Of a stretch of 59,000 bases of DNA, positions 1 through 59,000 are shown piece by piece. The stretch is from Ancylomarina sp. DW003 (GTDB taxonomy: Bacteria > Bacteroidota > Bacteroidia > Bacteroidales > Marinifilaceae). Location of the stretch: NCBI RefSeq assembly GCF_029029505.1, contig NZ_JAKJSD010000024.1, positions 1-59,000 on the forward strand, read 5' to 3'. Numbering within the stretch: position 1 is the first letter of the stretch; the number at the start of each line of letters is the position of its first letter. The notes beneath the pieces are model-generated. The model ran no database searches and was not told the origin of the DNA. It saw nothing but the letters and a program-made list of their open reading frames with translations. Both the position numbers and the translations under genes were made by a program.

Positions 1-24
1 GACTTCCTGTTTGGAAGTCCTTTT
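1..24. terminator. Terminator-like hairpin at the window edge
   Basis: A 7-bp stem (GACTTCC / GGAAGTC) with a 5-nt loop is followed on the plus strand by CTTTT. It could end a plus-strand gene outside the window or serve fabH on the minus strand. The edge prevents a decision. Confidence 0.45.
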
Positions 25-45
25 CGTATATCTTATAGATTGGGT

Positions 46-1044
46 TTATTTAGGATCGTATCCCCATTTAATGAAGATTGAACCCCAAGTAAAACCGGCA
101 CCAAATCCTGATAGGATAATGTTGTCGCCTTTTTTCAGTTGGTTTTCCCATTCCCATAAACACAATGGAATTGTAGCTGAAGTGGTGTTACCATATTTTT
201 CAATATTGATCATCACCTTTTCTTTAGCTAAGCCCATACGTTTTGCAGTTGCTTCGATAATACGGTTATTAGCCTGATGAGGAACTAACCATGCTAAATC
301 ATCTGCAGTCATATTGTGTTTCTCCATCATTTCAACAGATACATCAGCCATGTTAGATACCGCGTGTTTGAATACGTGGTTTCCTTCCTGGTAGATGAAG
401 TGCTCGCGAGCATCAACTGTTTCATGACTTGCTGGTTTGCATGAACCTCCGGCTTTTTGATGCAAGTGCTTGCGACCAAAACCTTGAGTATGCAACATCT
501 CATCAATTATACCTACGTTCTCAGTTGTTGGTTCAAGAAGAACCGCTGCTGCCCCGTCACCAAAAATAGGACAAGTTTGACGATCAGTATAATCAACAAT
601 TGATGACATTTTTTCAGATCCAACAATGATAACTTTCTTATACATTCCGGATTGGATGTATTTAGAACCTGTTGCCAGAGCAAAAAGAAAACCTGAACAA
701 CCAGCATTCAAGTCGAAACTGAAAGCATTGTTTATGCCTAATTTATCGCTAATAATGTTTGCTGTAGCAGGGAATTGCATGTCTGGTGTTACCGTAGCGC
801 AAATCACCAAATCAACTTCTTCAGGAGAGGTATTGGTTTTTTCAAGCAATTGTGCAATTGCTTTAGCTCCCAATTCAGAAGAACCTTGTCCTTCGCCTTT
901 TAGAATTCTTCTTTCTTTGATACCAATTCGGGTCATGATCCACTCATCGGTTGTATCAACCATGGTGCTCAGTTCTTGATTGGTAAGAATGTAGTCAGGA
1001 AGATAAGCCCCAACTCCTGTAATTACTGCGTTTATTTTTGTCAT
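46..1044 (-). CDS. fabH: 3-oxoacyl-ACP synthase III (FabH)
   Basis: Cytoplasmic condensing enzyme that starts type II fatty acid synthesis by joining acyl-CoA to malonyl-ACP. The 332-residue length fits the family. The Cys-His-Asn triad is visible: Cys116 in NAGCSGF, His256 in VPHQAN, and Asn286 in KYGNTTSA. The start is an ATG followed by the usual [15 protein letters not shown] opening. It lies downstream of rpmF and a DUF177 gene on the same strand, a widespread ribosome/lipid gene order. A 193-bp gap with a hairpin separates it from rpmF, so it may have partly independent transcription. No plsX lies between rpmF and fabH here. Assignment is secure from sequence. Confidence 0.96.
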
Positions 1045-1169
1045 TACTATGCTTACTTATTATTCCTTTGATCAAAATAGCCTACAATTATAATCAAAAT
1101 GACTATCAATTGCAAAGCTCAGAATCGAAGAGGATAAAATGAATTAAACACAAAAATACTGATAAGCAA

Positions 1170-1201
1170 AATTGCTCCAAAGAATATTCTAAGGAGCAAA
1201 T
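1170..1201 (-). terminator. Hairpin between rpmF and fabH
   Basis: A 7-bp stem (TTGCTCC at 1172-1178 with GGAGCAA at 1193-1199) is followed on the minus strand by a short T-rich stretch. It could terminate or attenuate transcription after rpmF. The weak T-run means some read-through to fabH is likely. Confidence 0.5.
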
Positions 1202-1237
1202 TTACTATTGCGTTAAACCTTATCCGTAAGAATTAGG

Positions 1238-1423
1238 TTATGCTGTAACTTCTTTTTCAATCGCTAATTTACCTCTATAGTATCCGCACTCAGGGCAAAC
1301 AGTGTGGTATTTAGCAGTTGCTCCACAGTTTGAGCAAGATGCTAAAGTAGCAGGAGTCGCTTTAATATGAGTTCTTCTCTTATTTCTTCTCTGCTTCGAT
1401 GTTCTGTGTTTTGGATGTGCCAT
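1238..1423 (-). CDS. rpmF: 50S ribosomal protein L32
   Basis: Small basic ribosomal protein of 61 residues in the large subunit. It has the family opening MAHPKHRTSKQRRNKRR and a four-cysteine zinc-ribbon (Cys30, Cys33, Cys43, Cys46 in CSNCG and CPECG). It follows the DUF177 gene by 16 bp on the same strand, the conserved DUF177-rpmF pair found across bacteria. Length and motifs leave no reasonable alternative. Confidence 0.97.
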   Translation of the reverse strand: MAHPKHRTSKQRRNKRRTHIKATPATLASCSNCGATAKYHTVCPECGYYRGKLAIEKEVTA

Positions 1424-1439
1424 TTTTCAACCTATTAAA

Positions 1440-1970
1440 CTATTTATTATCAATCAATTTTTTTAATTCACTCCATCTCGGATCAATTTCTTCTTTCTCC
1501 GAGTGTTCGTTTAGTTTTTGAATCATTTCTTCGTTGCAAGTGTTGAACCCATCTTCGTCGTCCGGATGGACAAAGTTGATTGGGAAACTCAACAAAATTA
1601 ACTCGTAAATGTATTGAGCAATTTTAATCTCGTTTTCTGATTCAGGGACAACGATAATATCATTATCCAATTCCTCATATGTTTCACCAAATTTGATAAA
1701 GAGAGTCGATTCTCCTTCTACTTGATAGGGGAAACGGTCTAAACAACGATCGCAAGTTACATTGATTTCCCCTTCAACTTCAATATCGAGTGACATAACA
1801 AGGGTTTTCTTTAAAAGCGTTGCTTTTACTGAAACCTGACCTTGAAAATCATTCTCAAATTGAAAATGCTCAAAGAATTTCTCGTCAGCAGTGAATTCGA
1901 ATTCATGACTGCCATCTTTTAATCCTTTGTAAGGAATCGTGTATTTTGCTAAATAATCCAAAATGCTCAA
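1440..1970 (-). CDS. DUF177 (YceD-like) protein
   Basis: A 176-residue cytoplasmic protein of the YceD/DUF177 family, which is encoded next to rpmF in many bacteria and has been linked to 23S rRNA accumulation. It shows the family core VTCDRCLDRF near the middle, with a preceding beta-rich region and an acidic stretch (VVPESENE). It is the first gene of a DUF177-rpmF-(fabH) transcription unit, with a good Bacteroidota promoter just upstream. The rRNA-related role is family knowledge rather than something visible here. Confidence 0.9.
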   Translation of the reverse strand: MSILDYLAKYTIPYKGLKDGSHEFEFTADEKFFEHFQFENDFQGQVSVKATLLKKTLVMSLDIEVEGEINVTCDRCLDRFPYQVEGESTLFIKFGETYEELDNDIIVVPESENEIKIAQYIYELILLSFPINFVHPDDEDGFNTCNEEMIQKLNEHSEKEEIDPRWSELKKLIDNK

Positions 1971-1981
1971 ATAAAACTTTG

Positions 1982-2015
1982 CAAAAGTATATAATTTCTA
2001 ATATCTATCCTCAAA
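1982..2015 (-). promoter_or_regulatory. Bacteroidota-type promoter for DUF177-rpmF
   Basis: On the minus strand a TTTG (2012-2015) is followed after 22 bp by TACTTTTG (1982-1989). This matches the phylum consensus TTTG-N17-23-TAnnTTTG and lies just upstream of the DUF177 start codon. Confidence 0.7.
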
Positions 2016-2225
2016 CTCGAACATCTTTTTTCGCAAAAAGTATGGATTTTTGACTAAAGAGATTTCGCTGAAACGGCTTAGTGTTCAGTTTAATGGATTT
2101 GTTTTAGTCATTTGGACTAAATAAAAACTTATAATTAGAGGTTTCTACCCGTTCAAATGGGCTGCAAAAATAGACAGAAAATACTGATTCAAAAATTTTT
2201 TGAGAAGTTTTAATCTTCAAAAGCT

Positions 2226-3380
2226 CTAATTTGTAGGCAATAGTATACGAATACAGCTGCCTTTGCCCAATTCAGAGCGATGTACAAATATTTTTCCACC
2301 GTGGTATTCTTCAATAATACGTTTGGCAAGTGAAAGTCCTAAGCCCCAGCCACGTTTCTTTGTTGTGTAGCCTGGTTCAAATATGGTTTGAAATTGTTTT
2401 TTGTGTAAGCCTTTGCCTGTATCATTAATGTCCAAACAAATATTGTTGTTCGATTTTTTCAAGTCAAAAGTCAACTTACCTTCACCACTCATGGCATCAA
2501 TGGCATTTTTTGTGGTATTTTCAATTACCCAAGAGAAAAGTTCTTTATTCAGAGCAGGATTGGTTTGGATATCTTCATCTATATTAATTGTAAATTCAAT
2601 TTTATTTGAAGATCTTTTTTTCAGATAGCTAATATTGTCTTCCAATATTTTCTTGATATCATTTGAAATTAAAACGGGTTTGGAACCAATTTTAGAGAAT
2701 CGCTCAGCTATTACCTCTAATCGCTCTACATCTTTACCCATTTCCTGAGTCATACTTTTGTCTAAATCCGACGCTTTAAGTAATTCCATCCAGGCGAGTA
2801 ACGAACTGATAGGCGTTCCCAATTGGTGTGCTGTTTCTTTTGACATACCTACCCATACTTGATCTTGTTCAGCTTTTTTGGAAATTGAAAAAACGAAATA
2901 GGCTAAAAGAGCCAAAAAGAATATAAGTCCAAGTTGTATGTAAGGATAGAGTGCAAGTTGTTTTATCAGGTTTGAATCGTCGTAATAAAGTGATTGTTTA
3001 ACGCCTTCAACTTCGATTTTAAAATAAGAGCCCTTGTTTTTCATGCTCCGAAGCTTGCGTTCTAATATCTTATCACTTATATCGCCAGATATATTGAGGT
3101 TTCGATGTTCTATAATGTCACCCTTGTCGTTGGTAAGGATAATGGGTATGGTTTCGTTCTGCTCTAATATTTTACTGATGAGAGTAACAAAAGGGATATC
3201 TTGCTCTAAGTTTGTGTCGATACTTGTGAGTGCATCAGCCCATAACTTCACCTTTTTTTCTTCTTCTTTAGCTAATTCTTCAACCAAATTACTGGTGTAG
3301 AAAATGGAACCCAGAACGATGAATCCTGCAAAAATCAGAAAGCCAAGTTTCCATTGGCGCTTTTTTAAAAAGATGTTCAT
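2226..3380 (-). CDS. Membrane sensor histidine kinase
   Basis: Two-component sensor kinase of 384 residues. An N-terminal membrane helix (about residues 11-28) and a second (about 146-165) enclose an extracytoplasmic region of about 115 residues without a recognisable domain. The H-box ETAHQLGTP carries the predicted phospho-acceptor His185. N, G1 and G2 boxes follow (ENTTKNAIDAM, DINDTGKGL, GWGLGLSLAKRI). No HAMP domain is evident. I prefer the ATG at 3380 over an in-frame TTG nine codons upstream. No response regulator lies beside it, so it is an orphan kinase and its stimulus cannot be told from sequence. Confidence 0.9.
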   Translation of the reverse strand: MNIFLKKRQWKLGFLIFAGFIVLGSIFYTSNLVEELAKEEEKKVKLWADALTSIDTNLEQDIPFVTLISKILEQNETIPIILTNDKGDIIEHRNLNISGDISDKILERKLRSMKNKGSYFKIEVEGVKQSLYYDDSNLIKQLALYPYIQLGLIFFLALLAYFVFSISKKAEQDQVWVGMSKETAHQLGTPISSLLAWMELLKASDLDKSMTQEMGKDVERLEVIAERFSKIGSKPVLISNDIKKILEDNISYLKKRSSNKIEFTINIDEDIQTNPALNKELFSWVIENTTKNAIDAMSGEGKLTFDLKKSNNNICLDINDTGKGLHKKQFQTIFEPGYTTKKRGWGLGLSLAKRIIEEYHGGKIFVHRSELGKGSCIRILLPTN

Positions 3381-3479
3381 CAATATTTGATTTTCTTTTA
3401 AAGGCAAATTGGTACAACTGCCAATTACTATTTAAAGATGCTAAATTTTATTTGATATCGATCTTAATTTATAACTGCA

Positions 3480-3535
3480 AAAAAGACTGACACTCTTAAA
3501 AACCATTTTTGGCTTCTAATATTGTATCAGTCTTG
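3480..3535 (-). terminator. Probable terminator of mnmH
   Basis: AAGACTGA at 3483-3490 pairs with TCAGTCTT at 3527-3534 across a long loop, and a T-run follows on the minus strand just after the mnmH stop. The large loop lowers confidence. Confidence 0.5.
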
Positions 3536-3553
3536 TAATATCTAATTGATGAC

Positions 3554-4582
3554 CTATTTTAATTTCTTAAAATAATCTATAAGGTATTGGGCATTGGCTT
3601 CAGGATCGTCCTTTTCGATGTCTATTCTGTAAACCTCTTGTGTGGTACGAGTACCTAATCCATGGCCATATGCTTTGTCGTAGTAATCGAGTGTAATATC
3701 AGCTACTGTGGCAAAATCACCTTGATCTAAGCTTTCAAACGCACGTTTTACTTTTAAGCCTCCTAAGCGTTTCTCAATCTTTTTGCACATCTGTTTCAGA
3801 ATATCAATTTCGAAACAAGCATATTCTTTTACCAAACGTTTAATGCGTTCCGATTTAGGGACAATAATAGCTAAAAGAGGAGCCTTTCTCATTTGTTCAA
3901 AGAGTGGATCGTTAATCCAAACAGAGCCAACAGAATGTGATTCGTCTTCAGTCCATATTGGTTTTGTATGATCGAAACCTAACCAAACCTGACCTAGTAA
4001 ATTTTCAAAATGTTCTGTCGTAGGCTGATCAGCTTGCCCTAATGCACCAAAAGCAGATCCTTTATGGTTGGCAATACCTTCAAGATCTAAAACTTGTTCG
4101 CCCATTTCAGTTAGCTTGTGCAAAACTTCAGTTTTACCGCTACCTGTGTAACCTCCAATTACAACCAGGTTAGTTGGATTTGAAAAGGATGTACGAATAT
4201 ATTTTCGGTAAGCTTTATATCCACCTACCAATAAGCTGGGTTTTAGTCCAGCTGTTTCGAATAGCCAGGCCATGCTGCCGCTTCGCATTCCACCACGCCA
4301 GCAATGTATCAGGATTTCACCATCAACTGCAATTTTCTTGGCTCTTCTAACAAACACTGATAGCTTTGGGCCAACCAATTCTAAGCCCAGAAGTACGGCA
4401 GCATCTTTACTCGAACGCTTATATTTTGTTCCGACTAGTGCACGTTCTTCATTGGTGAAAATTGGAATGTTGCAGGCACCGGGAATGTGCCCTTGCTCAA
4501 ATTCAGCAGGTGTTCTCACATCGATAATCGGAATGTTTTTTCCTTTTTCCAGAAAATCTTTTGCTGATAATTTAGTGATCAT
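3554..4582 (-). CDS. mnmH: tRNA 2-selenouridine synthase (MnmH/SelU)
   Basis: Converts 2-thiouridine at the wobble position of certain tRNAs to 2-selenouridine through a geranylated intermediate, using selenophosphate. A rhodanese domain (residues 1-130) carries the active cysteine Cys94 in HCWRGGMRS, followed by a P-loop domain with GGYTGSGKT at 143-151. I chose the ATG at 4582 (342 residues). A TTG ten codons upstream lies inside a terminator hairpin and adds no family sequence. The gene implies a selenophosphate supply (selD), which is not in this window. Confidence 0.93.
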   Translation of the reverse strand: MITKLSAKDFLEKGKNIPIIDVRTPAEFEQGHIPGACNIPIFTNEERALVGTKYKRSSKDAAVLLGLELVGPKLSVFVRRAKKIAVDGEILIHCWRGGMRSGSMAWLFETAGLKPSLLVGGYKAYRKYIRTSFSNPTNLVVIGGYTGSGKTEVLHKLTEMGEQVLDLEGIANHKGSAFGALGQADQPTTEHFENLLGQVWLGFDHTKPIWTEDESHSVGSVWINDPLFEQMRKAPLLAIIVPKSERIKRLVKEYACFEIDILKQMCKKIEKRLGGLKVKRAFESLDQGDFATVADITLDYYDKAYGHGLGTRTTQEVYRIDIEKDDPEANAQYLIDYFKKLK

Positions 4583-4593
4583 GTTGTTAGATA

Positions 4594-4628
4594 AAAATTG
4601 TCCCGTCCCCAATATTGAGGAGCGGGAT
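4594..4628 (-). terminator. Terminator of the AIM24-like gene
   Basis: TCCCGTCCCC (4601-4610) pairs imperfectly with GAGGAGCGGGA (4617-4627). On the minus strand it is followed by CAATTTTT just before the mnmH ATG. Position and T-run support termination between the two genes. Confidence 0.55.
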
Positions 4629-4682
4629 TATGAGATAAGTGTATTTTGAAAATGACATTTAGCCATTCTTACATATGAATTG

Positions 4683-5450
4683 TTAGCTTTCAAGGAATTC
4701 TCCCAGTAAGGAACTTCCACCTTTTCGGGTGTTACTTCCCATTGGAGAAATCGCCTGAATAAGTTTTCTGATTGGCATTGATTGTAGGTAAACAGTACCT
4801 GTACCACGCAGTGTTGCAAGGAATAATCCTTCACCACCAAACACCATGGACTTTAAACCGCCGGCTTTTTCTATTGAAAAATCAATACCTTCTTCAAAAG
4901 CTACGACACAACCTGTATCAACTCTTAGGGTTTCGTTATTCAATTGTTTCTTTATAACAGTACCTCCTGCATGAACAAATGCTTTACCATCACCTTGCAG
5001 TTTTTGTAAGATAAAACCTTCGCCACCAAAGAATGTTGCTCCTAATCTTTTATTGAAAGCAATACTGACCTTAGTTCCAAGAGCGGCACAAAGAAAACCA
5101 TCCTTTTGAACGATTAGCGAGCCTCTTGACTGACTAAGATCAATAGGCATAATTGTTCCCGGGTAAGGAGCAGAAAAAGCAACTTTAGCTTTTCCATAGC
5201 CTCTGTGTGTAAAGTGAGTTAGGAAAAGAGATTCTCCTGTAATCATACGAGAACCGGCTGAAAGTAATTTGCTAAACAAACCAGCTTCCGGTTCAGAACC
5301 ATCGCCCATTTTAGCTTCGAATTGAATGCCTTCTTCCATATAAGCCATTGCTCCAGCTTCGGCAATAACTGTTTCGTTCGGATCCAACTCAATTTCGACT
5401 AATTGAATGTCGTTACCGTATATTTTGTAATCTATTTCGTGTGAACGCAT
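4683..5450 (-). CDS. AIM24 / TIGR00266 family protein
   Basis: A 255-residue protein of the AIM24 (TIGR00266) family, a beta-rich TRAP-like fold found in many bacteria and in mitochondria. Family features include [16 protein letters not shown] near residues 25-40, a glycine-rich centre ([14 protein letters not shown]), and a repeat of that pattern ([15 protein letters not shown]) toward the C-terminus. There is no signal peptide, so a cytoplasmic location is expected. The biochemical function in bacteria is not established. It lies in a same-strand run with mnmH and rsgA but with gaps of about 100 bp, so co-transcription is uncertain. Confidence 0.88.
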
Positions 5451-5573
5451 ATTTTTTGAATTTAAGATTTGAAAAATTAAGGTTCAAGATATAAGGATTA
5501 AGTTAGAAGTCAAAGCGTGTTCATACAAGCAGGCCTTATTTTAACTTTCGATAACTTATTCTTAAGATTTGGA

Positions 5574-6497
5574 CTACCTGTATTTTAATTCTTCATCTTC
5601 GGTCATCATACCCCAATAGCTATCGTATCTCGATTCTGCAATATCACCAATTTCGACAGCTTCCTTTACTGCACATTTAGGTTCGTGCATATGTGTACAA
5701 TTGTTGAATTGACAGCTGTTTGATATTTTGAAAATCTCCAAAAAGAAATGAGACATTTCCTCTTTTTCCATATTAAAGGTTCCAAACCCTCTAATTCCCG
5801 GCGTATCTATAATATAGCCTCCAAAATCGAGCTCGAACATCTCTGAAAAAGTAGTTGTGTGTTTTCCTGAAGAATGAGATTCTGAAATTTCACCTGTTTT
5901 CAGTTCCAAACCTGGCTGTATGTGGTTGATTAGAGTTGATTTTCCAACGCCGGAATGACCAGAAAGGAGGTTGATTTTCCCTTTCATTTCTGACTTAAGA
6001 ATATCCATATTAAATCCTGTCATAGCTGAAACCTCGAAGCATTTGTATCCAATATTCTGGTAAATGCTCTTAAGTTCTTTCAGTTGTGCTTTATCATTCT
6101 CTTTATAACGGTCAACTTTATTAAAAACCAAGTTTACCGGAATATTATAAGCTTCTGCAGCGGCCAGAAATCTATCGATAAATGTTGTTGTTGTAAGAGG
6201 GTAATTAACTGTTACAATCAGAAAAGCGTGATCGATATTAGCTGCAATAATTTGGCTACTTTTTGAAAGATTAGTTGATTTACGGATGATGTAGTTTTTG
6301 CGATCTTTAATCTTCACAATAACATTAGCATCCTTATCTTCGTTAAATTCAACAATATCGCCCACCGAAATAGGGTTAGTTGTTCGAATCCCTTCCATAC
6401 GAAAACGTCCCTTTATTCTACAGTCATGAATTGTTCCATCACTTGTTTTAACGGTATACCAACTTCCTGTTGATTTTATGACTAATCCTTCTTTCAC
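5574..6497 (-). CDS. rsgA: Ribosome small subunit-dependent GTPase RsgA
   Basis: Circularly permuted GTPase that checks late 30S subunit maturation. An N-terminal OB fold (about 1-70) precedes GTPase motifs in permuted order: NKVD at 126-129, then P-loop GHSGVGKST at 180-188, then DTPG at 231-234. The C-terminal zinc site Cys262, Cys267, His269, Cys275 is intact. Length (307) is normal. The ATG start MKEGLVIKSTGSWY matches the usual N-terminus. Together with rbfA at 27561 this window holds two 30S maturation factors, which are not linked in an operon. Confidence 0.96.
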   Translation of the reverse strand: MKEGLVIKSTGSWYTVKTSDGTIHDCRIKGRFRMEGIRTTNPISVGDIVEFNEDKDANVIVKIKDRKNYIIRKSTNLSKSSQIIAANIDHAFLIVTVNYPLTTTTFIDRFLAAAEAYNIPVNLVFNKVDRYKENDKAQLKELKSIYQNIGYKCFEVSAMTGFNMDILKSEMKGKINLLSGHSGVGKSTLINHIQPGLELKTGEISESHSSGKHTTTFSEMFELDFGGYIIDTPGIRGFGTFNMEKEEMSHFFLEIFKISNSCQFNNCTHMHEPKCAVKEAVEIGDIAESRYDSYWGMMTEDEELKYR

Positions 6498-6692
6498 AGT
6501 TTGTTTATTTTTAATTGAATGGGTTGATTAGCCATTCAATTGATTTTGGATGTTCTCTGAGATATATCTATCCTAAATAATTTAGCAAAAGTAATATTTT
6601 TTGTGGATAAGCTTTTTAGAAGTTGATCTCCATTATGAGGAAAGAGGAGTTGAAAAGAAGAGCCAAGCTATTTTTACCCGCCCGGAAGAAAT

Positions 6693-7043
6693 TTATTCAA
6701 TTTTCTGGAAAATAAAACTTCCATAAACACCTTGATTATCCAGACTTTCACCTTCAATAGTGGTTTCGTTCAATAACATGCCCTTCCAGCAATCAAGTTC
6801 GTAGAAAATGTCTTGATCAGAGTGAATAATATCAAATTCGGTTGCTTGCAATAAAATTTGACTACCATTAATTTCACCTTCTAAAAACTCTTGCACCATT
6901 ACCGGGTTTGACGAATCAATATTTTCAAGAAAAATGATCTTTCCAATAAGTCTTCGCCCTATTTGCTTGAGAAAGAGCTCTCCTTTAGCTTTCCCATAAC
7001 TATAATCTTCTTCATAGTGCCATTTTCCACTGAGGCTATCCAT
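6693..7043 (-). CDS. Small hypothetical beta-rich protein
   Basis: A protein of 116 residues from the ATG at 7043; an in-frame TTG 11 codons upstream is less likely. I do not recognise a named family. The sequence opens MDSLSGKWHYEEDYSYGKAKGELFLKQ. It contains alternating hydrophobic/polar strands and ends in a phrase like EGESLDNQGVYGSFIFQKI, which suggests a small lipocalin-like or calycin-like beta-barrel. There is no signal peptide or membrane segment. It is a single gene with tRNA-Gln upstream on the other strand. Coding status is supported by codon pattern and a clean start, not by a known relative. Confidence 0.65.
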   Translation of the reverse strand: MDSLSGKWHYEEDYSYGKAKGELFLKQIGRRLIGKIIFLENIDSSNPVMVQEFLEGEINGSQILLQATEFDIIHSDQDIFYELDCWKGMLLNETTIEGESLDNQGVYGSFIFQKIE

Positions 7044-7142
7044 AGAAATACAATTGAAAAATTTTGTTTTACTCAAAATATTTTAGTCTCAGTAAGATAC
7101 GAAACAATGATGAAAAAAAATGATGTTTTTCCAGAAAGAGGT

Positions 7143-7173
7143 TTTGCTTAAAAAGAAAAATCACATATATTTG
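7143..7173 (+). promoter_or_regulatory. Promoter of first tRNA-Gln
   Basis: TTTG at 7143-7146, a 19-bp spacer, and TATATTTG at 7166-7173 match the Bacteroidota promoter consensus. The tRNA begins about 35 bp downstream. Confidence 0.75.
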
Positions 7174-7207
7174 CAGCGTCTTAGTCAGAAATGACTGACA
7201 ATTTGAT

Positions 7208-7278
7208 TGTCCCATGGTGTAATGGTAACACATCTGGTTTTGGTCCAGACGTTTAAGGTTCGAGTCCTTATGGGACAA
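7208..7278 (+). tRNA. tRNA-Gln (TTG), copy 1
   Basis: A 71-nt cloverleaf. The acceptor stem TGTCCCA (7208-7214) pairs with TGGGACA (7271-7277). The anticodon arm is TCTGG-TTTTGGT-CCAGA, giving anticodon TTG, and the T-arm contains GGTTCGAGTCC. The 3' CCA is not encoded. An identical tRNA lies at 18439-18509. Confidence 0.96.
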
Positions 7279-7287
7279 CTCTAATTT

Positions 7288-7318
7288 AAGCTTCGAATAT
7301 TCATTCGGAGCTTTTTTT
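7288..7318 (+). terminator. Terminator of tRNA-Gln copy 1
   Basis: An 11-bp stem (7288-7298 with 7303-7313, one G-T pair) is followed by seven T. The second tRNA-Gln has a close copy of this terminator. Confidence 0.85.
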
Positions 7319-7427
7319 GTACCCATACTTTCACCGAATAAAAGTCATAAAACATATCACATCGAGAATAATGAGCTCCGATTATGACTAATTTTGTTGT
7401 CTTAAAATCAAACAAACACATCCATCC

Positions 7428-9062
7428 ATGCCTAAAATATTCAATCCAAAACTGTTTAGCCTTTTAAAAGCTGGAATTAGCAAAAAGGAAATTTCTAACG
7501 ATATTATGGCAGGTATTGTTGTGGGTATTGTAGCTCTTCCGCTTGCTATTGCATTTGCTGTTGCTTCTGGAGTATCTCCGGATAAAGGTTTGATAACGGC
7601 TATTGTTGCTGGTTTGTTAATTTCATTTTTAGGCGGAAGTCGAGTTCAGATTGGCGGTCCAACGGGAGCTTTTATTGTTATTGTATATGGAATTGTAGAA
7701 ACTCATGGTGTGGGAGGATTAATAATTTCTACAATAATGGCCGGAATTCTTTTGGTGATATTTGGATGTTTGAAATTGGGGACCTTACTTAAATATTTTC
7801 CTCATCCTCTTATTGTTGGTTTTACGAGTGGTATTGCATTGGTTATTTTTTCAACTCAAATTAAGGATGCATTCGGCTTAGAGATAGATAAAGTTCCTTC
7901 GGATTTTATCGCAAAGTGGGAGGTTTACTTTTCTAACTTTCATAGTATAAACCCTACAGCTTTAATATTAACTGTAGCCACTATTCTTATTAGTGTTTAC
8001 TCTAAGAAAATAACGAGTAAAATTCCTGGCTCTTTCATTGCTATTATTGCTGTTACCTTGGCAGTGCAATTGTTCGATCTACCTGTAACTACAATTGAAT
8101 CTTTCTTTGGTGAGATTCCAACCAGCATTAATATTAGCTTTCCGGCAATTGAATGGGCAAATCTGACTCAGTATATTGCACCTGCTATTACAATTGCATT
8201 ACTTGGAGCCATTGAATCTCTTTTATCTGCAGTTGTTGCCGACGGTATGATTGGGGGAAATCACCGATCGAACACTGAATTAATTGCTCAGGGAGTTGCC
8301 AATATTGTAACACCATTCTTTGGTGGGATTCCTGCAACTGGTGCTATAGCACGTACGGCTACGAATATTAAAAATGGTGGTAGAAGTCCAATTGCAGGTA
8401 TAGTGCATGCCCTTACACTTTTGCTGATTATGCTATTCTTTGGAAAGTGGGCAAAATTGATACCTATGTCTTGTTTGGCAGGTGTGTTAATTGTGGTTTC
8501 GTATAATATGAGTGAATGGCGAGTTTTTCGATCGATTCTTAAAAGTTCAGGATTCGATATTCTTGTTTTACTTTCAACTTTCTTCCTAACTGTCTTAGTC
8601 GATTTGACTATTGCCATAGAGGTTGGTGTTGTCTTATCTGCAGTTTTGTTTATGAAACGTATGGCAGATAAGGGCGAGCAAATTCAGAAGGATGTAAATG
8701 TAGACTTGATAGAAGATTACAGTGATTTGCCGAAAGACATCTCGGTTTATGAGATTAGTGGTCCCTTCTTTTTTGCATCGGCAAAACAATATGCTGAATT
8801 GATAAAACAAATGGGACTTAAGAGCCGAATTATTGTGATTCGTATGCGACATGTTCCATTTATTGACGCAACGGGTTTTCACAATTTTAAATCTGTGATT
8901 AAGTCACTTCAGAATTCCAATGTAAAGATTATTTTATCAGGTGTAAATGAATCAGTTGTATCTGATATGAAGAAATATGATTTGGTTTCTAAGATTGGTA
9001 AAGACTATATTTTTGACTCATTCAAGGATGCACTTCGTGTCGCAAAATCACTGAATGCCTAG
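7428..9062 (+). CDS. SulP family anion transporter with STAS domain
   Basis: An inner-membrane anion transporter of the SulP/SLC26 family, 544 residues. About the first 400 residues are hydrophobic helices with family phrases such as GIVALPLAIAFAVASG, GGPTGAFIVIVYGIV and FGGIPATGAIARTATN. The C-terminal cytoplasmic STAS domain (about 435-540) has the phrase MRHVPFIDATGFHNF. Bacterial members carry sulfate, bicarbonate or dicarboxylates; the substrate cannot be told here. A TAnnTTTG box (7389-7396) precedes the gene. It is convergent with folK, and the two stop codons share one CTAG tetramer (9059-9062). Confidence 0.93.
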   Translation: MPKIFNPKLFSLLKAGISKKEISNDIMAGIVVGIVALPLAIAFAVASGVSPDKGLITAIVAGLLISFLGGSRVQIGGPTGAFIVIVYGIVETHGVGGLIISTIMAGILLVIFGCLKLGTLLKYFPHPLIVGFTSGIALVIFSTQIKDAFGLEIDKVPSDFIAKWEVYFSNFHSINPTALILTVATILISVYSKKITSKIPGSFIAIIAVTLAVQLFDLPVTTIESFFGEIPTSINISFPAIEWANLTQYIAPAITIALLGAIESLLSAVVADGMIGGNHRSNTELIAQGVANIVTPFFGGIPATGAIARTATNIKNGGRSPIAGIVHALTLLLIMLFFGKWAKLIPMSCLAGVLIVVSYNMSEWRVFRSILKSSGFDILVLLSTFFLTVLVDLTIAIEVGVVLSAVLFMKRMADKGEQIQKDVNVDLIEDYSDLPKDISVYEISGPFFFASAKQYAELIKQMGLKSRIIVIRMRHVPFIDATGFHNFKSVIKSLQNSNVKIILSGVNESVVSDMKKYDLVSKIGKDYIFDSFKDALRVAKSLNA

Positions 9063-9544
9063 TTGAATCTATTCACTTCTAATTCATCAGCACACTTATC
9101 TTTAAGTTGCTTAATGGTCTTTTTCAAGATTGGATGAATGAATTCTGGTATCAGTTCTTCTAAAGGATAGAGAGCAAATGATCGTTCTTGAATTCTAGGG
9201 TGAGGAACGGATAACCTTTCATTCTCGATAATTGAATCACCATAGAATAAAATGTCGATGTCAATAGTACGTTCGCAATATTGCGTTTTTTTGCGAACAC
9301 GCCCTAATTCCTTTTCTATAGCCTGCGTTTTATCTAGAATATCTATAGCCGGAAGTTCTGAATCAAAAACAACAACTTGGTTTAGAAAGTTTTGTTCGTG
9401 AGTAAATCCCCAAGGCTCTGTCTCATACAAAGAAGAAGTTTGAATGAAAGCTCCGACCTCAATTTTCATTTTTTCGATCGCTTCAGCCAATAGTCCTTCA
9501 CGATTTCCAATATTTCCTCCTAATAAAAAGTATACTCTAGTCAT
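9059..9544 (-). CDS. folK: HPPK (6-hydroxymethyl-dihydropterin pyrophosphokinase)
   Basis: Folate pathway enzyme that transfers pyrophosphate from ATP to 6-hydroxymethyl-7,8-dihydropterin. Family motifs are present: LGGNIGNREGLL near the N-terminus, ETEPWGFTHEQNFLNQVV, the metal-binding signature RTIDIDILFYGD, and the closing phrase VPHPRIQERSFALYPL. The 161-residue length is typical of the monofunctional enzyme, and no FolB or FolP fusion is seen. It ends on the SulP gene with a 4-bp overlap of stop codons. Confidence 0.95.
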   Translation of the reverse strand: MTRVYFLLGGNIGNREGLLAEAIEKMKIEVGAFIQTSSLYETEPWGFTHEQNFLNQVVVFDSELPAIDILDKTQAIEKELGRVRKKTQYCERTIDIDILFYGDSIIENERLSVPHPRIQERSFALYPLEELIPEFIHPILKKTIKQLKDKCADELEVNRFN

Positions 9545-9745
9545 AAAATATCTGTTTGAACGGCAAAAAAACTAAAGAAATCTTACTCAGCAAAATATAC
9601 ATCGAAAAATAAATATTAAAGGCTAACTTAATTTACAAAATAGATATATTTGTTATTCAAGTCAGATTGAACACACCAGTTTATATTTGACCTTATAATT
9701 AAGGAAACCGACCAATTAGAAAATTAATTATCAAACTAAGTATTT

Positions 9746-11542
9746 ATGAAGAATTTTTTCAAAATTACACTTGCCTCTCTTTTGGCTTTTATTATTGGTG
9801 GTCTTTTGCTGCTATTTATTGGTATGGGAGTCATAGGAGCTCTTGTTGCCAGTGGTGATCAACCAGTTAATGTAAAGAGTAATTCAGTTCTCGAAATCAC
9901 TCTGAATAAAGAGATTGTAGATCGAGGATCAGATAATCCTTTAGATGGCTTTGGCATAATGAATTTAAAGCCAGAGGCTAAGTTGGGTTTAGACGATATC
10001 TTGGCTTGTATCGAGAAAGCTAAAACAGATGATAAGATTAAAGGAATTTATTTGAATGTGAACGATATTTCTTCAAGTTTTGGAGGCTTAGCAACTGCTC
10101 AGGAGATTCGTAATAAACTGAAAGAATTTAAGGCAACAGATAAGTTTATTGTTGCTTATAATAACATGGGTTATTCTCAGAAAGCTTACTATTTAGCTTC
10201 TGTTGCTGATAGTGTTTTCCTTAATCCACAAGCTAATATCTGGATTACAGGTATGGGGGGTGAAATGACCTTTTATAAAAAGTTCTTAAAGAAAATTGGC
10301 GTTGAAGCTCAGGTTGTTCGTGTAGGTAAATACAAGTCGGCTACAGAGCAATATTTTCTTGAGAAGATGAGTGATGAATCTCGTGAGCAGTTTTTAGCTT
10401 ATACCACAGCAATGTGGAACCAGATGGCTGAAGCTATTGCGCAAGATCGTGATATTACGGTTGAGAAGTTTAATAAACTAACAAATGAATTTGCGATTCG
10501 TAAACCACAAAATGCCTTAGAGTACAAACTTGTTGATGGTCTTATCTATGAAGATGAGATGGAAGCAAAGCTTAAAGATCTTACTGAAAGAAGAGAAAAG
10601 AAGAAGTTGAATAAAATCAGTATTTCGAAATATGCCAAAGCTGCCAATCCAAACAAAAAATACTCGAAAAATAAAATTGCTGTCGTTTATGCAACCGGGG
10701 GTATTGGTTTCGAGCAATCGTCAACATCAATCGGTCCGGAATTAGCTCAAACAATTCGTAAAGCAAGAAAAGATACAACGATTAAAGCTATTGTTTTGCG
10801 TGTAAACTCACCAGGAGGAAGTCCTCTTACTTCAGATATTATTTGGAGAGAGATTGAATTGGCTAAAAAAGTTAAACCTGTAATTGCATCGATGGGTAAT
10901 GTAGCTGCTTCGGGTGGTTATTATATTGCTTGCGCTGCCGATACTATTGTTGCTGATCCGAACACCATTACAGGTTCTATCGGAATCTATGGGCTTTTCT
11001 TTTCGGGAGAAGATTTGATTAAGAATAAGCTTGGTTTAACGACCGACCCTATTGGAACCCATAAATATTCTGCGTTTGGTGGTGGTTATCCAATCCCTAT
11101 GACTCCTTTATCATCTCGTAAATTCAATAAGAATGAGAGAATGATTCTTCAGCAGTACCTTAACGAAGGTTACGATACTTTCTTAAGTCGTGTTGCTGAT
11201 GGTCGTCATAAAACGGTTGAAGAAATTCATGAAGTTGCACAAGGACGTGTCTGGAATGCTATCGACGCTCAAAAGCATGGTCTTGTAGATGTTTTAGGTG
11301 GACTTGAAACGGCTATTGCGCTTGCTAAAGAAAAAGCTGGAGTAGAAGATTATCGTATCACTTCATTGCCAAAGGAGAAAGATCCTTTTGAGGCCCTTGT
11401 TAAAGATTTAACCGGTAATGTAAAAACTCGTATTCTTAAAAGTGAATTGGGCGTAAATTACCAGTACTACGAAAAAACAAAAGACATTATGAATATGGCT
11501 GGTGTTCAAGTTAGAATTCCATATCAGGTCGATTTATATTAA
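9746..11542 (+). CDS. sppA: Signal peptide peptidase SppA, 67K type
   Basis: Membrane-anchored serine protease that degrades cleaved signal peptides. At 598 residues it is the long (67K) form with two tandem S49 domains. A single N-terminal membrane helix covers about residues 7-33. The Ser-Lys dyad is split across the halves as in E. coli: Lys197 in GKYKSATEQ and Ser389 in NVAASGGYY. A TATATTTG -7 box lies at 9645-9652. A strong hairpin follows the stop, so the gene is probably monocistronic. Confidence 0.94.
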   Translation: MKNFFKITLASLLAFIIGGLLLLFIGMGVIGALVASGDQPVNVKSNSVLEITLNKEIVDRGSDNPLDGFGIMNLKPEAKLGLDDILACIEKAKTDDKIKGIYLNVNDISSSFGGLATAQEIRNKLKEFKATDKFIVAYNNMGYSQKAYYLASVADSVFLNPQANIWITGMGGEMTFYKKFLKKIGVEAQVVRVGKYKSATEQYFLEKMSDESREQFLAYTTAMWNQMAEAIAQDRDITVEKFNKLTNEFAIRKPQNALEYKLVDGLIYEDEMEAKLKDLTERREKKKLNKISISKYAKAANPNKKYSKNKIAVVYATGGIGFEQSSTSIGPELAQTIRKARKDTTIKAIVLRVNSPGGSPLTSDIIWREIELAKKVKPVIASMGNVAASGGYYIACAADTIVADPNTITGSIGIYGLFFSGEDLIKNKLGLTTDPIGTHKYSAFGGGYPIPMTPLSSRKFNKNERMILQQYLNEGYDTFLSRVADGRHKTVEEIHEVAQGRVWNAIDAQKHGLVDVLGGLETAIALAKEKAGVEDYRITSLPKEKDPFEALVKDLTGNVKTRILKSELGVNYQYYEKTKDIMNMAGVQVRIPYQVDLY

Positions 11543-11570
11543 TTTTCAAATAAATTAGCGAAACGGTGAA

Positions 11571-11599
11571 AAGTCCCTCAAGCAATTGGGGGCTTTTTT
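11571..11599 (+). terminator. Terminator of sppA
   Basis: AAGTCCC (11571-11577) pairs with GGGGGCTT (11588-11595) and is followed by a T-run. The loop is about 10 nt. Confidence 0.75.
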
Positions 11600-11684
11600 A
11601 TTTCACATTGGTGCTAAGAGTTTTAGAGACAAGAAAAAACTTGTTATCTTTATCAAACTTGTAGAACCAGAACAAATTTTTAAG

Positions 11685-12149
11685 ATGGAAAAAATTAAAA
11701 CAAACGCAGGACATGGCTTAGGCGTGGCAGGACTTATATTAGGAATATTAAGTTTGTTTATGGCTTTTATTCCATGTGTAGGTGTTATTGCTATTGGACC
11801 TGGGGTTATTGCTATAGTCTTATCTATAGTTGGACTTGTTCAGGCGAGTAAAAATAATGGCGCTAAGGGAATCAATATTGCAGCTTTGGTCATTTCCAGC
11901 TTAGGAACAGTGGTAGCATGTGTTTGGCTATTTGTTTTTGTTGGAATTGCTTCTCTTGACGATGATCAAATAGAAGGCATGGTTGAGGATGTGATTGAAG
12001 AAGTTATTCGTGAAACACAGTCGTGTAATACAGATCTGCAAGATGAGATGAATCAGTTGGAAGAACACTTAGATAGTATTAAGATTGATGAAACGGTTAT
12101 TATTAAAACGGATTCATCGAAAATAAAAATCCATATTGAGAAAGAGTAA
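11685..12149 (+). CDS. DUF4190-like small membrane protein
   Basis: A protein of 154 residues starting at the ATG at 11685. An in-frame start about 33 codons upstream would lie in the sppA terminator and is rejected. Two long hydrophobic segments (about 11-55 and 68-92) carry the DUF4190-type phrase GLGVAGLILGILSLF and a KGINIAALVISSLG motif. An acidic C-terminal tail (EEVIRETQSCNTDLQDEMN...) follows, probably helical and outside the bilayer. Function is unknown. It is followed by a DUF2752-like gene with a 5-bp gap, so the two are probably co-transcribed. Confidence 0.75.
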   Translation: MEKIKTNAGHGLGVAGLILGILSLFMAFIPCVGVIAIGPGVIAIVLSIVGLVQASKNNGAKGINIAALVISSLGTVVACVWLFVFVGIASLDDDQIEGMVEDVIEEVIRETQSCNTDLQDEMNQLEEHLDSIKIDETVIIKTDSSKIKIHIEKE

Positions 12150-12154
12150 TTAGA

Positions 12155-12568
12155 ATGAAGAGCTTTGATTCCTATAGAATCATTAATATCATATTTGCAG
12201 GAGTAATTGGACTGGTGTTCATTTACTCCTGTCTTTTTTTACCAGATGGAGGTAAACATTTAATCCCCTCTTTTTATACCGATATAACGGGTAATGTCAG
12301 TCCTTCTTTAGGGCTATCGAGGGCATTTTCAGCTCTTGTACGAGGTGATTTAGCTTTGGCAAACCAATTTAATCCACATGCCTTAAATATCTTTTTATTC
12401 TTCTGTTTTCAATTCTTATTTCGGTTGATATCATTCAAAGTGGATCGGTTTAAATATATAAGTAGAAAGAAGTGGATTCTTGTTGATATTATCCTATCGA
12501 TTGCCTTATTTCTGATAACTTTTTACCCACTAATACAATTTACGATAAAAACAATTTCAAATTTGTAG
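12155..12568 (+). CDS. DUF2752-like membrane protein
   Basis: A 137-residue integral membrane protein with three or so hydrophobic helices (about 10-28, 80-95, 108-130). The segment TGNVSPSLGLSRAFSALVRGDLALANQFNPHA resembles the DUF2752 signature (Gly, Arg-Ala, Arg-Gly-Asp, Asn-Pro), but the cysteine-containing start of the usual motif is absent. Function is unknown. DUF2752 genes are often found beside small DUF4190-like or CD225-type membrane genes, as here. Confidence 0.72.
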   Translation: MKSFDSYRIINIIFAGVIGLVFIYSCLFLPDGGKHLIPSFYTDITGNVSPSLGLSRAFSALVRGDLALANQFNPHALNIFLFFCFQFLFRLISFKVDRFKYISRKKWILVDIILSIALFLITFYPLIQFTIKTISNL

Positions 12569-12579
12569 AAATGAAATCA

Positions 12580-12620
12580 AAGATCTGACTGATTCCAAAT
12601 ATCGATCAGATCTAAATCTT
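12580..12620. terminator. Convergent hairpin
   Basis: AGATCTGA (12581-12588) pairs with TCAGATCT (12605-12612) between two convergent genes, followed by a T-rich stretch on the plus strand. Confidence 0.45.
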
Positions 12621-12639
12621 TTCATTAAGATTGAATTTT

Positions 12640-13467
12640 TTATTCTAAACCTTGTAATTCTAAGTCATATTCAGATGTGTCATTTAATATATCTAGTACT
12701 TTTTGAACAGATGGTGGAGGGGGAGGTGGTGGTAACCTATTTAGATAAGATTCAAAAAAATAGATCCTGATAAACATAGGGATTAGGCCAATGATTAACT
12801 TTTTCTCCTCATGGTTAAGTTCAGAAAATTTTTTATGAAATATGTGTTTTGACCTTGAGTTTCTTAATGTTTGAATTGTTGCTAATACCGTTTTTGTTTC
12901 TTTTATTAATGCAGCCCAAGATGTTTTTGTAGATAATGTGTCCGGAAACATCTCACAGTGAATATGAGTTGCAAAATTCCGATATAAGTAATGAGAATTA
13001 CTCCAATTCAAAACTTTGATTTCTGGTAAATCTGATGACGATGAACTTGTATCAATAAAATTTTTAATCAATTCATAATAATTAGAGTAGAAGATTCTAA
13101 GATATTTCGTTTTTATATTGTCATTTTTATCAATATTCACATATACTATATTCCTACTTTTTACTTTATAACAAAATGTAAAATCATCATATTCATAGAA
13201 GTCTGTTTGAACAAGAGAATCTTCAGATTGGTAATAATATTCAGTTTTATTTAGTGTTATACAATCATTTTCAGGTTTATATTTTTCCAATGAATCTATA
13301 CATCTGTGATTTAGAATAGAATTTGTATTGCTTAAGGCAAAATTGAAAAAAGACGTAAAATCCTGCTTATCCTTAATGGCTTTCCATTCAGAATTTTCTT
13401 TAACTGAATTTTTGCAACCCAATAAGAAAATAATAGCTAGAATTGTACAGATATGCTGTTTTTTCAT
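12640..13467 (-). CDS. Hypothetical lipoprotein with polyproline run
   Basis: A 275-residue protein with a lipoprotein signal: a basic start MKKQH, a hydrophobic core, and the lipobox FLLGC, giving a lipidated Cys near residue 18. No known domain is recognised. The C-terminal part contains seven consecutive prolines (about residues 246-252) encoded by a GC-rich G/C tract in an otherwise AT-rich gene. Translation of such a run normally needs EF-P. It begins 4 bp after the stop of the upstream serine hydrolase on the same strand, so the two are one operon. Confidence 0.7.
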   Translation of the reverse strand: MKKQHICTILAIIFLLGCKNSVKENSEWKAIKDKQDFTSFFNFALSNTNSILNHRCIDSLEKYKPENDCITLNKTEYYYQSEDSLVQTDFYEYDDFTFCYKVKSRNIVYVNIDKNDNIKTKYLRIFYSNYYELIKNFIDTSSSSSDLPEIKVLNWSNSHYLYRNFATHIHCEMFPDTLSTKTSWAALIKETKTVLATIQTLRNSRSKHIFHKKFSELNHEEKKLIIGLIPMFIRIYFFESYLNRLPPPPPPPSVQKVLDILNDTSEYDLELQGLE

Positions 13468-13471
13468 ATAG

Positions 13472-14782
13472 TCATTCTATTCCTTCTATAGAATTCACAA
13501 CATTACGAATAAATGGGCTGGTGTAAAATCGTTTGTCAATGGATAAGCCCAAACGCACCAAAACAAGGTTTTTGGAAGGAATGATAGAGATCAACTGGCC
13601 ATGATGACCTACACAATTGAATTCGTCTATTTCAGAATCAGGGTTTAGCCAAAATTGAGCGCCATATTGCCCCTTAGAAGCCTTTGCTGGTGTATATGAA
13701 TATTTCACCCATCCTTTAGGTAAAATGCGTTCTCCGTTAACCATTCCATCGTTTAAATACAATAATCCGAACTTAGCCCAGTCGCGGGTTGTAGCATAAC
13801 CAAAGGATGAACCTACAAAAGTACCACTGGCATCTGTTTCGTAATAAAAAGAAGGTGCTCCGATCTTCTTAAACAATTCTTTGTACGGGAAATTGTGATA
13901 TTCGTTATCGTTATTAATTGTGTTGCGAATGTATTGACTGATAATATTAGACGTTCCCGAAGAATAAATCCAGTTTGAATCTGGTTTTACCGAGAAGGTT
14001 TTGTTTATTGCATAACCAGAGGCTGTTCCCGTTTTGTATAGCATTTTTGTAACATCCGATAAACCGCCATAACCTTCATCCCAATCCAGTCCGCTACTCA
14101 TGTGCATCAAATCATTAAGAGTGATATTTTTCCTTTCATCATTTTTCCATTCTTCAAACAGGTTTTTATCGCTTAAATCAAGACGGTTTTTTTTTTTCAA
14201 TATTCCAACTAAGGCATTTATAATACTTTTATTCATCGACCATCCTAAAAGGGGAGTCGATTGGTCACAGCCATCTCCATATCGCTCAGCAACTAGCTTG
14301 TTTTTATAAAGTATAACGATACCTCTTGTTCTTTCTTCGTGCTTAAAAACGGAATCGAGAGCAGAATTTAAACGCTTAAAATCAACTTCGTTTCTGATAT
14401 CACTTATAGCCGTGTCGAGTGGGATATTTTGAATTTCCGGTCTTTTAAAAGCTTGTTGTTTTAAATCATTCTCGATGTAGCCTTCTGTAATACAGCAGCC
14501 AAGCGCATCACGAAAAATAGCTTTGCGAGGAAATAAACCAAAGATACTGGCTGTAACTGACTTCTCTTTTTCATCAACTTCAATACTTGTTTTACTCATA
14601 AAAGAGTAATTAATATCATTGTTCACCAATGATTCTAAACTCCTGTTAGCAATGAATAAACCCGAGCAAACATCTTTTGCTGCATAGCCAGTAACAATAG
14701 GAAGTTTAATACTTGTATCATAGATTAGATAGGTCAAACCAATGATAGCAGCAACGAGGAGAATTCTTTTAAATTTTTTCAT
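13472..14782 (-). CDS. Serine hydrolase, beta-lactamase / class C PBP fold
   Basis: A 436-residue member of the beta-lactamase-related serine hydrolases (esterase / 6-aminohexanoate-dimer hydrolase branch). An N-terminal membrane anchor covers about residues 5-22. The active-site motifs are S182-M-N-K185, Y273-S-S and a late HHG. The phrase LMHMSSGLDWDEGYGG is typical of this branch. It most likely acts in the periplasm. The substrate cannot be predicted; there is no sign of beta-lactam resistance context. It is followed closely by the polyproline lipoprotein, which may be its partner. Confidence 0.87.
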   Translation of the reverse strand: MKKFKRILLVAAIIGLTYLIYDTSIKLPIVTGYAAKDVCSGLFIANRSLESLVNNDINYSFMSKTSIEVDEKEKSVTASIFGLFPRKAIFRDALGCCITEGYIENDLKQQAFKRPEIQNIPLDTAISDIRNEVDFKRLNSALDSVFKHEERTRGIVILYKNKLVAERYGDGCDQSTPLLGWSMNKSIINALVGILKKKNRLDLSDKNLFEEWKNDERKNITLNDLMHMSSGLDWDEGYGGLSDVTKMLYKTGTASGYAINKTFSVKPDSNWIYSSGTSNIISQYIRNTINNDNEYHNFPYKELFKKIGAPSFYYETDASGTFVGSSFGYATTRDWAKFGLLYLNDGMVNGERILPKGWVKYSYTPAKASKGQYGAQFWLNPDSEIDEFNCVGHHGQLISIIPSKNLVLVRLGLSIDKRFYTSPFIRNVVNSIEGIE

Positions 14783-15040
14783 TTAATAAAAATAAGAAAT
14801 TATATGAATTCTTTGCTTTAAGCACTTAGAGTTATCTGAGAAAAAATTAAAGCCACTAACATGTTAATGAGCTTGCGATTAAATTACTCAGGTTTCCACA
14901 GATTAAAATAATCCCCCAAAGCATATCTATCATTTAATATGGGAAATTATCTGAAGTTAAAAGTATTTAAAGTTGCTAGAGAAAAAATAATTTGTGCTCA
15001 TTTGCGTAATTTGTGGTTACCCTCTAACTCATTTATAAAA

Positions 15041-15070
15041 GAAAAGGCTGCGAATTTCGCAGCCTTTATC
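15041..15070 (-). terminator. Terminator of the DUF2723 gene
   Basis: A perfect 10-bp stem (AAAGGCTGCG 15043-15052 with CGCAGCCTTT 15058-15067) is followed on the minus strand by TCTTTTAT. It lies immediately after the stop codon. Confidence 0.85.
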
Positions 15071-18000
15071 TTATTTATTGTTTCCTCCGTTTCGTTTGAA
15101 GGTTTCGAATAAACTTTCAAAATCACGTTGGATTTTTGTTTTCAGTTCATCCTGTCCTCCAGACTCAGCTAGCCCAAGTAACATTTGAACAATTCTAAGT
15201 TCTCTTTGTTGCTCAGCTTCAATACTCGAATAGTAAACAGGTTCCAGAGAAAGGAAGTAATCCATTTTTTCGTAAGAGTTTTCTGCAATTTGTTCCAGAA
15301 GTTTATTGGCTTTTTCAACTTCACCGGCACGGTAATATTCTTGGATAAAACCAACCAATGCGTAATCAATAGGAAGCTTCGATGTAGGAAGTTCTTCCAT
15401 GCACTTATCTAAAACTTTAATAGCCTTTTCTGGTTTATTTTCATCATTTAATTTTGCGGCTAAACGCACATGGTTCGAACGGAACGACATGATACCACAA
15501 GTGATAATGTGGAATTGATCCATATACACATCTGGCTCTTTTATGCGACCATATTCAAACTTATTCATTAAGTTGTCGTATAACAGATCTGAATTAATTC
15601 GACCATATTCGCCGTATGAGTTTTCTGATTCGATAGGAACCAAACGATAAGCCGCACCTTCCAGTTGAAAATATTTCTCAAGTCCTAAATAATTTTCAGG
15701 TCCCATTCCTATTGAGAAGTAAATTGGACGATCCCAATCGTTAGAAGCGATGATATCAAGAATCATCATGCTGTTCTTATACAAATAACTGTTGCTTAAT
15801 TTCCAATTTAATCGATTAACAATTAAATCAGCATCTTGTTTTTGTACCGTTCCATTTTTAAGAACTTTAACCGAATCAACAGGTATGTAGATATTTTTCC
15901 CAGGGAAGTAATCCATCATCTTACCTGATTGTGTTTCTAATCGGGTTGCCTTATTGTCACTACCAACAAATTCAATCAGATCTGCAAGATTTTCCGGTTT
16001 AGATAAGCGATCCATTACAGGAATCTGGTCACGAATACCAGGTTCAACTTTTTCAGCACTTAAACTCATTGGAACTGGGTCAGAATCGTAAGCTTTTCTA
16101 CGCATTTGGTTGATATACCAATCACCAGCTAATAAACTAATATTTACAATTCTAATATCTCGACGGATGCCTTCTACTTCTTGTGCATACCAAAGGGGGA
16201 AGGTGTCGTTGTCACCGTAAGTGAAAAGTATCGCATTAGGATCGCATGAGTTCAGATAGTTTTTAGCGTATGCTAAGGTTGCATATCGTCCGCCTCTATC
16301 GTGATCATCCCAATTTTGTTGAGCCATTAAACCAGGGACAGCAATAAGACAAATCAATGTAACCAAACCTGCCGATGCTAGAGCTGGCATTTTATTTTTA
16401 AGGAAATTGTAGAGTCCCAATACACCAAATCCAATCCAAATAGCAAAGGCGTAGAATGATCCGGCATAGGCATAATCACGTTCACGTGGCTGATGAGGAT
16501 ATTGATTGAGGTAAACTACAATAGCTAGCCCAGTAAGTAGGAATAGCAACATAACTACCCAGAAATCTTTTTTGCCTTTTTTTCCTGCATTTAGTTGAAA
16601 GAAAATACCGATTAAGCCTAAAATGAATGGTAGGAAGAAATAAGCGTTCCTTGATTTCTTATTTTTTAGCTCAGAGTATAATTTATCCTGATTACCTAAT
16701 CGCATTTCATCAAGGAATTGTATGCCCGAGATCCAGTTCCCATGTCGGATACCACCATGATTCTGAATATCATTCTGTCGACCAGCAAAATTCCACATGA
16801 AATAGCGCCAATACATATGATTGAACTGATAGCGGAAGAAGAAGGACAGGTTGTTTCCAAAACTTGGTTTATATATGGTTTCAGGACCATTTCCGTTGTC
16901 TACTGTAATAGGGTTGTTTTTAGAAACACCTCCCCAATACTCGTAATCGCGTACATGTCCAGCATTTGAACTGTACATACGAGGGAAAATAGTATTGAAT
17001 CGAGAATCGAATTCGTAAGCAGGTTTACGAGATGCAATCACATATTTATCATCCTTTTGGATGTATACTGGTGTCGTGTATTTTACATCGGTAACCGGAG
17101 CATTGTAATACTCTCCAAAAACTAGCGGTCTATCTCCATATTGCTCACGATTCAGGTAAGATAATAAGGAAAATACATCGTCTGGATTATTTTCATCCAT
17201 AGGCGGGTTGGCTGAGGAACGAATCACAATCATGGCAAATGATGAATACCCAATCATGATCACAATAAAGGAGGTGACAATGGTATTTAAGATGACCTTA
17301 TTGTGCTTAATTGAATAATTAATAGTCCAAACCATCAAGGCAATCAGGGAAATAGCATAAACAAGCACACCTGTTTTAAAGGGCGCTCCTAAACCATTTA
17401 CAAAGGCTAATTCGAACCAAGATGCAATTTTAATAACACCAGGAATAATACCATACATGATTACACCTAATATCACAAGAGATATACCTAAAGCAGCAAG
17501 AATACCATTTCGGGTTGGTTCATGTTTTTTGAAATAGTAAACAAATACAATAGCAGGGATTGCCAATAGGTTTAGAAGGTGAACCCCAATTGAAAGCCCC
17601 ATTAGATAGGCAATCAGAATAATCCAACGATTGGCATATTTCTCATCGGCAACATTTTCCCATTTCAGGATAGCCCAAAACACAACAGCCGTAAACAAAG
17701 AAGACAGAGCATAAACCTCACCTTCAACAGCTGAAAACCAGAATGTATCAGAGAAGGTGTAAGCTAGTGCACCAACCATTCCTGCACCTAATACTGCAAC
17801 GCCGTTTGCAAGACTAATCTCACCATCTTTTACAAATAGTTTTTTAGCCAGATGAGTGATAGTCCAGAATAAAAACATGATGGTAAATGCCGAAGCAAGT
17901 GCTGACATCAGGTTAACCATGAGAGCTGCGTACGATGGATCTGGTGCGAATAATGCAAAGAAACGTGCAATAATCATAAAAAGCGGTGCCCCGGGTGGGT

Positions 18001-18172
18001 GACCAACCTGAAGACCATTAGCGGAGGTAATAAATTCTCCACAATCCCATAAACTGGCAGAAGGTTCCATGGTTAAGGCATAGGTGATGGCCGCAACAGC
18101 AAAAGCCAGCCAGCCTAGAATAATATTGAACCGATTGTAATCTGAATTCGATAGTTTATTGTTTCCCGACAT
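15071..18172 (-). CDS. DUF2723 membrane protein (GT117-type, protein O-mannosyltransferase-like)
   Basis: A large inner-membrane protein of 1033 residues. The first half has about a dozen membrane helices; the DUF2723 region opens with YALTMEPSASLWDCGEFITSA and GHPPGAPLFM (about 22-65), resembling GT-C glycosyltransferases. A long soluble region follows, with TPR-like repeats near the C-terminus (about 905-1000, NDENKPEKAIKVLDKCMEELP and the following helices). Related Bacteroidota proteins are proposed to act in protein O-glycosylation; that is family inference. It is a single gene with its own terminator, upstream of and divergent from tRNA-Gln copy 2. Confidence 0.88.
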   Translation of the reverse strand: MSGNNKLSNSDYNRFNIILGWLAFAVAAITYALTMEPSASLWDCGEFITSANGLQVGHPPGAPLFMIIARFFALFAPDPSYAALMVNLMSALASAFTIMFLFWTITHLAKKLFVKDGEISLANGVAVLGAGMVGALAYTFSDTFWFSAVEGEVYALSSLFTAVVFWAILKWENVADEKYANRWIILIAYLMGLSIGVHLLNLLAIPAIVFVYYFKKHEPTRNGILAALGISLVILGVIMYGIIPGVIKIASWFELAFVNGLGAPFKTGVLVYAISLIALMVWTINYSIKHNKVILNTIVTSFIVIMIGYSSFAMIVIRSSANPPMDENNPDDVFSLLSYLNREQYGDRPLVFGEYYNAPVTDVKYTTPVYIQKDDKYVIASRKPAYEFDSRFNTIFPRMYSSNAGHVRDYEYWGGVSKNNPITVDNGNGPETIYKPSFGNNLSFFFRYQFNHMYWRYFMWNFAGRQNDIQNHGGIRHGNWISGIQFLDEMRLGNQDKLYSELKNKKSRNAYFFLPFILGLIGIFFQLNAGKKGKKDFWVVMLLFLLTGLAIVVYLNQYPHQPRERDYAYAGSFYAFAIWIGFGVLGLYNFLKNKMPALASAGLVTLICLIAVPGLMAQQNWDDHDRGGRYATLAYAKNYLNSCDPNAILFTYGDNDTFPLWYAQEVEGIRRDIRIVNISLLAGDWYINQMRRKAYDSDPVPMSLSAEKVEPGIRDQIPVMDRLSKPENLADLIEFVGSDNKATRLETQSGKMMDYFPGKNIYIPVDSVKVLKNGTVQKQDADLIVNRLNWKLSNSYLYKNSMMILDIIASNDWDRPIYFSIGMGPENYLGLEKYFQLEGAAYRLVPIESENSYGEYGRINSDLLYDNLMNKFEYGRIKEPDVYMDQFHIITCGIMSFRSNHVRLAAKLNDENKPEKAIKVLDKCMEELPTSKLPIDYALVGFIQEYYRAGEVEKANKLLEQIAENSYEKMDYFLSLEPVYYSSIEAEQQRELRIVQMLLGLAESGGQDELKTKIQRDFESLFETFKRNGGNNK

Positions 18173-18378
18173 ATTTTATAAAAAGTTTATTGGAACGATT
18201 AGTTCTTTTTATTGTTTTCTGTTTTTGTACGAACAAAGATGGTATATTTTCGATGGAAAATTCCCTTACTAGCGCAGTATAACTGTCTCGTAGCTTTGAA
18301 TGCAAAAATATTTAAGGCTTGAAAATAGTCATTTTTAGGCACCTAGATCCTTAAGCTTCGAAAAAAATATTTTTTTTA

Positions 18379-18408
18379 TTTGCACAATCAAAAAAATGCT
18401 TACATTTG
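18379..18408 (+). promoter_or_regulatory. Promoter of second tRNA-Gln
   Basis: TTTG at 18379-18382, an 18-bp spacer, and TACATTTG at 18401-18408 fit the Bacteroidota consensus. Confidence 0.75.
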
Positions 18409-18438
18409 CAGTGCTCTAGAACAAATGAGCAAGGGTAT

Positions 18439-18509
18439 TGTCCCATGGTGTAATGGTAACACATCTGGTTTTGGTCCAGACGTTTAAGGTTCGAGTCCTT
18501 ATGGGACAA
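18439..18509 (+). tRNA. tRNA-Gln (TTG), copy 2
   Basis: Identical over 71 nt to the tRNA at 7208-7278, with the same acceptor stem and TTG anticodon. Similarity continues into the terminator but not into the promoter spacer, which suggests duplication of a tRNA-terminator cassette. Confidence 0.96.
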
Positions 18510-18518
18510 CCATTATTT

Positions 18519-18549
18519 AAGCTTCGATTTAACAATCGGAGCTTTTTTT
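18519..18549 (+). terminator. Terminator of tRNA-Gln copy 2
   Basis: An 11-bp stem (18519-18529 with 18534-18544, one G-T pair) is followed by a run of T. It closely resembles the terminator at 7288. Confidence 0.85.
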
Positions 18550-18613
18550 ATGCTTTTGTTTTTCGGTTGACTTATAAAAAAAGACGCCTAACGACGCCTT
18601 AATTTTTTATTCT

Positions 18614-19645
18614 TTAAATCATTTCTAGAGCTTCCTTAGCTACCCATTCAGGTGTAATATCTACCATACATTTTTGATAGACATCCTGAGAGCATTTTCC
18701 AGAGCCATCTTTTGTGCATGGGCGGCATTTCATATCAACCTCAAGCGTTTTTATTTGATCACCAGAAGTGAAACCAAAAGCTGTAGGCCCCATTAGTGAT
18801 AAGGCTTTTATCCCAAATTTGTCTGCTGCATGAAGAAACCCCGTATCTCCGGAAATAACTAATTGTGATTTTTGAACAAGATAACAGGATTCCAGAAGAT
18901 TGGTTTTTCCCATTAAATTTAAAATTCGACTAGGGGCAACTTCCTCAATTTCTTTACAGAAGAGATCATCAGGTCCGGCCAAAATCATAAATTTATAATC
19001 AGGTAAATTTAATACGAGTTTTTGCCAGTGCCCAACAGGCCATCGCTTCATAGGCCAAGCTGCTGATGGGACTAATGTGATAAGTTTACGATCTGTTTTA
19101 TCTGTAAAATTTAGAATATTTGTGTTAATCTTCTCTTTTAATTCTTCAGGGAAATACCAATCCGATTTATTGATTGAGAAATCTTGAATTCCCCATTTTT
19201 GAAGAGGTTTCCGGAAAGATAACATACCACGAAAGGGCATGGGAAAATTATCGATTCTAAATTTGAATAAAAGAATTCGCTTAATTCTGTCTTTGCTGCG
19301 AAGTGTGTATTTAGGCCCTATTCCAAACCATCTTTTCCAACGTGGAACAAGTGCTGTTTTAAGTACAATAGATCGAATATTGCTATGCGCATCGTAGATA
19401 TAATCGAATCTTTCTTTCTTTAGCTCTTTAGCTTGTTTCCACAAACCCTTAAAGCCGACTTTTCTATCAAATCCCCAAATTTTGGTTATACGATCGTCCA
19501 TAGCCAAAAAAGAAGACATGTCTTTTCTTGCAATCCAATGAATTTCGGCATCAGGATAGTGATTTTTTATACCATCAACTACGGTCATGCATTGAATGAT
19601 GTCACCAATAGAAGAAAAGCGAATAATAAGAAATTTTTTAGGCAT
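18614..19645 (-). CDS. Glycosyltransferase family 9 (heptosyltransferase-like)
   Basis: A 343-residue GT-B enzyme of the GT9/heptosyltransferase group, which adds sugars to the lipopolysaccharide core from ADP-heptose or similar donors. The N-terminal phrase LIIRFSSIGDIIQCMTVVDGIK and the C-terminal donor-binding phrase ISGDTGFLHAADKFG, followed by GPTAFGFTSG, are diagnostic. A C-terminal cysteine set (CRPCTKDGSGKCSQ...KCM) is common in Bacteroidota GT9 proteins. It acts at the cytoplasmic side of the inner membrane. There are no neighbouring LPS genes, so it is a solitary core gene. Confidence 0.9.
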   Translation of the reverse strand: MPKKFLIIRFSSIGDIIQCMTVVDGIKNHYPDAEIHWIARKDMSSFLAMDDRITKIWGFDRKVGFKGLWKQAKELKKERFDYIYDAHSNIRSIVLKTALVPRWKRWFGIGPKYTLRSKDRIKRILLFKFRIDNFPMPFRGMLSFRKPLQKWGIQDFSINKSDWYFPEELKEKINTNILNFTDKTDRKLITLVPSAAWPMKRWPVGHWQKLVLNLPDYKFMILAGPDDLFCKEIEEVAPSRILNLMGKTNLLESCYLVQKSQLVISGDTGFLHAADKFGIKALSLMGPTAFGFTSGDQIKTLEVDMKCRPCTKDGSGKCSQDVYQKCMVDITPEWVAKEALEMI

Positions 19646-19982
19646 GAGTTCTTTTTTACTTGAGTGACAAAATTAAAAAGTTTTTTGGCAAAAGTTTAAT
19701 CCTAAGCTTGCTATTAAGCTTCAAAAGTGATGAAAGAAGGGAAAATATTTAAATGCTTCAACTTCATTTTTGGCACTTTTCGATTCTTATTTATTTTTCG
19801 AGTGCAGTCGTCAAAATCTACATTGGGAATTGTAATAGTCTTAGTAAATTATATAACAGAGCTGAAAATGAGATGGTGAGAGTTTTTAAGCAGTTTTTTT
19901 GAGGTAAAAGGGATTGTATAAAAGCTCTCTTAAGGCATCCATTACTTAGGTTTATTTTATAAAATTATTAAATCCTGCAGAG
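19646..19982. other. Intergenic region, 337 bp, divergent
   Basis: This lies between the divergent GT9 and universal stress genes. It must hold both promoters, but I see no good TTTG/TAnnTTTG pair. A TGGCAC at 19771 lacks a matching -12 box. There is no ORF, RNA gene or repeat that I can support. Confidence 0.5.
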
Positions 19983-20807
19983 ATGAAAGAGAGAGGGAAA
20001 GCCATAGTTGTTGGTTGGGATTTTACAGAATGTTCAAGGCTTGCTTTGGATCATGCTTTATTTTACTCATATCAAACTAACATGAAGGTCTGTTTGGTGC
20101 ATATTGCTACAAATGAATTGGATATAACGGAGAAAGAATTTGAATTACAAAAAGAAGTTGATAATTTGTACAAAAGCAGAGGGAAAAGAATTGATATGCT
20201 TGTTCGTCTTGGTTCTGTTTCTTCAGATTTAAAGTCTGTGGCGGAGGAAATTTCGGCAGCTGTTATTTTTATTGGGACACATGGAGTTAAGGGAATTCAG
20301 AATTATATTGGAAGTCATGTTTTGAAAATTATAATGGATTCGATTATACCTTTTGTGATTGTTCAGGCACCTCGTGAAAAACATACACACTTTTCTCTTG
20401 TATGTCCAATTGATTCCAGAAAGGAAAGCAAGGAAGTTCTTTATTGGGTAGCATACCTGGCTCAAATTCTTGGAGCAAAAATTTCATTGGTGTATCCGGA
20501 ATATAAAACTCAGGCAAGGATAAAAATGACTCAGGCTAATGTGAATTTCTCTAAACATTATCTGAGTAAAAACAGTGTTATTTATGAGGAGGTAAAATTG
20601 AGTTCAACACATTTTAATGATGCGATTGTAGACTATGCCAAACAAAAAAACTCGGATTTAATTTTTACTATAACAAATAGGCAAACCAAGATTCAGAATT
20701 ACTTTTCAGCATCTAGACTGCAGTATTTAATAGCTAATAAAGAAAAAATCCCTGTGCTCTGTGTAAGTCCACGAAAGGATTTATGGACATATGGGAGTTA
20801 CAAATAA
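19983..20807 (+). CDS. Universal stress protein, tandem-domain (first of pair)
   Basis: A 274-residue cytoplasmic protein made of two UspA-like domains (about 1-140 and 140-274). The first domain keeps the nucleotide-binding type motif GTHGVKGIQNYIGSHV near 98-113 and the typical VVGWDFTECSRLALDHAL start. The second domain lacks a clear glycine motif and is probably structural. UspA proteins bind ATP or other ligands and help in starvation or redox stress; no specific role can be assigned. A paralogue of the same length follows 294 bp later on the same strand. Confidence 0.9.
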   Translation: MKERGKAIVVGWDFTECSRLALDHALFYSYQTNMKVCLVHIATNELDITEKEFELQKEVDNLYKSRGKRIDMLVRLGSVSSDLKSVAEEISAAVIFIGTHGVKGIQNYIGSHVLKIIMDSIIPFVIVQAPREKHTHFSLVCPIDSRKESKEVLYWVAYLAQILGAKISLVYPEYKTQARIKMTQANVNFSKHYLSKNSVIYEEVKLSSTHFNDAIVDYAKQKNSDLIFTITNRQTKIQNYFSASRLQYLIANKEKIPVLCVSPRKDLWTYGSYK

Positions 20808-21101
20808 GATTAACTCTTAATTAACTAAGGATTATGATTTTAATATCATGATCCTTTTTTGTTTAGATTGGTGTCTATACTTTAATTATGAGAAGATTCC
20901 TTGATTTTATTTAATGAACAAGATTAAATAATCTTTTTGAATTTCATTTTTGTTTTGTTAGATTTATACTGAACCGCATTTACAAATTGAATAGATTAAT
21001 GTTTAATAAATTGTAGCTTTTAGTTAGCTTAGGTAAATTATTTTAGGCAAGCAAATGAATAGATAGAGTTGAAATTCTTGTAAATTATCAAAAGGCAAAA
21101 T

Positions 21102-21926
21102 ATGATAGAAAACGGAAAAACGATATTTGTACCATGGGATTTTAAAGGTGTTTCGGAATATGCACTGGATCACGCTTTGTATTATTCATCGAAAAGTAAA
21201 CTTGATATTTGCCTGATTTACGTTGTAAAAAAAGAATCTCTTGTAAAGGAAACTAAGCAAAAACTAGAAAAAATAGCTACCGACGTTTATGCAAGAAAAG
21301 GTAAGCGTGTGCGAACTATTGTAGAGGTTGGAAGTTTTCATTCGGGTTTAAAAAAAGCAGCTGATAAAAATCAAGCAGCAATGATTTTTGTTGGGATTGA
21401 TGGATATAAAGGAATTCAGAAATATATTGGTACAACTATATTGAATGTGCTTTCCGGAGCAGTTATTCCTTCAATTGTGGTTCAAAAACCTAAAAGAACC
21501 CGGAGTACATTTTCTTTGGTTTGTCCAATTGACCAGAGAAAAGAGAGTAAATTATTGTTGAGGTGGATTGCTTTTTTAGCACGATTTATTGAATTGAAGG
21601 TATATTTAGCGTACCCGGAGTTTGAAGAATCAGGGCAGAATAGAAAGATATTTAGAAATGTGGCTTTTGCCAAGAATTTCCTGACTAAGGAAAAAATTAA
21701 TTTCGAAACAGAATGTTTTAGTGTCTTTGATTTTAACAACTCTATTGTAAACTTCTCAAGAAGACGTGGTATAGATTTAATTCTAAACCTAACTAAGAAA
21801 AGTTTGGGCTATAGAAGCTTTTTTACAACACCTAAAAGTCATTATTTGATAGCGAATAATGAAAAGATCCCTGTAATGTGCATCACACCAACAAGAGGAT
21901 TGTGGAGGTATATACCTTTCAAATAA
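21102..21926 (+). CDS. Universal stress protein, tandem-domain (second of pair)
   Basis: Also 274 residues and clearly paralogous to the gene at 19983, with shared phrases such as FSLVCPIDQRKESK and the C-terminal LIANNEKIPVMCITP. The first-domain glycine motif is GIDGYKGIQKYIGTTI, with the second glycine region retained. The 294-bp gap between the copies is AT-rich with no terminator I can support, so each may have its own promoter. A strong terminator follows the stop. Confidence 0.9.
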   Translation: MIENGKTIFVPWDFKGVSEYALDHALYYSSKSKLDICLIYVVKKESLVKETKQKLEKIATDVYARKGKRVRTIVEVGSFHSGLKKAADKNQAAMIFVGIDGYKGIQKYIGTTILNVLSGAVIPSIVVQKPKRTRSTFSLVCPIDQRKESKLLLRWIAFLARFIELKVYLAYPEFEESGQNRKIFRNVAFAKNFLTKEKINFETECFSVFDFNNSIVNFSRRRGIDLILNLTKKSLGYRSFFTTPKSHYLIANNEKIPVMCITPTRGLWRYIPFK

Positions 21927-21945
21927 TAATCTGAAATATTTATCT

Positions 21946-21979
21946 AAGTCCCATTCATTTTGAATTGGGACTTTTTTTA
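21946..21979 (+). terminator. Terminator of second universal stress gene
   Basis: AAGTCCC-ATTCA (21946-21957) pairs with TGAAT-T-GGGACTT (21961-21973) with one bulged T, followed by seven or more T. Confidence 0.85.
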
Positions 21980-22051
21980 GATCTTCTTTTATGAAATGCT
22001 CTTATCTTTGAATACAGAATTGTAAGAGTAATAAATACTAAAGAATACGAT

Positions 22052-22624
22052 ATGAAACTTGTTTTTGCAACCAACAACCAACATAAACTTTCTGAAATTC
22101 AAGAAATGTTAGGTGATAAATTTCAGGTCTTAAGTTTGGCAGACATCAACTGTCAGGATGAAATTCCTGAGGATCATGAAACATTGGAGGAGAATGCTAG
22201 TCAGAAAGCACATTATATTTATGAGAAGTTTGGACTAAATTGCTTTGCAGATGATACCGGATTAGAAATAGAAAGTTTAAATAATGAACCTGGAGTTTAT
22301 TCAGCTCGTTATGCTGGTAGTTCTCGTTCATCAGAAGATAATATGCAAAAAGTGCTTGATAAGCTTGCCGGAATAGATAATCGTTCAGCCCGGTTTAGGA
22401 CGGTTATTTCATTAATAATTAATGGTAAGGAAGAACAGTTTGAGGGTATTGTAAATGGAGATATATTGAAAGAACGAGTTGGTACAGATGGTTTTGGTTA
22501 TGACCCAATTTTTCAAGCTAATTCGTATAATGTTTCTTTTGCAGAGATGTCTCTGTCAGACAAGAATAAAATCAGTCATAGGGGAAATGCTGTACGTAAA
22601 TTAGTTGAATATTTACTTAAGTAG
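22052..22624 (+). CDS. rdgB: XTP/dITP diphosphatase (RdgB/HAM1)
   Basis: House-cleaning nucleotide diphosphatase that hydrolyses dITP, XTP and related non-canonical purine triphosphates to monophosphates. Hallmarks are the opening FATNNQHKLSEI, FADDTGLEIESLNNEPGVYSAR at about 70-91, DGFGYDPIF near 149-157, and SHRGNAVRKL at the C-terminus. The 190-residue length is standard. A TATCTTTG -7 box lies at 22003-22010. It is monocistronic or followed by recO after 191 bp. Confidence 0.96.
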   Translation: MKLVFATNNQHKLSEIQEMLGDKFQVLSLADINCQDEIPEDHETLEENASQKAHYIYEKFGLNCFADDTGLEIESLNNEPGVYSARYAGSSRSSEDNMQKVLDKLAGIDNRSARFRTVISLIINGKEEQFEGIVNGDILKERVGTDGFGYDPIFQANSYNVSFAEMSLSDKNKISHRGNAVRKLVEYLLK

Positions 22625-22815
22625 ATCCTTATTTAAACTTCGAATAGGTGAGATTGGAAGGAGTTTTGTCGAAAATAGATATTTTTACATATAATTTTAA
22701 TATAGAAAGCTTTAGGTTGTCTAATTTAATGTTTAAAATTAATATATAATACTTGAATAATGGGAATTAAAATACTATTTTATAATCCCTGATTGTGTAA
22801 TTTTAATTTCATCAT

Positions 22816-23544
22816 ATGATTCATAAGACAAGGGCTATTATACTGGGAATTGTAAAGTATAGCGAGACAAGTCTTATTGTTCATGCTTATACTGAAAAAT
22901 TTGGAAGACAAAGTTATATGATTAAGGGTGGGCGTTCGAAAAAATCGAGAACAAAATCCAACCTTTTCCAATCGCTTTTTCTTCTGGATATGAATGTGTC
23001 TCATCGTGAAGGAAAGAATTTGCAAACAATTAAAGAAGTTCAGTTCTCCGATTTGACACCTCGTTTAAATTTTGAAACGCATAAACAACCATTGGTTTTA
23101 TTTCTTGCAGAAATTCTTTCAAAAGTATTGAAAGAAGAGGAGGGAGATCCGCAACTATTTGAATTTTTAAGCAATCATATATCCTATATGGTGCAAGTGG
23201 AAATACTTCCTAAAGCTTATCATTTGAATTTATTGTTGAACCTGAGCCGTTTTTTAGGCTTTTATCCCAATGATAATTGGTCTGTGGAGAATCAGTTTTT
23301 TGATTTGGATAACGCTGACTTTGTATCACTAGCAGACAGGCATGTACATTGCTTAAATGCAAATATGAGTCGTTTATTACATACACTTTTGCAAACACAG
23401 CTAAGTGAAATTAATGAGATAGACCTGAGTGCGGATGAGATGAAATCTATTTTGAGAGCCATTTTAAATTTCTATGCCTTACATAGCCATGGGTTTACCA
23501 AGTTAAAATCTCTTGCAGTATTTGAGGATTTGAGTGATTTTTGA
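22816..23544 (+). CDS. recO: DNA repair protein RecO
   Basis: Recombination mediator that loads RecA with RecR and anneals SSB-coated strands. The N-terminal OB fold opens HKTRAIILGIVKYSETSLIVHAYTEKFG. A conserved basic segment (KGGRSKKSRTKSN) follows, then a helical C-terminal half. The 242-residue length is typical. The zinc cysteines found in many RecO proteins are not obvious, as is common in Bacteroidota members. The start ATG follows an AT-rich leader. Confidence 0.92.
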   Translation: MIHKTRAIILGIVKYSETSLIVHAYTEKFGRQSYMIKGGRSKKSRTKSNLFQSLFLLDMNVSHREGKNLQTIKEVQFSDLTPRLNFETHKQPLVLFLAEILSKVLKEEEGDPQLFEFLSNHISYMVQVEILPKAYHLNLLLNLSRFLGFYPNDNWSVENQFFDLDNADFVSLADRHVHCLNANMSRLLHTLLQTQLSEINEIDLSADEMKSILRAILNFYALHSHGFTKLKSLAVFEDLSDF

Positions 23545-23561
23545 AAATAGAAGTAAAAATA

Positions 23562-23593
23562 AAGCTCCAGGATCTTTATTGATATTGGAGCTT
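23562..23593. terminator. Convergent terminator between recO and dNK
   Basis: AAGCTCCA (23562-23569) pairs with TGGAGCTT (23586-23593) across a 16-nt loop, between convergent genes. The minus-strand side has the better T-run. Confidence 0.6.
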
Positions 23594-23612
23594 AAATAGT
23601 ATTGAATATTTT

Positions 23613-24227
23613 CTAAAACAGACCGTGAATTTGTGCTTCAACCTGGTCCATAATTGAGTTAAGATCGTTAGGATTTTTTAGAAAATCGATATTATCGGCA
23701 TCGACAATAAGTAGCTTTCCATTTGTATACTCCTGAATCCAGTTTTCGTAGCGTGTGTTAAGATTCTTCAAATAATCTAATCGAATTGATTCTTCATATT
23801 CACGCCCTCGCTTTTGAATCTGATCAACAAGAGTAGGTACCGACGATCGTAAATAAATTAATAAATCCGGAGCTTGAATCATGGAGCTCATTAGATTAAA
23901 AAGCTTGCAATAATTATTGAAATCGCGTTCACTCATTAAGCCCATATCATATAGGTTCGGAGCAAAGATTTGCGCATCCTCATAAATCGTTCTATCCTGA
24001 ATAATATTTTTACCAGATTTACGGATATCCATAATTTGAGTAAAACGACTTTTAAGGAAATAAACTTGAAGATTGAAGGACCAACGTTGCATGTCGTCAT
24101 AAAAATCATTCAAATATGGATTTTCATCAACATCTTCGAAATGAGCCTCCCAGCCATATTGTTTGGCAAGTAATTCTGTAAGTGTTGTCTTTCCTGAGCC
24201 TATATTTCCAGCAACTGCAATATGCAT
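23613..24227 (-). CDS. Deoxynucleoside kinase (dAK/dGK type), copy 1
   Basis: A 204-residue cytosolic salvage kinase that phosphorylates deoxyadenosine, deoxyguanosine or deoxycytidine using ATP. It has the P-loop GNIGSGKTT (7-15), the substrate-site segment ENPYLNDFYDDM, the DRTIYED catalytic motif (about 79-85), and the LID arginine pair in KRGREYEESIR. It is closely similar to the gene just upstream at 24300. In Lactobacillus such tandem enzymes form a dAK/dGK heterodimer, which suggests but does not prove the same arrangement here. Confidence 0.92.
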   Translation of the reverse strand: MHIAVAGNIGSGKTTLTELLAKQYGWEAHFEDVDENPYLNDFYDDMQRWSFNLQVYFLKSRFTQIMDIRKSGKNIIQDRTIYEDAQIFAPNLYDMGLMSERDFNNYCKLFNLMSSMIQAPDLLIYLRSSVPTLVDQIQKRGREYEESIRLDYLKNLNTRYENWIQEYTNGKLLIVDADNIDFLKNPNDLNSIMDQVEAQIHGLF

Positions 24228-24299
24228 AGCGATTTTATTTTCTGAGTGTAATTCCTGTGAGAATCAAATGGTTTTGCCTTTGTTAAGAACAAAAGATAT

Positions 24300-24929
24300 T
24301 TAAACTAAATTTTCTGCAAAAAGTCCATGAAGGTTCGCATCGATCTTTGTGATTACTTCACTTAAATCTTTTGGATTTCCAAGGAAATCAATATTGTCAA
24401 CATCAATTATTAACAACTTTCCTTTATCATAGCCATCAATCCAAGCTTCGTAACGTTCGTTTAGATTTTTAAGGTAATCCAAACGAATGGTCTCTTCATA
24501 ATCGCGTCCTCTATCTTGAATGTGTTCTACAAGAGTAGGAATTGAAGCTCGTAGGTAGATTAATAAATCCGGCGCTTGTATTAGGTCACTCATGATATCA
24601 AAAAGAGCCAGATAATTTTTAAAATCTCTTTCAGGCATTAGATTCATACCATGCAAACTAGGTGCAAAAATATGAGCATCCTCATAAATCGTTCTGTCTT
24701 GAATGATTTTCTTTCCCGTTTTGCGTAAAGCTAAAACCTGATTAAAACGAGAGTTAAGAAAATGAATTTGCAGGGCAAAAGACCAACGCTGCATATCTTC
24801 GTAAAAATCGTTTAGATAAGGATTCTCGTCAACATCCTCAAAATGAGCTTCCCAACCATAGTGTTTTGAAAGCAAACCAGCTAATGTTGTTTTGCCAGCC
24901 CCAATATTTCCCGCAACAGCAATATGCAT
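24300..24929 (-). CDS. Deoxynucleoside kinase (dAK/dGK type), copy 2
   Basis: Paralogue of the gene at 23613: 209 residues from the ATG at 24929. The 11 extra codons upstream lack family sequence. It has P-loop GNIGAGKTT, DENPYLNDFYEDM, DRTIYEDAH and RGRDYEETIR. Sequence identity with its neighbour is high, with differences concentrated in the helical middle and the C-terminus. The pair is separated by 72 bp on one strand and is likely co-transcribed. Substrate preference of each copy cannot be read from the motifs. Confidence 0.92.
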   Translation of the reverse strand: MHIAVAGNIGAGKTTLAGLLSKHYGWEAHFEDVDENPYLNDFYEDMQRWSFALQIHFLNSRFNQVLALRKTGKKIIQDRTIYEDAHIFAPSLHGMNLMPERDFKNYLALFDIMSDLIQAPDLLIYLRASIPTLVEHIQDRGRDYEETIRLDYLKNLNERYEAWIDGYDKGKLLIIDVDNIDFLGNPKDLSEVITKIDANLHGLFAENLV

Positions 24930-25030
24930 TGTTATGTTTAGTTTTATTTTTGAAAAAATCAATTAAAATTAAGAATAATTTTTAGGAATGCAACTACATG
25001 TTTGTTGATCTAATTGCGATGTGTTTGATA

Positions 25031-25804
25031 TCAGTACTTTAACTTCTTTATAGATATTTGGTCTCCATTAAGAATGTAAATCTGTTTTGAAAAGACTTTA
25101 CTTTGAAACATAGCTGAATTTGCCATTTCATAAATTAGATTATCACTCTTTTCTATGGGAATATATTCAAACCATTGCTTCCCATTAAGATAGTTAAGTT
25201 TTTGATTGTCAAGACAAAAGTCTATAGCCTGTGGCAGGGGTATTTGTTGATCGAATTTGCCAAATTTATTTAAAATGACTATGCCTTTGTTGGGAATTAG
25301 TAAATGTAGTTTCTCTTGATGTACTATCATTTTTGAAGGATGGGCATCCATCACATAGTTATTTAATAAATTGCTTTTATTTAATACTTCACCTTGTTTC
25401 GATATTTGAAAAGCTTGGTTGTCTTCTTTATTATATATCCAGATTCCATTTGGCGAAGCGTTACAACAGAGTTCTGTTTCATTATCAGAGTAGTTGTATA
25501 AATCTAAAGGATCACCAATGGGAGTAAGATTTTGATCTAAGTATAAGATTTGATTGAATTCCTTATAAAACAGAAGTAAACGAAGTGGGTTTGAAACATC
25601 GAGTGATGATATCTCGCCTAAAAGAGGATTCGAGAAGTTTGAAAGTAGAATCTTATTGGAGTCGTATTTTCTCAACTCATCTCCATTCACGGTATAGATA
25701 TAGCCAAGGTGATCAACATCTATAATTTGATGATTTTTTTGCGCATAATTATTAACAGAACTAATCAAGCAGAGAATAGTAATTAGAAACTTCATGATAA
25801 ACAT
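25031..25804 (-). CDS. Secreted hypothetical, beta-propeller-like, GH3 partner
   Basis: A 257-residue protein with an N-terminal signal peptide (MKFLITILCLISSVNNYAQ; cleavage likely after the AQ). The start is ATG at 25804 or, equally plausible, 25795. The mature part has repeating short beta-strand phrases (VDHLGYIYTVNGDELRKYD, PNKGIVILNKFGKFDQQ, KQIYILNGDQISIKK), which suggest a small beta-propeller. No catalytic motif is visible. It starts 1 bp after the GH3 gene stop, so the two are tightly coupled. Function is unknown; by context it may act in the same envelope process. Confidence 0.78.
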   Translation of the reverse strand: MFIMKFLITILCLISSVNNYAQKNHQIIDVDHLGYIYTVNGDELRKYDSNKILLSNFSNPLLGEISSLDVSNPLRLLLFYKEFNQILYLDQNLTPIGDPLDLYNYSDNETELCCNASPNGIWIYNKEDNQAFQISKQGEVLNKSNLLNNYVMDAHPSKMIVHQEKLHLLIPNKGIVILNKFGKFDQQIPLPQAIDFCLDNQKLNYLNGKQWFEYIPIEKSDNLIYEMANSAMFQSKVFSKQIYILNGDQISIKKLKY

Positions 25805-25805
25805 C

Positions 25806-27320
25806 TTAGATTTGATTCATGATTAAGACTTCATCAATTAGATCTCTATTGTTGGCTAAACGAGGCACTTTGTTTTGCCCGCCTAATTTTCCTTTTTTCT
25901 TCAACCAATCGTAAAATAATCCTGTACGAGCTACTGTAATAAGGGGTTTGTCCAGGGTAATATTTTTATACCGTTTGGCCTCATAATCTGAGTTTTGATT
26001 CATTAGTGCATTGTCTAACAGGTAATTAAATTCATCGATATTATCAGGAGCTTTTTCGAATTCAATAAGCCATTGATGAGCACCTTTTCTGTTATCCCCC
26101 ATAAAAATTGGAGCTCCCATATAATCCTTTAGAACGGCGTTGGTTTTTGAACATGCTACTTGCATTGCTTTTTCAGCATTGTCTATTATAATCTCTTCAC
26201 CAAATGCATTAATAAAGAGTTTGGTTCGTCCTGAAATTTTGAATTTGTATGGTTTTAAGGAAGTGAATTGCACGGTGTCACCAATTTGATAACGCCATAA
26301 TCCACCATTAGTTGTAATAATAATAGCGTAGTTTTTATACAGCTCTACCTCTTCGATACTTATAACTTTGGGGTTTTCATCATTCACATTTTCCAGAGGA
26401 ATAAACTCATAGTAGATACCATAATCGAGCATAAGCAACATCGATTTGTCATCCAAATCGTCTTGAATACCAAAGAAACCTTCCGAAGCATTATAGGTTT
26501 CCATATAATTCATTTTATCAGTTGGAAGTAATGAGTTGAATTGGTCACGATATGGATCAAAACAAACACCACCATGAACAAAAAGTTCCAAATTTGGCCA
26601 TATGTCATGAATACTTTTTCTACCACTAACTTTTAAGACATGTTTAAGTAATACCAGATACCAGGAAGGCACACCCGAAAGACTCGTTACATTTTCGTTA
26701 AGTGTTGCTTCGGTCATTTTATTCAACTTTTCTTCCCATTCTTCCAAAAGCACTATCGAAGTGTCAGGAGTACGAATAAAATCGGCCCAAAAGGGTAAGT
26801 TTTGAATTAGAATAGCAGATAAATCACCGTAGTAAGATTCATTGCTTAGGTTGTTAATTTGATGAGATCCACCCAAAGTGAGTCCTTTGCCCTTGAGAAT
26901 ACCTGTTTCAGGAAACAATGAAGTATAAAGAGTTAAAATATCTTTCCCTCCTCTAAAATGACAATCTTCCATGGCTTCTTTGCTCACAGGAATAAATTTG
27001 CTCTTAGAGTTAGTTGTACCAGATGATTTTGCAAACCACTTAATTTCGCTAGGCCACAAAATATTCTGTTCTCCTTTTCGTAAACGATCTACGTATGGTT
27101 CTATATCTTCATAGGTCTGAATAGGAAGACGCTCCTTAAACTGATGAAGTGAATTTATTGATTGAAAATCATATTTTTTTCCCCATTCCGTATTTTTAGC
27201 ATTCTCCAAAAGTTTGGTTAAAACTTCGTGCTGCGTATCAATAGGATGATTCTTCGTGAAATCAATTTCCGAAAGACGTTTGGTGTTGAACCAAGAAACA
27301 ATGGAATTAATTAGAGCCAT
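25806..27320 (-). CDS. GH3-family acyl-acid-amido synthetase-like protein
   Basis: A 504-residue member of the GH3 superfamily. Plant homologues adenylate auxin or jasmonate and join them to amino acids. The bacterial substrate is unknown, so an acyl-adenylate chemistry is inference. Motifs include the phosphate-binding SSGTTNSKSKFIPVS (about 103-117), YNASEGFFGIQDD, and the late TTNGGLWRYQIGDTVQFTS. It is cytosolic, with no signal peptide. It forms an operon with the secreted beta-propeller-like gene. Confidence 0.88.
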   Translation of the reverse strand: MALINSIVSWFNTKRLSEIDFTKNHPIDTQHEVLTKLLENAKNTEWGKKYDFQSINSLHQFKERLPIQTYEDIEPYVDRLRKGEQNILWPSEIKWFAKSSGTTNSKSKFIPVSKEAMEDCHFRGGKDILTLYTSLFPETGILKGKGLTLGGSHQINNLSNESYYGDLSAILIQNLPFWADFIRTPDTSIVLLEEWEEKLNKMTEATLNENVTSLSGVPSWYLVLLKHVLKVSGRKSIHDIWPNLELFVHGGVCFDPYRDQFNSLLPTDKMNYMETYNASEGFFGIQDDLDDKSMLLMLDYGIYYEFIPLENVNDENPKVISIEEVELYKNYAIIITTNGGLWRYQIGDTVQFTSLKPYKFKISGRTKLFINAFGEEIIIDNAEKAMQVACSKTNAVLKDYMGAPIFMGDNRKGAHQWLIEFEKAPDNIDEFNYLLDNALMNQNSDYEAKRYKNITLDKPLITVARTGLFYDWLKKKGKLGGQNKVPRLANNRDLIDEVLIMNQI

Positions 27321-27560
27321 ATTTAACTTATCGTTAGCGAATAACTGGTAAACTATATGCTTAAATATAGGGAATTTATTTTGTTAGAATATTGACATGC
27401 CTTACAAAATAAGGCTGATTCGTGTTAAATAGTTAAACCTTAACAGATAGAATCGAAATTTGATTAAATAAAAGCCTTCAATATGAAAGCCATACTATTC
27501 TATTCTAGATTAATCCTTATCTTTGCCAAGATAATTTAGAAACAAAGAAAATAAGATATA

Positions 27561-27899
27561 ATGGAATCAACCAGACAGAGTAAGATATCAAGATTGTTGC
27601 AAAAAGATTTAAGCGAGATTTTTCAAATGGAATCACGTAATCTTTTTCAAGGAAAGATGATTTCAGTTACCCGTGTTAGAATTAGTCCTGATTTAGGATT
27701 AGCAAGAGTATATTTAAGTATCTTCCCTTCAGATCAAGCGGAAGCCGTTTTGAAAGAAGTGAAAATTCAAACCAAGAACATGCGCCGTCTTTTGGGAAAT
27801 CGTGTTGGAAAACAATTAAGAGTTGTTCCGGCATTAACTTTTTTCGTTGATGACTCATTGGATTATATTGCAAATATCGATTCTATTTTGGAGAAATAG
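27561..27899 (+). CDS. rbfA: 30S ribosome-binding factor RbfA
   Basis: A 112-residue KH-like protein that binds immature 30S subunits and supports 16S rRNA 5' end processing and cold growth. The N-terminal region STRQSKISRLLQKDLSEIF and the typical VTRVRISPDLGLARVYLSIFP strand are clear, with a late FFVDDSLDYIANIDSIL. A TATCTTTG box (27518-27525) lies upstream. It is followed 46 bp later by the LolC/E-type permease, a gene pair seen in other Bacteroidota. Confidence 0.93.
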   Translation: MESTRQSKISRLLQKDLSEIFQMESRNLFQGKMISVTRVRISPDLGLARVYLSIFPSDQAEAVLKEVKIQTKNMRRLLGNRVGKQLRVVPALTFFVDDSLDYIANIDSILEK

Positions 27900-27945
27900 T
27901 AGTCTTCAAAAACAGAATATAACGTTTTACATTTAAGCTTAATAT

Positions 27946-29166
27946 TTGAACTTACCTTTTTATATCGCAAAGCGCTACCTGGTTTCCAAAAAGAAACAGA
28001 ATATAATCAATATCATTTCAATGATATCGGTAATAGGTGTGAGTTTGGGTACTATGGCTTTAATCATTGTTCTTTCAGCTTTTAATGGTCTTAATGTTTT
28101 AGTCACAAGTTTGTTTGGTAGTTTCGATCCCGATCTTAAAATTCTACCTGTTGCTGGAAAAACCTTTATACCTAATTCTCCTGAATTTGCTGAAATAAAA
28201 AAACTGGACAAAGTTCTGTTTTATGCGGAAGCTTTGGAGGATAATGCCTTGCTGAAATATGCCAATCGACAACGGCCTGCTATTGTAAAAGGTGTAAGTG
28301 AAGAGTTTGCCTTGATGACTGGTATTGATACCATGATAATTGATGGCAAATTTATTTTGGAAGAGGGAAAGCAAGATTATGCTGTTTTGGGTTTTGGTGT
28401 TGCAGGAAGTTTAGGAATAGGCTTAAATTTTATTGATCCAATTAAATTCTATGTGCCAAAGCGAAATGCAAAAGTGGGGCATAATCCTATAGATGCTTTT
28501 AGAATGGAGTATCTTTTTCCTAAAGGAGTCTTTACAATTCAAGAGGAGTTTGATTCGCAATATGTATTAGTGCCAATGGATTTTGCCCGTAGCTTATTTG
28601 GACGGAAAGAAGCTGTTAGCGCTATTGAAATTAAGCTTAAGGATATTGATGAATCTGACGAAGTTCAAAAGTATATACAGAATTTATTAGGAGATGACTT
28701 TGTTGTAAAGAACCGTTTTCAGCAGCATGATGTTCTTTTCAAGATGATGAAATCAGAGAAAATGGCTATCTTTTTTATATTGGCATTTATTCTGATTATT
28801 GCTTCGTTTAATATTATAGGCTCGCTAAGTATGCTTATTATCGATAAGCAAAATGATATTGAAACACTTAGAAGTATTGGAGCCAATAAGACATTGATTC
28901 AACGGATTTTCTTGATTGAGGGCTGGTTAATTTCCTTATCCGGAGCTTTGATTGGCACTGTTTTAGGAATTGCAATATGTTTATTGCAATTGAAATATGG
29001 CTTTGTAAAATTAGGTGGAGCAGATAGTTTTATTTTTTCTGAATATCCTGTAAAGCTCGTATTTGTTGACGTGTTGATTGTTTTTGTAACTGTCGTCATT
29101 ATCGGTTATTTGGCTTCACGATTACCAGTTCGATACCTGACTAAGAAATTTTTGAATGTTGGATAA
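27946..29166 (+). CDS. LolC/LolE/FtsX-type ABC transporter permease
   Basis: A 406-residue inner-membrane permease. There is one N-terminal helix (about 25-48), a large periplasmic domain, and three C-terminal helices (about 268-290, 320-345, 370-395), the MacB/FtsX pattern. The opening MNLPFYIAKRYLVSKKKQNIINIIS is typical of Bacteroidota LolE-like proteins. It begins at a TTG at 27946, and the next in-frame methionine lies in the first helix. No cognate ATPase (LolD) is adjacent. A role in lipoprotein release is the family expectation. Confidence 0.87.
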   Translation: MNLPFYIAKRYLVSKKKQNIINIISMISVIGVSLGTMALIIVLSAFNGLNVLVTSLFGSFDPDLKILPVAGKTFIPNSPEFAEIKKLDKVLFYAEALEDNALLKYANRQRPAIVKGVSEEFALMTGIDTMIIDGKFILEEGKQDYAVLGFGVAGSLGIGLNFIDPIKFYVPKRNAKVGHNPIDAFRMEYLFPKGVFTIQEEFDSQYVLVPMDFARSLFGRKEAVSAIEIKLKDIDESDEVQKYIQNLLGDDFVVKNRFQQHDVLFKMMKSEKMAIFFILAFILIIASFNIIGSLSMLIIDKQNDIETLRSIGANKTLIQRIFLIEGWLISLSGALIGTVLGIAICLLQLKYGFVKLGGADSFIFSEYPVKLVFVDVLIVFVTVVIIGYLASRLPVRYLTKKFLNVG

Positions 29167-29281
29167 TTTGATCGCAATATTAATCTTCTTCTTAAAATAA
29201 GATTCACCCCGATAATTTGTAAATTAGCATGGATTAAAATGACTGTGATTTATATTCATAGTAAAACTAAAAATATGCAGT

Positions 29282-29941
29282 ATGTCTAGAATTTTTCTTT
29301 TTATTTTATTTTTTGTTGGAGTAGGGATGACCATACAAGCTCAACAAATTGCAAAAACAAACTCAGGAAGAGTTGTTGTATTATTCGATAATGGAACCTG
29401 GAAATATGTAGATGAAAAACCGAATGTGAAAACTGAAGTTGCCCCACAGGTTGTTTCTGAAAAGGTACATGTGATAAATTCTAAAATAGAACTAAAAGAT
29501 GCAGAAACCGAGAAGAAGAATTTCTTAAATGGCCCCAGTGCTAAGCTTAAGAAATACTTTAAGCACAAAAATATAGTGAATGCTGACCTACAGCTTGTTT
29601 CAAAGGCAGGAGTCGTAAGCCTAATGATTGACTGGAAGGTAATGACTGGTGAAGCTTATTCTTATTTTGGCTATATTAAAGAAGGCGGGAAGTTGAGTCT
29701 TGAATTGATGGGAGGAGAAGTTATTGACTTGGTTTATACTGAGGAATGTGAGCCCAAAGAATATGAGAAATATGGTTTCTCGACTTATAAGTCTCACTTG
29801 AATTTGAGCCTTGAGCAAATAGCAGCTCTACAGTCTAATATTATTACAAAAGCAAGTATGACTTGGAGTAAGCGTACTGAGGAATATAAGATTTCAAATC
29901 CGGCCTACTTTGTAACCGAATTACCAAAATTATTAAAGTAG
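29282..29941 (+). CDS. Secreted hypothetical protein (DUF3157-like N-terminus)
   Basis: A 219-residue protein with a clear signal peptide (MSRIFLFILFFVGVGMTIQAQ). The mature N-terminus has the phrase SGRVVVLFDNGTWKYVDE, seen in DUF3157-type proteins and several Bacteroidota envelope proteins. The rest (about 80-219) is an unrecognised alpha/beta domain with the phrase MIDWKVMTGEAYSYFGYIKEGG. It is monocistronic, with a terminator just downstream. Function is unknown. Confidence 0.75.
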   Translation: MSRIFLFILFFVGVGMTIQAQQIAKTNSGRVVVLFDNGTWKYVDEKPNVKTEVAPQVVSEKVHVINSKIELKDAETEKKNFLNGPSAKLKKYFKHKNIVNADLQLVSKAGVVSLMIDWKVMTGEAYSYFGYIKEGGKLSLELMGGEVIDLVYTEECEPKEYEKYGFSTYKSHLNLSLEQIAALQSNIITKASMTWSKRTEEYKISNPAYFVTELPKLLK

Positions 29942-29961
29942 AGTTTGATAGAACAGAATAA

Positions 29962-29996
29962 AAAAAGCTGATTAGTTTTAACTGATCAGCTTTTTC
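29962..29996. terminator. Bidirectional terminator
   Basis: A 14-bp stem (29962-29975 with 29982-29995, one wobble) has an A-run before and a T-run after it. It can serve both convergent genes. Confidence 0.85.
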
Positions 29997-30016
29997 GTTT
30001 AGAATATTTTAATGAC

Positions 30017-31009
30017 TTAATCCTCAGAAATATTTTCTCCCCATTGATCTGAAATACTATTGAGAATCAACATCAGTTCATCGTAATTCCCTGAACGAAG
30101 CATCTGTATTCGGGTTTGCTTAAAGTTATAAAGGCCTTTAAACATACCAGCCATATGTCTTCTCATATGCAGAATACCACGTTTTTCATCTATCCAGTCA
30201 ATAGCAGCATCTATTTGTTGTTTTAACATTTCAACTTGTTGAGCAACGGTTGCAGGAGGTAAAATTTCACCTGTTTCAAGGTAGTGTTTTACATCACGGA
30301 AAATCCATGGTTTCCCAACTGCCGCACGCCCAATCATAATGGCATCAACACCATATTTATCGAAAGCTTCTTTGGCTACTATAGGGTTTGTAATATCACC
30401 ATTCCCAATAATAGGAATATGCATACGTGGGTTGTTTTTCACTTTTCCAATTAAATCCCAATCAGCTTGACCTGTATACATTTGACAACGAGTTCGTCCA
30501 TGTACAGTTAGAGCTTTAATTCCTGTGTCCTGAAGTTCTTCAGCCAGGTCAACAATGATTTTTGAATCCTCGTCCCACCCCAGTCTGGTTTTAACTGTAA
30601 CAGGTATGTTGACTGCTTTCACAACTTCTTCAGTTATTTTCAGCATTAAGGGAATATTCCGAAGCATACCGGCACCCGCGCCTTTTGTAGCAACTTTTCG
30701 AACAGGACAACCGAAGTTAATATCGATAAACTCGGGATTGGCTTGTTCCACAATTTTAGCTGCCTCAACCATGGCCTCAACCTCTTTTCCATAAATTTGA
30801 ATTGCAACAGGGCGTTCATCCTCAAGGATTGTAAGTTTTTTCATGGTACGGTTTACCGAACGAATTAGTGCATCAGATGATACAAATTCGGTATACATTA
30901 AATCTGCACCATATTGCTTACACAACAAACGAAATGGGGGATTGGTCACATCTTCCATGGGAGCCAAAAGGACTGGCTGATTCCCTAAATCTAAATTTCC
31001 TATCTTCAC
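30017..31009 (-). CDS. dusB: tRNA-dihydrouridine synthase
   Basis: A 330-residue FMN enzyme that reduces uridines in the D-loop of tRNA with NADPH. It shows the APMEDVTNPPFRLLC opening, the catalytic Cys101 in NFGCPVRKV, VKTRLGWDED, VHGRTRCQMYTG, and the FMN-phosphate motif IGNGDI. The features fit the DusB branch, which is the usual single Dus in Bacteroidota. It is a single gene convergent with 29282, sharing a terminator. Confidence 0.94.
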   Translation of the reverse strand: MKIGNLDLGNQPVLLAPMEDVTNPPFRLLCKQYGADLMYTEFVSSDALIRSVNRTMKKLTILEDERPVAIQIYGKEVEAMVEAAKIVEQANPEFIDINFGCPVRKVATKGAGAGMLRNIPLMLKITEEVVKAVNIPVTVKTRLGWDEDSKIIVDLAEELQDTGIKALTVHGRTRCQMYTGQADWDLIGKVKNNPRMHIPIIGNGDITNPIVAKEAFDKYGVDAIMIGRAAVGKPWIFRDVKHYLETGEILPPATVAQQVEMLKQQIDAAIDWIDEKRGILHMRRHMAGMFKGLYNFKQTRIQMLRSGNYDELMLILNSISDQWGENISED

Positions 31010-31236
31010 TTTATAACCTAATTAAGAACACTCACAATTAATGAAAAAACTTAATCCAAAATGGATTTTGAAGCTTTTTGTTTGACTGCAAAGATATAAC
31101 AGATCCTCGAATTAAAAATAGGCTTGCTGAAACATCTATCTTTTAACTAAAAGCAGGTGAAAAGCTTGGATGTAATTTAGTATAATTTGTTAATTTTGTT
31201 TTTAATGTTTCAAATCTGCTGTGAAAACCGATCTGT

Positions 31237-34002
31237 ATGTTAAAAAAAAGTTTGATTCCCTTATTGGCCATATTCTTTATAGGAATACTTGCAGTGGCCT
31301 ATTTCTATATGCAAAAACAGAAAGAGTATAAAACCAGCGACCATTTCCTGGCTATTCCTGCTTCGTCTGAAATTATGATTCATTTTGATAATATTGAGGA
31401 TTTAGTTTCCAAACTCGGGGAAAATAAAGGTGTATGGGAGGAACTTTGTCAGTTTAATACGTTTAGTGGAATAAATAAGAACCTAAAAAGCTTATCTGGC
31501 TTAATTAATGAACCGTCAGCAGATTCAGAATTGGATTTAGATCGTTCATTGACTATTGCCAGTCAGGTTATGGGTAAAAATCAGGTTGAATACCTTTATG
31601 TACTTCCAGTTCGAAGTTATCTTGAGGAGAAAAGAATTCAGGCATTTATTCAAGATAAAATTAACTCTAAGAAAGAACCAATTAGTCGAAAATATAATGG
31701 TGTAAGTTTGTATACCCTACCTAAATTAAAGTCGGATAAGAAGCTGCTCCATTTTTGTTTTTCAAAGGGATTGATGTTGGTGAGCTCATCGATGATTTAT
31801 CTTGAGAACTCGGTTAGGCAATTGGAAGAATCCGGATCGATTAGTGAATCAAAAGGTTTCGATCAGGTTTTTAAAACAAAGGGAGAGAATGTGGATGCCA
31901 ATATTTATCTGAATCTCAAAAGATGTCAGAAACAGTTTGCTTCCCTTTTTGAAAATACGATTAAATCTCATATCAGAAATTATTCTCATTTGGGCAATTG
32001 GGTTGAGCTGGATTTAAGTTTTCGTGATCATTTGATCTTACTGAATGGGTTTACCTATTCAGACCAGCAAGAAAATAATTATTTGAATGTATTTATGAAG
32101 CAGGATGCTGTTAAGATGGAAATGGAATCTGTTTTGCCGGGGAATTCAGGTTTGGTAGCTATTTTGGCCTTAAATAATCCTGATCAGCATAAAGAAGCTT
32201 ACCGTAAATATTTACAAGGGAATGATGGCTTGAAGGACTACTTGGCCGGACTCAAAGTATTGAAGGATAAAACCGGAGTTAATTTTGAATCATTGTTTTA
32301 TTCAATGATTCATAAAGAAATTGCAATGGTTTATCTGGATAATCAGATAGATGAGCAATTCTCAATTATTCGTACAAAATCGGCAAGTGCAGCAAAGGAA
32401 AAGCTCGTAAAGATGCTTTCGTCTTATGCAGAAAAAAACAAACGTAGTTTGTCATACTATTCCACTTATATAAAACTCGATGGCGCAACTAGGTTTGATG
32501 TTTACAGAATGCCTGATGATTTTATTTTTGAGAAAATATTTGGGCGAATGTTTAAAGGAGCAGCTTCAAACTATGTTGTTATTTTCGAAAACTACTTGAT
32601 TTTTGGAAAAACAAAAGCTCAATTGTCCGAATTTGTTCATGCTTCCTTTTTGAGAAAAACACTAGATAAAGATCCTATTTACGATGAAAGTCAGGAGTAT
32701 TTGTCATCCAAAGCTAATTTCTTTTTGTATGGCACTATGCCTCGTGCGAATAAGGTTCTTTCAAATTTCCTTAATGAGGGGATCAAAACGGATATTCAGG
32801 AACAAATGGAAGGTGTGAATAAGTTTCAAGCTTTTGGTTTACAGATGAGTGCCAACGAAGATTTAATCTACAACAATGCATTTGTGAAACACAATCCTGT
32901 TTTGGAATTACCTCCTCAGACTGTTTGGGAGTCTCGATTAGATACAGCCTTTGTACATAAGCCTTTCTTAGTGAAAAACCATTACACTAAGGAAAAAGAA
33001 ATTCTGATACAGGATTTAAACAATCAGTTGTACTTGATTAATCCGGCATCGGGACGAATTCTTTGGAAACGACCTTTGTCGTCGCCCATTGTTGGAGAAG
33101 TACATCAAGTGGATTTGTATAGAAACAATAAACTTCAATATGTATTTGTTTCCGAGGATAAGTTGTATATGATTGACCGAAATGGCCATGATGTTGGTAA
33201 TTATCCTATTCTCTTAAGATCAAAGGCAGTTAGGTCTCTTTCCGTATTTGACTATAGCAACAATCGAAATTATCGTTTTTTTGTACCTGGTCAGGATCAA
33301 AAAGTTTATGCATATTCCAAGGATGGTAAATTGCTTAATGGGTGGAAATTTAAGAAAGCTGAGAACCCCATAACAAGTCCGGTTCAACATTTTAGAATTA
33401 AGGGTAAAGATTATATTGTTTTTGCTGATGAATTCCGGGTTTATATTCTTAACAGAAAAGGACAGGTTCGAATAAAACCGAAAAAACAGATTTCTAAATC
33501 AAAAAATAATGTGTTCTATCTTGAGAATGCAAATTCGAAACATGCCGATAGATTAGTTACAACTGACAAAGAAGGTAGTATTCAATATTTCTACCTGAAC
33601 GGAAAAGTTGAAACCCAAAGCTTGCTTGGTTTAGGTGAGAATCACCATTTTGTGGCTCGTGATATTGATGCAGATGGAGGTGTAGAATACATTATTAGCA
33701 ATACGAATAAACTATATGTATACGAAAGTGATGGAAGTGAAATTCTAAATAAAGAATTTTCTTCATCTATTACAGCGCCTCCTGCCGTTTACCAGTTTTC
33801 GAAACGTAAGTTTGAGATTGGAATATGCTTGAAAGAAGATGACCAAATTCATCTAATCAACATGGCTGGTGATAATCACAAAGGTTTTCCATTAAAAGGA
33901 AATACAGCTTTTTCAATTGCATTTTCAAAAGGTTTACAAAAAGGCTTCTATCTGTTTACTTGTGATAATCGTAACTTTTTACTAAATTATTCCGTGAAAT
34001 AA
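31237..34002 (+). CDS. Large membrane-anchored protein with C-terminal beta-propeller
   Basis: A 921-residue protein that I do not recognise as a characterised family. A single N-terminal helix (about 5-25) anchors it, with the rest most likely periplasmic. Residues about 35-560 form an alpha/beta region that resembles DUF3352-type proteins (for example SEIMIHFDNIEDLVSKLGENKG). Residues about 590-921 carry repeated strand units (NNQLYLINPASGRILWKRPL, DKLYMIDRNGHDVGNYPI, VYAYSKDGKLLNGWKFK) of a PQQ-like or WD-like propeller. A TAATTTTG -7 box may lie near 31190. The next two genes on this strand are envelope proteins. Protein assembly or surface maintenance is only a guess. Confidence 0.72.
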   Translation: MLKKSLIPLLAIFFIGILAVAYFYMQKQKEYKTSDHFLAIPASSEIMIHFDNIEDLVSKLGENKGVWEELCQFNTFSGINKNLKSLSGLINEPSADSELDLDRSLTIASQVMGKNQVEYLYVLPVRSYLEEKRIQAFIQDKINSKKEPISRKYNGVSLYTLPKLKSDKKLLHFCFSKGLMLVSSSMIYLENSVRQLEESGSISESKGFDQVFKTKGENVDANIYLNLKRCQKQFASLFENTIKSHIRNYSHLGNWVELDLSFRDHLILLNGFTYSDQQENNYLNVFMKQDAVKMEMESVLPGNSGLVAILALNNPDQHKEAYRKYLQGNDGLKDYLAGLKVLKDKTGVNFESLFYSMIHKEIAMVYLDNQIDEQFSIIRTKSASAAKEKLVKMLSSYAEKNKRSLSYYSTYIKLDGATRFDVYRMPDDFIFEKIFGRMFKGAASNYVVIFENYLIFGKTKAQLSEFVHASFLRKTLDKDPIYDESQEYLSSKANFFLYGTMPRANKVLSNFLNEGIKTDIQEQMEGVNKFQAFGLQMSANEDLIYNNAFVKHNPVLELPPQTVWESRLDTAFVHKPFLVKNHYTKEKEILIQDLNNQLYLINPASGRILWKRPLSSPIVGEVHQVDLYRNNKLQYVFVSEDKLYMIDRNGHDVGNYPILLRSKAVRSLSVFDYSNNRNYRFFVPGQDQKVYAYSKDGKLLNGWKFKKAENPITSPVQHFRIKGKDYIVFADEFRVYILNRKGQVRIKPKKQISKSKNNVFYLENANSKHADRLVTTDKEGSIQYFYLNGKVETQSLLGLGENHHFVARDIDADGGVEYIISNTNKLYVYESDGSEILNKEFSSSITAPPAVYQFSKRKFEIGICLKEDDQIHLINMAGDNHKGFPLKGNTAFSIAFSKGLQKGFYLFTCDNRNFLLNYSVK

Positions 34003-34135
34003 CGTTTTTTTATGACAAAAAGGCGAATTTAAGATGTGAGTAAAGTTTGCGATGTCTTGCTTTTTTAGGAAAAGGATGTGTAAATTTGTTCACTATTTTT
34101 TAAGCTGTAATCACCATAATCTAAACCATTCTATA

Positions 34136-35806
34136 ATGAAAAGAAGAGTTAGAATCCCTATCCTGTTGGTCTTGTTTTGTTTTTTGACCATACCATTTAA
34201 ATCATGCGTTGATTCTGACGACTATGATTTTGATAAATTATCTGAAAAAGTAGACTGGCAACCGAACTTTGTTGCTCCAGTTGGTTTCGGAGAATATTCT
34301 CTTTGGTACCTTCTAAATCAGCATGAAGAAGAGTTAAAAGATCAAACAATTGTTTTGGGGTCTGATGGATTAATTCATATAAAATATACAGAAGAGGGAA
34401 TTTTTGAATACGAAGCTAGTGAAGTTTTGGATTTCCCTACTCAAACTAATAATATATTAAATCTTGATTTGGGGGTACCGGTTATTGGTATTCCATCAAT
34501 AAATTTACCTCAAACTGTTGGTCCTATTTTACAACCATTTAGTATTAGTACTGATGATGCAAATATTATTCTGAAAGAAGCAACGGTTAATTCTGTTTTG
34601 AATTTCCGTTTAAATAATCCATTGAATACAACGGTTGATTTAGAAGTTAGTTTACTTTCGGGAACACAAGCTGGAGCTCCTGTTGTGAAAACTTACACCG
34701 TTGCAGCCAATGCTTTAGATCAGAGAGAAACTCTGGATTTAACAAACTTATTGCTCGCATTTAAAGAGCCCTTGACTGTTGCAAATACTGTAGAATTACA
34801 ATTTAATGCGACAATTAATAAAGAAATTGGTGGAGCTACTGTTGTAGGAACAGGAGATCTAAATATTCAGTATCAGGTTGGGAACATTGATTTAATCTTA
34901 GCTAAAGGTGATTTTGGTAATCAAACTATTGATATAGGTTCTGGTGATATTGATATGGATGTGGACTTTTGGGATGATGTAGATGGTGAATTTACTTTTG
35001 CTGATCCTAGAATCAATATTAATTTTAATAATACGGTTGGTGTACCATTTAAGATACTAGCTAACATGACAGGGGCTAATTCTGACGGCGTAAGCTTAAG
35101 TCTTGACCCTGATCCTCAACTGCCGTTATATCCTACCTCAGAGGCTGAGGTTCTGGCGGGAATAGATGCATCAATTGTTTATAATAAAGATAATTCGCAG
35201 ATTGTTCCGTTTATGGCTTTACCTCCATCGGGAAATATTACTTATTCAGGATCGGTTAGAATCAATGAAAATTTGGATGGTAGTAGATATGATCCTCTTG
35301 CTTCTGGTAACAATATCAATATTGTTTCCGGAACATCATCTATTTCGGCTGATTTAGATATGGATATACCATTGAATTTTATGGCAGATAACTTGAGTAT
35401 TTCTGATACCATTGATGAGGTTGATATTGATGATGCTGAAAAAATGATAAAGGCTGCAGTTATTATTACATCGGAAAATGGTTTACCATTGGATGTGAAG
35501 ATTGAGAGTGTGCTTTTTACTGATGCTAGCTTTACTGTGCTTTCAACAATATCAGATGAAAGTATTATAAAAGCCGCAGGCGTAACTGCTTCAGGAGAGG
35601 TAGATCCTTCAACTATCGAGAAAGTTATTAATACAATTGAGTTGACAGCAGATCAGATTAAGAGTTTAAACGATACCGAAAACATTATTATTAAGGCTGC
35701 GGTAAGCACAACTAATGACGGAACAAATCCATCGGTTAAACTCAAAGGAACTGATAAGTTGAAGTTCTCAATTTCAGTAAATGCACAACTAGATCTATCT
35801 AAATAA
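34136..35806 (+). CDS. Large hypothetical lipoprotein, DUF5723 partner
   Basis: A 556-residue protein from the ATG at 34136; 28 upstream codons carry no signal and are rejected. The signal sequence (MKRRVRIPILLVLFCFLTIP) ends in a lipobox-like FKSC, so a lipid anchor is likely although the -3 residue is not ideal. The mature part is rich in beta-strand and Asp/Asn (for example QTIDIGSGDIDMDVDF), with no known domain. It ends 18 bp before the DUF5723 gene, so the two are probably co-transcribed and act together at the outer membrane. Confidence 0.72.
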   Translation: MKRRVRIPILLVLFCFLTIPFKSCVDSDDYDFDKLSEKVDWQPNFVAPVGFGEYSLWYLLNQHEEELKDQTIVLGSDGLIHIKYTEEGIFEYEASEVLDFPTQTNNILNLDLGVPVIGIPSINLPQTVGPILQPFSISTDDANIILKEATVNSVLNFRLNNPLNTTVDLEVSLLSGTQAGAPVVKTYTVAANALDQRETLDLTNLLLAFKEPLTVANTVELQFNATINKEIGGATVVGTGDLNIQYQVGNIDLILAKGDFGNQTIDIGSGDIDMDVDFWDDVDGEFTFADPRININFNNTVGVPFKILANMTGANSDGVSLSLDPDPQLPLYPTSEAEVLAGIDASIVYNKDNSQIVPFMALPPSGNITYSGSVRINENLDGSRYDPLASGNNINIVSGTSSISADLDMDIPLNFMADNLSISDTIDEVDIDDAEKMIKAAVIITSENGLPLDVKIESVLFTDASFTVLSTISDESIIKAAGVTASGEVDPSTIEKVINTIELTADQIKSLNDTENIIIKAAVSTTNDGTNPSVKLKGTDKLKFSISVNAQLDLSK

Positions 35807-35824
35807 CCCCAAGCTTTTATACAA

Positions 35825-37327
35825 ATGCATAAAACAATATTAAAATATAGCCTGCTGTTGGTAACCGGATTATTTATGAGCCAGTTGGTTTCAGCACAAA
35901 AAATGAATAACACACTGTATTTGATGCAGAATGTGCCACAAAGCAATCAACTAAATCCGGCAATTCAACCAGAATGTAAAGTTTTTCTTGGTTTTCCAGG
36001 TTTGAGTTCAATCTATTTCAATTATGCTAATAATGGATTCACTTATGATGATATTATTAAAGATGGAACAGGTTTGCAGAAGGATTCATTAGTTGTTGAT
36101 ATCAATAGTTTTCATGATGCTTTAAAATCGACAAATAGAATTACAAATCAATTGGATTATACGTTTTTCTCTTTGGGAATTCGTGCAAAGAAAATGTTTT
36201 TCACTTTAGATGTGAGTTCTAAGGTTGATACCCGACTGGGCTTTGATAAAGGATTGGTTTCCTTTTTTAAAGATGGTAATGCTGCTTATATGGGACGAAC
36301 AGCAAATCTTGGAGCAATTGGTTTAGAAGGAACAGCTTACAATGAAGTTGCCCTTGGTGCTTCGAAACAAGTGACGGAGAAATTGACTGTAGGTATTAAA
36401 GCAAAAGCACTGTTTGGTGTTGCTAATATGCATATGGATGATTCAGATCTGTCTGTTTATACTTCAGAGTCAGGAGATTTAGTACAGCTGCGTTCAAAAC
36501 AGTTGATGAAAGTATCAATGCCATTGGATATAACTGAAAAGGCTGATCCGGATGGAACAAATTATATTGATGATATCGACATTAATGATGACGACATGGA
36601 CGCGAAATTCTTCTCAGGTACAAATAATAAAGGTTTTGCCTTTGACTTGGGAGCGACTTATAAATTTGATGAGAAAACGACCTTCTACGCAAGTATTCTT
36701 GATATTGGAGGTATCAAATGGAACGATACGTATGAATTGTATCAAGATGCGACTTTCAACTGGAAAGGTGGCGATTGGTCACAATCAGGAAACTCAAATG
36801 ATCCGAACTACAGAGAGATTGAAGATGTGATGGAAGATTTAACAGATTCAATTTCTGATGCATTTCGATTTAGAGATAAAACGGGCTCTTATTCAAGAGC
36901 TTTACCAACTAAAATCTATTTGGGTGGTAGCTATGAATTGAATAAGCGTATTAATGTGGGGGCGGTGAGTCGTACTGAGATTTATGATGGTAAACTTCGT
37001 CCGTCATTAACTTTATCAGCGAATACACGTGTTATTCGTAATTTTTCAGCTTCGCTAAGTTACTCTATGGTGAATAGTTCTTACAATAATATAGGTGTTG
37101 GGGTAGCTGCTAAGCTAGGTCCTTTTCAGCTATATGCTGTAAGTGATAATGTATTAGCTATGAATCCTAATACAGCTAAAACCGCAAATATTCGTTTTGG
37201 TATGAATATGATGTTTGGTTGTCGTAAGAAAAGCAAGAAAAAAGATGTTTGTAAAATTCAGGAAGATTTAATTCTTGAACACATGGAAAAAGTTAAAAAA
37301 GAAACGGAGAAGGAAATTAAAGAATAG
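35825..37327 (+). CDS. DUF5723 family outer-membrane barrel protein
   Basis: A 500-residue protein with a signal peptide (cleavage after LVSAQ) and alternating strand/turn sequence typical of an outer-membrane beta-barrel. The phrase SNQLNPAIQPECKVFLGFPGLSS marks DUF5723, related in style to PorP/SprF barrels. A periodic Asp-rich segment (IDDIDINDDDMD, about 245-258) may be an external calcium-binding loop. A Lys/Glu-rich C-terminal tail (about 463-500) is unusual for a barrel and may be periplasmic. Function is unknown. Confidence 0.82.
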   Translation: MHKTILKYSLLLVTGLFMSQLVSAQKMNNTLYLMQNVPQSNQLNPAIQPECKVFLGFPGLSSIYFNYANNGFTYDDIIKDGTGLQKDSLVVDINSFHDALKSTNRITNQLDYTFFSLGIRAKKMFFTLDVSSKVDTRLGFDKGLVSFFKDGNAAYMGRTANLGAIGLEGTAYNEVALGASKQVTEKLTVGIKAKALFGVANMHMDDSDLSVYTSESGDLVQLRSKQLMKVSMPLDITEKADPDGTNYIDDIDINDDDMDAKFFSGTNNKGFAFDLGATYKFDEKTTFYASILDIGGIKWNDTYELYQDATFNWKGGDWSQSGNSNDPNYREIEDVMEDLTDSISDAFRFRDKTGSYSRALPTKIYLGGSYELNKRINVGAVSRTEIYDGKLRPSLTLSANTRVIRNFSASLSYSMVNSSYNNIGVGVAAKLGPFQLYAVSDNVLAMNPNTAKTANIRFGMNMMFGCRKKSKKKDVCKIQEDLILEHMEKVKKETEKEIKE

Positions 37328-37345
37328 TTCTAATTAAGCATAAAG

Positions 37346-37380
37346 AAAGAGCTTGTCATTAAATGATAAGCTCTTTTTTT
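37346..37380. terminator. Terminator after DUF5723 gene
   Basis: A near-perfect stem of about 14 bp (37346-37360 with 37363-37376) is followed by T's on the plus strand. It lies between convergent genes and may act on both. Confidence 0.85.
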
Positions 37381-37398
37381 TATCTGCAATTTTCTCAA

Positions 37399-39387
37399 TC
37401 AAAGTCGCCATTCATTGGTTTTAAAAGCACCACGGGCGTGAAGTATCCATTGACTTTGATCAAGAGGGTTTACACCTTTAAACTCTCTGCTTCTTCCTTC
37501 TCCTTCCGGACAATCTTGATAGCCTGAAAAACCAAATTTCACTTTTCCTTTTCCTCCTGTAAGGGAACTTAATCGGATATTGAAATCCATGGATGTTGCT
37601 GCCGGAACCTGACCTTCTAAATGAAACTTGCCATTGTCGAAACTGGGATTGGCAAACACCGCTCGCATTTGATTCAAATCGCCGGCAATTTTTCCAAGAA
37701 ACTCCTCTGGTGCCGATATCCTGAAGTTTAATACGGGCTCTAATAAGTTTGTGCCTGCTTCATCTAATCCTTTCATTAATCCCATCGGAGTCGCTATCAT
37801 AAAATCACCGGGGCGGGAATGCATCTCATGATCTTCACCTTCGATAAGTGTTATCTTTATATCCGTAATTCCCCAGCCTTGTATACCCTGTTCCAGCGCC
37901 TTAGGAATAGTCCGTTTTACTTCATTCTGATATTTTTGGAGCACATCATTTACGCCAATTTTCGATTCATAAATGACACCACTGCCTCTTTCACCAGGTT
38001 CAATTTTAAATCGCAAAACTGCCCAGCATGGCTTTGGCATGGTGTATCGAATATAGCCTTCTGTTTCTTTAGCAGGTGTTTCTTTATAAACAACCTTAGG
38101 TTCATCGAAACTAACTTCTATGCCAAATCGACTACGCAAAAGCATTTCCAGAATCTCCATTTGGATGGTGCCCATAATATGAAGATTCATCTCCCGATCA
38201 TCCTTAAACCATTCGAATTGTAATAAAGGATCTTCGCTGGAAAGTTCTTGTAAGGCTTCGGCCAGTTTGGCATAATCTGCTTCACTTTTAGATTTTACCC
38301 CAACAGTGAGGAGAGGGATTTGTAATGCTGTATTTTCTGGGATACCGGTTTTACTTCCTAATATATCCCCAACCTGAATTTCTGGCATACCGCTAATAAG
38401 ACCAATATCTCCAGCTTGTAAGCTTCCAATATCAACTTGTTTATTGGTGTAGATTTTTCGAATCTGTGCAACTTTTTCATCTCTGTCAGCAATTAGGTTT
38501 TTTATACTATCTCTGTTTTTCAAACTGCCTCCAAACATTCGGATATGTGCCAATCGGCCCAGAGTTTTATCATGTTCTATTTTAAATACCAAAGCTGAAG
38601 GTTCATCTTCTGATTCTGCTGATGCATTAGGAAAATAAGTCACAATAGCATCGAGTAATTCAGCCATACCTGAACCATTTTTTGCCACACCCAATAAGAT
38701 TGGATTTATTAATGATTGCTTACACAGGTTTTGAGCTTTAGAAATACAATAGTTATTTTCTAAGGTTTCACCATCCAAATATCGCTCTAAAACTTCCTCA
38801 TCGGTATTGGCTAAAGTTTCAAGAGACAGTTCTTTTAGTTCTTCTCCTAATTCGTTGATTTCATCTAGCCATAAATTCAGAATAGCAGCTTCATTACTGG
38901 CTTCTTTGCTACAGGTTTGAAGAGCAAAGCCTGGCGCTTTTAATTCCTTCTGTAAATCTTGGATAACTTGAAGAACATCGGCTCCGGAACGGTCTATTTT
39001 ATTGATGAAAATAAGGACCGGGATTTTTCTTTCGCAAAGCGCTTCGTATAAAGTATGTGTATGTGCTTGTACACCTTCTACGGCGGAAACAACAAGTATA
39101 GCTGCATCCAAAACTCGAAGTACACGTTCCACTTCTGCTGAAAAATCGACATGACCAGGTGTGTCAATTAAATTAATCTGTGTGTCTTTCCACATAAAGG
39201 AAGTACAAGCAGAACGGACGGAGATACCTCGTTCTTTTTCTATCTGAAGAGAATCGGTAATGGCACTTCCCGTATCAACACTTCCCATCTTTCGGGTAGC
39301 ACCACCCAAATAAAGTAAGTTTTCGGTTATGGTCGTTTTACCAGCATCCACATGGGCTAGCACAGCTATATTTCGTATGTTTTGCAT
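37399..39387 (-). CDS. Tet(M)-like ribosomal protection translational GTPase
   Basis: A 662-residue EF-G-like GTPase in the ribosomal-protection group. G1 is AHVDAGKTT (11-19), G3 DTPGH (75-79), G4 NKID (129-132). The C-terminal domain aligns by eye with Tet(M): PMGLMKGLDEAGTNLLEP, followed by FRISAPEEFL. A further extension of about 60 residues ends in VNPLDQSQWILHARGAF. Tet(M)-class proteins release tetracycline from the ribosome; close chromosomal relatives may have other roles. No mobile element or leader peptide is visible, so resistance should not be assumed. Confidence 0.8.
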   Translation of the reverse strand: MQNIRNIAVLAHVDAGKTTITENLLYLGGATRKMGSVDTGSAITDSLQIEKERGISVRSACTSFMWKDTQINLIDTPGHVDFSAEVERVLRVLDAAILVVSAVEGVQAHTHTLYEALCERKIPVLIFINKIDRSGADVLQVIQDLQKELKAPGFALQTCSKEASNEAAILNLWLDEINELGEELKELSLETLANTDEEVLERYLDGETLENNYCISKAQNLCKQSLINPILLGVAKNGSGMAELLDAIVTYFPNASAESEDEPSALVFKIEHDKTLGRLAHIRMFGGSLKNRDSIKNLIADRDEKVAQIRKIYTNKQVDIGSLQAGDIGLISGMPEIQVGDILGSKTGIPENTALQIPLLTVGVKSKSEADYAKLAEALQELSSEDPLLQFEWFKDDREMNLHIMGTIQMEILEMLLRSRFGIEVSFDEPKVVYKETPAKETEGYIRYTMPKPCWAVLRFKIEPGERGSGVIYESKIGVNDVLQKYQNEVKRTIPKALEQGIQGWGITDIKITLIEGEDHEMHSRPGDFMIATPMGLMKGLDEAGTNLLEPVLNFRISAPEEFLGKIAGDLNQMRAVFANPSFDNGKFHLEGQVPAATSMDFNIRLSSLTGGKGKVKFGFSGYQDCPEGEGRSREFKGVNPLDQSQWILHARGAFKTNEWRL

Positions 39388-39625
39388 GTTCTTCTAAGAT
39401 AGATTCTGAACAAATTCAGGCCATGAATATAGGGAAGTATAGTGGAGGATAAAAAGATTAACCCAATAGATTGAAGATTAAATAACCATGTGTTTTGGGT
39501 TAAAATTAATTTTGAGAATGAGGTTTGTTTAAAGTGTTATAAGAGAACAAACAAAAGCAAAAAATGAAGAAGGGTATTAGAAAAAATGAAATGCTTATAT
39601 TTGTCCTTCAAAATAAAGTAAGATT

Positions 39626-39868
39626 ATGAAATTTATATTAATTGCAATAGGGGTTTATTTCCTGATCAAATATTTATTTAGAGCTTTTTTTCCAGTTATT
39701 GTGAAGAAGACTTTTGATAAAATGCAACAGCAACAACAAAATCAACAACAGCAATACCAACAGAAACCAGAAGGTGAAGTAACTGTTGAAAAGAACACGA
39801 CAAGCAAAGACAAACACAACACAAAAGATGTAGGTGATTATGTCGATTTTGAAGAAGTTGACGAATAA
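39626..39868 (+). CDS. DUF4834 family small membrane protein
   Basis: An 80-residue protein with one N-terminal hydrophobic segment (about 2-25), a glutamine-rich stretch (about 32-48: KMQQQQQNQQQQYQQ) and an acidic end (GDYVDFEEVDE). This matches the DUF4834 family of Bacteroidota. A TATATTTG box lies at 39596-39603. Function is unknown. It precedes glyS by 92 bp on the same strand, with a separate promoter candidate for glyS. Confidence 0.85.
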   Translation: MKFILIAIGVYFLIKYLFRAFFPVIVKKTFDKMQQQQQNQQQQYQQKPEGEVTVEKNTTSKDKHNTKDVGDYVDFEEVDE

Positions 39869-39888
39869 ACAATTAAGAGAACAAATGA

Positions 39889-39920
39889 CTTGTTACTTTT
39901 AAGTTGAACGGCTACTTTTG
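39889..39920 (+). promoter_or_regulatory. Probable glyS promoter
   Basis: CTTG (39889-39892), a 20-bp spacer, and TACTTTTG (39913-39920) fit the Bacteroidota consensus with one mismatch in the upstream box. It lies 40 bp before the glyS start. Confidence 0.5.
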
Positions 39921-39960
39921 TTATCCAATTTCAGAAAAAATAAAATCTAAATAAAAAACT

Positions 39961-41514
39961 ATGGCTCAGGAAGATGTTTTCAAAAAACTGGTAGCTCATT
40001 GTAAAGAATACGGATTCGTATTTCAATCATCAGAAATTTATGATGGTTTATCTGCGGTTTACGATTACGCACAATTGGGTGTTGAACTAAAAAACAACAT
40101 TAAAAAGTATTGGTGGGATTCAATGGTAAAACTACACGAAAATGTAGTGGGTATTGATACTGCTATTTTTATGCACCCTACCATTTGGAAAGCTTCAGGT
40201 CACGTTGATGCTTTTAACGATCCATTGATTGATAATAAGGATTCGAAGAAGCGTTACAGAGCTGATGTTTTGATTGAAGACTTGATGGCTAAGTATGAGG
40301 CTAAAATGGATAAGGAAGTTGCTAAAGCGAAGAAAAAGTTTGGCGAGAGTTTCGATGAGGCTCAATTCCGTTCTACAAATCCTCGTGTGTTGGCTAACAA
40401 AGCTAAGATGGATGCTGTGCATGCTCGTTTTGTTGAAGCTTTAGATAAAAATGACTTAGAGGAGTTGAAGCAAATTATTATCGATAATGAGATTGCTTGT
40501 CCTATTTCAGGAACCAAAAACTGGACTGATGTACGTCAGTTTAACCTGATGTTCTCAACGGATATGGGTTCTACGGCAGATGGATCAAGCAAGATTTACC
40601 TTCGTCCGGAAACGGCTCAGGGTATTTTCGTAAACTACCTGAATGTTCAGAAAACAGGTCGTATGAAAATTCCTTTCGGAATTGCTCAGATTGGTAAAGC
40701 TTTCCGTAACGAGATTGTTGCTCGTCAGTTTATTTTCCGTATGCGTGAGTTTGAACAGATGGAACTTCAGTTCTTTGTTCGTCCGGGCGACGAAATGAAA
40801 TGGTTCGATAAGTGGAAAGAGACACGTATGAGCTGGCACAAAGCTTTAGGTTTTGGCGAGGATAAATACCGTTTCCACGATCACGATAAGTTGGCTCACT
40901 ATGCTAACGCAGCAACTGATGTTGAATTTAAATTCCCATTCGGATTTAAAGAAGTTGAGGGTATTCACTCTCGTACTGACTTCGATTTGAAACAGCATCA
41001 GGAGTTCTCTGGTAAGAAAATTCAATATTTCGATCCTGAATTGAATAAGAGCTACGTGCCTTATGTGGTTGAAACATCAATTGGTGTTGACCGTATGTTC
41101 CTTCAGATTATGTCTGAGGCATATCAGGAAGAGAAAGTTGAGAAGGAGAATGGTAAAGTTGACGAGCGTGTGGTATTGAAATTGCCACCAGCACTAGCAC
41201 CGGTTAAATTGTGTGTTATGCCATTGGTTAAGAAAGATGGTTTACCAGAAAAAGCTCGTGAGATTATCAACGATCTTAAGTTCGATTTCAATTGCCAATA
41301 CGATGAGAAAGACTCTATTGGTAAGCGTTACCGTCGTCAGGATGCTATTGGTACACCTTTCTGTGTAACTTTAGATCACCAGTCGTTGGAAGATAATACG
41401 GTTACTATTCGTCACCGCGATACAATGAATCAGGAGCGCGTTGAAATTTCGAAACTTTACGATATTTTAAAGTCTGAGGTAAGTATGAAAAATCTGTTCA
41501 AAAAGATTAAATAA
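39961..41514 (+). CDS. glyS: Glycyl-tRNA synthetase (alpha2 type)
   Basis: Class II synthetase that charges tRNA-Gly; 517 residues, the single-chain dimeric type also used by archaea and eukaryotes. The N-terminal catalytic start SEIYDGLSAVYDYAQLGVELKNNIK, motif 2 region RPETAQGIFVNYLN (about 215-228) and FRNEI, and motif 3 GVDRMFLQ (about 375) are clear. The C-terminal anticodon-binding domain (about 410-510) has the phrase YDEKDSIGKRYRRQDAIGTPFC. It is followed by its own terminator. Confidence 0.96.
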   Translation: MAQEDVFKKLVAHCKEYGFVFQSSEIYDGLSAVYDYAQLGVELKNNIKKYWWDSMVKLHENVVGIDTAIFMHPTIWKASGHVDAFNDPLIDNKDSKKRYRADVLIEDLMAKYEAKMDKEVAKAKKKFGESFDEAQFRSTNPRVLANKAKMDAVHARFVEALDKNDLEELKQIIIDNEIACPISGTKNWTDVRQFNLMFSTDMGSTADGSSKIYLRPETAQGIFVNYLNVQKTGRMKIPFGIAQIGKAFRNEIVARQFIFRMREFEQMELQFFVRPGDEMKWFDKWKETRMSWHKALGFGEDKYRFHDHDKLAHYANAATDVEFKFPFGFKEVEGIHSRTDFDLKQHQEFSGKKIQYFDPELNKSYVPYVVETSIGVDRMFLQIMSEAYQEEKVEKENGKVDERVVLKLPPALAPVKLCVMPLVKKDGLPEKAREIINDLKFDFNCQYDEKDSIGKRYRRQDAIGTPFCVTLDHQSLEDNTVTIRHRDTMNQERVEISKLYDILKSEVSMKNLFKKIK

Positions 41515-41539
41515 GCCTTATACCTTTTAGAATACAGAA

Positions 41540-41562
41540 AGAGGTGTCCATTGGGCACCTCT
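41540..41562 (+). terminator. Terminator of glyS
   Basis: A 10-bp stem (41540-41549 with 41553-41562, one G-T pair) with a 3-nt loop lies shortly after the stop codon. A weak T-run follows. Confidence 0.6.
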
Positions 41563-41576
41563 CTTGTATTTGTATT

Positions 41577-41767
41577 TAGTTGAAGCCCTTCAGGCTTCTG
41601 TTTAGTTTTACCTATTGTGTCTACAGGTTTCATCTGAGGTTATAGGGGTTTAATCCCTTCGGGATTTTGCATGATAAACCACGAAGTGGTTTAATCGAAT
41701 TAGGCATGGATGCAATCCATGCTTAATTCGGCAATGTATTAATGAACTCTGAAGAAGTTCAACTAGA
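41577..41767. repeat. Array of REP-like hairpins abutting the transposase
   Basis: At least five short palindromes lie in about 190 bp. GAAGCC-CTTCA-GGCTTC is at 41582-41598, and AATCCC-TTC-GGGATT at 41652-41666. TAAACCAC-GAA-GTGGTTTA is at 41675-41693. A stem of about 17 bp with loop GCA is at 41695-41731, and TGAACT...AGTTCA at 41743-41761. The two ends share TAGTTGAA-NNN-CTTCAG in inverted orientation, and the inner TTC-loop hairpins are also inverted relative to each other. The array is therefore a diverged inverted arrangement of about 90 bp per half. Compensatory stem differences suggest that structure is what is conserved. Confidence 0.75.
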
Positions 41768-42209
41768 TCAAATATTCTTCATCATATTCGATACCATGTT
41801 TTTTAAGAAGTTTGATGTATTCTCCTCTAAAGTCTAATTTCTTATGGTGTGCCACTTGATTGTTGACGTAGTTGACCAGATTGTTTTTTGCAGATATGTC
41901 ATAGGTAAATGCACCATATCCATTTTGCCAACCAGAAAAATTGGGAAATAGCTGTTCAGATTTGATATAAGAAGAGCTTACAAGCTTAATGTCTTTCACT
42001 AAACTTGATAATGCAATACTTGGATGAATGTGTGTGATAATATGAATATGATCTTCGACACCACCAATACGATATAGATGGCAATTTTTGTTCTTTAATA
42101 TGCCCCAGATAAAATGGTAGAGTTTTTCGATTTTCTCTAGCTCCAATGTTTTTTCCCGGTGTTTTGTAGAGAATACAATCTGATAAAGTATCTGTGTATA
42201 TGTACTCAT
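41763..42209 (-). CDS. REP-associated tyrosine transposase (Y1, IS200/IS605-like)
   Basis: A 148-residue single-strand transposase of the Y1 HUH group. The HUH pair is H54-I-H56 in EDHIHII. The catalytic tyrosine is Tyr114 in LVNYVNNQ, with Gln118 following in the helix. Length fits the short RAYT/IS200 class. It carries no accessory tnpB. Its stop codon TAG is part of the first hairpin unit of the adjoining array, so gene and hairpins were probably formed or moved together. It is likely immobile or very slowly mobile, as most RAYTs are domesticated; this last point is family knowledge. Confidence 0.88.
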   Translation of the reverse strand: MSTYTQILYQIVFSTKHREKTLELEKIEKLYHFIWGILKNKNCHLYRIGGVEDHIHIITHIHPSIALSSLVKDIKLVSSSYIKSEQLFPNFSGWQNGYGAFTYDISAKNNLVNYVNNQVAHHKKLDFRGEYIKLLKKHGIEYDEEYLI

Positions 42210-42406
42210 GGCTTTAATTTAGTAGGATTGACTTTATAAATTTACAAATAAAGCTAGTAAATACCTTGTTATGATAGATGTTAGCCAGACTTAAGTTGAA
42301 GTGTAGGGAAGTTCCCCATTGTAAATAGAAGCAGATTGATATCTTTGTAATCTTGAAAGTTCTGGACAAACTTTTAAGCTTGTAATTCAACCTATTAACA
42401 CTAATT

Positions 42407-43945
42407 ATGGAAAAAAAACTGACTAAGAAACGAAGCTGGACAGATCGTTTCCTAAATGTAACAGAGAAATTTGGGAATGCACTTCCGCACCCCGCAACCC
42501 TATTTGCAATATTTGCTGTATTGGCAATTTTATTATCAGGTCTGGCTTCTCTTTTTGGATGGCAGGCAGTTCATCCTGGTACCAAGGAGACTATCGAGGT
42601 CGTTAACCTTCTGTCTGTAGATGGCTTGCACCGTATTCTTATCGAGATGGTTGATAATTTTACTGGCTTTGCACCTTTGGGGATTGTGATGGTAGCCATG
42701 TTGGGTATTGGTATCGCTGAGAGTAGTGGTTTGATTGGAACACTGATTCGTAAACTCGTTTTATCAGCACCTAAAAAGATGTTGACTTTTGTACTTGTAC
42801 TTGCAGGTATCTTGTCGAATACAGCATCCGATGTGGGATATGTTCTGTTAATTCCTTTGGCAGGGATTATTTTCGTTGCAGTCGATCGTCATCCAATTGC
42901 GGGTATGGCAGCCGCCTTTGCTGGTGTATCAGGTGGATTTTCAGCAAACCTTATTCTAGGAACTATCGATCCATTATTAGCAGGCCTTTCTCAGGAAGCG
43001 GCTCGAATTGTTGATCCAACAGCAGTTGTAAACCCAACAGCAAACTATTATTTTATGGTGGTTTCAACCTTCGTTATTGCTACGGTTGGTACGCTGGTCA
43101 CCGAAAAAGTGATAGAACCTCGCTTGGGTGTCTATAAGGATGCAGCCGAGCATAAGGAAGAAATCCATGATTTAAATGACTTGGAGCGACGAGGTTTACG
43201 TTGGGCTTTATATGTAGTGCTTTTCCTTACAGCAATTACTGTTTGGGGTTTATACCCTGAAAATGGCTTCTTTAGAGGAGAAGATGGTGGTTTCCTAACC
43301 TCACCACTGATAAAAGGTGTTGTAGCACTCTTGTTTTTAGGTGCTGGAGGTTGTGGTATAGCTTATGGTTTTGGAGCAAAAGTATTCAAGTCGGATGCTG
43401 ATATCATGAAGGGTATGGGTAAGTCCATGGAAACGCTTGCCGGATACTATGTCCTTGTTTTCTTCGCAGCACAATTTGTGGCTTACTTCAAATGGTCGAA
43501 TCTTGGTGTTATTATGGCTATTAAAGGGGCAGGAGCGCTTATGGCTGCCGAAATTGGAATGATACCATTAATGATTCTTTTTGTGCTTTTATCGGCGCTT
43601 ATTAATATGCTTATGGGCTCGGCTTCGGCTAAGTGGGCCATTATGGCACCTATCTTTATTCCGATGTTTATGTTGATGGGCTACTCGCCGGAATTATCGC
43701 AGGTCGTTTATCGTATTGGTGATTCTGTAACCAATGTCATTTCTCCTATGATGAGTTTCTTTGCACTGATTATTGCTTACGTTCAGAAATACGATAAGAA
43801 ATCGGGTATTGGTACCATTATAGCCACCATGTTACCTTATTCTGTGGCATTCTTCCTGGTTTGGGTCATATTACTGATGGGATGGATCACTTTAGGCTTA
43901 CCATTAGGACCAGGAGCTGGCTTGGAATATACCATGCCTAACTAG
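42407..43945 (+). CDS. AbgT family transporter
   Basis: A 512-residue inner-membrane transporter of the AbgT family, with about 11-12 helices. E. coli AbgT takes up p-aminobenzoyl-glutamate, while other members export sulfonamides. Typical phrases are [14 protein letters not shown] at the start and [35 protein letters not shown] and [18 protein letters not shown] later. A TATCTTTG box lies near 42338. Substrate and direction cannot be told. It is monocistronic with a strong downstream terminator. Confidence 0.92.
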
Positions 43946-44001
43946 AAATGATATAAAAGTGAATTTAATTTCACCTTAAAGATAAATTATAGAATAATGA
44001 G

Positions 44002-44047
44002 AGTCAGAGAAGTACCTGTAAGGGTCTATTTCTCTGACTTTTTTTTC
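44002..44047 (+). terminator. Terminator of AbgT gene
   Basis: AGTCAGAGAA (44002-44011) pairs perfectly with TTCTCTGACT (44030-44039) across an 18-nt loop, followed by eight T. Confidence 0.85.
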
Positions 44048-44068
44048 TTAAAAAAAGCTTGTTTTTGT

Positions 44069-44099
44069 TTTGCAGGAATGAAACATTTCCATACATTTG
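44069..44099 (+). promoter_or_regulatory. Promoter of tRNA-Leu
   Basis: TTTG at 44069-44072, a 19-bp spacer, and TACATTTG at 44092-44099 match the consensus. It resembles the tRNA-Gln promoters. Confidence 0.75.
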
Positions 44100-44118
44100 C
44101 ATCGCAATCAAAAGCAAT

Positions 44119-44200
44119 GCCCAGGTGGCGGAATTGGTAGACGCGCTGGTCTCAAACACCAGTGGGGCAACCCGTGCCGGTTCGATCCCGGCCCTGGGTA
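44119..44200 (+). tRNA. tRNA-Leu (CAA)
   Basis: An 82-nt class II tRNA. The acceptor stem GCCCAGG (44119-44125) pairs with CCTGGGT (44193-44199). The anticodon arm is CTGGT-CTCAAAC-ACCAG, giving anticodon CAA. A long variable arm and GGTTCGATCCC T-arm are present. The genome continues CC G, so CCA is not encoded. Confidence 0.95.
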
Positions 44201-44207
44201 CCGCAAG

Positions 44208-44239
44208 AATCCTCTTGAGAAATCAAGAGGATTTTTTTA
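44208..44239 (+). terminator. Terminator of tRNA-Leu
   Basis: A perfect 11-bp stem (44208-44218 with 44223-44233) is closed by a GAAA tetraloop and followed by a T-run. It overlaps the end of the convergent acyltransferase gene. Confidence 0.9.
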
Positions 44240-45382
44240 TGCCTTAACTTGATTTGGTATTAAAATTTTCTTTTTCGCTTTCCTTCGTTTTGTCCATTTA
44301 ATTATAGCTTGTTCAAAATAAGTGAATGAAAGGTGAGCCAGCCCAATGCTAAGACCAAATACCATCAGATAAAAACAGGAGATATAGAGACCAAAATTCT
44401 CTAAGAGGAAACCCGTTTTACTGAAGAAGAAAGATACCAAATAGATCACAAACATATGGATCATATAAATACCATAGGTTCTTTGTCCAATCCAATCGAA
44501 AAATGGATTATCCAGCTTAATGATATTGCGAGGATTGGCTGCCACATTAATAATTAACCATCCGTAAAGTAAGGACAGAGGCAGGGTGATGGTGCTCTTT
44601 ATTAATTTACTATCGGTATTGAAGCCATACCATCCAACTAGTGATAAGAACAAGAAGGCTTGTATCCATTTGTTAGAGAATATCCATAAGCTTAAAAGTT
44701 TTTCCTTTTTGTAATAAAGGTAGTAGCCTAAGAGTGCTCCAATGGACATAAAATGCAGTCGCATTGTGTGCACAAATGCTTGCATTTCCTGGCTTAAACC
44801 GAATAAATTGTAGGCATTTCCAATACTAACAAAAACGGATAGAATTGTTGTTATAACCAGAAAAGGGACAAGGTATTTAAAACGGTATTTCATGAAAGGT
44901 ATCAAAACCCAATAGAATTGCTCTTGTGCGCCTATTGACCAAGAGACGTGTAAGGCACCACCAACGTGATGCATGGAATTCATCAGGTTAGGTAAAAAAA
45001 ACAGATAGAGTACTAAGGCCAGACTAAGTTTATAATCGGTATGAGATTCGATGCCAATAAAAGGGATAATTACCCAATAAAAGAGCAAACCAAAGGCAAT
45101 GACCAGATAATAGACCGGAGCTAATCTGTAAAAGCGATTGCTGAAGAATTTACGCATATTTATATCACCACTTTTCTCATATTCACCAATGCGGATATAG
45201 GTGATTAGAAAACCACTAAGCGTAAAAAAGAAGGAAACGGCACCCTTATATAAAAATGCCATATCGGGTAAGCGGGGCAAATCCATAAGGGTTTGATTAT
45301 TTTGAGTGTGCATGGCAATAATAAAAAATGCCGCCATAAATCTCAATGTGTTGAGTCCGTATAAATAGTTGGTATTTTTCAT
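44237..45382 (-). CDS. Acyltransferase 3 family membrane protein (OafA-like)
   Basis: A 381-residue integral membrane acyltransferase with about 10 helices, of the family that acetylates or succinylates surface polysaccharides. The start YLYGLNTLRFMAAFFIIAMHT carries the family R and H residues. The gene overlaps the upstream ligase gene by 4 bp (ATGA), so they are translationally coupled and probably modify the same polymer. It lies in the EPS locus, separate from the export genes by the signalling block. Acyl donor and sugar target are unknown. Confidence 0.88.
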   Translation of the reverse strand: MKNTNYLYGLNTLRFMAAFFIIAMHTQNNQTLMDLPRLPDMAFLYKGAVSFFFTLSGFLITYIRIGEYEKSGDINMRKFFSNRFYRLAPVYYLVIAFGLLFYWVIIPFIGIESHTDYKLSLALVLYLFFLPNLMNSMHHVGGALHVSWSIGAQEQFYWVLIPFMKYRFKYLVPFLVITTILSVFVSIGNAYNLFGLSQEMQAFVHTMRLHFMSIGALLGYYLYYKKEKLLSLWIFSNKWIQAFLFLSLVGWYGFNTDSKLIKSTITLPLSLLYGWLIINVAANPRNIIKLDNPFFDWIGQRTYGIYMIHMFVIYLVSFFFSKTGFLLENFGLYISCFYLMVFGLSIGLAHLSFTYFEQAIIKWTKRRKAKKKILIPNQVKA

Positions 45383-46686
45383 TTGGTTTTGTATTGCTTA
45401 AAAAAGAGATTGACTTTTATTTTTTCTTGTTGACTGAGTTTGGGGTTATAGTGCTGTACCACTACGAATATTAGAAACTGATAAAAAAAGATGGCATAAT
45501 TGGTTTGTCCGAAAATTCCAAATTCTGTAACTGAATTGATGAGAAGCGGAATGATCATGGCAAGAAAAAAAGCTTTTAGATCTTTGTTTTTTGATTTTAT
45601 GACGCCTCTAAACAGGATCGTCATTTGTAGGATGACGAGTAAAAATCCGATGAAACCTAAATTCAACAGAACTTGCAAAAAGGTGTTGTGGGTCATATTC
45701 CCGGAATAAGCAGTAAGACTAATAAACCTGTTCGTATAAGATATCCTTTGGAAACCAAATCCCAGAAAGGGTTCTTTTACGATGCCTTCTTGTAATAAGG
45801 CTGTCCAAAACGGAATTCGCCCGGTCATACTAAAAACTTCATCGATATTACCAGCTTTAAATATGACGTACTGCAGAATAAAAGGAATAGCAATACCTGC
45901 TAATACAAAAGCAACAATCTTGATTTTTAGACTTGCCCGGTTCTTTAGAATAAGCATAGCTATAATTAAAAAACCAATAACCGACGAGCGGGATGTGGTT
46001 AGGAATAAGGTGAGTAAGGAAATAGAAAACCAGAAGAATAGTTGAGCCTTCTTTTTGCTTTTTAATAACTCCAGTAAAGCCAAACTTGCTCCCATTGATG
46101 CTAACATACCCAGTTCGTTTGGGTTCATTAAATAGCCTCCAAGACGTGTTTCACTTCCCCCTCGCATGGAACGATAAAACACATCGGGAGCTATCAATGA
46201 CCCAATGAGGAGAATCAAACAGGTCATTCCCATTACCTGAGCAGATATTTTGCTCAGGTTTATGGCATATTCCTGATAAAAGAAATTGTGTTGAAGAATG
46301 AGTTTATAATAGTAATAAACGAAAATAAGGCTCTGAATTGTCATATTCCATTGCAATATAGAATAGGAAACTTTAGCAGAACGCACAAGTCCTTCGGTGA
46401 TCCACATAAATGAGGCAAAAGACAAAAGAAGATAGCCCAGATATAACCAGAGAGCTAAACTTTCTTTATAGGAGTATGAGGCAACCATGCCCTTTTTTAG
46501 ATTGAATTGGTAGAGAAGGAAACACCAAATTAAAGCTACAAAGCGAAAACCAATTTTATACACCTGTGTAATAGCAGCACTTTCTGAAATAGAAAAATAA
46601 CTGGCTATCATCATAAAAAGAAGGATTTTGATGACAGATAGGTTCTTTTTAGCCAGGGGCTTTATGTCTTGATTGTATCTTCTCAT
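45379..46686 (-). CDS. O-antigen ligase / polysaccharide polymerase (Wzy_C family)
   Basis: A 435-residue multispanning protein of the O-antigen ligase (Wzy_C) family, which joins polysaccharides to lipid A or polymerises repeat units. Helices run along the whole length, with a long central loop (about residues 183-206: YRSMRGGSETRLGGYLMNPNELG) typical of this family. I chose the ATG at 46686. An ATG 15 codons upstream overlaps a predicted -24 element and would be too close to the promoter. It is upstream of and coupled to the acyltransferase. Whether it is ligase or polymerase cannot be told from sequence. Confidence 0.83.
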   Translation of the reverse strand: MRRYNQDIKPLAKKNLSVIKILLFMMIASYFSISESAAITQVYKIGFRFVALIWCFLLYQFNLKKGMVASYSYKESLALWLYLGYLLLSFASFMWITEGLVRSAKVSYSILQWNMTIQSLIFVYYYYKLILQHNFFYQEYAINLSKISAQVMGMTCLILLIGSLIAPDVFYRSMRGGSETRLGGYLMNPNELGMLASMGASLALLELLKSKKKAQLFFWFSISLLTLFLTTSRSSVIGFLIIAMLILKNRASLKIKIVAFVLAGIAIPFILQYVIFKAGNIDEVFSMTGRIPFWTALLQEGIVKEPFLGFGFQRISYTNRFISLTAYSGNMTHNTFLQVLLNLGFIGFLLVILQMTILFRGVIKSKNKDLKAFFLAMIIPLLINSVTEFGIFGQTNYAIFFYQFLIFVVVQHYNPKLSQQEKIKVNLFFKQYKTK

Positions 46687-46719
46687 TGTATTGCTTTGAT
46701 GAATTCTATAGCAATAGCA

Positions 46720-46735
46720 TAGAAAAAACATGCCA
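46720..46735 (-). promoter_or_regulatory. Candidate sigma-54 promoter for the ligase/acyltransferase operon
   Basis: On the minus strand TGGCATG-TTTT-TTCTA matches the -24 box TGGCAYR at all seven positions. The -12 box is weak (TTCTA against TTGCW). The predicted start near 46709 leaves 23 nt to the ATG at 46686, the same spacing seen at the FIST and RR promoters. Confidence 0.4.
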
Positions 46736-46827
46736 CGTTTGACCTCAATAATCAGAAGCTCCCCAAAGGCCTTTGTTTAGAGCAGATTTATCTTTTTTTC
46801 ATCTTCGTTGCGAAAGGAATAAAATAA

Positions 46828-46856
46828 GCCCCTGGTTTCATTATGAAACTAGAGGC
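46828..46856 (-). terminator. Terminator of the hybrid kinase gene (contains operator-like core)
   Basis: A 13-bp stem with two wobbles and loop TTA follows the hybrid kinase stop, with a TTATTTTATT stretch after it on the minus strand. The top of the stem is the palindrome GTTTCA-TTA-TGAAAC. Confidence 0.65.
46835..46849. promoter_or_regulatory. Palindrome GTTTCA-N3-TGAAAC, site a (candidate activator site)
   Basis: Perfect 6-bp half-sites GTTTCA / TGAAAC with spacer TTA. It lies about 108 bp upstream of the candidate -24 box of the ligase operon, a normal distance for an NtrC-type activator. It is also the tip of a terminator, which is the competing explanation. Confidence 0.45.
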
Positions 46857-46882
46857 TTAAACTGGTGTAGTTGTAAATGAAA

Positions 46883-49800
46883 TTATGAATTCAATTTTTC
46901 TTCAATTTCCAGAAACATTTTGGGCATATAAATTTTAATCCGATTCATGATGTCTGGTATCGATTCCAAGTCTTTCTCATCGAGAGCAAAGGCCTCGAGA
47001 TTTTGAAAATCGGTATTCAGAGAGTCGATACCAACAAGATTAATTGAAGGTTTTATTTTGTGAGCAATTTTTGAGAGTTTATCCCAATTCTGATTGTTAA
47101 AGGCTTCATCTAAATCATCAATATAACTTGGTGTCAAATCATTAAATTTAAGGAGCATCTTTTTTATCATCTCACCTTCATTATTCATCATTTTTTCAAG
47201 TTTCGATATATCAAGTATCTTATCCGGAACTTGTATTGATAAACCAGGCTGATTTTCAGAATCTTCCATTTGAGTATTACCATTCAAATTAAGAATAGAT
47301 ACAATTTTATGAAAGAGTAATTCTGGTTCAAATGGTTTTGAGATATAATCGTTCATACCAGCTTCTTTACAAGCTGAAATAACACCTTTTAGCACATTGG
47401 CAGTCAGAGCAATAATTGGTACGTTTAAATTCATCTCCTGCCTGATTATTCTACTGGCTTGAATGCCATCCATAATCGGCATTTGTTTATCCATCAAAAT
47501 CAGATCGTAAGTTTGTGTTTTTAGTTTTTCGAGAGCGATTTTTCCATTTTCAGCCGTATCAATATTAACATGCCATTTTTCCAACATCGAAATGGCAATA
47601 ATTTGGTTGAATTCGTTGTCTTCGACCAATAAAACGCGTTTCCCTTTCAGGAGATTTTCATCAATTATAAGATTTGAAGTTTTCGGCTTAATATCTTCTA
47701 ATTTTGCTTTTTTGAACTTGAGATTAAATGAGAAATGGCTACCAACTCCTTTTGTACTTTCCACTTTAATTTCTCCTCCCATCAGCTCGACCAATTGTTT
47801 ACTAATGGCAAGTCCGAGGCCTGTTCCTCCAAATTTTCTAGTTGTAGAATCATCTTCTTGTTTGAAATTCTCGAAGATATTAACCAAGCTATTTTTATCG
47901 ATACCTATGCCTGTGTCACTAACTATAAAACGAATTGTTTCTTCATTTACAGTACTGTTTTCGAGTAGGCATTCAAATTTAACGTAACCTTTTTTAGTGA
48001 ACTTTATGGCATTTGAAATTAAATTGAGGATGACCTGGTTAAGCTTAGCCGTATCAGCAAAAATATAAGGATGAATATCGGAATCAATATTAGAGCTCAA
48101 TTGGATTTCCTTTTCTTCAGCTCTGAATTCGAATGTTTGGAAGAGTTGATTGAGCATCTCTGAAAGATCACAAGCCAAAAATTCAAGTTTTGTTTCTCCC
48201 GATTCAATTTTTGAAAAATCCAAGACATCATTAACGACATTTAGGAGATTCGATGATGAAGTTCTTATGCCTGAAATGTACTTGTTCTGTTCTTCAGATT
48301 TATTTGTTTCGTCCAGTAGTTTACTAAAACCATAAATGGCATTTAGAGGTGTTCGTATTTCGTGACTCATATTGGCCAGGAAACGTGACTTAGATACATT
48401 GGCCTCTTCTGCTGTTTGTTTGGCAACCTTAAGCTCATCTTGATACTTAATCTTATCTGTGATATTTTTATACTGCCAAAGATGTCCGAAATATTGATCG
48501 TTGGAAAAAATAGGGATATAATCGCGTTCAAAAATCTGTCCGTCAGCAAACTCAACTTTTTCATCTATTCTGGTTTCTCTGTCTTTTAGGACATCAGCGA
48601 TTGATTCAATAAACTCATTGGGATTGGCAAGAAGGTGAGCTGATTGCTTTGCAGATTCAGAACAGTTCATCCCAATAAGAGCTTCAGGAGGAGCTGATAT
48701 GTTGAAAATATCACAGAATTCCTGATTCGTGATAATGATATTGCGCTTTTCATCTTCAAGCAAAATCCCCGATTGAAGATTGACGATAAGTGTTTCCAAT
48801 CTCTTTGAAGTTGTCTCAAGGTCAATTTTAGCTTTCTTAGGTTCTGTAATGTCTCTTACAAAGGCACTGAAAAATATTTTATTGTTGTGTTTGAGAGATT
48901 GAATGGTTAGTTCAACCGGAAAAATATGCCCCGATTTATGTTGCCCGGTAATTTCTATTCTTTGATTCAGAACAGGCCCATGCCCGGTTTTAAGATAATG
49001 TTTAATCCCCTTTTCGTGAGCAGCTCTATAGTTTTCCGGAATTATGAGATTGCTTAAAGATTCACCTATAGCCTCGTCTTCCGTCCAGCCAAAAATCCCT
49101 TTGGCTTGTTCATTCCAATGGGTAACAATACCTTCAATATCTATAATGATTACAGCATCGAGTGCCGATTCAATAATTAAACGGGTTCTTTCCTCACTTT
49201 CTTTGAGGTTTTCTTCCATCATCTTTCGCTCGGTAATATCAAGCAGAATATTTATGGATCCCAGATAGTTTTTGTTCGCATCCAGAAAAGGAGTGGCGCT
49301 AACATGAGTCCAGAGTATACTCCCATCTTTTCTGAGAAGTTTGGTCTCGAATGTGTTTTTTTCTCCTGCTAAGAGTATCTCTCGTTGTCTATGAATATTG
49401 GCTTGTTCATCTTTTAGAAAAAGATGGGAGATAGGGTCTTTTCCAACGATTTCATCAAGAGAATAGCCCGTTTTATTTAGAAATTGAGGATTTGCATAGC
49501 TAATTTCTAAATCTTTGTTGACAATGATAACACCTTCATCCATACCTTCTACAAGAGATCTGTAGAGGTAATCTGTCTCTCTTAATTGAAGTTCTGCCTT
49601 CTGTCTGATTTTAGATTCGTGAACAGATTTGGCATGAAATAAACTTCCCTCAATTGATGTTGTGAGTTTTTTTATGATTTGCTCTAATTTTCTATCATTA
49701 TCTGTATTTATATTTTGGGATCTGTAAAGTTTTAAGAAACCAATATTTCTCAATTTGAAAAGTGTATAACACCCTTCTTTAATATCTTTCTCAGTATTAA

Positions 49801-50137
49801 TTTCTTTAAAATTGATATCATCAGAATCCACCTTGATGTAACTTGATGTTCCTAAAAGCTGATAGATTTTATGCTCATTGGAAATTGTTTTTTCACCATC
49901 AAGATAACTGGGAATAGAGGCAATAAGTGTGCTATTGGAAAGAGATCGATCAAAATTGAGGTAGCGATCTTTTATCCAAAAAGAGACATAGTTTAGATTT
50001 TTACGAGATTGTAAAACACGAATGAAATTTAGGATATTTGTTCTTAGGTCCAGTGATTTTCCGATAGCTAATGATAGCTCGTAAAGTAAAGTGATGTCTT
50101 GAATGATATCGTTCTTTGTACCTTGATCGTCTTTCAT
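46883..50137 (-). CDS. Hybrid sensor histidine kinase (GAF-like, PAS x3, HK, REC, Hpt)
   Basis: A complete phosphorelay kinase of 1084 residues from the ATG at 50137. A cytoplasmic N-terminal GAF-like region (about 10-180) precedes three PAS domains (about 190-300, 315-435, 445-560). The H-box NMSHEIRTPLNAI carries His592. ATPase motifs are NLISNAIKFT, DTGIGID and GGTGLGLAISKQL. A REC domain with Asp883 in LILMDKQMP and an Hpt domain with His1026 in IAHKIKPS follow. No membrane helix is seen, so the signal is intracellular. It lies 127 bp after the FIST gene and is probably co-transcribed. The sigma-54 regulator two genes upstream is the likely output. Confidence 0.92.
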   Translation of the reverse strand: MKDDQGTKNDIIQDITLLYELSLAIGKSLDLRTNILNFIRVLQSRKNLNYVSFWIKDRYLNFDRSLSNSTLIASIPSYLDGEKTISNEHKIYQLLGTSSYIKVDSDDINFKEINTEKDIKEGCYTLFKLRNIGFLKLYRSQNINTDNDRKLEQIIKKLTTSIEGSLFHAKSVHESKIRQKAELQLRETDYLYRSLVEGMDEGVIIVNKDLEISYANPQFLNKTGYSLDEIVGKDPISHLFLKDEQANIHRQREILLAGEKNTFETKLLRKDGSILWTHVSATPFLDANKNYLGSINILLDITERKMMEENLKESEERTRLIIESALDAVIIIDIEGIVTHWNEQAKGIFGWTEDEAIGESLSNLIIPENYRAAHEKGIKHYLKTGHGPVLNQRIEITGQHKSGHIFPVELTIQSLKHNNKIFFSAFVRDITEPKKAKIDLETTSKRLETLIVNLQSGILLEDEKRNIIITNQEFCDIFNISAPPEALIGMNCSESAKQSAHLLANPNEFIESIADVLKDRETRIDEKVEFADGQIFERDYIPIFSNDQYFGHLWQYKNITDKIKYQDELKVAKQTAEEANVSKSRFLANMSHEIRTPLNAIYGFSKLLDETNKSEEQNKYISGIRTSSSNLLNVVNDVLDFSKIESGETKLEFLACDLSEMLNQLFQTFEFRAEEKEIQLSSNIDSDIHPYIFADTAKLNQVILNLISNAIKFTKKGYVKFECLLENSTVNEETIRFIVSDTGIGIDKNSLVNIFENFKQEDDSTTRKFGGTGLGLAISKQLVELMGGEIKVESTKGVGSHFSFNLKFKKAKLEDIKPKTSNLIIDENLLKGKRVLLVEDNEFNQIIAISMLEKWHVNIDTAENGKIALEKLKTQTYDLILMDKQMPIMDGIQASRIIRQEMNLNVPIIALTANVLKGVISACKEAGMNDYISKPFEPELLFHKIVSILNLNGNTQMEDSENQPGLSIQVPDKILDISKLEKMMNNEGEMIKKMLLKFNDLTPSYIDDLDEAFNNQNWDKLSKIAHKIKPSINLVGIDSLNTDFQNLEAFALDEKDLESIPDIMNRIKIYMPKMFLEIEEKLNS

Positions 50138-50263
50138 AATTAAAAGTGTATACAATAGGTTCTGTATTCTGCTCAGATTTTCAGTTCTTCTAAATTTAAT
50201 AAATAAATCTTATTGTTTATATGTTTTCCTATTGATATACATTGTATAATTTTGATTATATGA

Positions 50264-51367
50264 TTAATAAAGGATTCCTGTAACAAGGGTTTTGTTGAAA
50301 AATTCTAGATTTCCTCTTCCATTAAGAGCTATTTCTCCCAAACTAAGAGCACCTTCAGGTTGGATGCCCGGAGAATATTTCTGAAAGGAATGATAAACGG
50401 CCGATAGTTCTTTTTCGAAATCCTGATTTAAGAACAGAGCCCGTGAGATACAATCGAAAACAAGCCCTGTATGTGCTTTGTGAATTTTGGGAGCATTAGG
50501 TTTAAATGTTGAACCAGCAGCAGTAATCAAAGCCTTTTTATCTGAAGTAAGAAGATATAGAATGGTGTTTTCCGGCACATCTGCTATGCAAGTAATACTT
50601 GTTCCATTCACAATAATGGGATCTCTCACAATAAACTCAGATTCTTCTTTATAAATACCAAAGGGGTAAGATTTGGATATATTTAAAAAGAGATCTTTTC
50701 CTATTTCTGTTCCTGAATGATTTTGAACAAGTTTTTTGTAAAAATTGAAGGCCGGTTCCCAATTGAGTTCATGTATGGTGTTCCCTTCAGTTTTTGTGGC
50801 TACAAATGGACCTTCGATATTTTTCCACCCATGACGAACACCAAGCTCGCTTTTCATATCAAGTAAACAAATAAGTGCAGCATCTTTCAACACACCCTCA
50901 TTTGTGATAAGACAAGGTTTTGATTCCAGTGAAATTGAGCCAGCACCACATCCCAGGTAATTGACAGAATTGCCAAAGCAATTATACATCTCGAATAGAA
51001 AATTGGAAACATGATCAGCTATACCGTCCACAAGAACGATTTGAGTGAGTTTATCTTCTGTTTTGGGGATTGAAATCGATCTAAGTTGATTAGATGGCCC
51101 CTCCAAATCCTTAACCACAATGGGTTTTTGTGCATGCGATAAACTTTGGATAATAACACCTGTTTCGTGATGTACTTTACCAGAAATAAGACTTGGGAAT
51201 ATACCTCCTATAAACGAGATGTTCAATGAATTTAATTCTTTTACTAACTCGGTTAAATTTGGAACTGTTTTTTCTGCTAGCAGAATTAAAAATGTAGTCG
51301 ATTCATCATGAATTTGATTCTTGATGTAGCTTTTGATTTCTGAGATATAACTTTTCTGAAGATACAT
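50264..51367 (-). CDS. FIST-domain sensory protein
   Basis: A 367-residue protein made of FIST N and FIST C domains, a small-ligand sensing module often encoded beside signal transduction genes and thought to bind amino acids. Typical phrases are FIGGIFPSLISG, the central NYLGCGAGSISLE, and the closing PEGALSLGEIALNGRGNLEFFNKTLVTG. It has no membrane segment. It stands alone rather than fused to a kinase, next to the hybrid kinase on the same strand, which suggests it feeds that kinase. The start is ATG at 51367; a GTG two codons upstream is possible. Confidence 0.88.
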   Translation of the reverse strand: MYLQKSYISEIKSYIKNQIHDESTTFLILLAEKTVPNLTELVKELNSLNISFIGGIFPSLISGKVHHETGVIIQSLSHAQKPIVVKDLEGPSNQLRSISIPKTEDKLTQIVLVDGIADHVSNFLFEMYNCFGNSVNYLGCGAGSISLESKPCLITNEGVLKDAALICLLDMKSELGVRHGWKNIEGPFVATKTEGNTIHELNWEPAFNFYKKLVQNHSGTEIGKDLFLNISKSYPFGIYKEESEFIVRDPIIVNGTSITCIADVPENTILYLLTSDKKALITAAGSTFKPNAPKIHKAHTGLVFDCISRALFLNQDFEKELSAVYHSFQKYSPGIQPEGALSLGEIALNGRGNLEFFNKTLVTGILY

Positions 51368-51400
51368 AAACACATTTTTTTAATATTGTATTTATGACCA

Positions 51401-51417
51401 TTCAAGTATTGTGCCGT
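51401..51417 (-). promoter_or_regulatory. Candidate sigma-54 promoter for FIST-kinase operon
   Basis: On the minus strand CGGCACA-ATAC-TTGAA matches TGGCACR-N4-TTGCW with two mismatches (first T and the C of GC). GG to GA spacing is 10 bp as required. The predicted start near 51390 leaves 23 nt to the ATG at 51367. Confidence 0.5.
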
Positions 51418-51487
51418 TGAAATAAGATTTGGAACACCCTGTAAATACTGTAGTTTTAAAACAATCATTTCGCAGGAGAGTTGCAGA

Positions 51488-51519
51488 ATAAAAAATGGAG
51501 TTTCATTTTGAAACTCCAT
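51488..51519 (-). terminator. Terminator of the sigma-54 regulator gene (contains operator-like core)
   Basis: A perfect 11-bp stem (51495-51505 with 51509-51519) with loop TTT is followed by TTTTT on the minus strand, 17 bp after the regulator stop. The palindrome GTTTCA-TTT-TGAAAC forms its upper part. Confidence 0.8.
51500..51514. promoter_or_regulatory. Palindrome GTTTCA-N3-TGAAAC, site b
   Basis: Perfect half-sites with spacer TTT, flanked by A and T (AGTTTCA / TGAAACT). It sits about 92 bp upstream of the FIST -24 box. It shares its position with a terminator hairpin. Confidence 0.5.
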
Positions 51520-51535
51520 CATTTATTGGAAAATA

Positions 51536-52885
51536 CTATTCTGTTAGATTGTGTTTTTTGATCATACGGTAAATCGTTGATTTGGCAACGCCTAACTTTT
51601 GAGCTACCGTTACGCCGTTTTGATCGTATTTATCCAGAAAGTGTTTTACAATCTTAATCGTGTAATTTTCGAGACTTGTTTCTTCAGACAGAAAATTGGC
51701 TGCTGAGTCGAAACTTTCAAAGTGAATATCAGTATCCTTTATTTCATTTCCATCAGCCATAATGATGGCTAGTTCTATAACAGCTTTTAGTTCACGAACA
51801 TTTCCGGGATAGGCATAAGCCATCAGTTTTTGCTTGGCATCAGAACTAAAACTAACTTTTTTACGTTTATTTTCCTTTGTGAATTCGTTAGCAAAATGCT
51901 GTGATAGAATGAGGATATCCTTATTTCGTTCTCTCAAAGGAGGTAATTTAACGGGAATACCCATTAACCTGTAATAAAGGTCTTGTCGGAAATTGCCTTT
52001 TTTGACTTCCTCAGCTAGGTTTTTGTGTGTCGCAGTAACAATGCGAACATCAATTTTGATTTTTTTGTTGCCTCCAACTCTTATGAGCTCTCTTTCTTGC
52101 AGAACACGCAATAGTTTGGTTTGAGTATTGGCATCCATTTCGCCAATTTCATCTAAAAAGAGAGTGCCCTTATGGGCTTCTTCAAATTTCCCCACGCGTT
52201 GTTGAACAGCACCTGTAAATGCCCCTTTTTCATGCCCAAAGAGTTCACTTTCTATTAGTTCTGATGGAATGGCACCAACATTAATAGCAACAAAGGGCTG
52301 CTTTTTTCGAGCAGAATTAAAATGAATGGCTTTGGCAACCAGTTCTTTTCCTGTTCCTGTCTCACCACTTATCGAAACCGAAATAGAAGAATCTATAGTT
52401 TTTCCCATTAAAACGAAGAGTTTCTTTATCGGATCGCTATTGCCAACAATCACTTGGCTAAAGTCAAACTTTTTTCCAACCTCTTCACGTAGTTGTTCAT
52501 TTTCAGATTTGAGCTGCAGATTTTCGCGTAAATTTTTGATGGTATTCCAAAGTCTGTCTTTGGCATCTTCATCTTTTACGATATAATCGTAAGCACCTTT
52601 TTTCAGAAGATTGATTGCTGTATTAATATCTTCCTGTCCTGAGATGATGATAATGGGAATATCGGCATCATGTTCTCTAATTTTATTAATGAGCGTTTCG
52701 CACTTGATGTCAGGTAAAGAATAATCTAAAGTGATGACATCTGGTTTTGGGAAAAGGTTTTTTAGGAAGTCATCGCCACTGGAATATTTACTAACTGTGT
52801 AGTCCGGATTCAATTGCAGATGGTATTCTAAAAGATCTGCATACCATTCATTATCCTCTATAATAGATATGTGTAATTGTTTCAT
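51536..52885 (-). CDS. Sigma-54 dependent response regulator, NtrC family
   Basis: A 449-residue activator with a REC domain (about 1-120, phospho-acceptor Asp54 in ITLDYSLP). The sigma-54 AAA+ domain (about 140-380) has Walker A GETGTGKE (174-181), GAFTGA (221-226) and Walker [13 protein letters not shown] Fis-type helix-turn-helix (about 405-449) ends in [18 protein letters not shown]. All residues for sigma-54 contact and ATP hydrolysis are intact, so it should be an active activator. It is divergent from the EPS operon and upstream of FIST-kinase. It is the natural candidate to bind the three GTTTCA-N3-TGAAAC sites. Confidence 0.95.
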
Positions 52886-52954
52886 AAGCAGTTAATCATT
52901 TAGATTCTAGACAAAAATTCATCCTTTGGTTCGTATTCTTAATTTGAATTGAAA

Positions 52955-52969
52955 GTTTCAAAATGAAAC
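52955..52969. promoter_or_regulatory. Palindrome GTTTCA-N3-TGAAAC, site c
   Basis: Perfect half-sites with spacer AAA and flanks A/T, in the divergent region between the sigma-54 regulator and the EPS operon. Unlike sites a and b it is not part of a terminator, which makes it the best evidence for an operator. It lies about 64 bp upstream of the candidate -24 box. Confidence 0.55.
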
Positions 52970-53024
52970 TGAAATTGAATGCTTGCTATTTGTTATTAGG
53001 CTCTTTATCAGGTGATTGTTGTTT

Positions 53025-53040
53025 TGGTATTGTCTTGGAT
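53025..53040 (+). promoter_or_regulatory. Candidate sigma-54 promoter for the EPS operon
   Basis: TGGTATT-GTCT-TGGAT keeps the -24 GG and correct 10-bp spacing to GA, but has several mismatches to TGGCAYR-N4-TTGCW. The predicted start near 53051 leaves 22 nt to the ATG at 53073. Confidence 0.4.
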
Positions 53041-53072
53041 ATACTGAGATTGAACCATAAAAACATATAGTT

Positions 53073-53516
53073 ATGAAATTTAATAAAAATTATGAGCTTT
53101 TCATAGTCGATGACGATCCTATTTATAGTGAGTTTATTACGACTGTTTTAAATCAAGCAGGTTTTAAGGGTGTAAGTGCCTTCGAAACTGAAAGAGAAAT
53201 CATGGATAACCTTTATCAAGCACCTGATGTTATTTTTTTGGATTACTATCTGGAAAATACCAATGGTTTGGATATTCTAAGAAAAATAAAAGCAACAAAT
53301 CCTGATATCCATGTTGTTTTTCTAAGTTCTCAAGAGAAAATTGAGATTGCGGTAAATTCTCTAAAATACGGAGCTCTCGATTATATTATAAAGAATGATG
53401 AGGCAAAAAGGAGAATCATATCCTCAATGAACCGTATTATGAATTTGGATTCAAAGAAGAAGAATCTTTTGTCGCAACTAAAAGAGAATTTTTCGTTTCT
53501 AAACCTCCTGTTTTAA
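53073..53516 (+). CDS. REC-only response regulator heading the EPS operon
   Basis: A 147-residue single-domain response regulator. The acidic pocket FIVDDDP (10-16), phospho-acceptor Asp57 in VIFLDYYLEN, the Ser in VVFLSSQ and the Lys in YIIKND are present. The final 25 residues form a helix with no output domain. Its sequence resembles the REC domain of the sigma-54 regulator across the divergent promoter (for example KYGALDYIIKNDEAK against [15 protein letters not shown]), so it may compete for the same phosphoryl group or relay it. It is followed 18 bp later by the export lipoprotein gene. Confidence 0.9.
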   Translation: MKFNKNYELFIVDDDPIYSEFITTVLNQAGFKGVSAFETEREIMDNLYQAPDVIFLDYYLENTNGLDILRKIKATNPDIHVVFLSSQEKIEIAVNSLKYGALDYIIKNDEAKRRIISSMNRIMNLDSKKKNLLSQLKENFSFLNLLF

Positions 53517-53534
53517 TCTTAAACGTATCCTATC

Positions 53535-54287
53535 ATGAAATCATTCAGCCCATTTCTAATCGTTTTTATTTTCAGTTTTACATTTCTGTTTAGCTCATGT
53601 AAGATTCAGAATCTTATGCAGAGTTCGACTATAGAAACGAATAATGAAGATTTATTTTCTGCTGAGAGCAGGAATTATGAATATACAATTCAACCTGAAG
53701 ACAAACTTGCTGTTAGCATTTGGGGACATGATGATTTGAGTATTGGATCTGTATTTGGGATTTACAACTCGAATGAAGTTTATGGCAAATGGGTTTTGGT
53801 TGATAAAGGTGGCAAGGCTGCACTTCCTCAATTGGGACAAGTTAAGGTTGCTAACCTGACAACACGCCAGTTGACCGACTCTTTAACAATGGCTTACGCT
53901 AAATTTATTAAGAAGCCTATTATTGTTGTGAAGGTTTTAAATAAACGAGTTGCTCTTTTGGGTGCTGTTAAGCAAGCTTCATCAATGATTTTGGATGAAG
54001 ACCAGGTGCCTTTACTCGATCTTATAGCCAAGGCAGAAGGCTTTGACTATTATGCGGACAGGAGTCAGGTAAAATTAGTTCGGAAAAAAAATGGACTACC
54101 AAAAGAATATATTATTGATTTGACTCAGATGGAGACTTATCAACAAAGCAATATTCTGATTCGTCCGGGAGATGTGATTTATGTACCTAATAAAAATGGT
54201 AAAGCCTTTGATAAAAAATCAAACAGAATGCTTCCATTTTTCGGAGTTCTTTCAAGTTTAGCAGTATTCATTTCTGTAGTAAAATAA
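53535..54287 (+). CDS. Polysaccharide export lipoprotein (Wza-like)
   Basis: A 250-residue outer-membrane polysaccharide export protein. The signal sequence ends in a lipobox FLFSSC (lipidated Cys near residue 22). The Poly_export domain has the phrase YTIQPEDKLAVSIWGHDDLS (about 50-69), then SLBB-type regions with VLNKRVALLGAVKQ and RPGDVIYVPNKNG. A C-terminal hydrophobic segment (about 232-248) is common in Bacteroidota members instead of the E. coli amphipathic helix. It forms the outer channel for the polymer made by this locus. The Wzc-like gene follows after 2 bp. Confidence 0.93.
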   Translation: MKSFSPFLIVFIFSFTFLFSSCKIQNLMQSSTIETNNEDLFSAESRNYEYTIQPEDKLAVSIWGHDDLSIGSVFGIYNSNEVYGKWVLVDKGGKAALPQLGQVKVANLTTRQLTDSLTMAYAKFIKKPIIVVKVLNKRVALLGAVKQASSMILDEDQVPLLDLIAKAEGFDYYADRSQVKLVRKKNGLPKEYIIDLTQMETYQQSNILIRPGDVIYVPNKNGKAFDKKSNRMLPFFGVLSSLAVFISVVK

Positions 54288-54289
54288 TT

Positions 54290-56581
54290 ATGAACGAGAT
54301 TGATAATATAAAACGACTTTTGATTCCTTCGATAAAGGGACTTCCAATTATAATTGGTTTAACTCTTATTGCCATTTTACTGGCAACTAAGGTGATCATT
54401 TACTCCGTACCCATGTATCAGAGTTTTTCTCTATTGAGATTAGATGATAAATCGACGGGACTTTCAGGAACGAACCTTTATAAGGATTTTGACGTGTTTT
54501 TTGCACCTCAAAAAATTGCTGCAGAAGTAGAAGTTCTGAAATCGGGACAACTGATCTCACGTGTTGCAGATAAGTTGAATTATAAGGTGACTTATTATCG
54601 CGTGGGCCGAGTTAAGAGAACGGAATTGTATACCGATCTACCATTTAAAGTTGAATTTAAGCATATTGCTTCACAGTATCTTGACAAAGAGTTTCTTCTT
54701 GAAATTAAAGATTCTACTTCATTTAGATTGGGGTATTCTCTGCAAGGCTTTTTGACTTGGGTTGATGGTCAGTTTTCAAAGGAAATAGACGAAGGTGTTT
54801 TTAATTTGAAATTGAATTTACATCCACAGTTTAATGGTAAAAAACGAAGCAAATTGAGTGGAGAGTATGTTTTTATACACCATTCTAAGACGAAACAGAT
54901 AGATCTTATCAAATCGAATCTGTTTGTAAAATCTGTTGATAAAGATGTGGCTGTAATTCGCATTGGCTTTAAATCTCAAGTTCCTGAGAAAGCTTCTGAA
55001 GTTGCAAATACGGTAGCTAAAACTTATATCGAAAACTATATAGATATTCGAACGAATGCTGCTGATAAAACAGGTTCTTTTATTGAAGATCGATTGGATT
55101 TTGTATCTGAAAAACTGAGAAAATCGGAGCGAGCATTAGAAGTTTATCGATCAAGAAATAAGATTGTGAACCTTCGCCAACAAACTGAAACAGGTTTACG
55201 TGAGGCATCTCAGGTTCGTGTTCAGTACAATAATATCGTGATGCAAGAAACGGCTCTCGATTCTTTAAATCAATACATCAATCAAGGGAACCCTAATTTT
55301 CTTGAACTAGCACCTCAGGTTGCTTTTGGTGATTTGCTTTTTACAGAGTTGATTAAAAAGATGAAAACTTTTCAAGGTGAACGACGTGAACTTTTAATGA
55401 AATACACTTCTGAGAATGAAAAAGTCAAAGTTATAGAGGCAAAAATTGAAGATCTGGTTGTTTATCTCAAAGAAAGTATAAAGAAGACCAAGCAGGATAT
55501 GATGATTCGACGAAAAGAATTGGAAATTTTCTTGAACAAAATAGATAAGCAGTTTGATCAATTGCCTACGAACGAAAAACAGATGGTAATTTTGGAGCGC
55601 GAATTCAGATTGAATCAGGAAATGTATAATTTCTTAACTCAGAAACGTCTGGAAGCATCTATAGTTAAAGCCGCAACAATCTCTTTTCATCAGATACTTG
55701 AATATGGAACCCCTAATTTTACAGCAATATCACCCAATAAGAAATTGATTTTGTTTGTTTCAGGATTACTAGGGATACTTATTTCACTTGCTTTTATTTA
55801 TCTCAGAGAGTTCCTTAGTGGTAAGATAAACTCCAGATCTCAACTGGAAAAACTGACGAGCTTACCTATTATTGGTGTCATTCCTAAGATTCATCCGAAA
55901 AGAGGGATTCATATTGATTCCAATAAATTCTCGGGACTAGCATCTGAATTTGAAGTAAGAGAATATCTTGAGAAGGGAAGCACATTTTTAATCGGTTCAT
56001 CTTTGCCAGGAGAAGGGAAATCCTACGTTGCACAGCATTTGGCACAAGCTTTTCAAGCCAAAGGTAAATCTGTATGCTTATTAGATTTTAATGCTTTAAA
56101 GCCTGAGTTTTTAGCTAAAGAAAGTAATACTTGGTCAGAGGATTTAAAAGCAGGTAGAGCTATCAATAAAAATTCAATTATAAAAGGTGAGAATGGAGTT
56201 GATATTTTACCAGGTTCTTGTGAGCTATCGAATTTAGACAGGACAGTGATAAACGCATTGTTGAAGGAATTAAAAAAGCAATACGATATTTTGATTTTTG
56301 ACTCTGCAGCAACTGTTCTTGGGAATGAATCCTTATTGTTATATGCATTGGTTGATCATGTAATCTACTTGTATAGAGCCAGATTTACGGGGGTCAAATA
56401 TGCTCAGCAAGCTGAAATGTTAGCCGAGGAGTATGGTTGGAAAAATATTCATCTTCTTTTAAATGGCGTACATCCGGCAACTAATTTTTCAGGTTACTAC
56501 ACAGGAAGCAGATATTCTTACGAATACGAGAAAGGTAACTTATTAGCTAAGATTAAACACTATTTTAAAATCTATTTATGA
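54290..56581 (+). CDS. Wzc-like chain-length / tyrosine autokinase protein with altered Walker A'
   Basis: A 763-residue inner-membrane co-polymerase. Two helices (about 18-40 and 485-505) enclose a long periplasmic coiled-coil Wzz/GNVR region. The cytoplasmic kinase domain has Walker A GSSLPGEGKS (569-578). The usual Walker A' (LLIDxDxRxP) is CLLDFNALKP (596-605), with the second Asp replaced by Asn601. Walker B region is ILIFDSAATV with Asp671. The C-terminus has a tyrosine cluster GYYTGSRYSYEY (735-746). It overlaps the flippase gene by ATGA. It probably controls chain length; kinase activity may be reduced. Confidence 0.9.
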   Translation: MNEIDNIKRLLIPSIKGLPIIIGLTLIAILLATKVIIYSVPMYQSFSLLRLDDKSTGLSGTNLYKDFDVFFAPQKIAAEVEVLKSGQLISRVADKLNYKVTYYRVGRVKRTELYTDLPFKVEFKHIASQYLDKEFLLEIKDSTSFRLGYSLQGFLTWVDGQFSKEIDEGVFNLKLNLHPQFNGKKRSKLSGEYVFIHHSKTKQIDLIKSNLFVKSVDKDVAVIRIGFKSQVPEKASEVANTVAKTYIENYIDIRTNAADKTGSFIEDRLDFVSEKLRKSERALEVYRSRNKIVNLRQQTETGLREASQVRVQYNNIVMQETALDSLNQYINQGNPNFLELAPQVAFGDLLFTELIKKMKTFQGERRELLMKYTSENEKVKVIEAKIEDLVVYLKESIKKTKQDMMIRRKELEIFLNKIDKQFDQLPTNEKQMVILEREFRLNQEMYNFLTQKRLEASIVKAATISFHQILEYGTPNFTAISPNKKLILFVSGLLGILISLAFIYLREFLSGKINSRSQLEKLTSLPIIGVIPKIHPKRGIHIDSNKFSGLASEFEVREYLEKGSTFLIGSSLPGEGKSYVAQHLAQAFQAKGKSVCLLDFNALKPEFLAKESNTWSEDLKAGRAINKNSIIKGENGVDILPGSCELSNLDRTVINALLKELKKQYDILIFDSAATVLGNESLLLYALVDHVIYLYRARFTGVKYAQQAEMLAEEYGWKNIHLLLNGVHPATNFSGYYTGSRYSYEYEKGNLLAKIKHYFKIYL

Positions 56582-57846
56582 TACTTTTTTTACAAAAGAT
56601 ACTTGGAGGTAAGGAAGAAAAGTTGCTTGTCTTGTTTGATCAGGGGATAGTGAGTGGATCTAACTTTGTGATTGGTATTCTGATCGCTCGATTCCTGGGA
56701 ATTGAACAGTTTGGAATATATGGTTTCATTTTTCTAATCTACTTGTTCTGTTTGGGTTTGCAGCAAGCATTTTTTGTCATGCCTTTGTATTCCCTTGGTC
56801 CAACTTATTCAGCTGATAAGAAAAAAACATATCTGAATAGCCTTTTGATTATTCAAGCCGGTTTTGCTTTATTCTTTTCGCTACTATGTTTTTTTGTGCT
56901 GACTTTTATACCCATTAGTATAAGTCCCAAAGTACAGGAACTTGGCGGATTGATTGCCTTGATAGCCTTATTGGTTTTATTCCAGGATTTTATAAGGCGA
57001 TTATTCCTGTTTCAGAAGTTTTTTAAAGACTTAATTCTATTGGATACTATGGCTTATATCCTTCAAATAATTTTAATATCACTGATATATGTGTTTGACG
57101 AATTTACTTTAGAAACCTGCATGAGAGTGGTTTGTTTCACTCTGTTTGTTTCGGTGATGTTTGGCTTTTATAAGATTCGGAAATTAGAATTTAAGCCATG
57201 CATATTAAGAGAAACTCTAAGTAAGCATTGGAACTTTTCGAAATGGTTATTAGCTCGTGCAATTTTAACTTATTCATCAGGTAATTTTTTCATTATTGCT
57301 GCTGGCACAATTCTTGGACCTGTTGCCATAGGTGCTATCAAAATGGGACAAAATTTGCATGGCGTGATGAATGTTGTCTTTTTGGCAATTGAAAATCATG
57401 TACCTATTGTTTCAGCTAATTTGTATCAGCAAAAAGGAAAACTTGCTCTATATGGTTACCTGAAACAAATGACCTTAAAAAGTTTGTTGATTTGTTCTGG
57501 TTTAGGCTTGACAGTTCTTATTTGTTCAACATGGTTGATTTCTAATTTGTATGGAAATGACTATCAGGAATACGCCTATGTTTTAATATGGTTTGCGGTT
57601 ATTAATCTGTTGGTATGTATTTCAATGCCTTTCCGTTTTGCCTTACGAACTTTTGAGAGAACTCAATCACTCTTTTTCGCAACAGCCTTATCAGCTTTGT
57701 TTGGCCTCTTGTTAGCCTACCCTTTGATTGAAACTTTTCAGATGAATGGCCTTCTGTTTGGATTAATTATGAGTCAATTGATTATGATTCTTTACCTGGC
57801 TTATTCGGTCTTTCTATCTGGAAAGCAGATTTTACTTAAAGTATGA
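56578..57846 (+). CDS. Polysaccharide flippase (Wzx-like, MOP superfamily)
   Basis: A 422-residue membrane protein with about 12 helices, of the polysaccharide transporter branch of the MOP superfamily, which flips lipid-linked repeat units. The first part FDQGIVSGSNFVIGILIARFLG is typical. It overlaps the upstream gene by 4 bp. Together with an O-antigen-ligase/polymerase-like gene, an export lipoprotein and a Wzc-like protein it makes a nearly complete Wzx/Wzy-type pathway within the window. Confidence 0.87.
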   Translation: MILFLQKILGGKEEKLLVLFDQGIVSGSNFVIGILIARFLGIEQFGIYGFIFLIYLFCLGLQQAFFVMPLYSLGPTYSADKKKTYLNSLLIIQAGFALFFSLLCFFVLTFIPISISPKVQELGGLIALIALLVLFQDFIRRLFLFQKFFKDLILLDTMAYILQIILISLIYVFDEFTLETCMRVVCFTLFVSVMFGFYKIRKLEFKPCILRETLSKHWNFSKWLLARAILTYSSGNFFIIAAGTILGPVAIGAIKMGQNLHGVMNVVFLAIENHVPIVSANLYQQKGKLALYGYLKQMTLKSLLICSGLGLTVLICSTWLISNLYGNDYQEYAYVLIWFAVINLLVCISMPFRFALRTFERTQSLFFATALSALFGLLLAYPLIETFQMNGLLFGLIMSQLIMILYLAYSVFLSGKQILLKV

Positions 57847-57869
57847 ATCGTTTATAAAAAACTAGAGTT

Positions 57870-58991
57870 ATGAAAACAATTGTACATATTATATTGGGTA
57901 AAGCGAATCCTAACCGAATGAATGGTGTTAATAAGGTTGTTTATCAACTTGCTAATGCTCAAAGTGGAATAGGTGAGAAGGTTGAGGTTTGGGGAATTAC
58001 TAAAAACCCCAATAGTTCTTCAGATTACTCCAGAGAGTTTCATTTAAGATTATTTAAAAAGCATAGAAATTCTTTTGAAATAGACACTCGTTTACTAAAA
58101 GCTATAGAAGCTGAAGAACAAACAAGCATTTTTCATCTTCATGGAGGATTTATTCCTGAAATGTATGTTTTGGGACAAATCTTGAGTCGCAATAACAGAG
58201 CTTATGTTTTCACGCCTCACGGTTCTTATAATATACTAGCACTTCGTAAAAGCTATTTTCTTAAGAAGATCTATTTAAACTTTTTTGAAAAAACCTTACT
58301 AAAGAAAGCTGAGTATGTTCATCTGATAGGTCAAAGTGAAATTGATTCAATGGATGCTTTACACTTGGAGGCTAAGCGTGTTTTAATCCCCAATGGCCAG
58401 ATATTAGAGCAGGAAACTGTAATTGAAGATTTATTTGACTCACCAGAAGTTAGTTTTGGTTTTATGGGACGCTTTACCGTTTACACGAAAGGCTTAGACC
58501 TTTTACTTAAGGGGTTTCAATTGTATAAAAACAAATATAGGGGTTCGGGAAAATTGAAGTTGATAGGAGCTGGCGGTGAGGAGAAGAAGATTAAAAAACT
58601 AGTCAGTGACTTGAATTTATCTGACAGTGTGATTTTTATGGGAGCAAAGTATGGAGATGAAAAAAAATCATGTCTTCAAGATTTAACCGGATTTTTTCAT
58701 CCTTCAAGAAATGAAGGTATGCCAGGTGCAGTTCTCGAAGCATCGGCTTTAGGAGTACCTTGCGTTGTTAGTAAGGCAACAAACTTAATGGACTATGTTG
58801 TTGACTACCATGCAGGATTTGGCTTGAAAAATAATTCTCCGGAGTATATCGCTAATGCTATGGTAAAATTAGAGTTGCGAAAAAAATCGGGAAGTATTGC
58901 TGTGATGGTTTACAATGCTCAGCGTATGATAGCGGAAGAATTTGATTGGAAGATAATTGCAAAACGCTTCTCTAGTGAGGTCTTTGTTTAA
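57870..58991 (+). CDS. GT4 family glycosyltransferase
   Basis: A 373-residue GT-B glycosyltransferase of family 4. The N-terminal acceptor domain contains FHLHGGFIPEMYVLG and FTPHGSYN. The C-terminal donor domain contains GFMGRFTVYTKGLDLLLKGF and the EX7E motif NEGMPGAVLEASALG. It adds a sugar during repeat-unit assembly at the cytoplasmic face. Sugar and acceptor are unknown. It ends nine bases before the window edge; the operon probably continues. Confidence 0.9.
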   Translation: MKTIVHIILGKANPNRMNGVNKVVYQLANAQSGIGEKVEVWGITKNPNSSSDYSREFHLRLFKKHRNSFEIDTRLLKAIEAEEQTSIFHLHGGFIPEMYVLGQILSRNNRAYVFTPHGSYNILALRKSYFLKKIYLNFFEKTLLKKAEYVHLIGQSEIDSMDALHLEAKRVLIPNGQILEQETVIEDLFDSPEVSFGFMGRFTVYTKGLDLLLKGFQLYKNKYRGSGKLKLIGAGGEEKKIKKLVSDLNLSDSVIFMGAKYGDEKKSCLQDLTGFFHPSRNEGMPGAVLEASALGVPCVVSKATNLMDYVVDYHAGFGLKNNSPEYIANAMVKLELRKKSGSIAVMVYNAQRMIAEEFDWKIIAKRFSSEVFV

Positions 58992-59000
58992 TAATAGAAA

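Follow-up and report, generated by a model that had tools for sequence, protein, structure and literature searches.

Palindromic candidate enhancer sites of an NtrC-type activator at an exopolysaccharide locus of Ancylomarina

Genes and palindromes of the locus

The window analyzed here (59,000 nucleotides of Ancylomarina sp. DW003) carries an exopolysaccharide (EPS) locus, the features of which are summarized in Table 1. Homologues of the conserved 422-aa protein were found in the corresponding locus elsewhere. The "FIST-hybrid kinase" of the first-pass annotation is present as a unit but not as a single gene, since the FIST-domain protein and the kinase are encoded separately. Among ten locus proteins scanned, the sole DNA-binding regulator recognized was the NtrC-type protein. 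Its sigma54-interaction AAA+ domain matches Pfam PF00158 (E 7e-70) and retains the GAFTGA loop, its receiver (PF00072) has the phospho-acceptor Asp 54 in VITLDYSLP, and its Fis-type HTH is covered by alignments to 4l4u_A (query 4-446) and TIGR02915 (9-447), with no Pfam report for the HTH at 0.001. The protein therefore combines the AAA+/GAFTGA, receiver Asp and C-terminal Fis-type HTH features of an NtrC-family sigma54 activator (bEBP), in line with the intact GAFTGA and HTH assigned to it previously. RpoN was found in all five genus genomes.

Table 1. Features of the EPS locus in the window
Feature	Position	Strand	Remark
Acyltransferase of WzyC unit	44237..45382	-	
WzyC/O-antigen-ligase-type protein	45379..46731	-	likely start codon 46686
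Hybrid histidine kinase	46883..50155	-	PAS domains, HisKA, HATPase, receiver, weak Hpt
FIST-domain protein	50264..51373	-	likely start codon 51367
NtrC-type activator	51536..52885	-	receiver (D54), sigma54-interaction AAA+ with GAFTGA, C-terminal Fis-like HTH; proposed binder
Stand-alone receiver protein (REC)	53073..53516	+	first gene of export operon
Wza-type polysaccharide export protein	53535..54287	+	
Wzc-like chain-length determinant	54290..56581	+	
Conserved 422-aa protein	56578..57846	+	without Pfam or NCBIfam match
Glycosyltransferase	57870..58991	+	final gene ahead of contig end
Site E GTTTCATTATGAAAC	46835..46849		spacer TTA; candidate enhancer, WzyC-acyltransferase unit; centred at -132 from predicted TSS
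Site E sigma54 -24-like box TGGCATGTTTTTTCTA	46720..46735	-	weak -12
Hairpin with site E in stem	46825..46859	-	3' of hybrid kinase
Site D GTTTCATTTTGAAAC	51500..51514		spacer TTT; candidate enhancer, FIST-kinase unit; centred at -116 from predicted TSS
Site D sigma54-like box CGGCACAATACTTGAA	51401..51416	-	precedes FIST gene
Hairpin with site D in stem	51494..51520	-	12 pairs, T-rich tail, 3' of NtrC gene
Site A GTTTCAAAATGAAAC	52955..52969		spacer AAA; candidate enhancer (UAS), REC-Wza-Wzc operon; centred at -88 from predicted TSS
Site A sigma54-like block TGGTATTGTCTTGGAT	53025..53040	+	48 bp before REC start codon

The three copies of GTTTCA-N3-TGAAAC described in the first-pass annotation were all recovered as exact matches (sites E, D, and A), each upstream of its own transcription unit as claimed, and no fourth copy with 0 or 1 mismatch occurs in the 59 kb, as had been judged by eye. 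Two copies with 2 mismatches lie at 53510 and 54691, and the 65 matches with up to 3 mismatches are near shuffle level (mean 54.7; 12 of 100 shuffles reach 65). In Labilibaculum NORP351, the counterpart of the last glycosyltransferase is followed by another site (B) and then by a gene for an 857-aa protein. In this genome, the locus apparently continues from the contig end of the window onto contig C2, the join itself being inferred; this continuation was absent from the earlier description. With the two sites on that contig (B and F; one exact, one with one mismatch), five transcription units of a single EPS locus each have a site centred 88-132 bp upstream of the predicted start.

The exact core occurs only 7 times in the whole 4.84-Mb genome and its reversed-pattern control 0 times; thus, the copy number named beforehand as a test of the regulon reading proved to be low. 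At the genome-wide rate, finding 4 or more exact copies within ~24 kb of locus has an estimated Poisson probability of 6e-8, the copy on the second contig (C2:165280, within the apparent continuation) being taken as part of the locus. Elsewhere, C56:22195 is intergenic and has the look of an ordinary terminator, C56:54687 falls within a 319-aa ORF, and C11:65551 is a perfect 17-mer preceding the gene of a 2168-aa T9SS-type protein, TGGYAY boxes being absent from the adjoining 250 bp on one side and 400 bp on the other. Seven one-mismatch 17-mers were found outside the locus in this genome, six within ORFs and the seventh (C23:323982) spanning the start of one, and on this ground a genome-wide regulon of such sites was rejected. 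Only C10:28147 among the four checked had TGGYAY within ~165 bp, and that box lies inside the same 811-aa ORF. Among the two-mismatch matches listed, three from the related genome G003 were examined, and all were within ORFs.

Promoter boxes, conservation, and hairpins

A sigma54 -24-like box follows each of the five sites, 40-57 bp before the start codon. Compared with the sigma54 pattern of GG at -24 and GC at -12 separated by a 10-base gap, the -24 element TGGCAY is clear in E, B, and F and reads CGGCAC in D and TGGTAT in A, the A block having a spacing one base below consensus; the -12 element is weak throughout, except in the D promoter of NORP351 and the GT403 promoter of the distant locus L195. 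Taken singly, the A and E boxes did not exceed shuffles (p 0.35 and 0.34). Since motif, position range, and weights were picked after looking, the p and z values that follow are optimistic: TGGYAY stands 36-66 bp upstream of 8 of the 13 gene starts that have a site and of 3 of the 55 remaining ones (Fisher p 2e-5), or 3 of 6 versus 2 of 47 in this genome alone (p 0.008), and the summed sigma54 score exceeded all 400 shuffle sets for 12 window-clade promoters (z 8.6) as well as for 20 distant ones (z 9.0), with 21 distant promoters without an exact site likewise scoring over shuffles (z 4.2). Promoter F of G003, with its box 250 bp away from the start codon, was omitted from the z test, and in promoter A of G003 the top-scoring stretch differed from the conserved block.

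Conservation at orthologous loci, another test named in the first-pass annotation, held in G003 for all three window sites within diverged intergenic DNA. At promoter A, the site and a 25-base promoter block are intact in a region identical in 167 of 234 columns, and regions D and E are identical in 125 of 234 and 162 of 242 columns, respectively. The sigma54-like block of site A and the -24-like box of E are identical in G003, and the FIST promoter box is found at the corresponding place as TGGCATAAAACTTGAT in G003 and AGGCATGATGCTTGCG in NORP351. The NORP351 contig covers slots A, B, and D, and here conservation was partial: A is exact and B has one mismatch, but D is just a half-site. Centred 88-132 bp before predicted starts and conserved with the regulator, the palindromes resemble the upstream activating sites of bEBPs, inverted repeats typically ~80-150 bp ahead of the start.

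Sites E and D lie inside longer inverted repeats with T-rich tails, directly 3' of the hybrid-kinase and NtrC genes, and therefore have the look of terminators as well. The D and E hairpins (-18.5 and -18.4 kcal/mol, minus strand) were matched in stability by 0 of 200 shuffles, each joining a stable stem to a T-run at a gene 3' end, as in an intrinsic terminator. The D hairpin was found by a terminator scan, whereas that of E, unlisted by the scan, was found by folding and as an inverted repeat with a TTATTTTATT tail; in G003, its outer stem is kept and some bases differ. Site A, between divergent genes, has no terminator look, and its fold is weak (on the two strands, 40 and 13 of 200 shuffles were equally stable). 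Site F forms no hairpin (172 of 200), a separate terminator-like hairpin coming after it. Site B has a modest fold in this genome (7 of 200) and a stable hairpin in NORP351, both without a T-run. The dual role of two sites as terminator stems was absent from the first-pass annotation.

Dyads and regulator lineages in other Bacteroidota

In other Bacteroidota, the corresponding promoter slots of this locus are occupied by another 15-bp dyad, a re-spelling of the site that had gone unmentioned before. Over 13 loci and counting REC, 857-aa, and GT403 promoters only, 20 of 33 have TTCCA-N5-TGGAA, versus 4 for the next-best palindrome and a mean of 0.035 for shuffles. The initial four loci contributed 6 of 9, and those added once the motif had been spotted contributed 14 of 24. 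Eight other gene starts of these loci, outside this count (WzyC, AcT, WecA, Wza, and four NtrC) have no exact copy. G129 has TTCCCA-N3-TGGGAA in 3 of 4 promoters examined, one with a mismatch, its WzyC promoter being without the dyad. Neither an exact nor a one-mismatch site was found in the EPS locus of the GC-rich G493 or in that of G458. A general enrichment of TTTCA-N3-TGAAA at distant orthologues was rejected, as permuted arms were equally frequent over 107 distant regulator loci (11 matches; ACTTT 13, TGAAA 11). The orthologues in G026 and G034 (58 and 56 percent) have no site with 0-1 mismatch, G026 having three with 2; their neighbour is presumably a dihydrouridine-synthase gene.

In a midpoint-rooted tree with weak deep forks and internal stops turned to X, 12 EPS regulators of distant loci (those of TTCCA type plus two lacking exact sites) group in a single clade (98/97), and the window regulator falls into a separate one (97/95). 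The label "nonEPS?" on tree rows is a default, and L085 (G129) among them later proved to belong to an EPS locus. No EPS polysaccharide genes, FIST/kinase aside, were found around L063, L066, and L072 (13, 8, and 16 kb), L044 and L045 (18 and 9 kb), or L094, L110, and L128 (17 kb each). These data suggest that operator spelling tracks regulator lineage, with few lineages compared.

Two non-EPS relatives have similar dyads beside their own regulator gene: G108, with two imperfect copies 18 bp apart, and L166 (G136), where TTTTCA-N3-TGAAAA stands in two tandem pairs, an arrangement without other exact matches in 393 genomes. When tandem similar dyads were compared over loci, L166 alone was convincing, and of the 13 of 80 loci with any repeated palindrome, L042 (window clade) and L166 alone were judged relevant.

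Interpretation and relation to known systems

The palindromes very probably serve as enhancers for the NtrC-type activator of the locus (51536-52885). The few genome copies and the sites kept at orthologous loci support the activator-site regulon put forward in the first-pass annotation, with this regulator as the candidate binder. That the palindromes are terminator stems alone, sharing an AT-rich core by chance, would account for the stable T-tailed D and E hairpins directly 3' of genes, that is, for 2 of the 3 window sites, and would suit the plain-terminator look of C56:22195 and the stable, if T-run-free, hairpin at NORP351 B. As the whole story, we reject it as very improbable because A (between divergent genes) and F lack a stable fold, B has no T-run, and all five sites precede sigma54-like boxes of TGG or CGG type; dyads in the same slots of other families also speak against it.

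Binding of such enhancers by another bEBP of the genome deserves mention, since 8 matches to the regulator were found at E up to 1e-60, itself included. We regard this as very unlikely, given that site spelling and the lineage of the regulator encoded at the locus shift in parallel, that this regulator lies near the locus in each of 9 other genomes examined (at most ~12 kb from the 857-aa gene), and that non-EPS relatives have like dyads next to their own regulator. Operators of a repressor or sigma70-type regulator would agree with the palindrome length, which fits many dimeric regulators, and with the weak -12 elements; however, a location 88-132 bp upstream of predicted starts fits enhancers better than repressor operators, the TGGCAY boxes are conserved, and the sole recognized DNA-binding regulator has an intact GAFTGA loop, making this extremely unlikely.

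Under the preferred enhancer reading, one activator most likely switches on parts of the secreted-sugar cluster jointly. From the sites, their positions and conservation, the boxes, and the lineage-linked spelling, all observed in the sequence, we infer binding, phosphorelay, sigma54 dependence, and feedback as follows. The regulator would bind the palindromes as a dimer and, phosphorylated probably by the adjacent FIST/hybrid-kinase pair, would assemble into an AAA+ ring, contact sigma54-RNA polymerase, and open a -24/-12 promoter ~60-110 bp downstream of the site. The five promoters so wired would be REC-Wza-Wzc (A), FIST-kinase (D), WzyC-acyltransferase (E), the 857-aa gene (B), and GT403-WecA (F), with D providing positive feedback and B driving the 857-aa kinase-like gene with glycosyltransferases. 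Sites D and E may each have been incorporated into the terminator hairpin of the gene before them and would then serve as terminator stems too.

A broader reading, which we hold to be plausible yet somewhat short of probable, is a phylum-wide EPS regulon with slots and dyad frame kept, letters rewritten, the activator swapped in the Labilibaculum clade, and enhancer and terminator merged. It would require at least two rewrites within a 15-bp frame among TTCCA-N5-TGGAA, TTCCCA-N3-TGGGAA, and GTTTCA-N3-TGAAAC; the Labilibaculum-clade activator, of different lineage, would have come with its own FIST-kinase module, and new sites would have arisen within terminator hairpins as one element with both functions. 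If true, this would be a natural record of a regulon-wide change of DNA code. The locus offers a testable activator, its candidate sites, and five promoters together, displays likely enhancers placed inside terminator hairpins, and, through the re-spelled site sets of other families, makes joint activator/site change directly testable.

The mechanism is conventional, and our literature search found no description of the present regulon. Coverage of Bacteroidota sigma54 regulons in the literature found was sparse, with none for exopolysaccharide, including in the available parts of PMC12316311 and PMC9723704; subscription journals lay mostly outside the search. An article on sigma54 and the control of the bacterial exterior (PMC3162934) describes a general sigma54 tie to exopolysaccharide genes, as at this locus; in its main text, no word begins with Bacteroid- or Flavobact-, and no similar site was found in the available passages. 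In the available part of Haft et al. 2006 (PMC1569441), PrsK/PrsR likewise comprises an NtrC-type response regulator linked to exopolysaccharide loci and an upstream motif before a sigma54 promoter, the 17-nt PEP-CTERM box (mean 62.8 nt before the -24/-12 motif), whose binder was deduced from the motif profile. That box ends in TTTACA, serves PEP-CTERM protein genes, and is confined to Proteobacteria, whereas in the present Bacteroidota locus the polysaccharide units would themselves be the targets and the site is a mirror image. Against PrsR TIGR02915, the window regulator scored 385 bits, below the curated cut-off of 502.6. The pepA promoter of Aquincola tertiaricarbonis, tied to floc formation in the available text of PMC9850573, is RpoN1-dependent with a mapped start and resembles the locus in its TGGCAC -24 and predicted upstream enhancer, but it precedes a PEP-CTERM gene and has the -12 element CTGCTT. 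As in NosP/NosK nitric-oxide signaling (PMC12570481, available part), a FIST-domain protein is encoded beside a kinase with a link to biofilms, the output being an NtrC-type activator here and an HD-GYP protein there; the relation is weak, the FIST protein scoring 31.3 bits against the NosP profile (cut-off 450).

Palindromes of the exopolysaccharide locus

A search of the window confirmed the three exact copies of GTTTCA-N3-TGAAAC described in the first-pass annotation (spacers TTA at site E, TTT at D, and AAA at A), which was also right that there are no others, since none with up to one mismatch was found beyond these. The palindrome is rare, with 7 exact copies in the 4,835,991 bases of this genome and 0 for the reversed control, and exact copies were present in 20 of 58 genomes (this one and relatives), most of all here (7) and then in G003 (5), another genome of the genus. 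Besides site F (described below), this genome contains 7 one-mismatch 17-mers, six within ORFs and one across an ORF start; the regulon therefore looks confined to the exopolysaccharide (EPS) locus.

This locus is probably larger than the window. In Labilibaculum sp. NORP351, whose regulator is 83 percent identical to the window regulator, the locus runs past the last window glycosyltransferase into an orthologue (52 percent) of an 857-aa gene found here at the end of contig C2, and we therefore took the window end and the C2 end as likely neighbors. C2 carries two further sites: B, an exact copy ~124 bp ahead of the 857-aa gene, and F (AGTTGCAAAATGAAACT), which has one mismatch and precedes a glycosyltransferase. 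The 857-aa protein gave weak APH-like and dTMP-kinase-like matches only, below cut-off.

The orthologous locus of G003 retains exact copies of sites A, D, E, and F; its contig ends before the place where B would lie. Identity between the two loci is 79.5 percent in the main alignment, and the aligned intergenic stretches are more diverged (identical columns, 167/234 at A, 125/234 at D, and 162/242 at E). The palindromes were nonetheless kept, as were two blocks farther downstream, one of 25 bases that includes TGGTATTGTCTTGGATATACT at A and another that includes CGTGGCATGTTTTTTCTATGC at E. Conservation extended to NORP351 in part: A is exact and B has one mismatch, but D is only a half-site, and the contig does not reach E and F.

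Locations of sites, genes, and side observations
Feature	Location	Remark
Site A	window 52955-52969	before REC (stand-alone receiver)-Wza-Wzc operon
Site D	window 51500-51514	before FIST-kinase unit; inner part of inverted repeat 51487-51527
Site E	window 46835-46849	before WzyC-acyltransferase; inner part of inverted repeat 46825-46859
Window regulator	window 51536-52885 (-)	NtrC-type activator
422-aa protein (orf422)	window 56578-57846	same place kept in distant EPS loci; no Pfam or NCBIfam match
857-aa protein gene	L009 12584-15157 (contig C2)	conserved in EPS locus across Bacteroidota
Perfect AGTTTCAAAATGAAACT	L008 8551-8567 (contig C11:65550)	~370 bp upstream of 2168-aa FG-GAP/T9SS-sorted protein; no TGGYAY box nearby
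1548-aa protein	L217 3741-8384 (G129)	behind TTCCCA-N3-TGGGAA site at EPS locus; possibly co-regulated
GC-rich hairpin-like unit	L213 7811-8141	tandem repeats beside G108 regulator locus
Two related proteins	L166 10006-10959 and 12578-13582	no Pfam match; beside NtrC-type regulator and hybrid kinase

Sigma54-like boxes and hairpins

Boxes downstream of the palindromes (TGGCAT at E, B, and F, CGGCAC at D, and TGGTAT at A) were read as putative sigma54 -24 elements. The D box is TGGCAT in G003 and AGGCATGATGCTTGCG, near-consensus -24/-12, in NORP351, where the A box is TGGCAC. Here the boxes start 40 to 57 bp before the start codon, and palindrome centers lie 88 to 132 bp before predicted starts; the G003 F box is 250 bp from its start codon. 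RpoN is encoded in 5/5 genus genomes.

On a 15-point sigma54 consensus score, D (P = 0.026), B (P = 0.048), and F (0/500) exceeded shuffles, while A and E singly were not better (P = 0.35 and 0.34), so that the evidence promoter by promoter is modest. With motif, weights, and range picked after looking and related genomes not independent, the summed score of 12 window-clade promoters (including B of G003, its site off the contig, and leaving out F of G003) was above all 400 shuffle sets (z 8.6), as was that of 20 distant site-bearing promoters (z 9.0), against z 4.2 for 21 distant promoters that lack an exact copy, although several of them have a near one; TGGYAY occurred 36 to 66 bp upstream of 8/13 site-bearing gene starts versus 3/55 others, one of these three being B of G003.

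Sites D and E look terminator-like, since their minus-strand folds are stable (-18.5 and -18.4 kcal/mol; equally stable shuffles, 0/200) and lead into T-rich tails immediately downstream of the NtrC and hybrid-kinase genes, respectively. Termination as the sole role does not account for site A, which lies between divergent genes and folds weakly (-5.2 on the minus strand, 40/200 shuffles as stable; -9.9 on the plus strand, 13/200). Nor do B and F in this genome resemble terminators: B folds at -12.3 (7/200) without a T-run, and F folds no better than shuffles. A separate terminator-like hairpin, folded for this genome, lies between site F and its promoter, and at D and E the hairpin contains the site itself. 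Because enhancers can work from a distance, one DNA stretch could serve as both terminator and activator site.

The window regulator has the receiver Asp, GAFTGA, and a Fis-like HTH. The FIST protein (far below the NosP cut-off) and hybrid kinase (weak Hpt match) encoded beside it would be a plausible input, and site D, ahead of their unit, might provide positive feedback. The nearest described system, PrsK/PrsR with the PEP-CTERM box, works alike (PMC1569441, PMC9850573); the window regulator scores below the TIGR02915 cut-off for PrsR membership. PMC12316311 names Bacteroidota sigma54 targets, e.g., chaperones, and does not contain the word exopolysaccharide, and no description of this sigma54 EPS regulon was found in the literature searched. 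We rate its evolutionary record as unusual and its mechanism class as already known.

Other spellings and regulator lineages

A profile search with the 857-aa protein matched 10/395 phylum genomes, this one included, and an NtrC-type orthologue lay within ~12 kb of the 857-aa gene in all nine others. The recurrent gene order, with variations, is REC-Wza-Wzc-orf422-GT1-WzyC / 857-aa gene-AcT-GT407-GT360 / GT403-WecA. Across 33 REC, 857-aa gene, and GT403 promoters of 13 EPS loci, 20 carry TTCCA-N5-TGGAA exactly, 26 carry it with at most one mismatch, and 7 lack it; the motif was first noticed in loci L170 and L152, and in nine loci fetched later it was exact in 14/24. The absences comprise two 857-aa genes a one-base gap after WzyC (L194 and L195), three promoters of one 63-percent-GC genome, and, in both L201 and L119, the 857-aa gene. 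The next commonest palindrome (5-base arms, spacer 0-10) reached 4 promoters, and shuffled promoters gave a mean of 0.035 and a maximum of 1. Genome-wide, six of the nine genomes have between 4 and 11 occurrences of TTCCANNNNNTGGAAA each, with two intergenic occurrences in the locus; whole-genome search found no intergenic place in the locus of G801, G458, or G493, and in this genome and G003 it is absent from the locus contigs and present elsewhere. A third spelling, TTCCCA-N3-TGGGAA, is present in 3/4 G129 promoters examined (REC with one mismatch; absent at WzyC). All three, when centered, are 15-bp dyads.

In a tree of 27 regulators, the EPS regulators of TTCCA-type loci form one clade (98/97) of 12 rows, including G493 (without sites) and L119 (one-mismatch site), and the three Labilibaculum-clade regulators fall in a separate clade (97/95) with relatives showing no polysaccharide genes nearby. 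Over these few lineages, spelling appears to follow regulator lineage, which points to the window regulator as the probable binder, as the first-pass annotation had proposed.

Within the window-regulator clade, G380 shares the NtrC-FIST-kinase module and shows no clear site. Ahead of its regulator gene, G108, which gave the top match outside the genus in one search, carries two imperfect dyads of the GTTTCA type separated by 18 bp. Two results count against generality: TTTCA-N3-TGAAA over 107 distant orthologue loci was no commoner than permuted arms, and the regulator of L166 (which seems to come from the organism of G136) falls outside the window clade. Beside this regulator lie two tandem TTTTCA-N3-TGAAAA pairs, 20 bp apart. 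Among 393 genomes, no other has this tandem pattern exactly and five others have it with a single mismatch, the control giving 0. Each pair precedes a gene of one uncharacterized family, possibly forming a separate sigma54 regulon.
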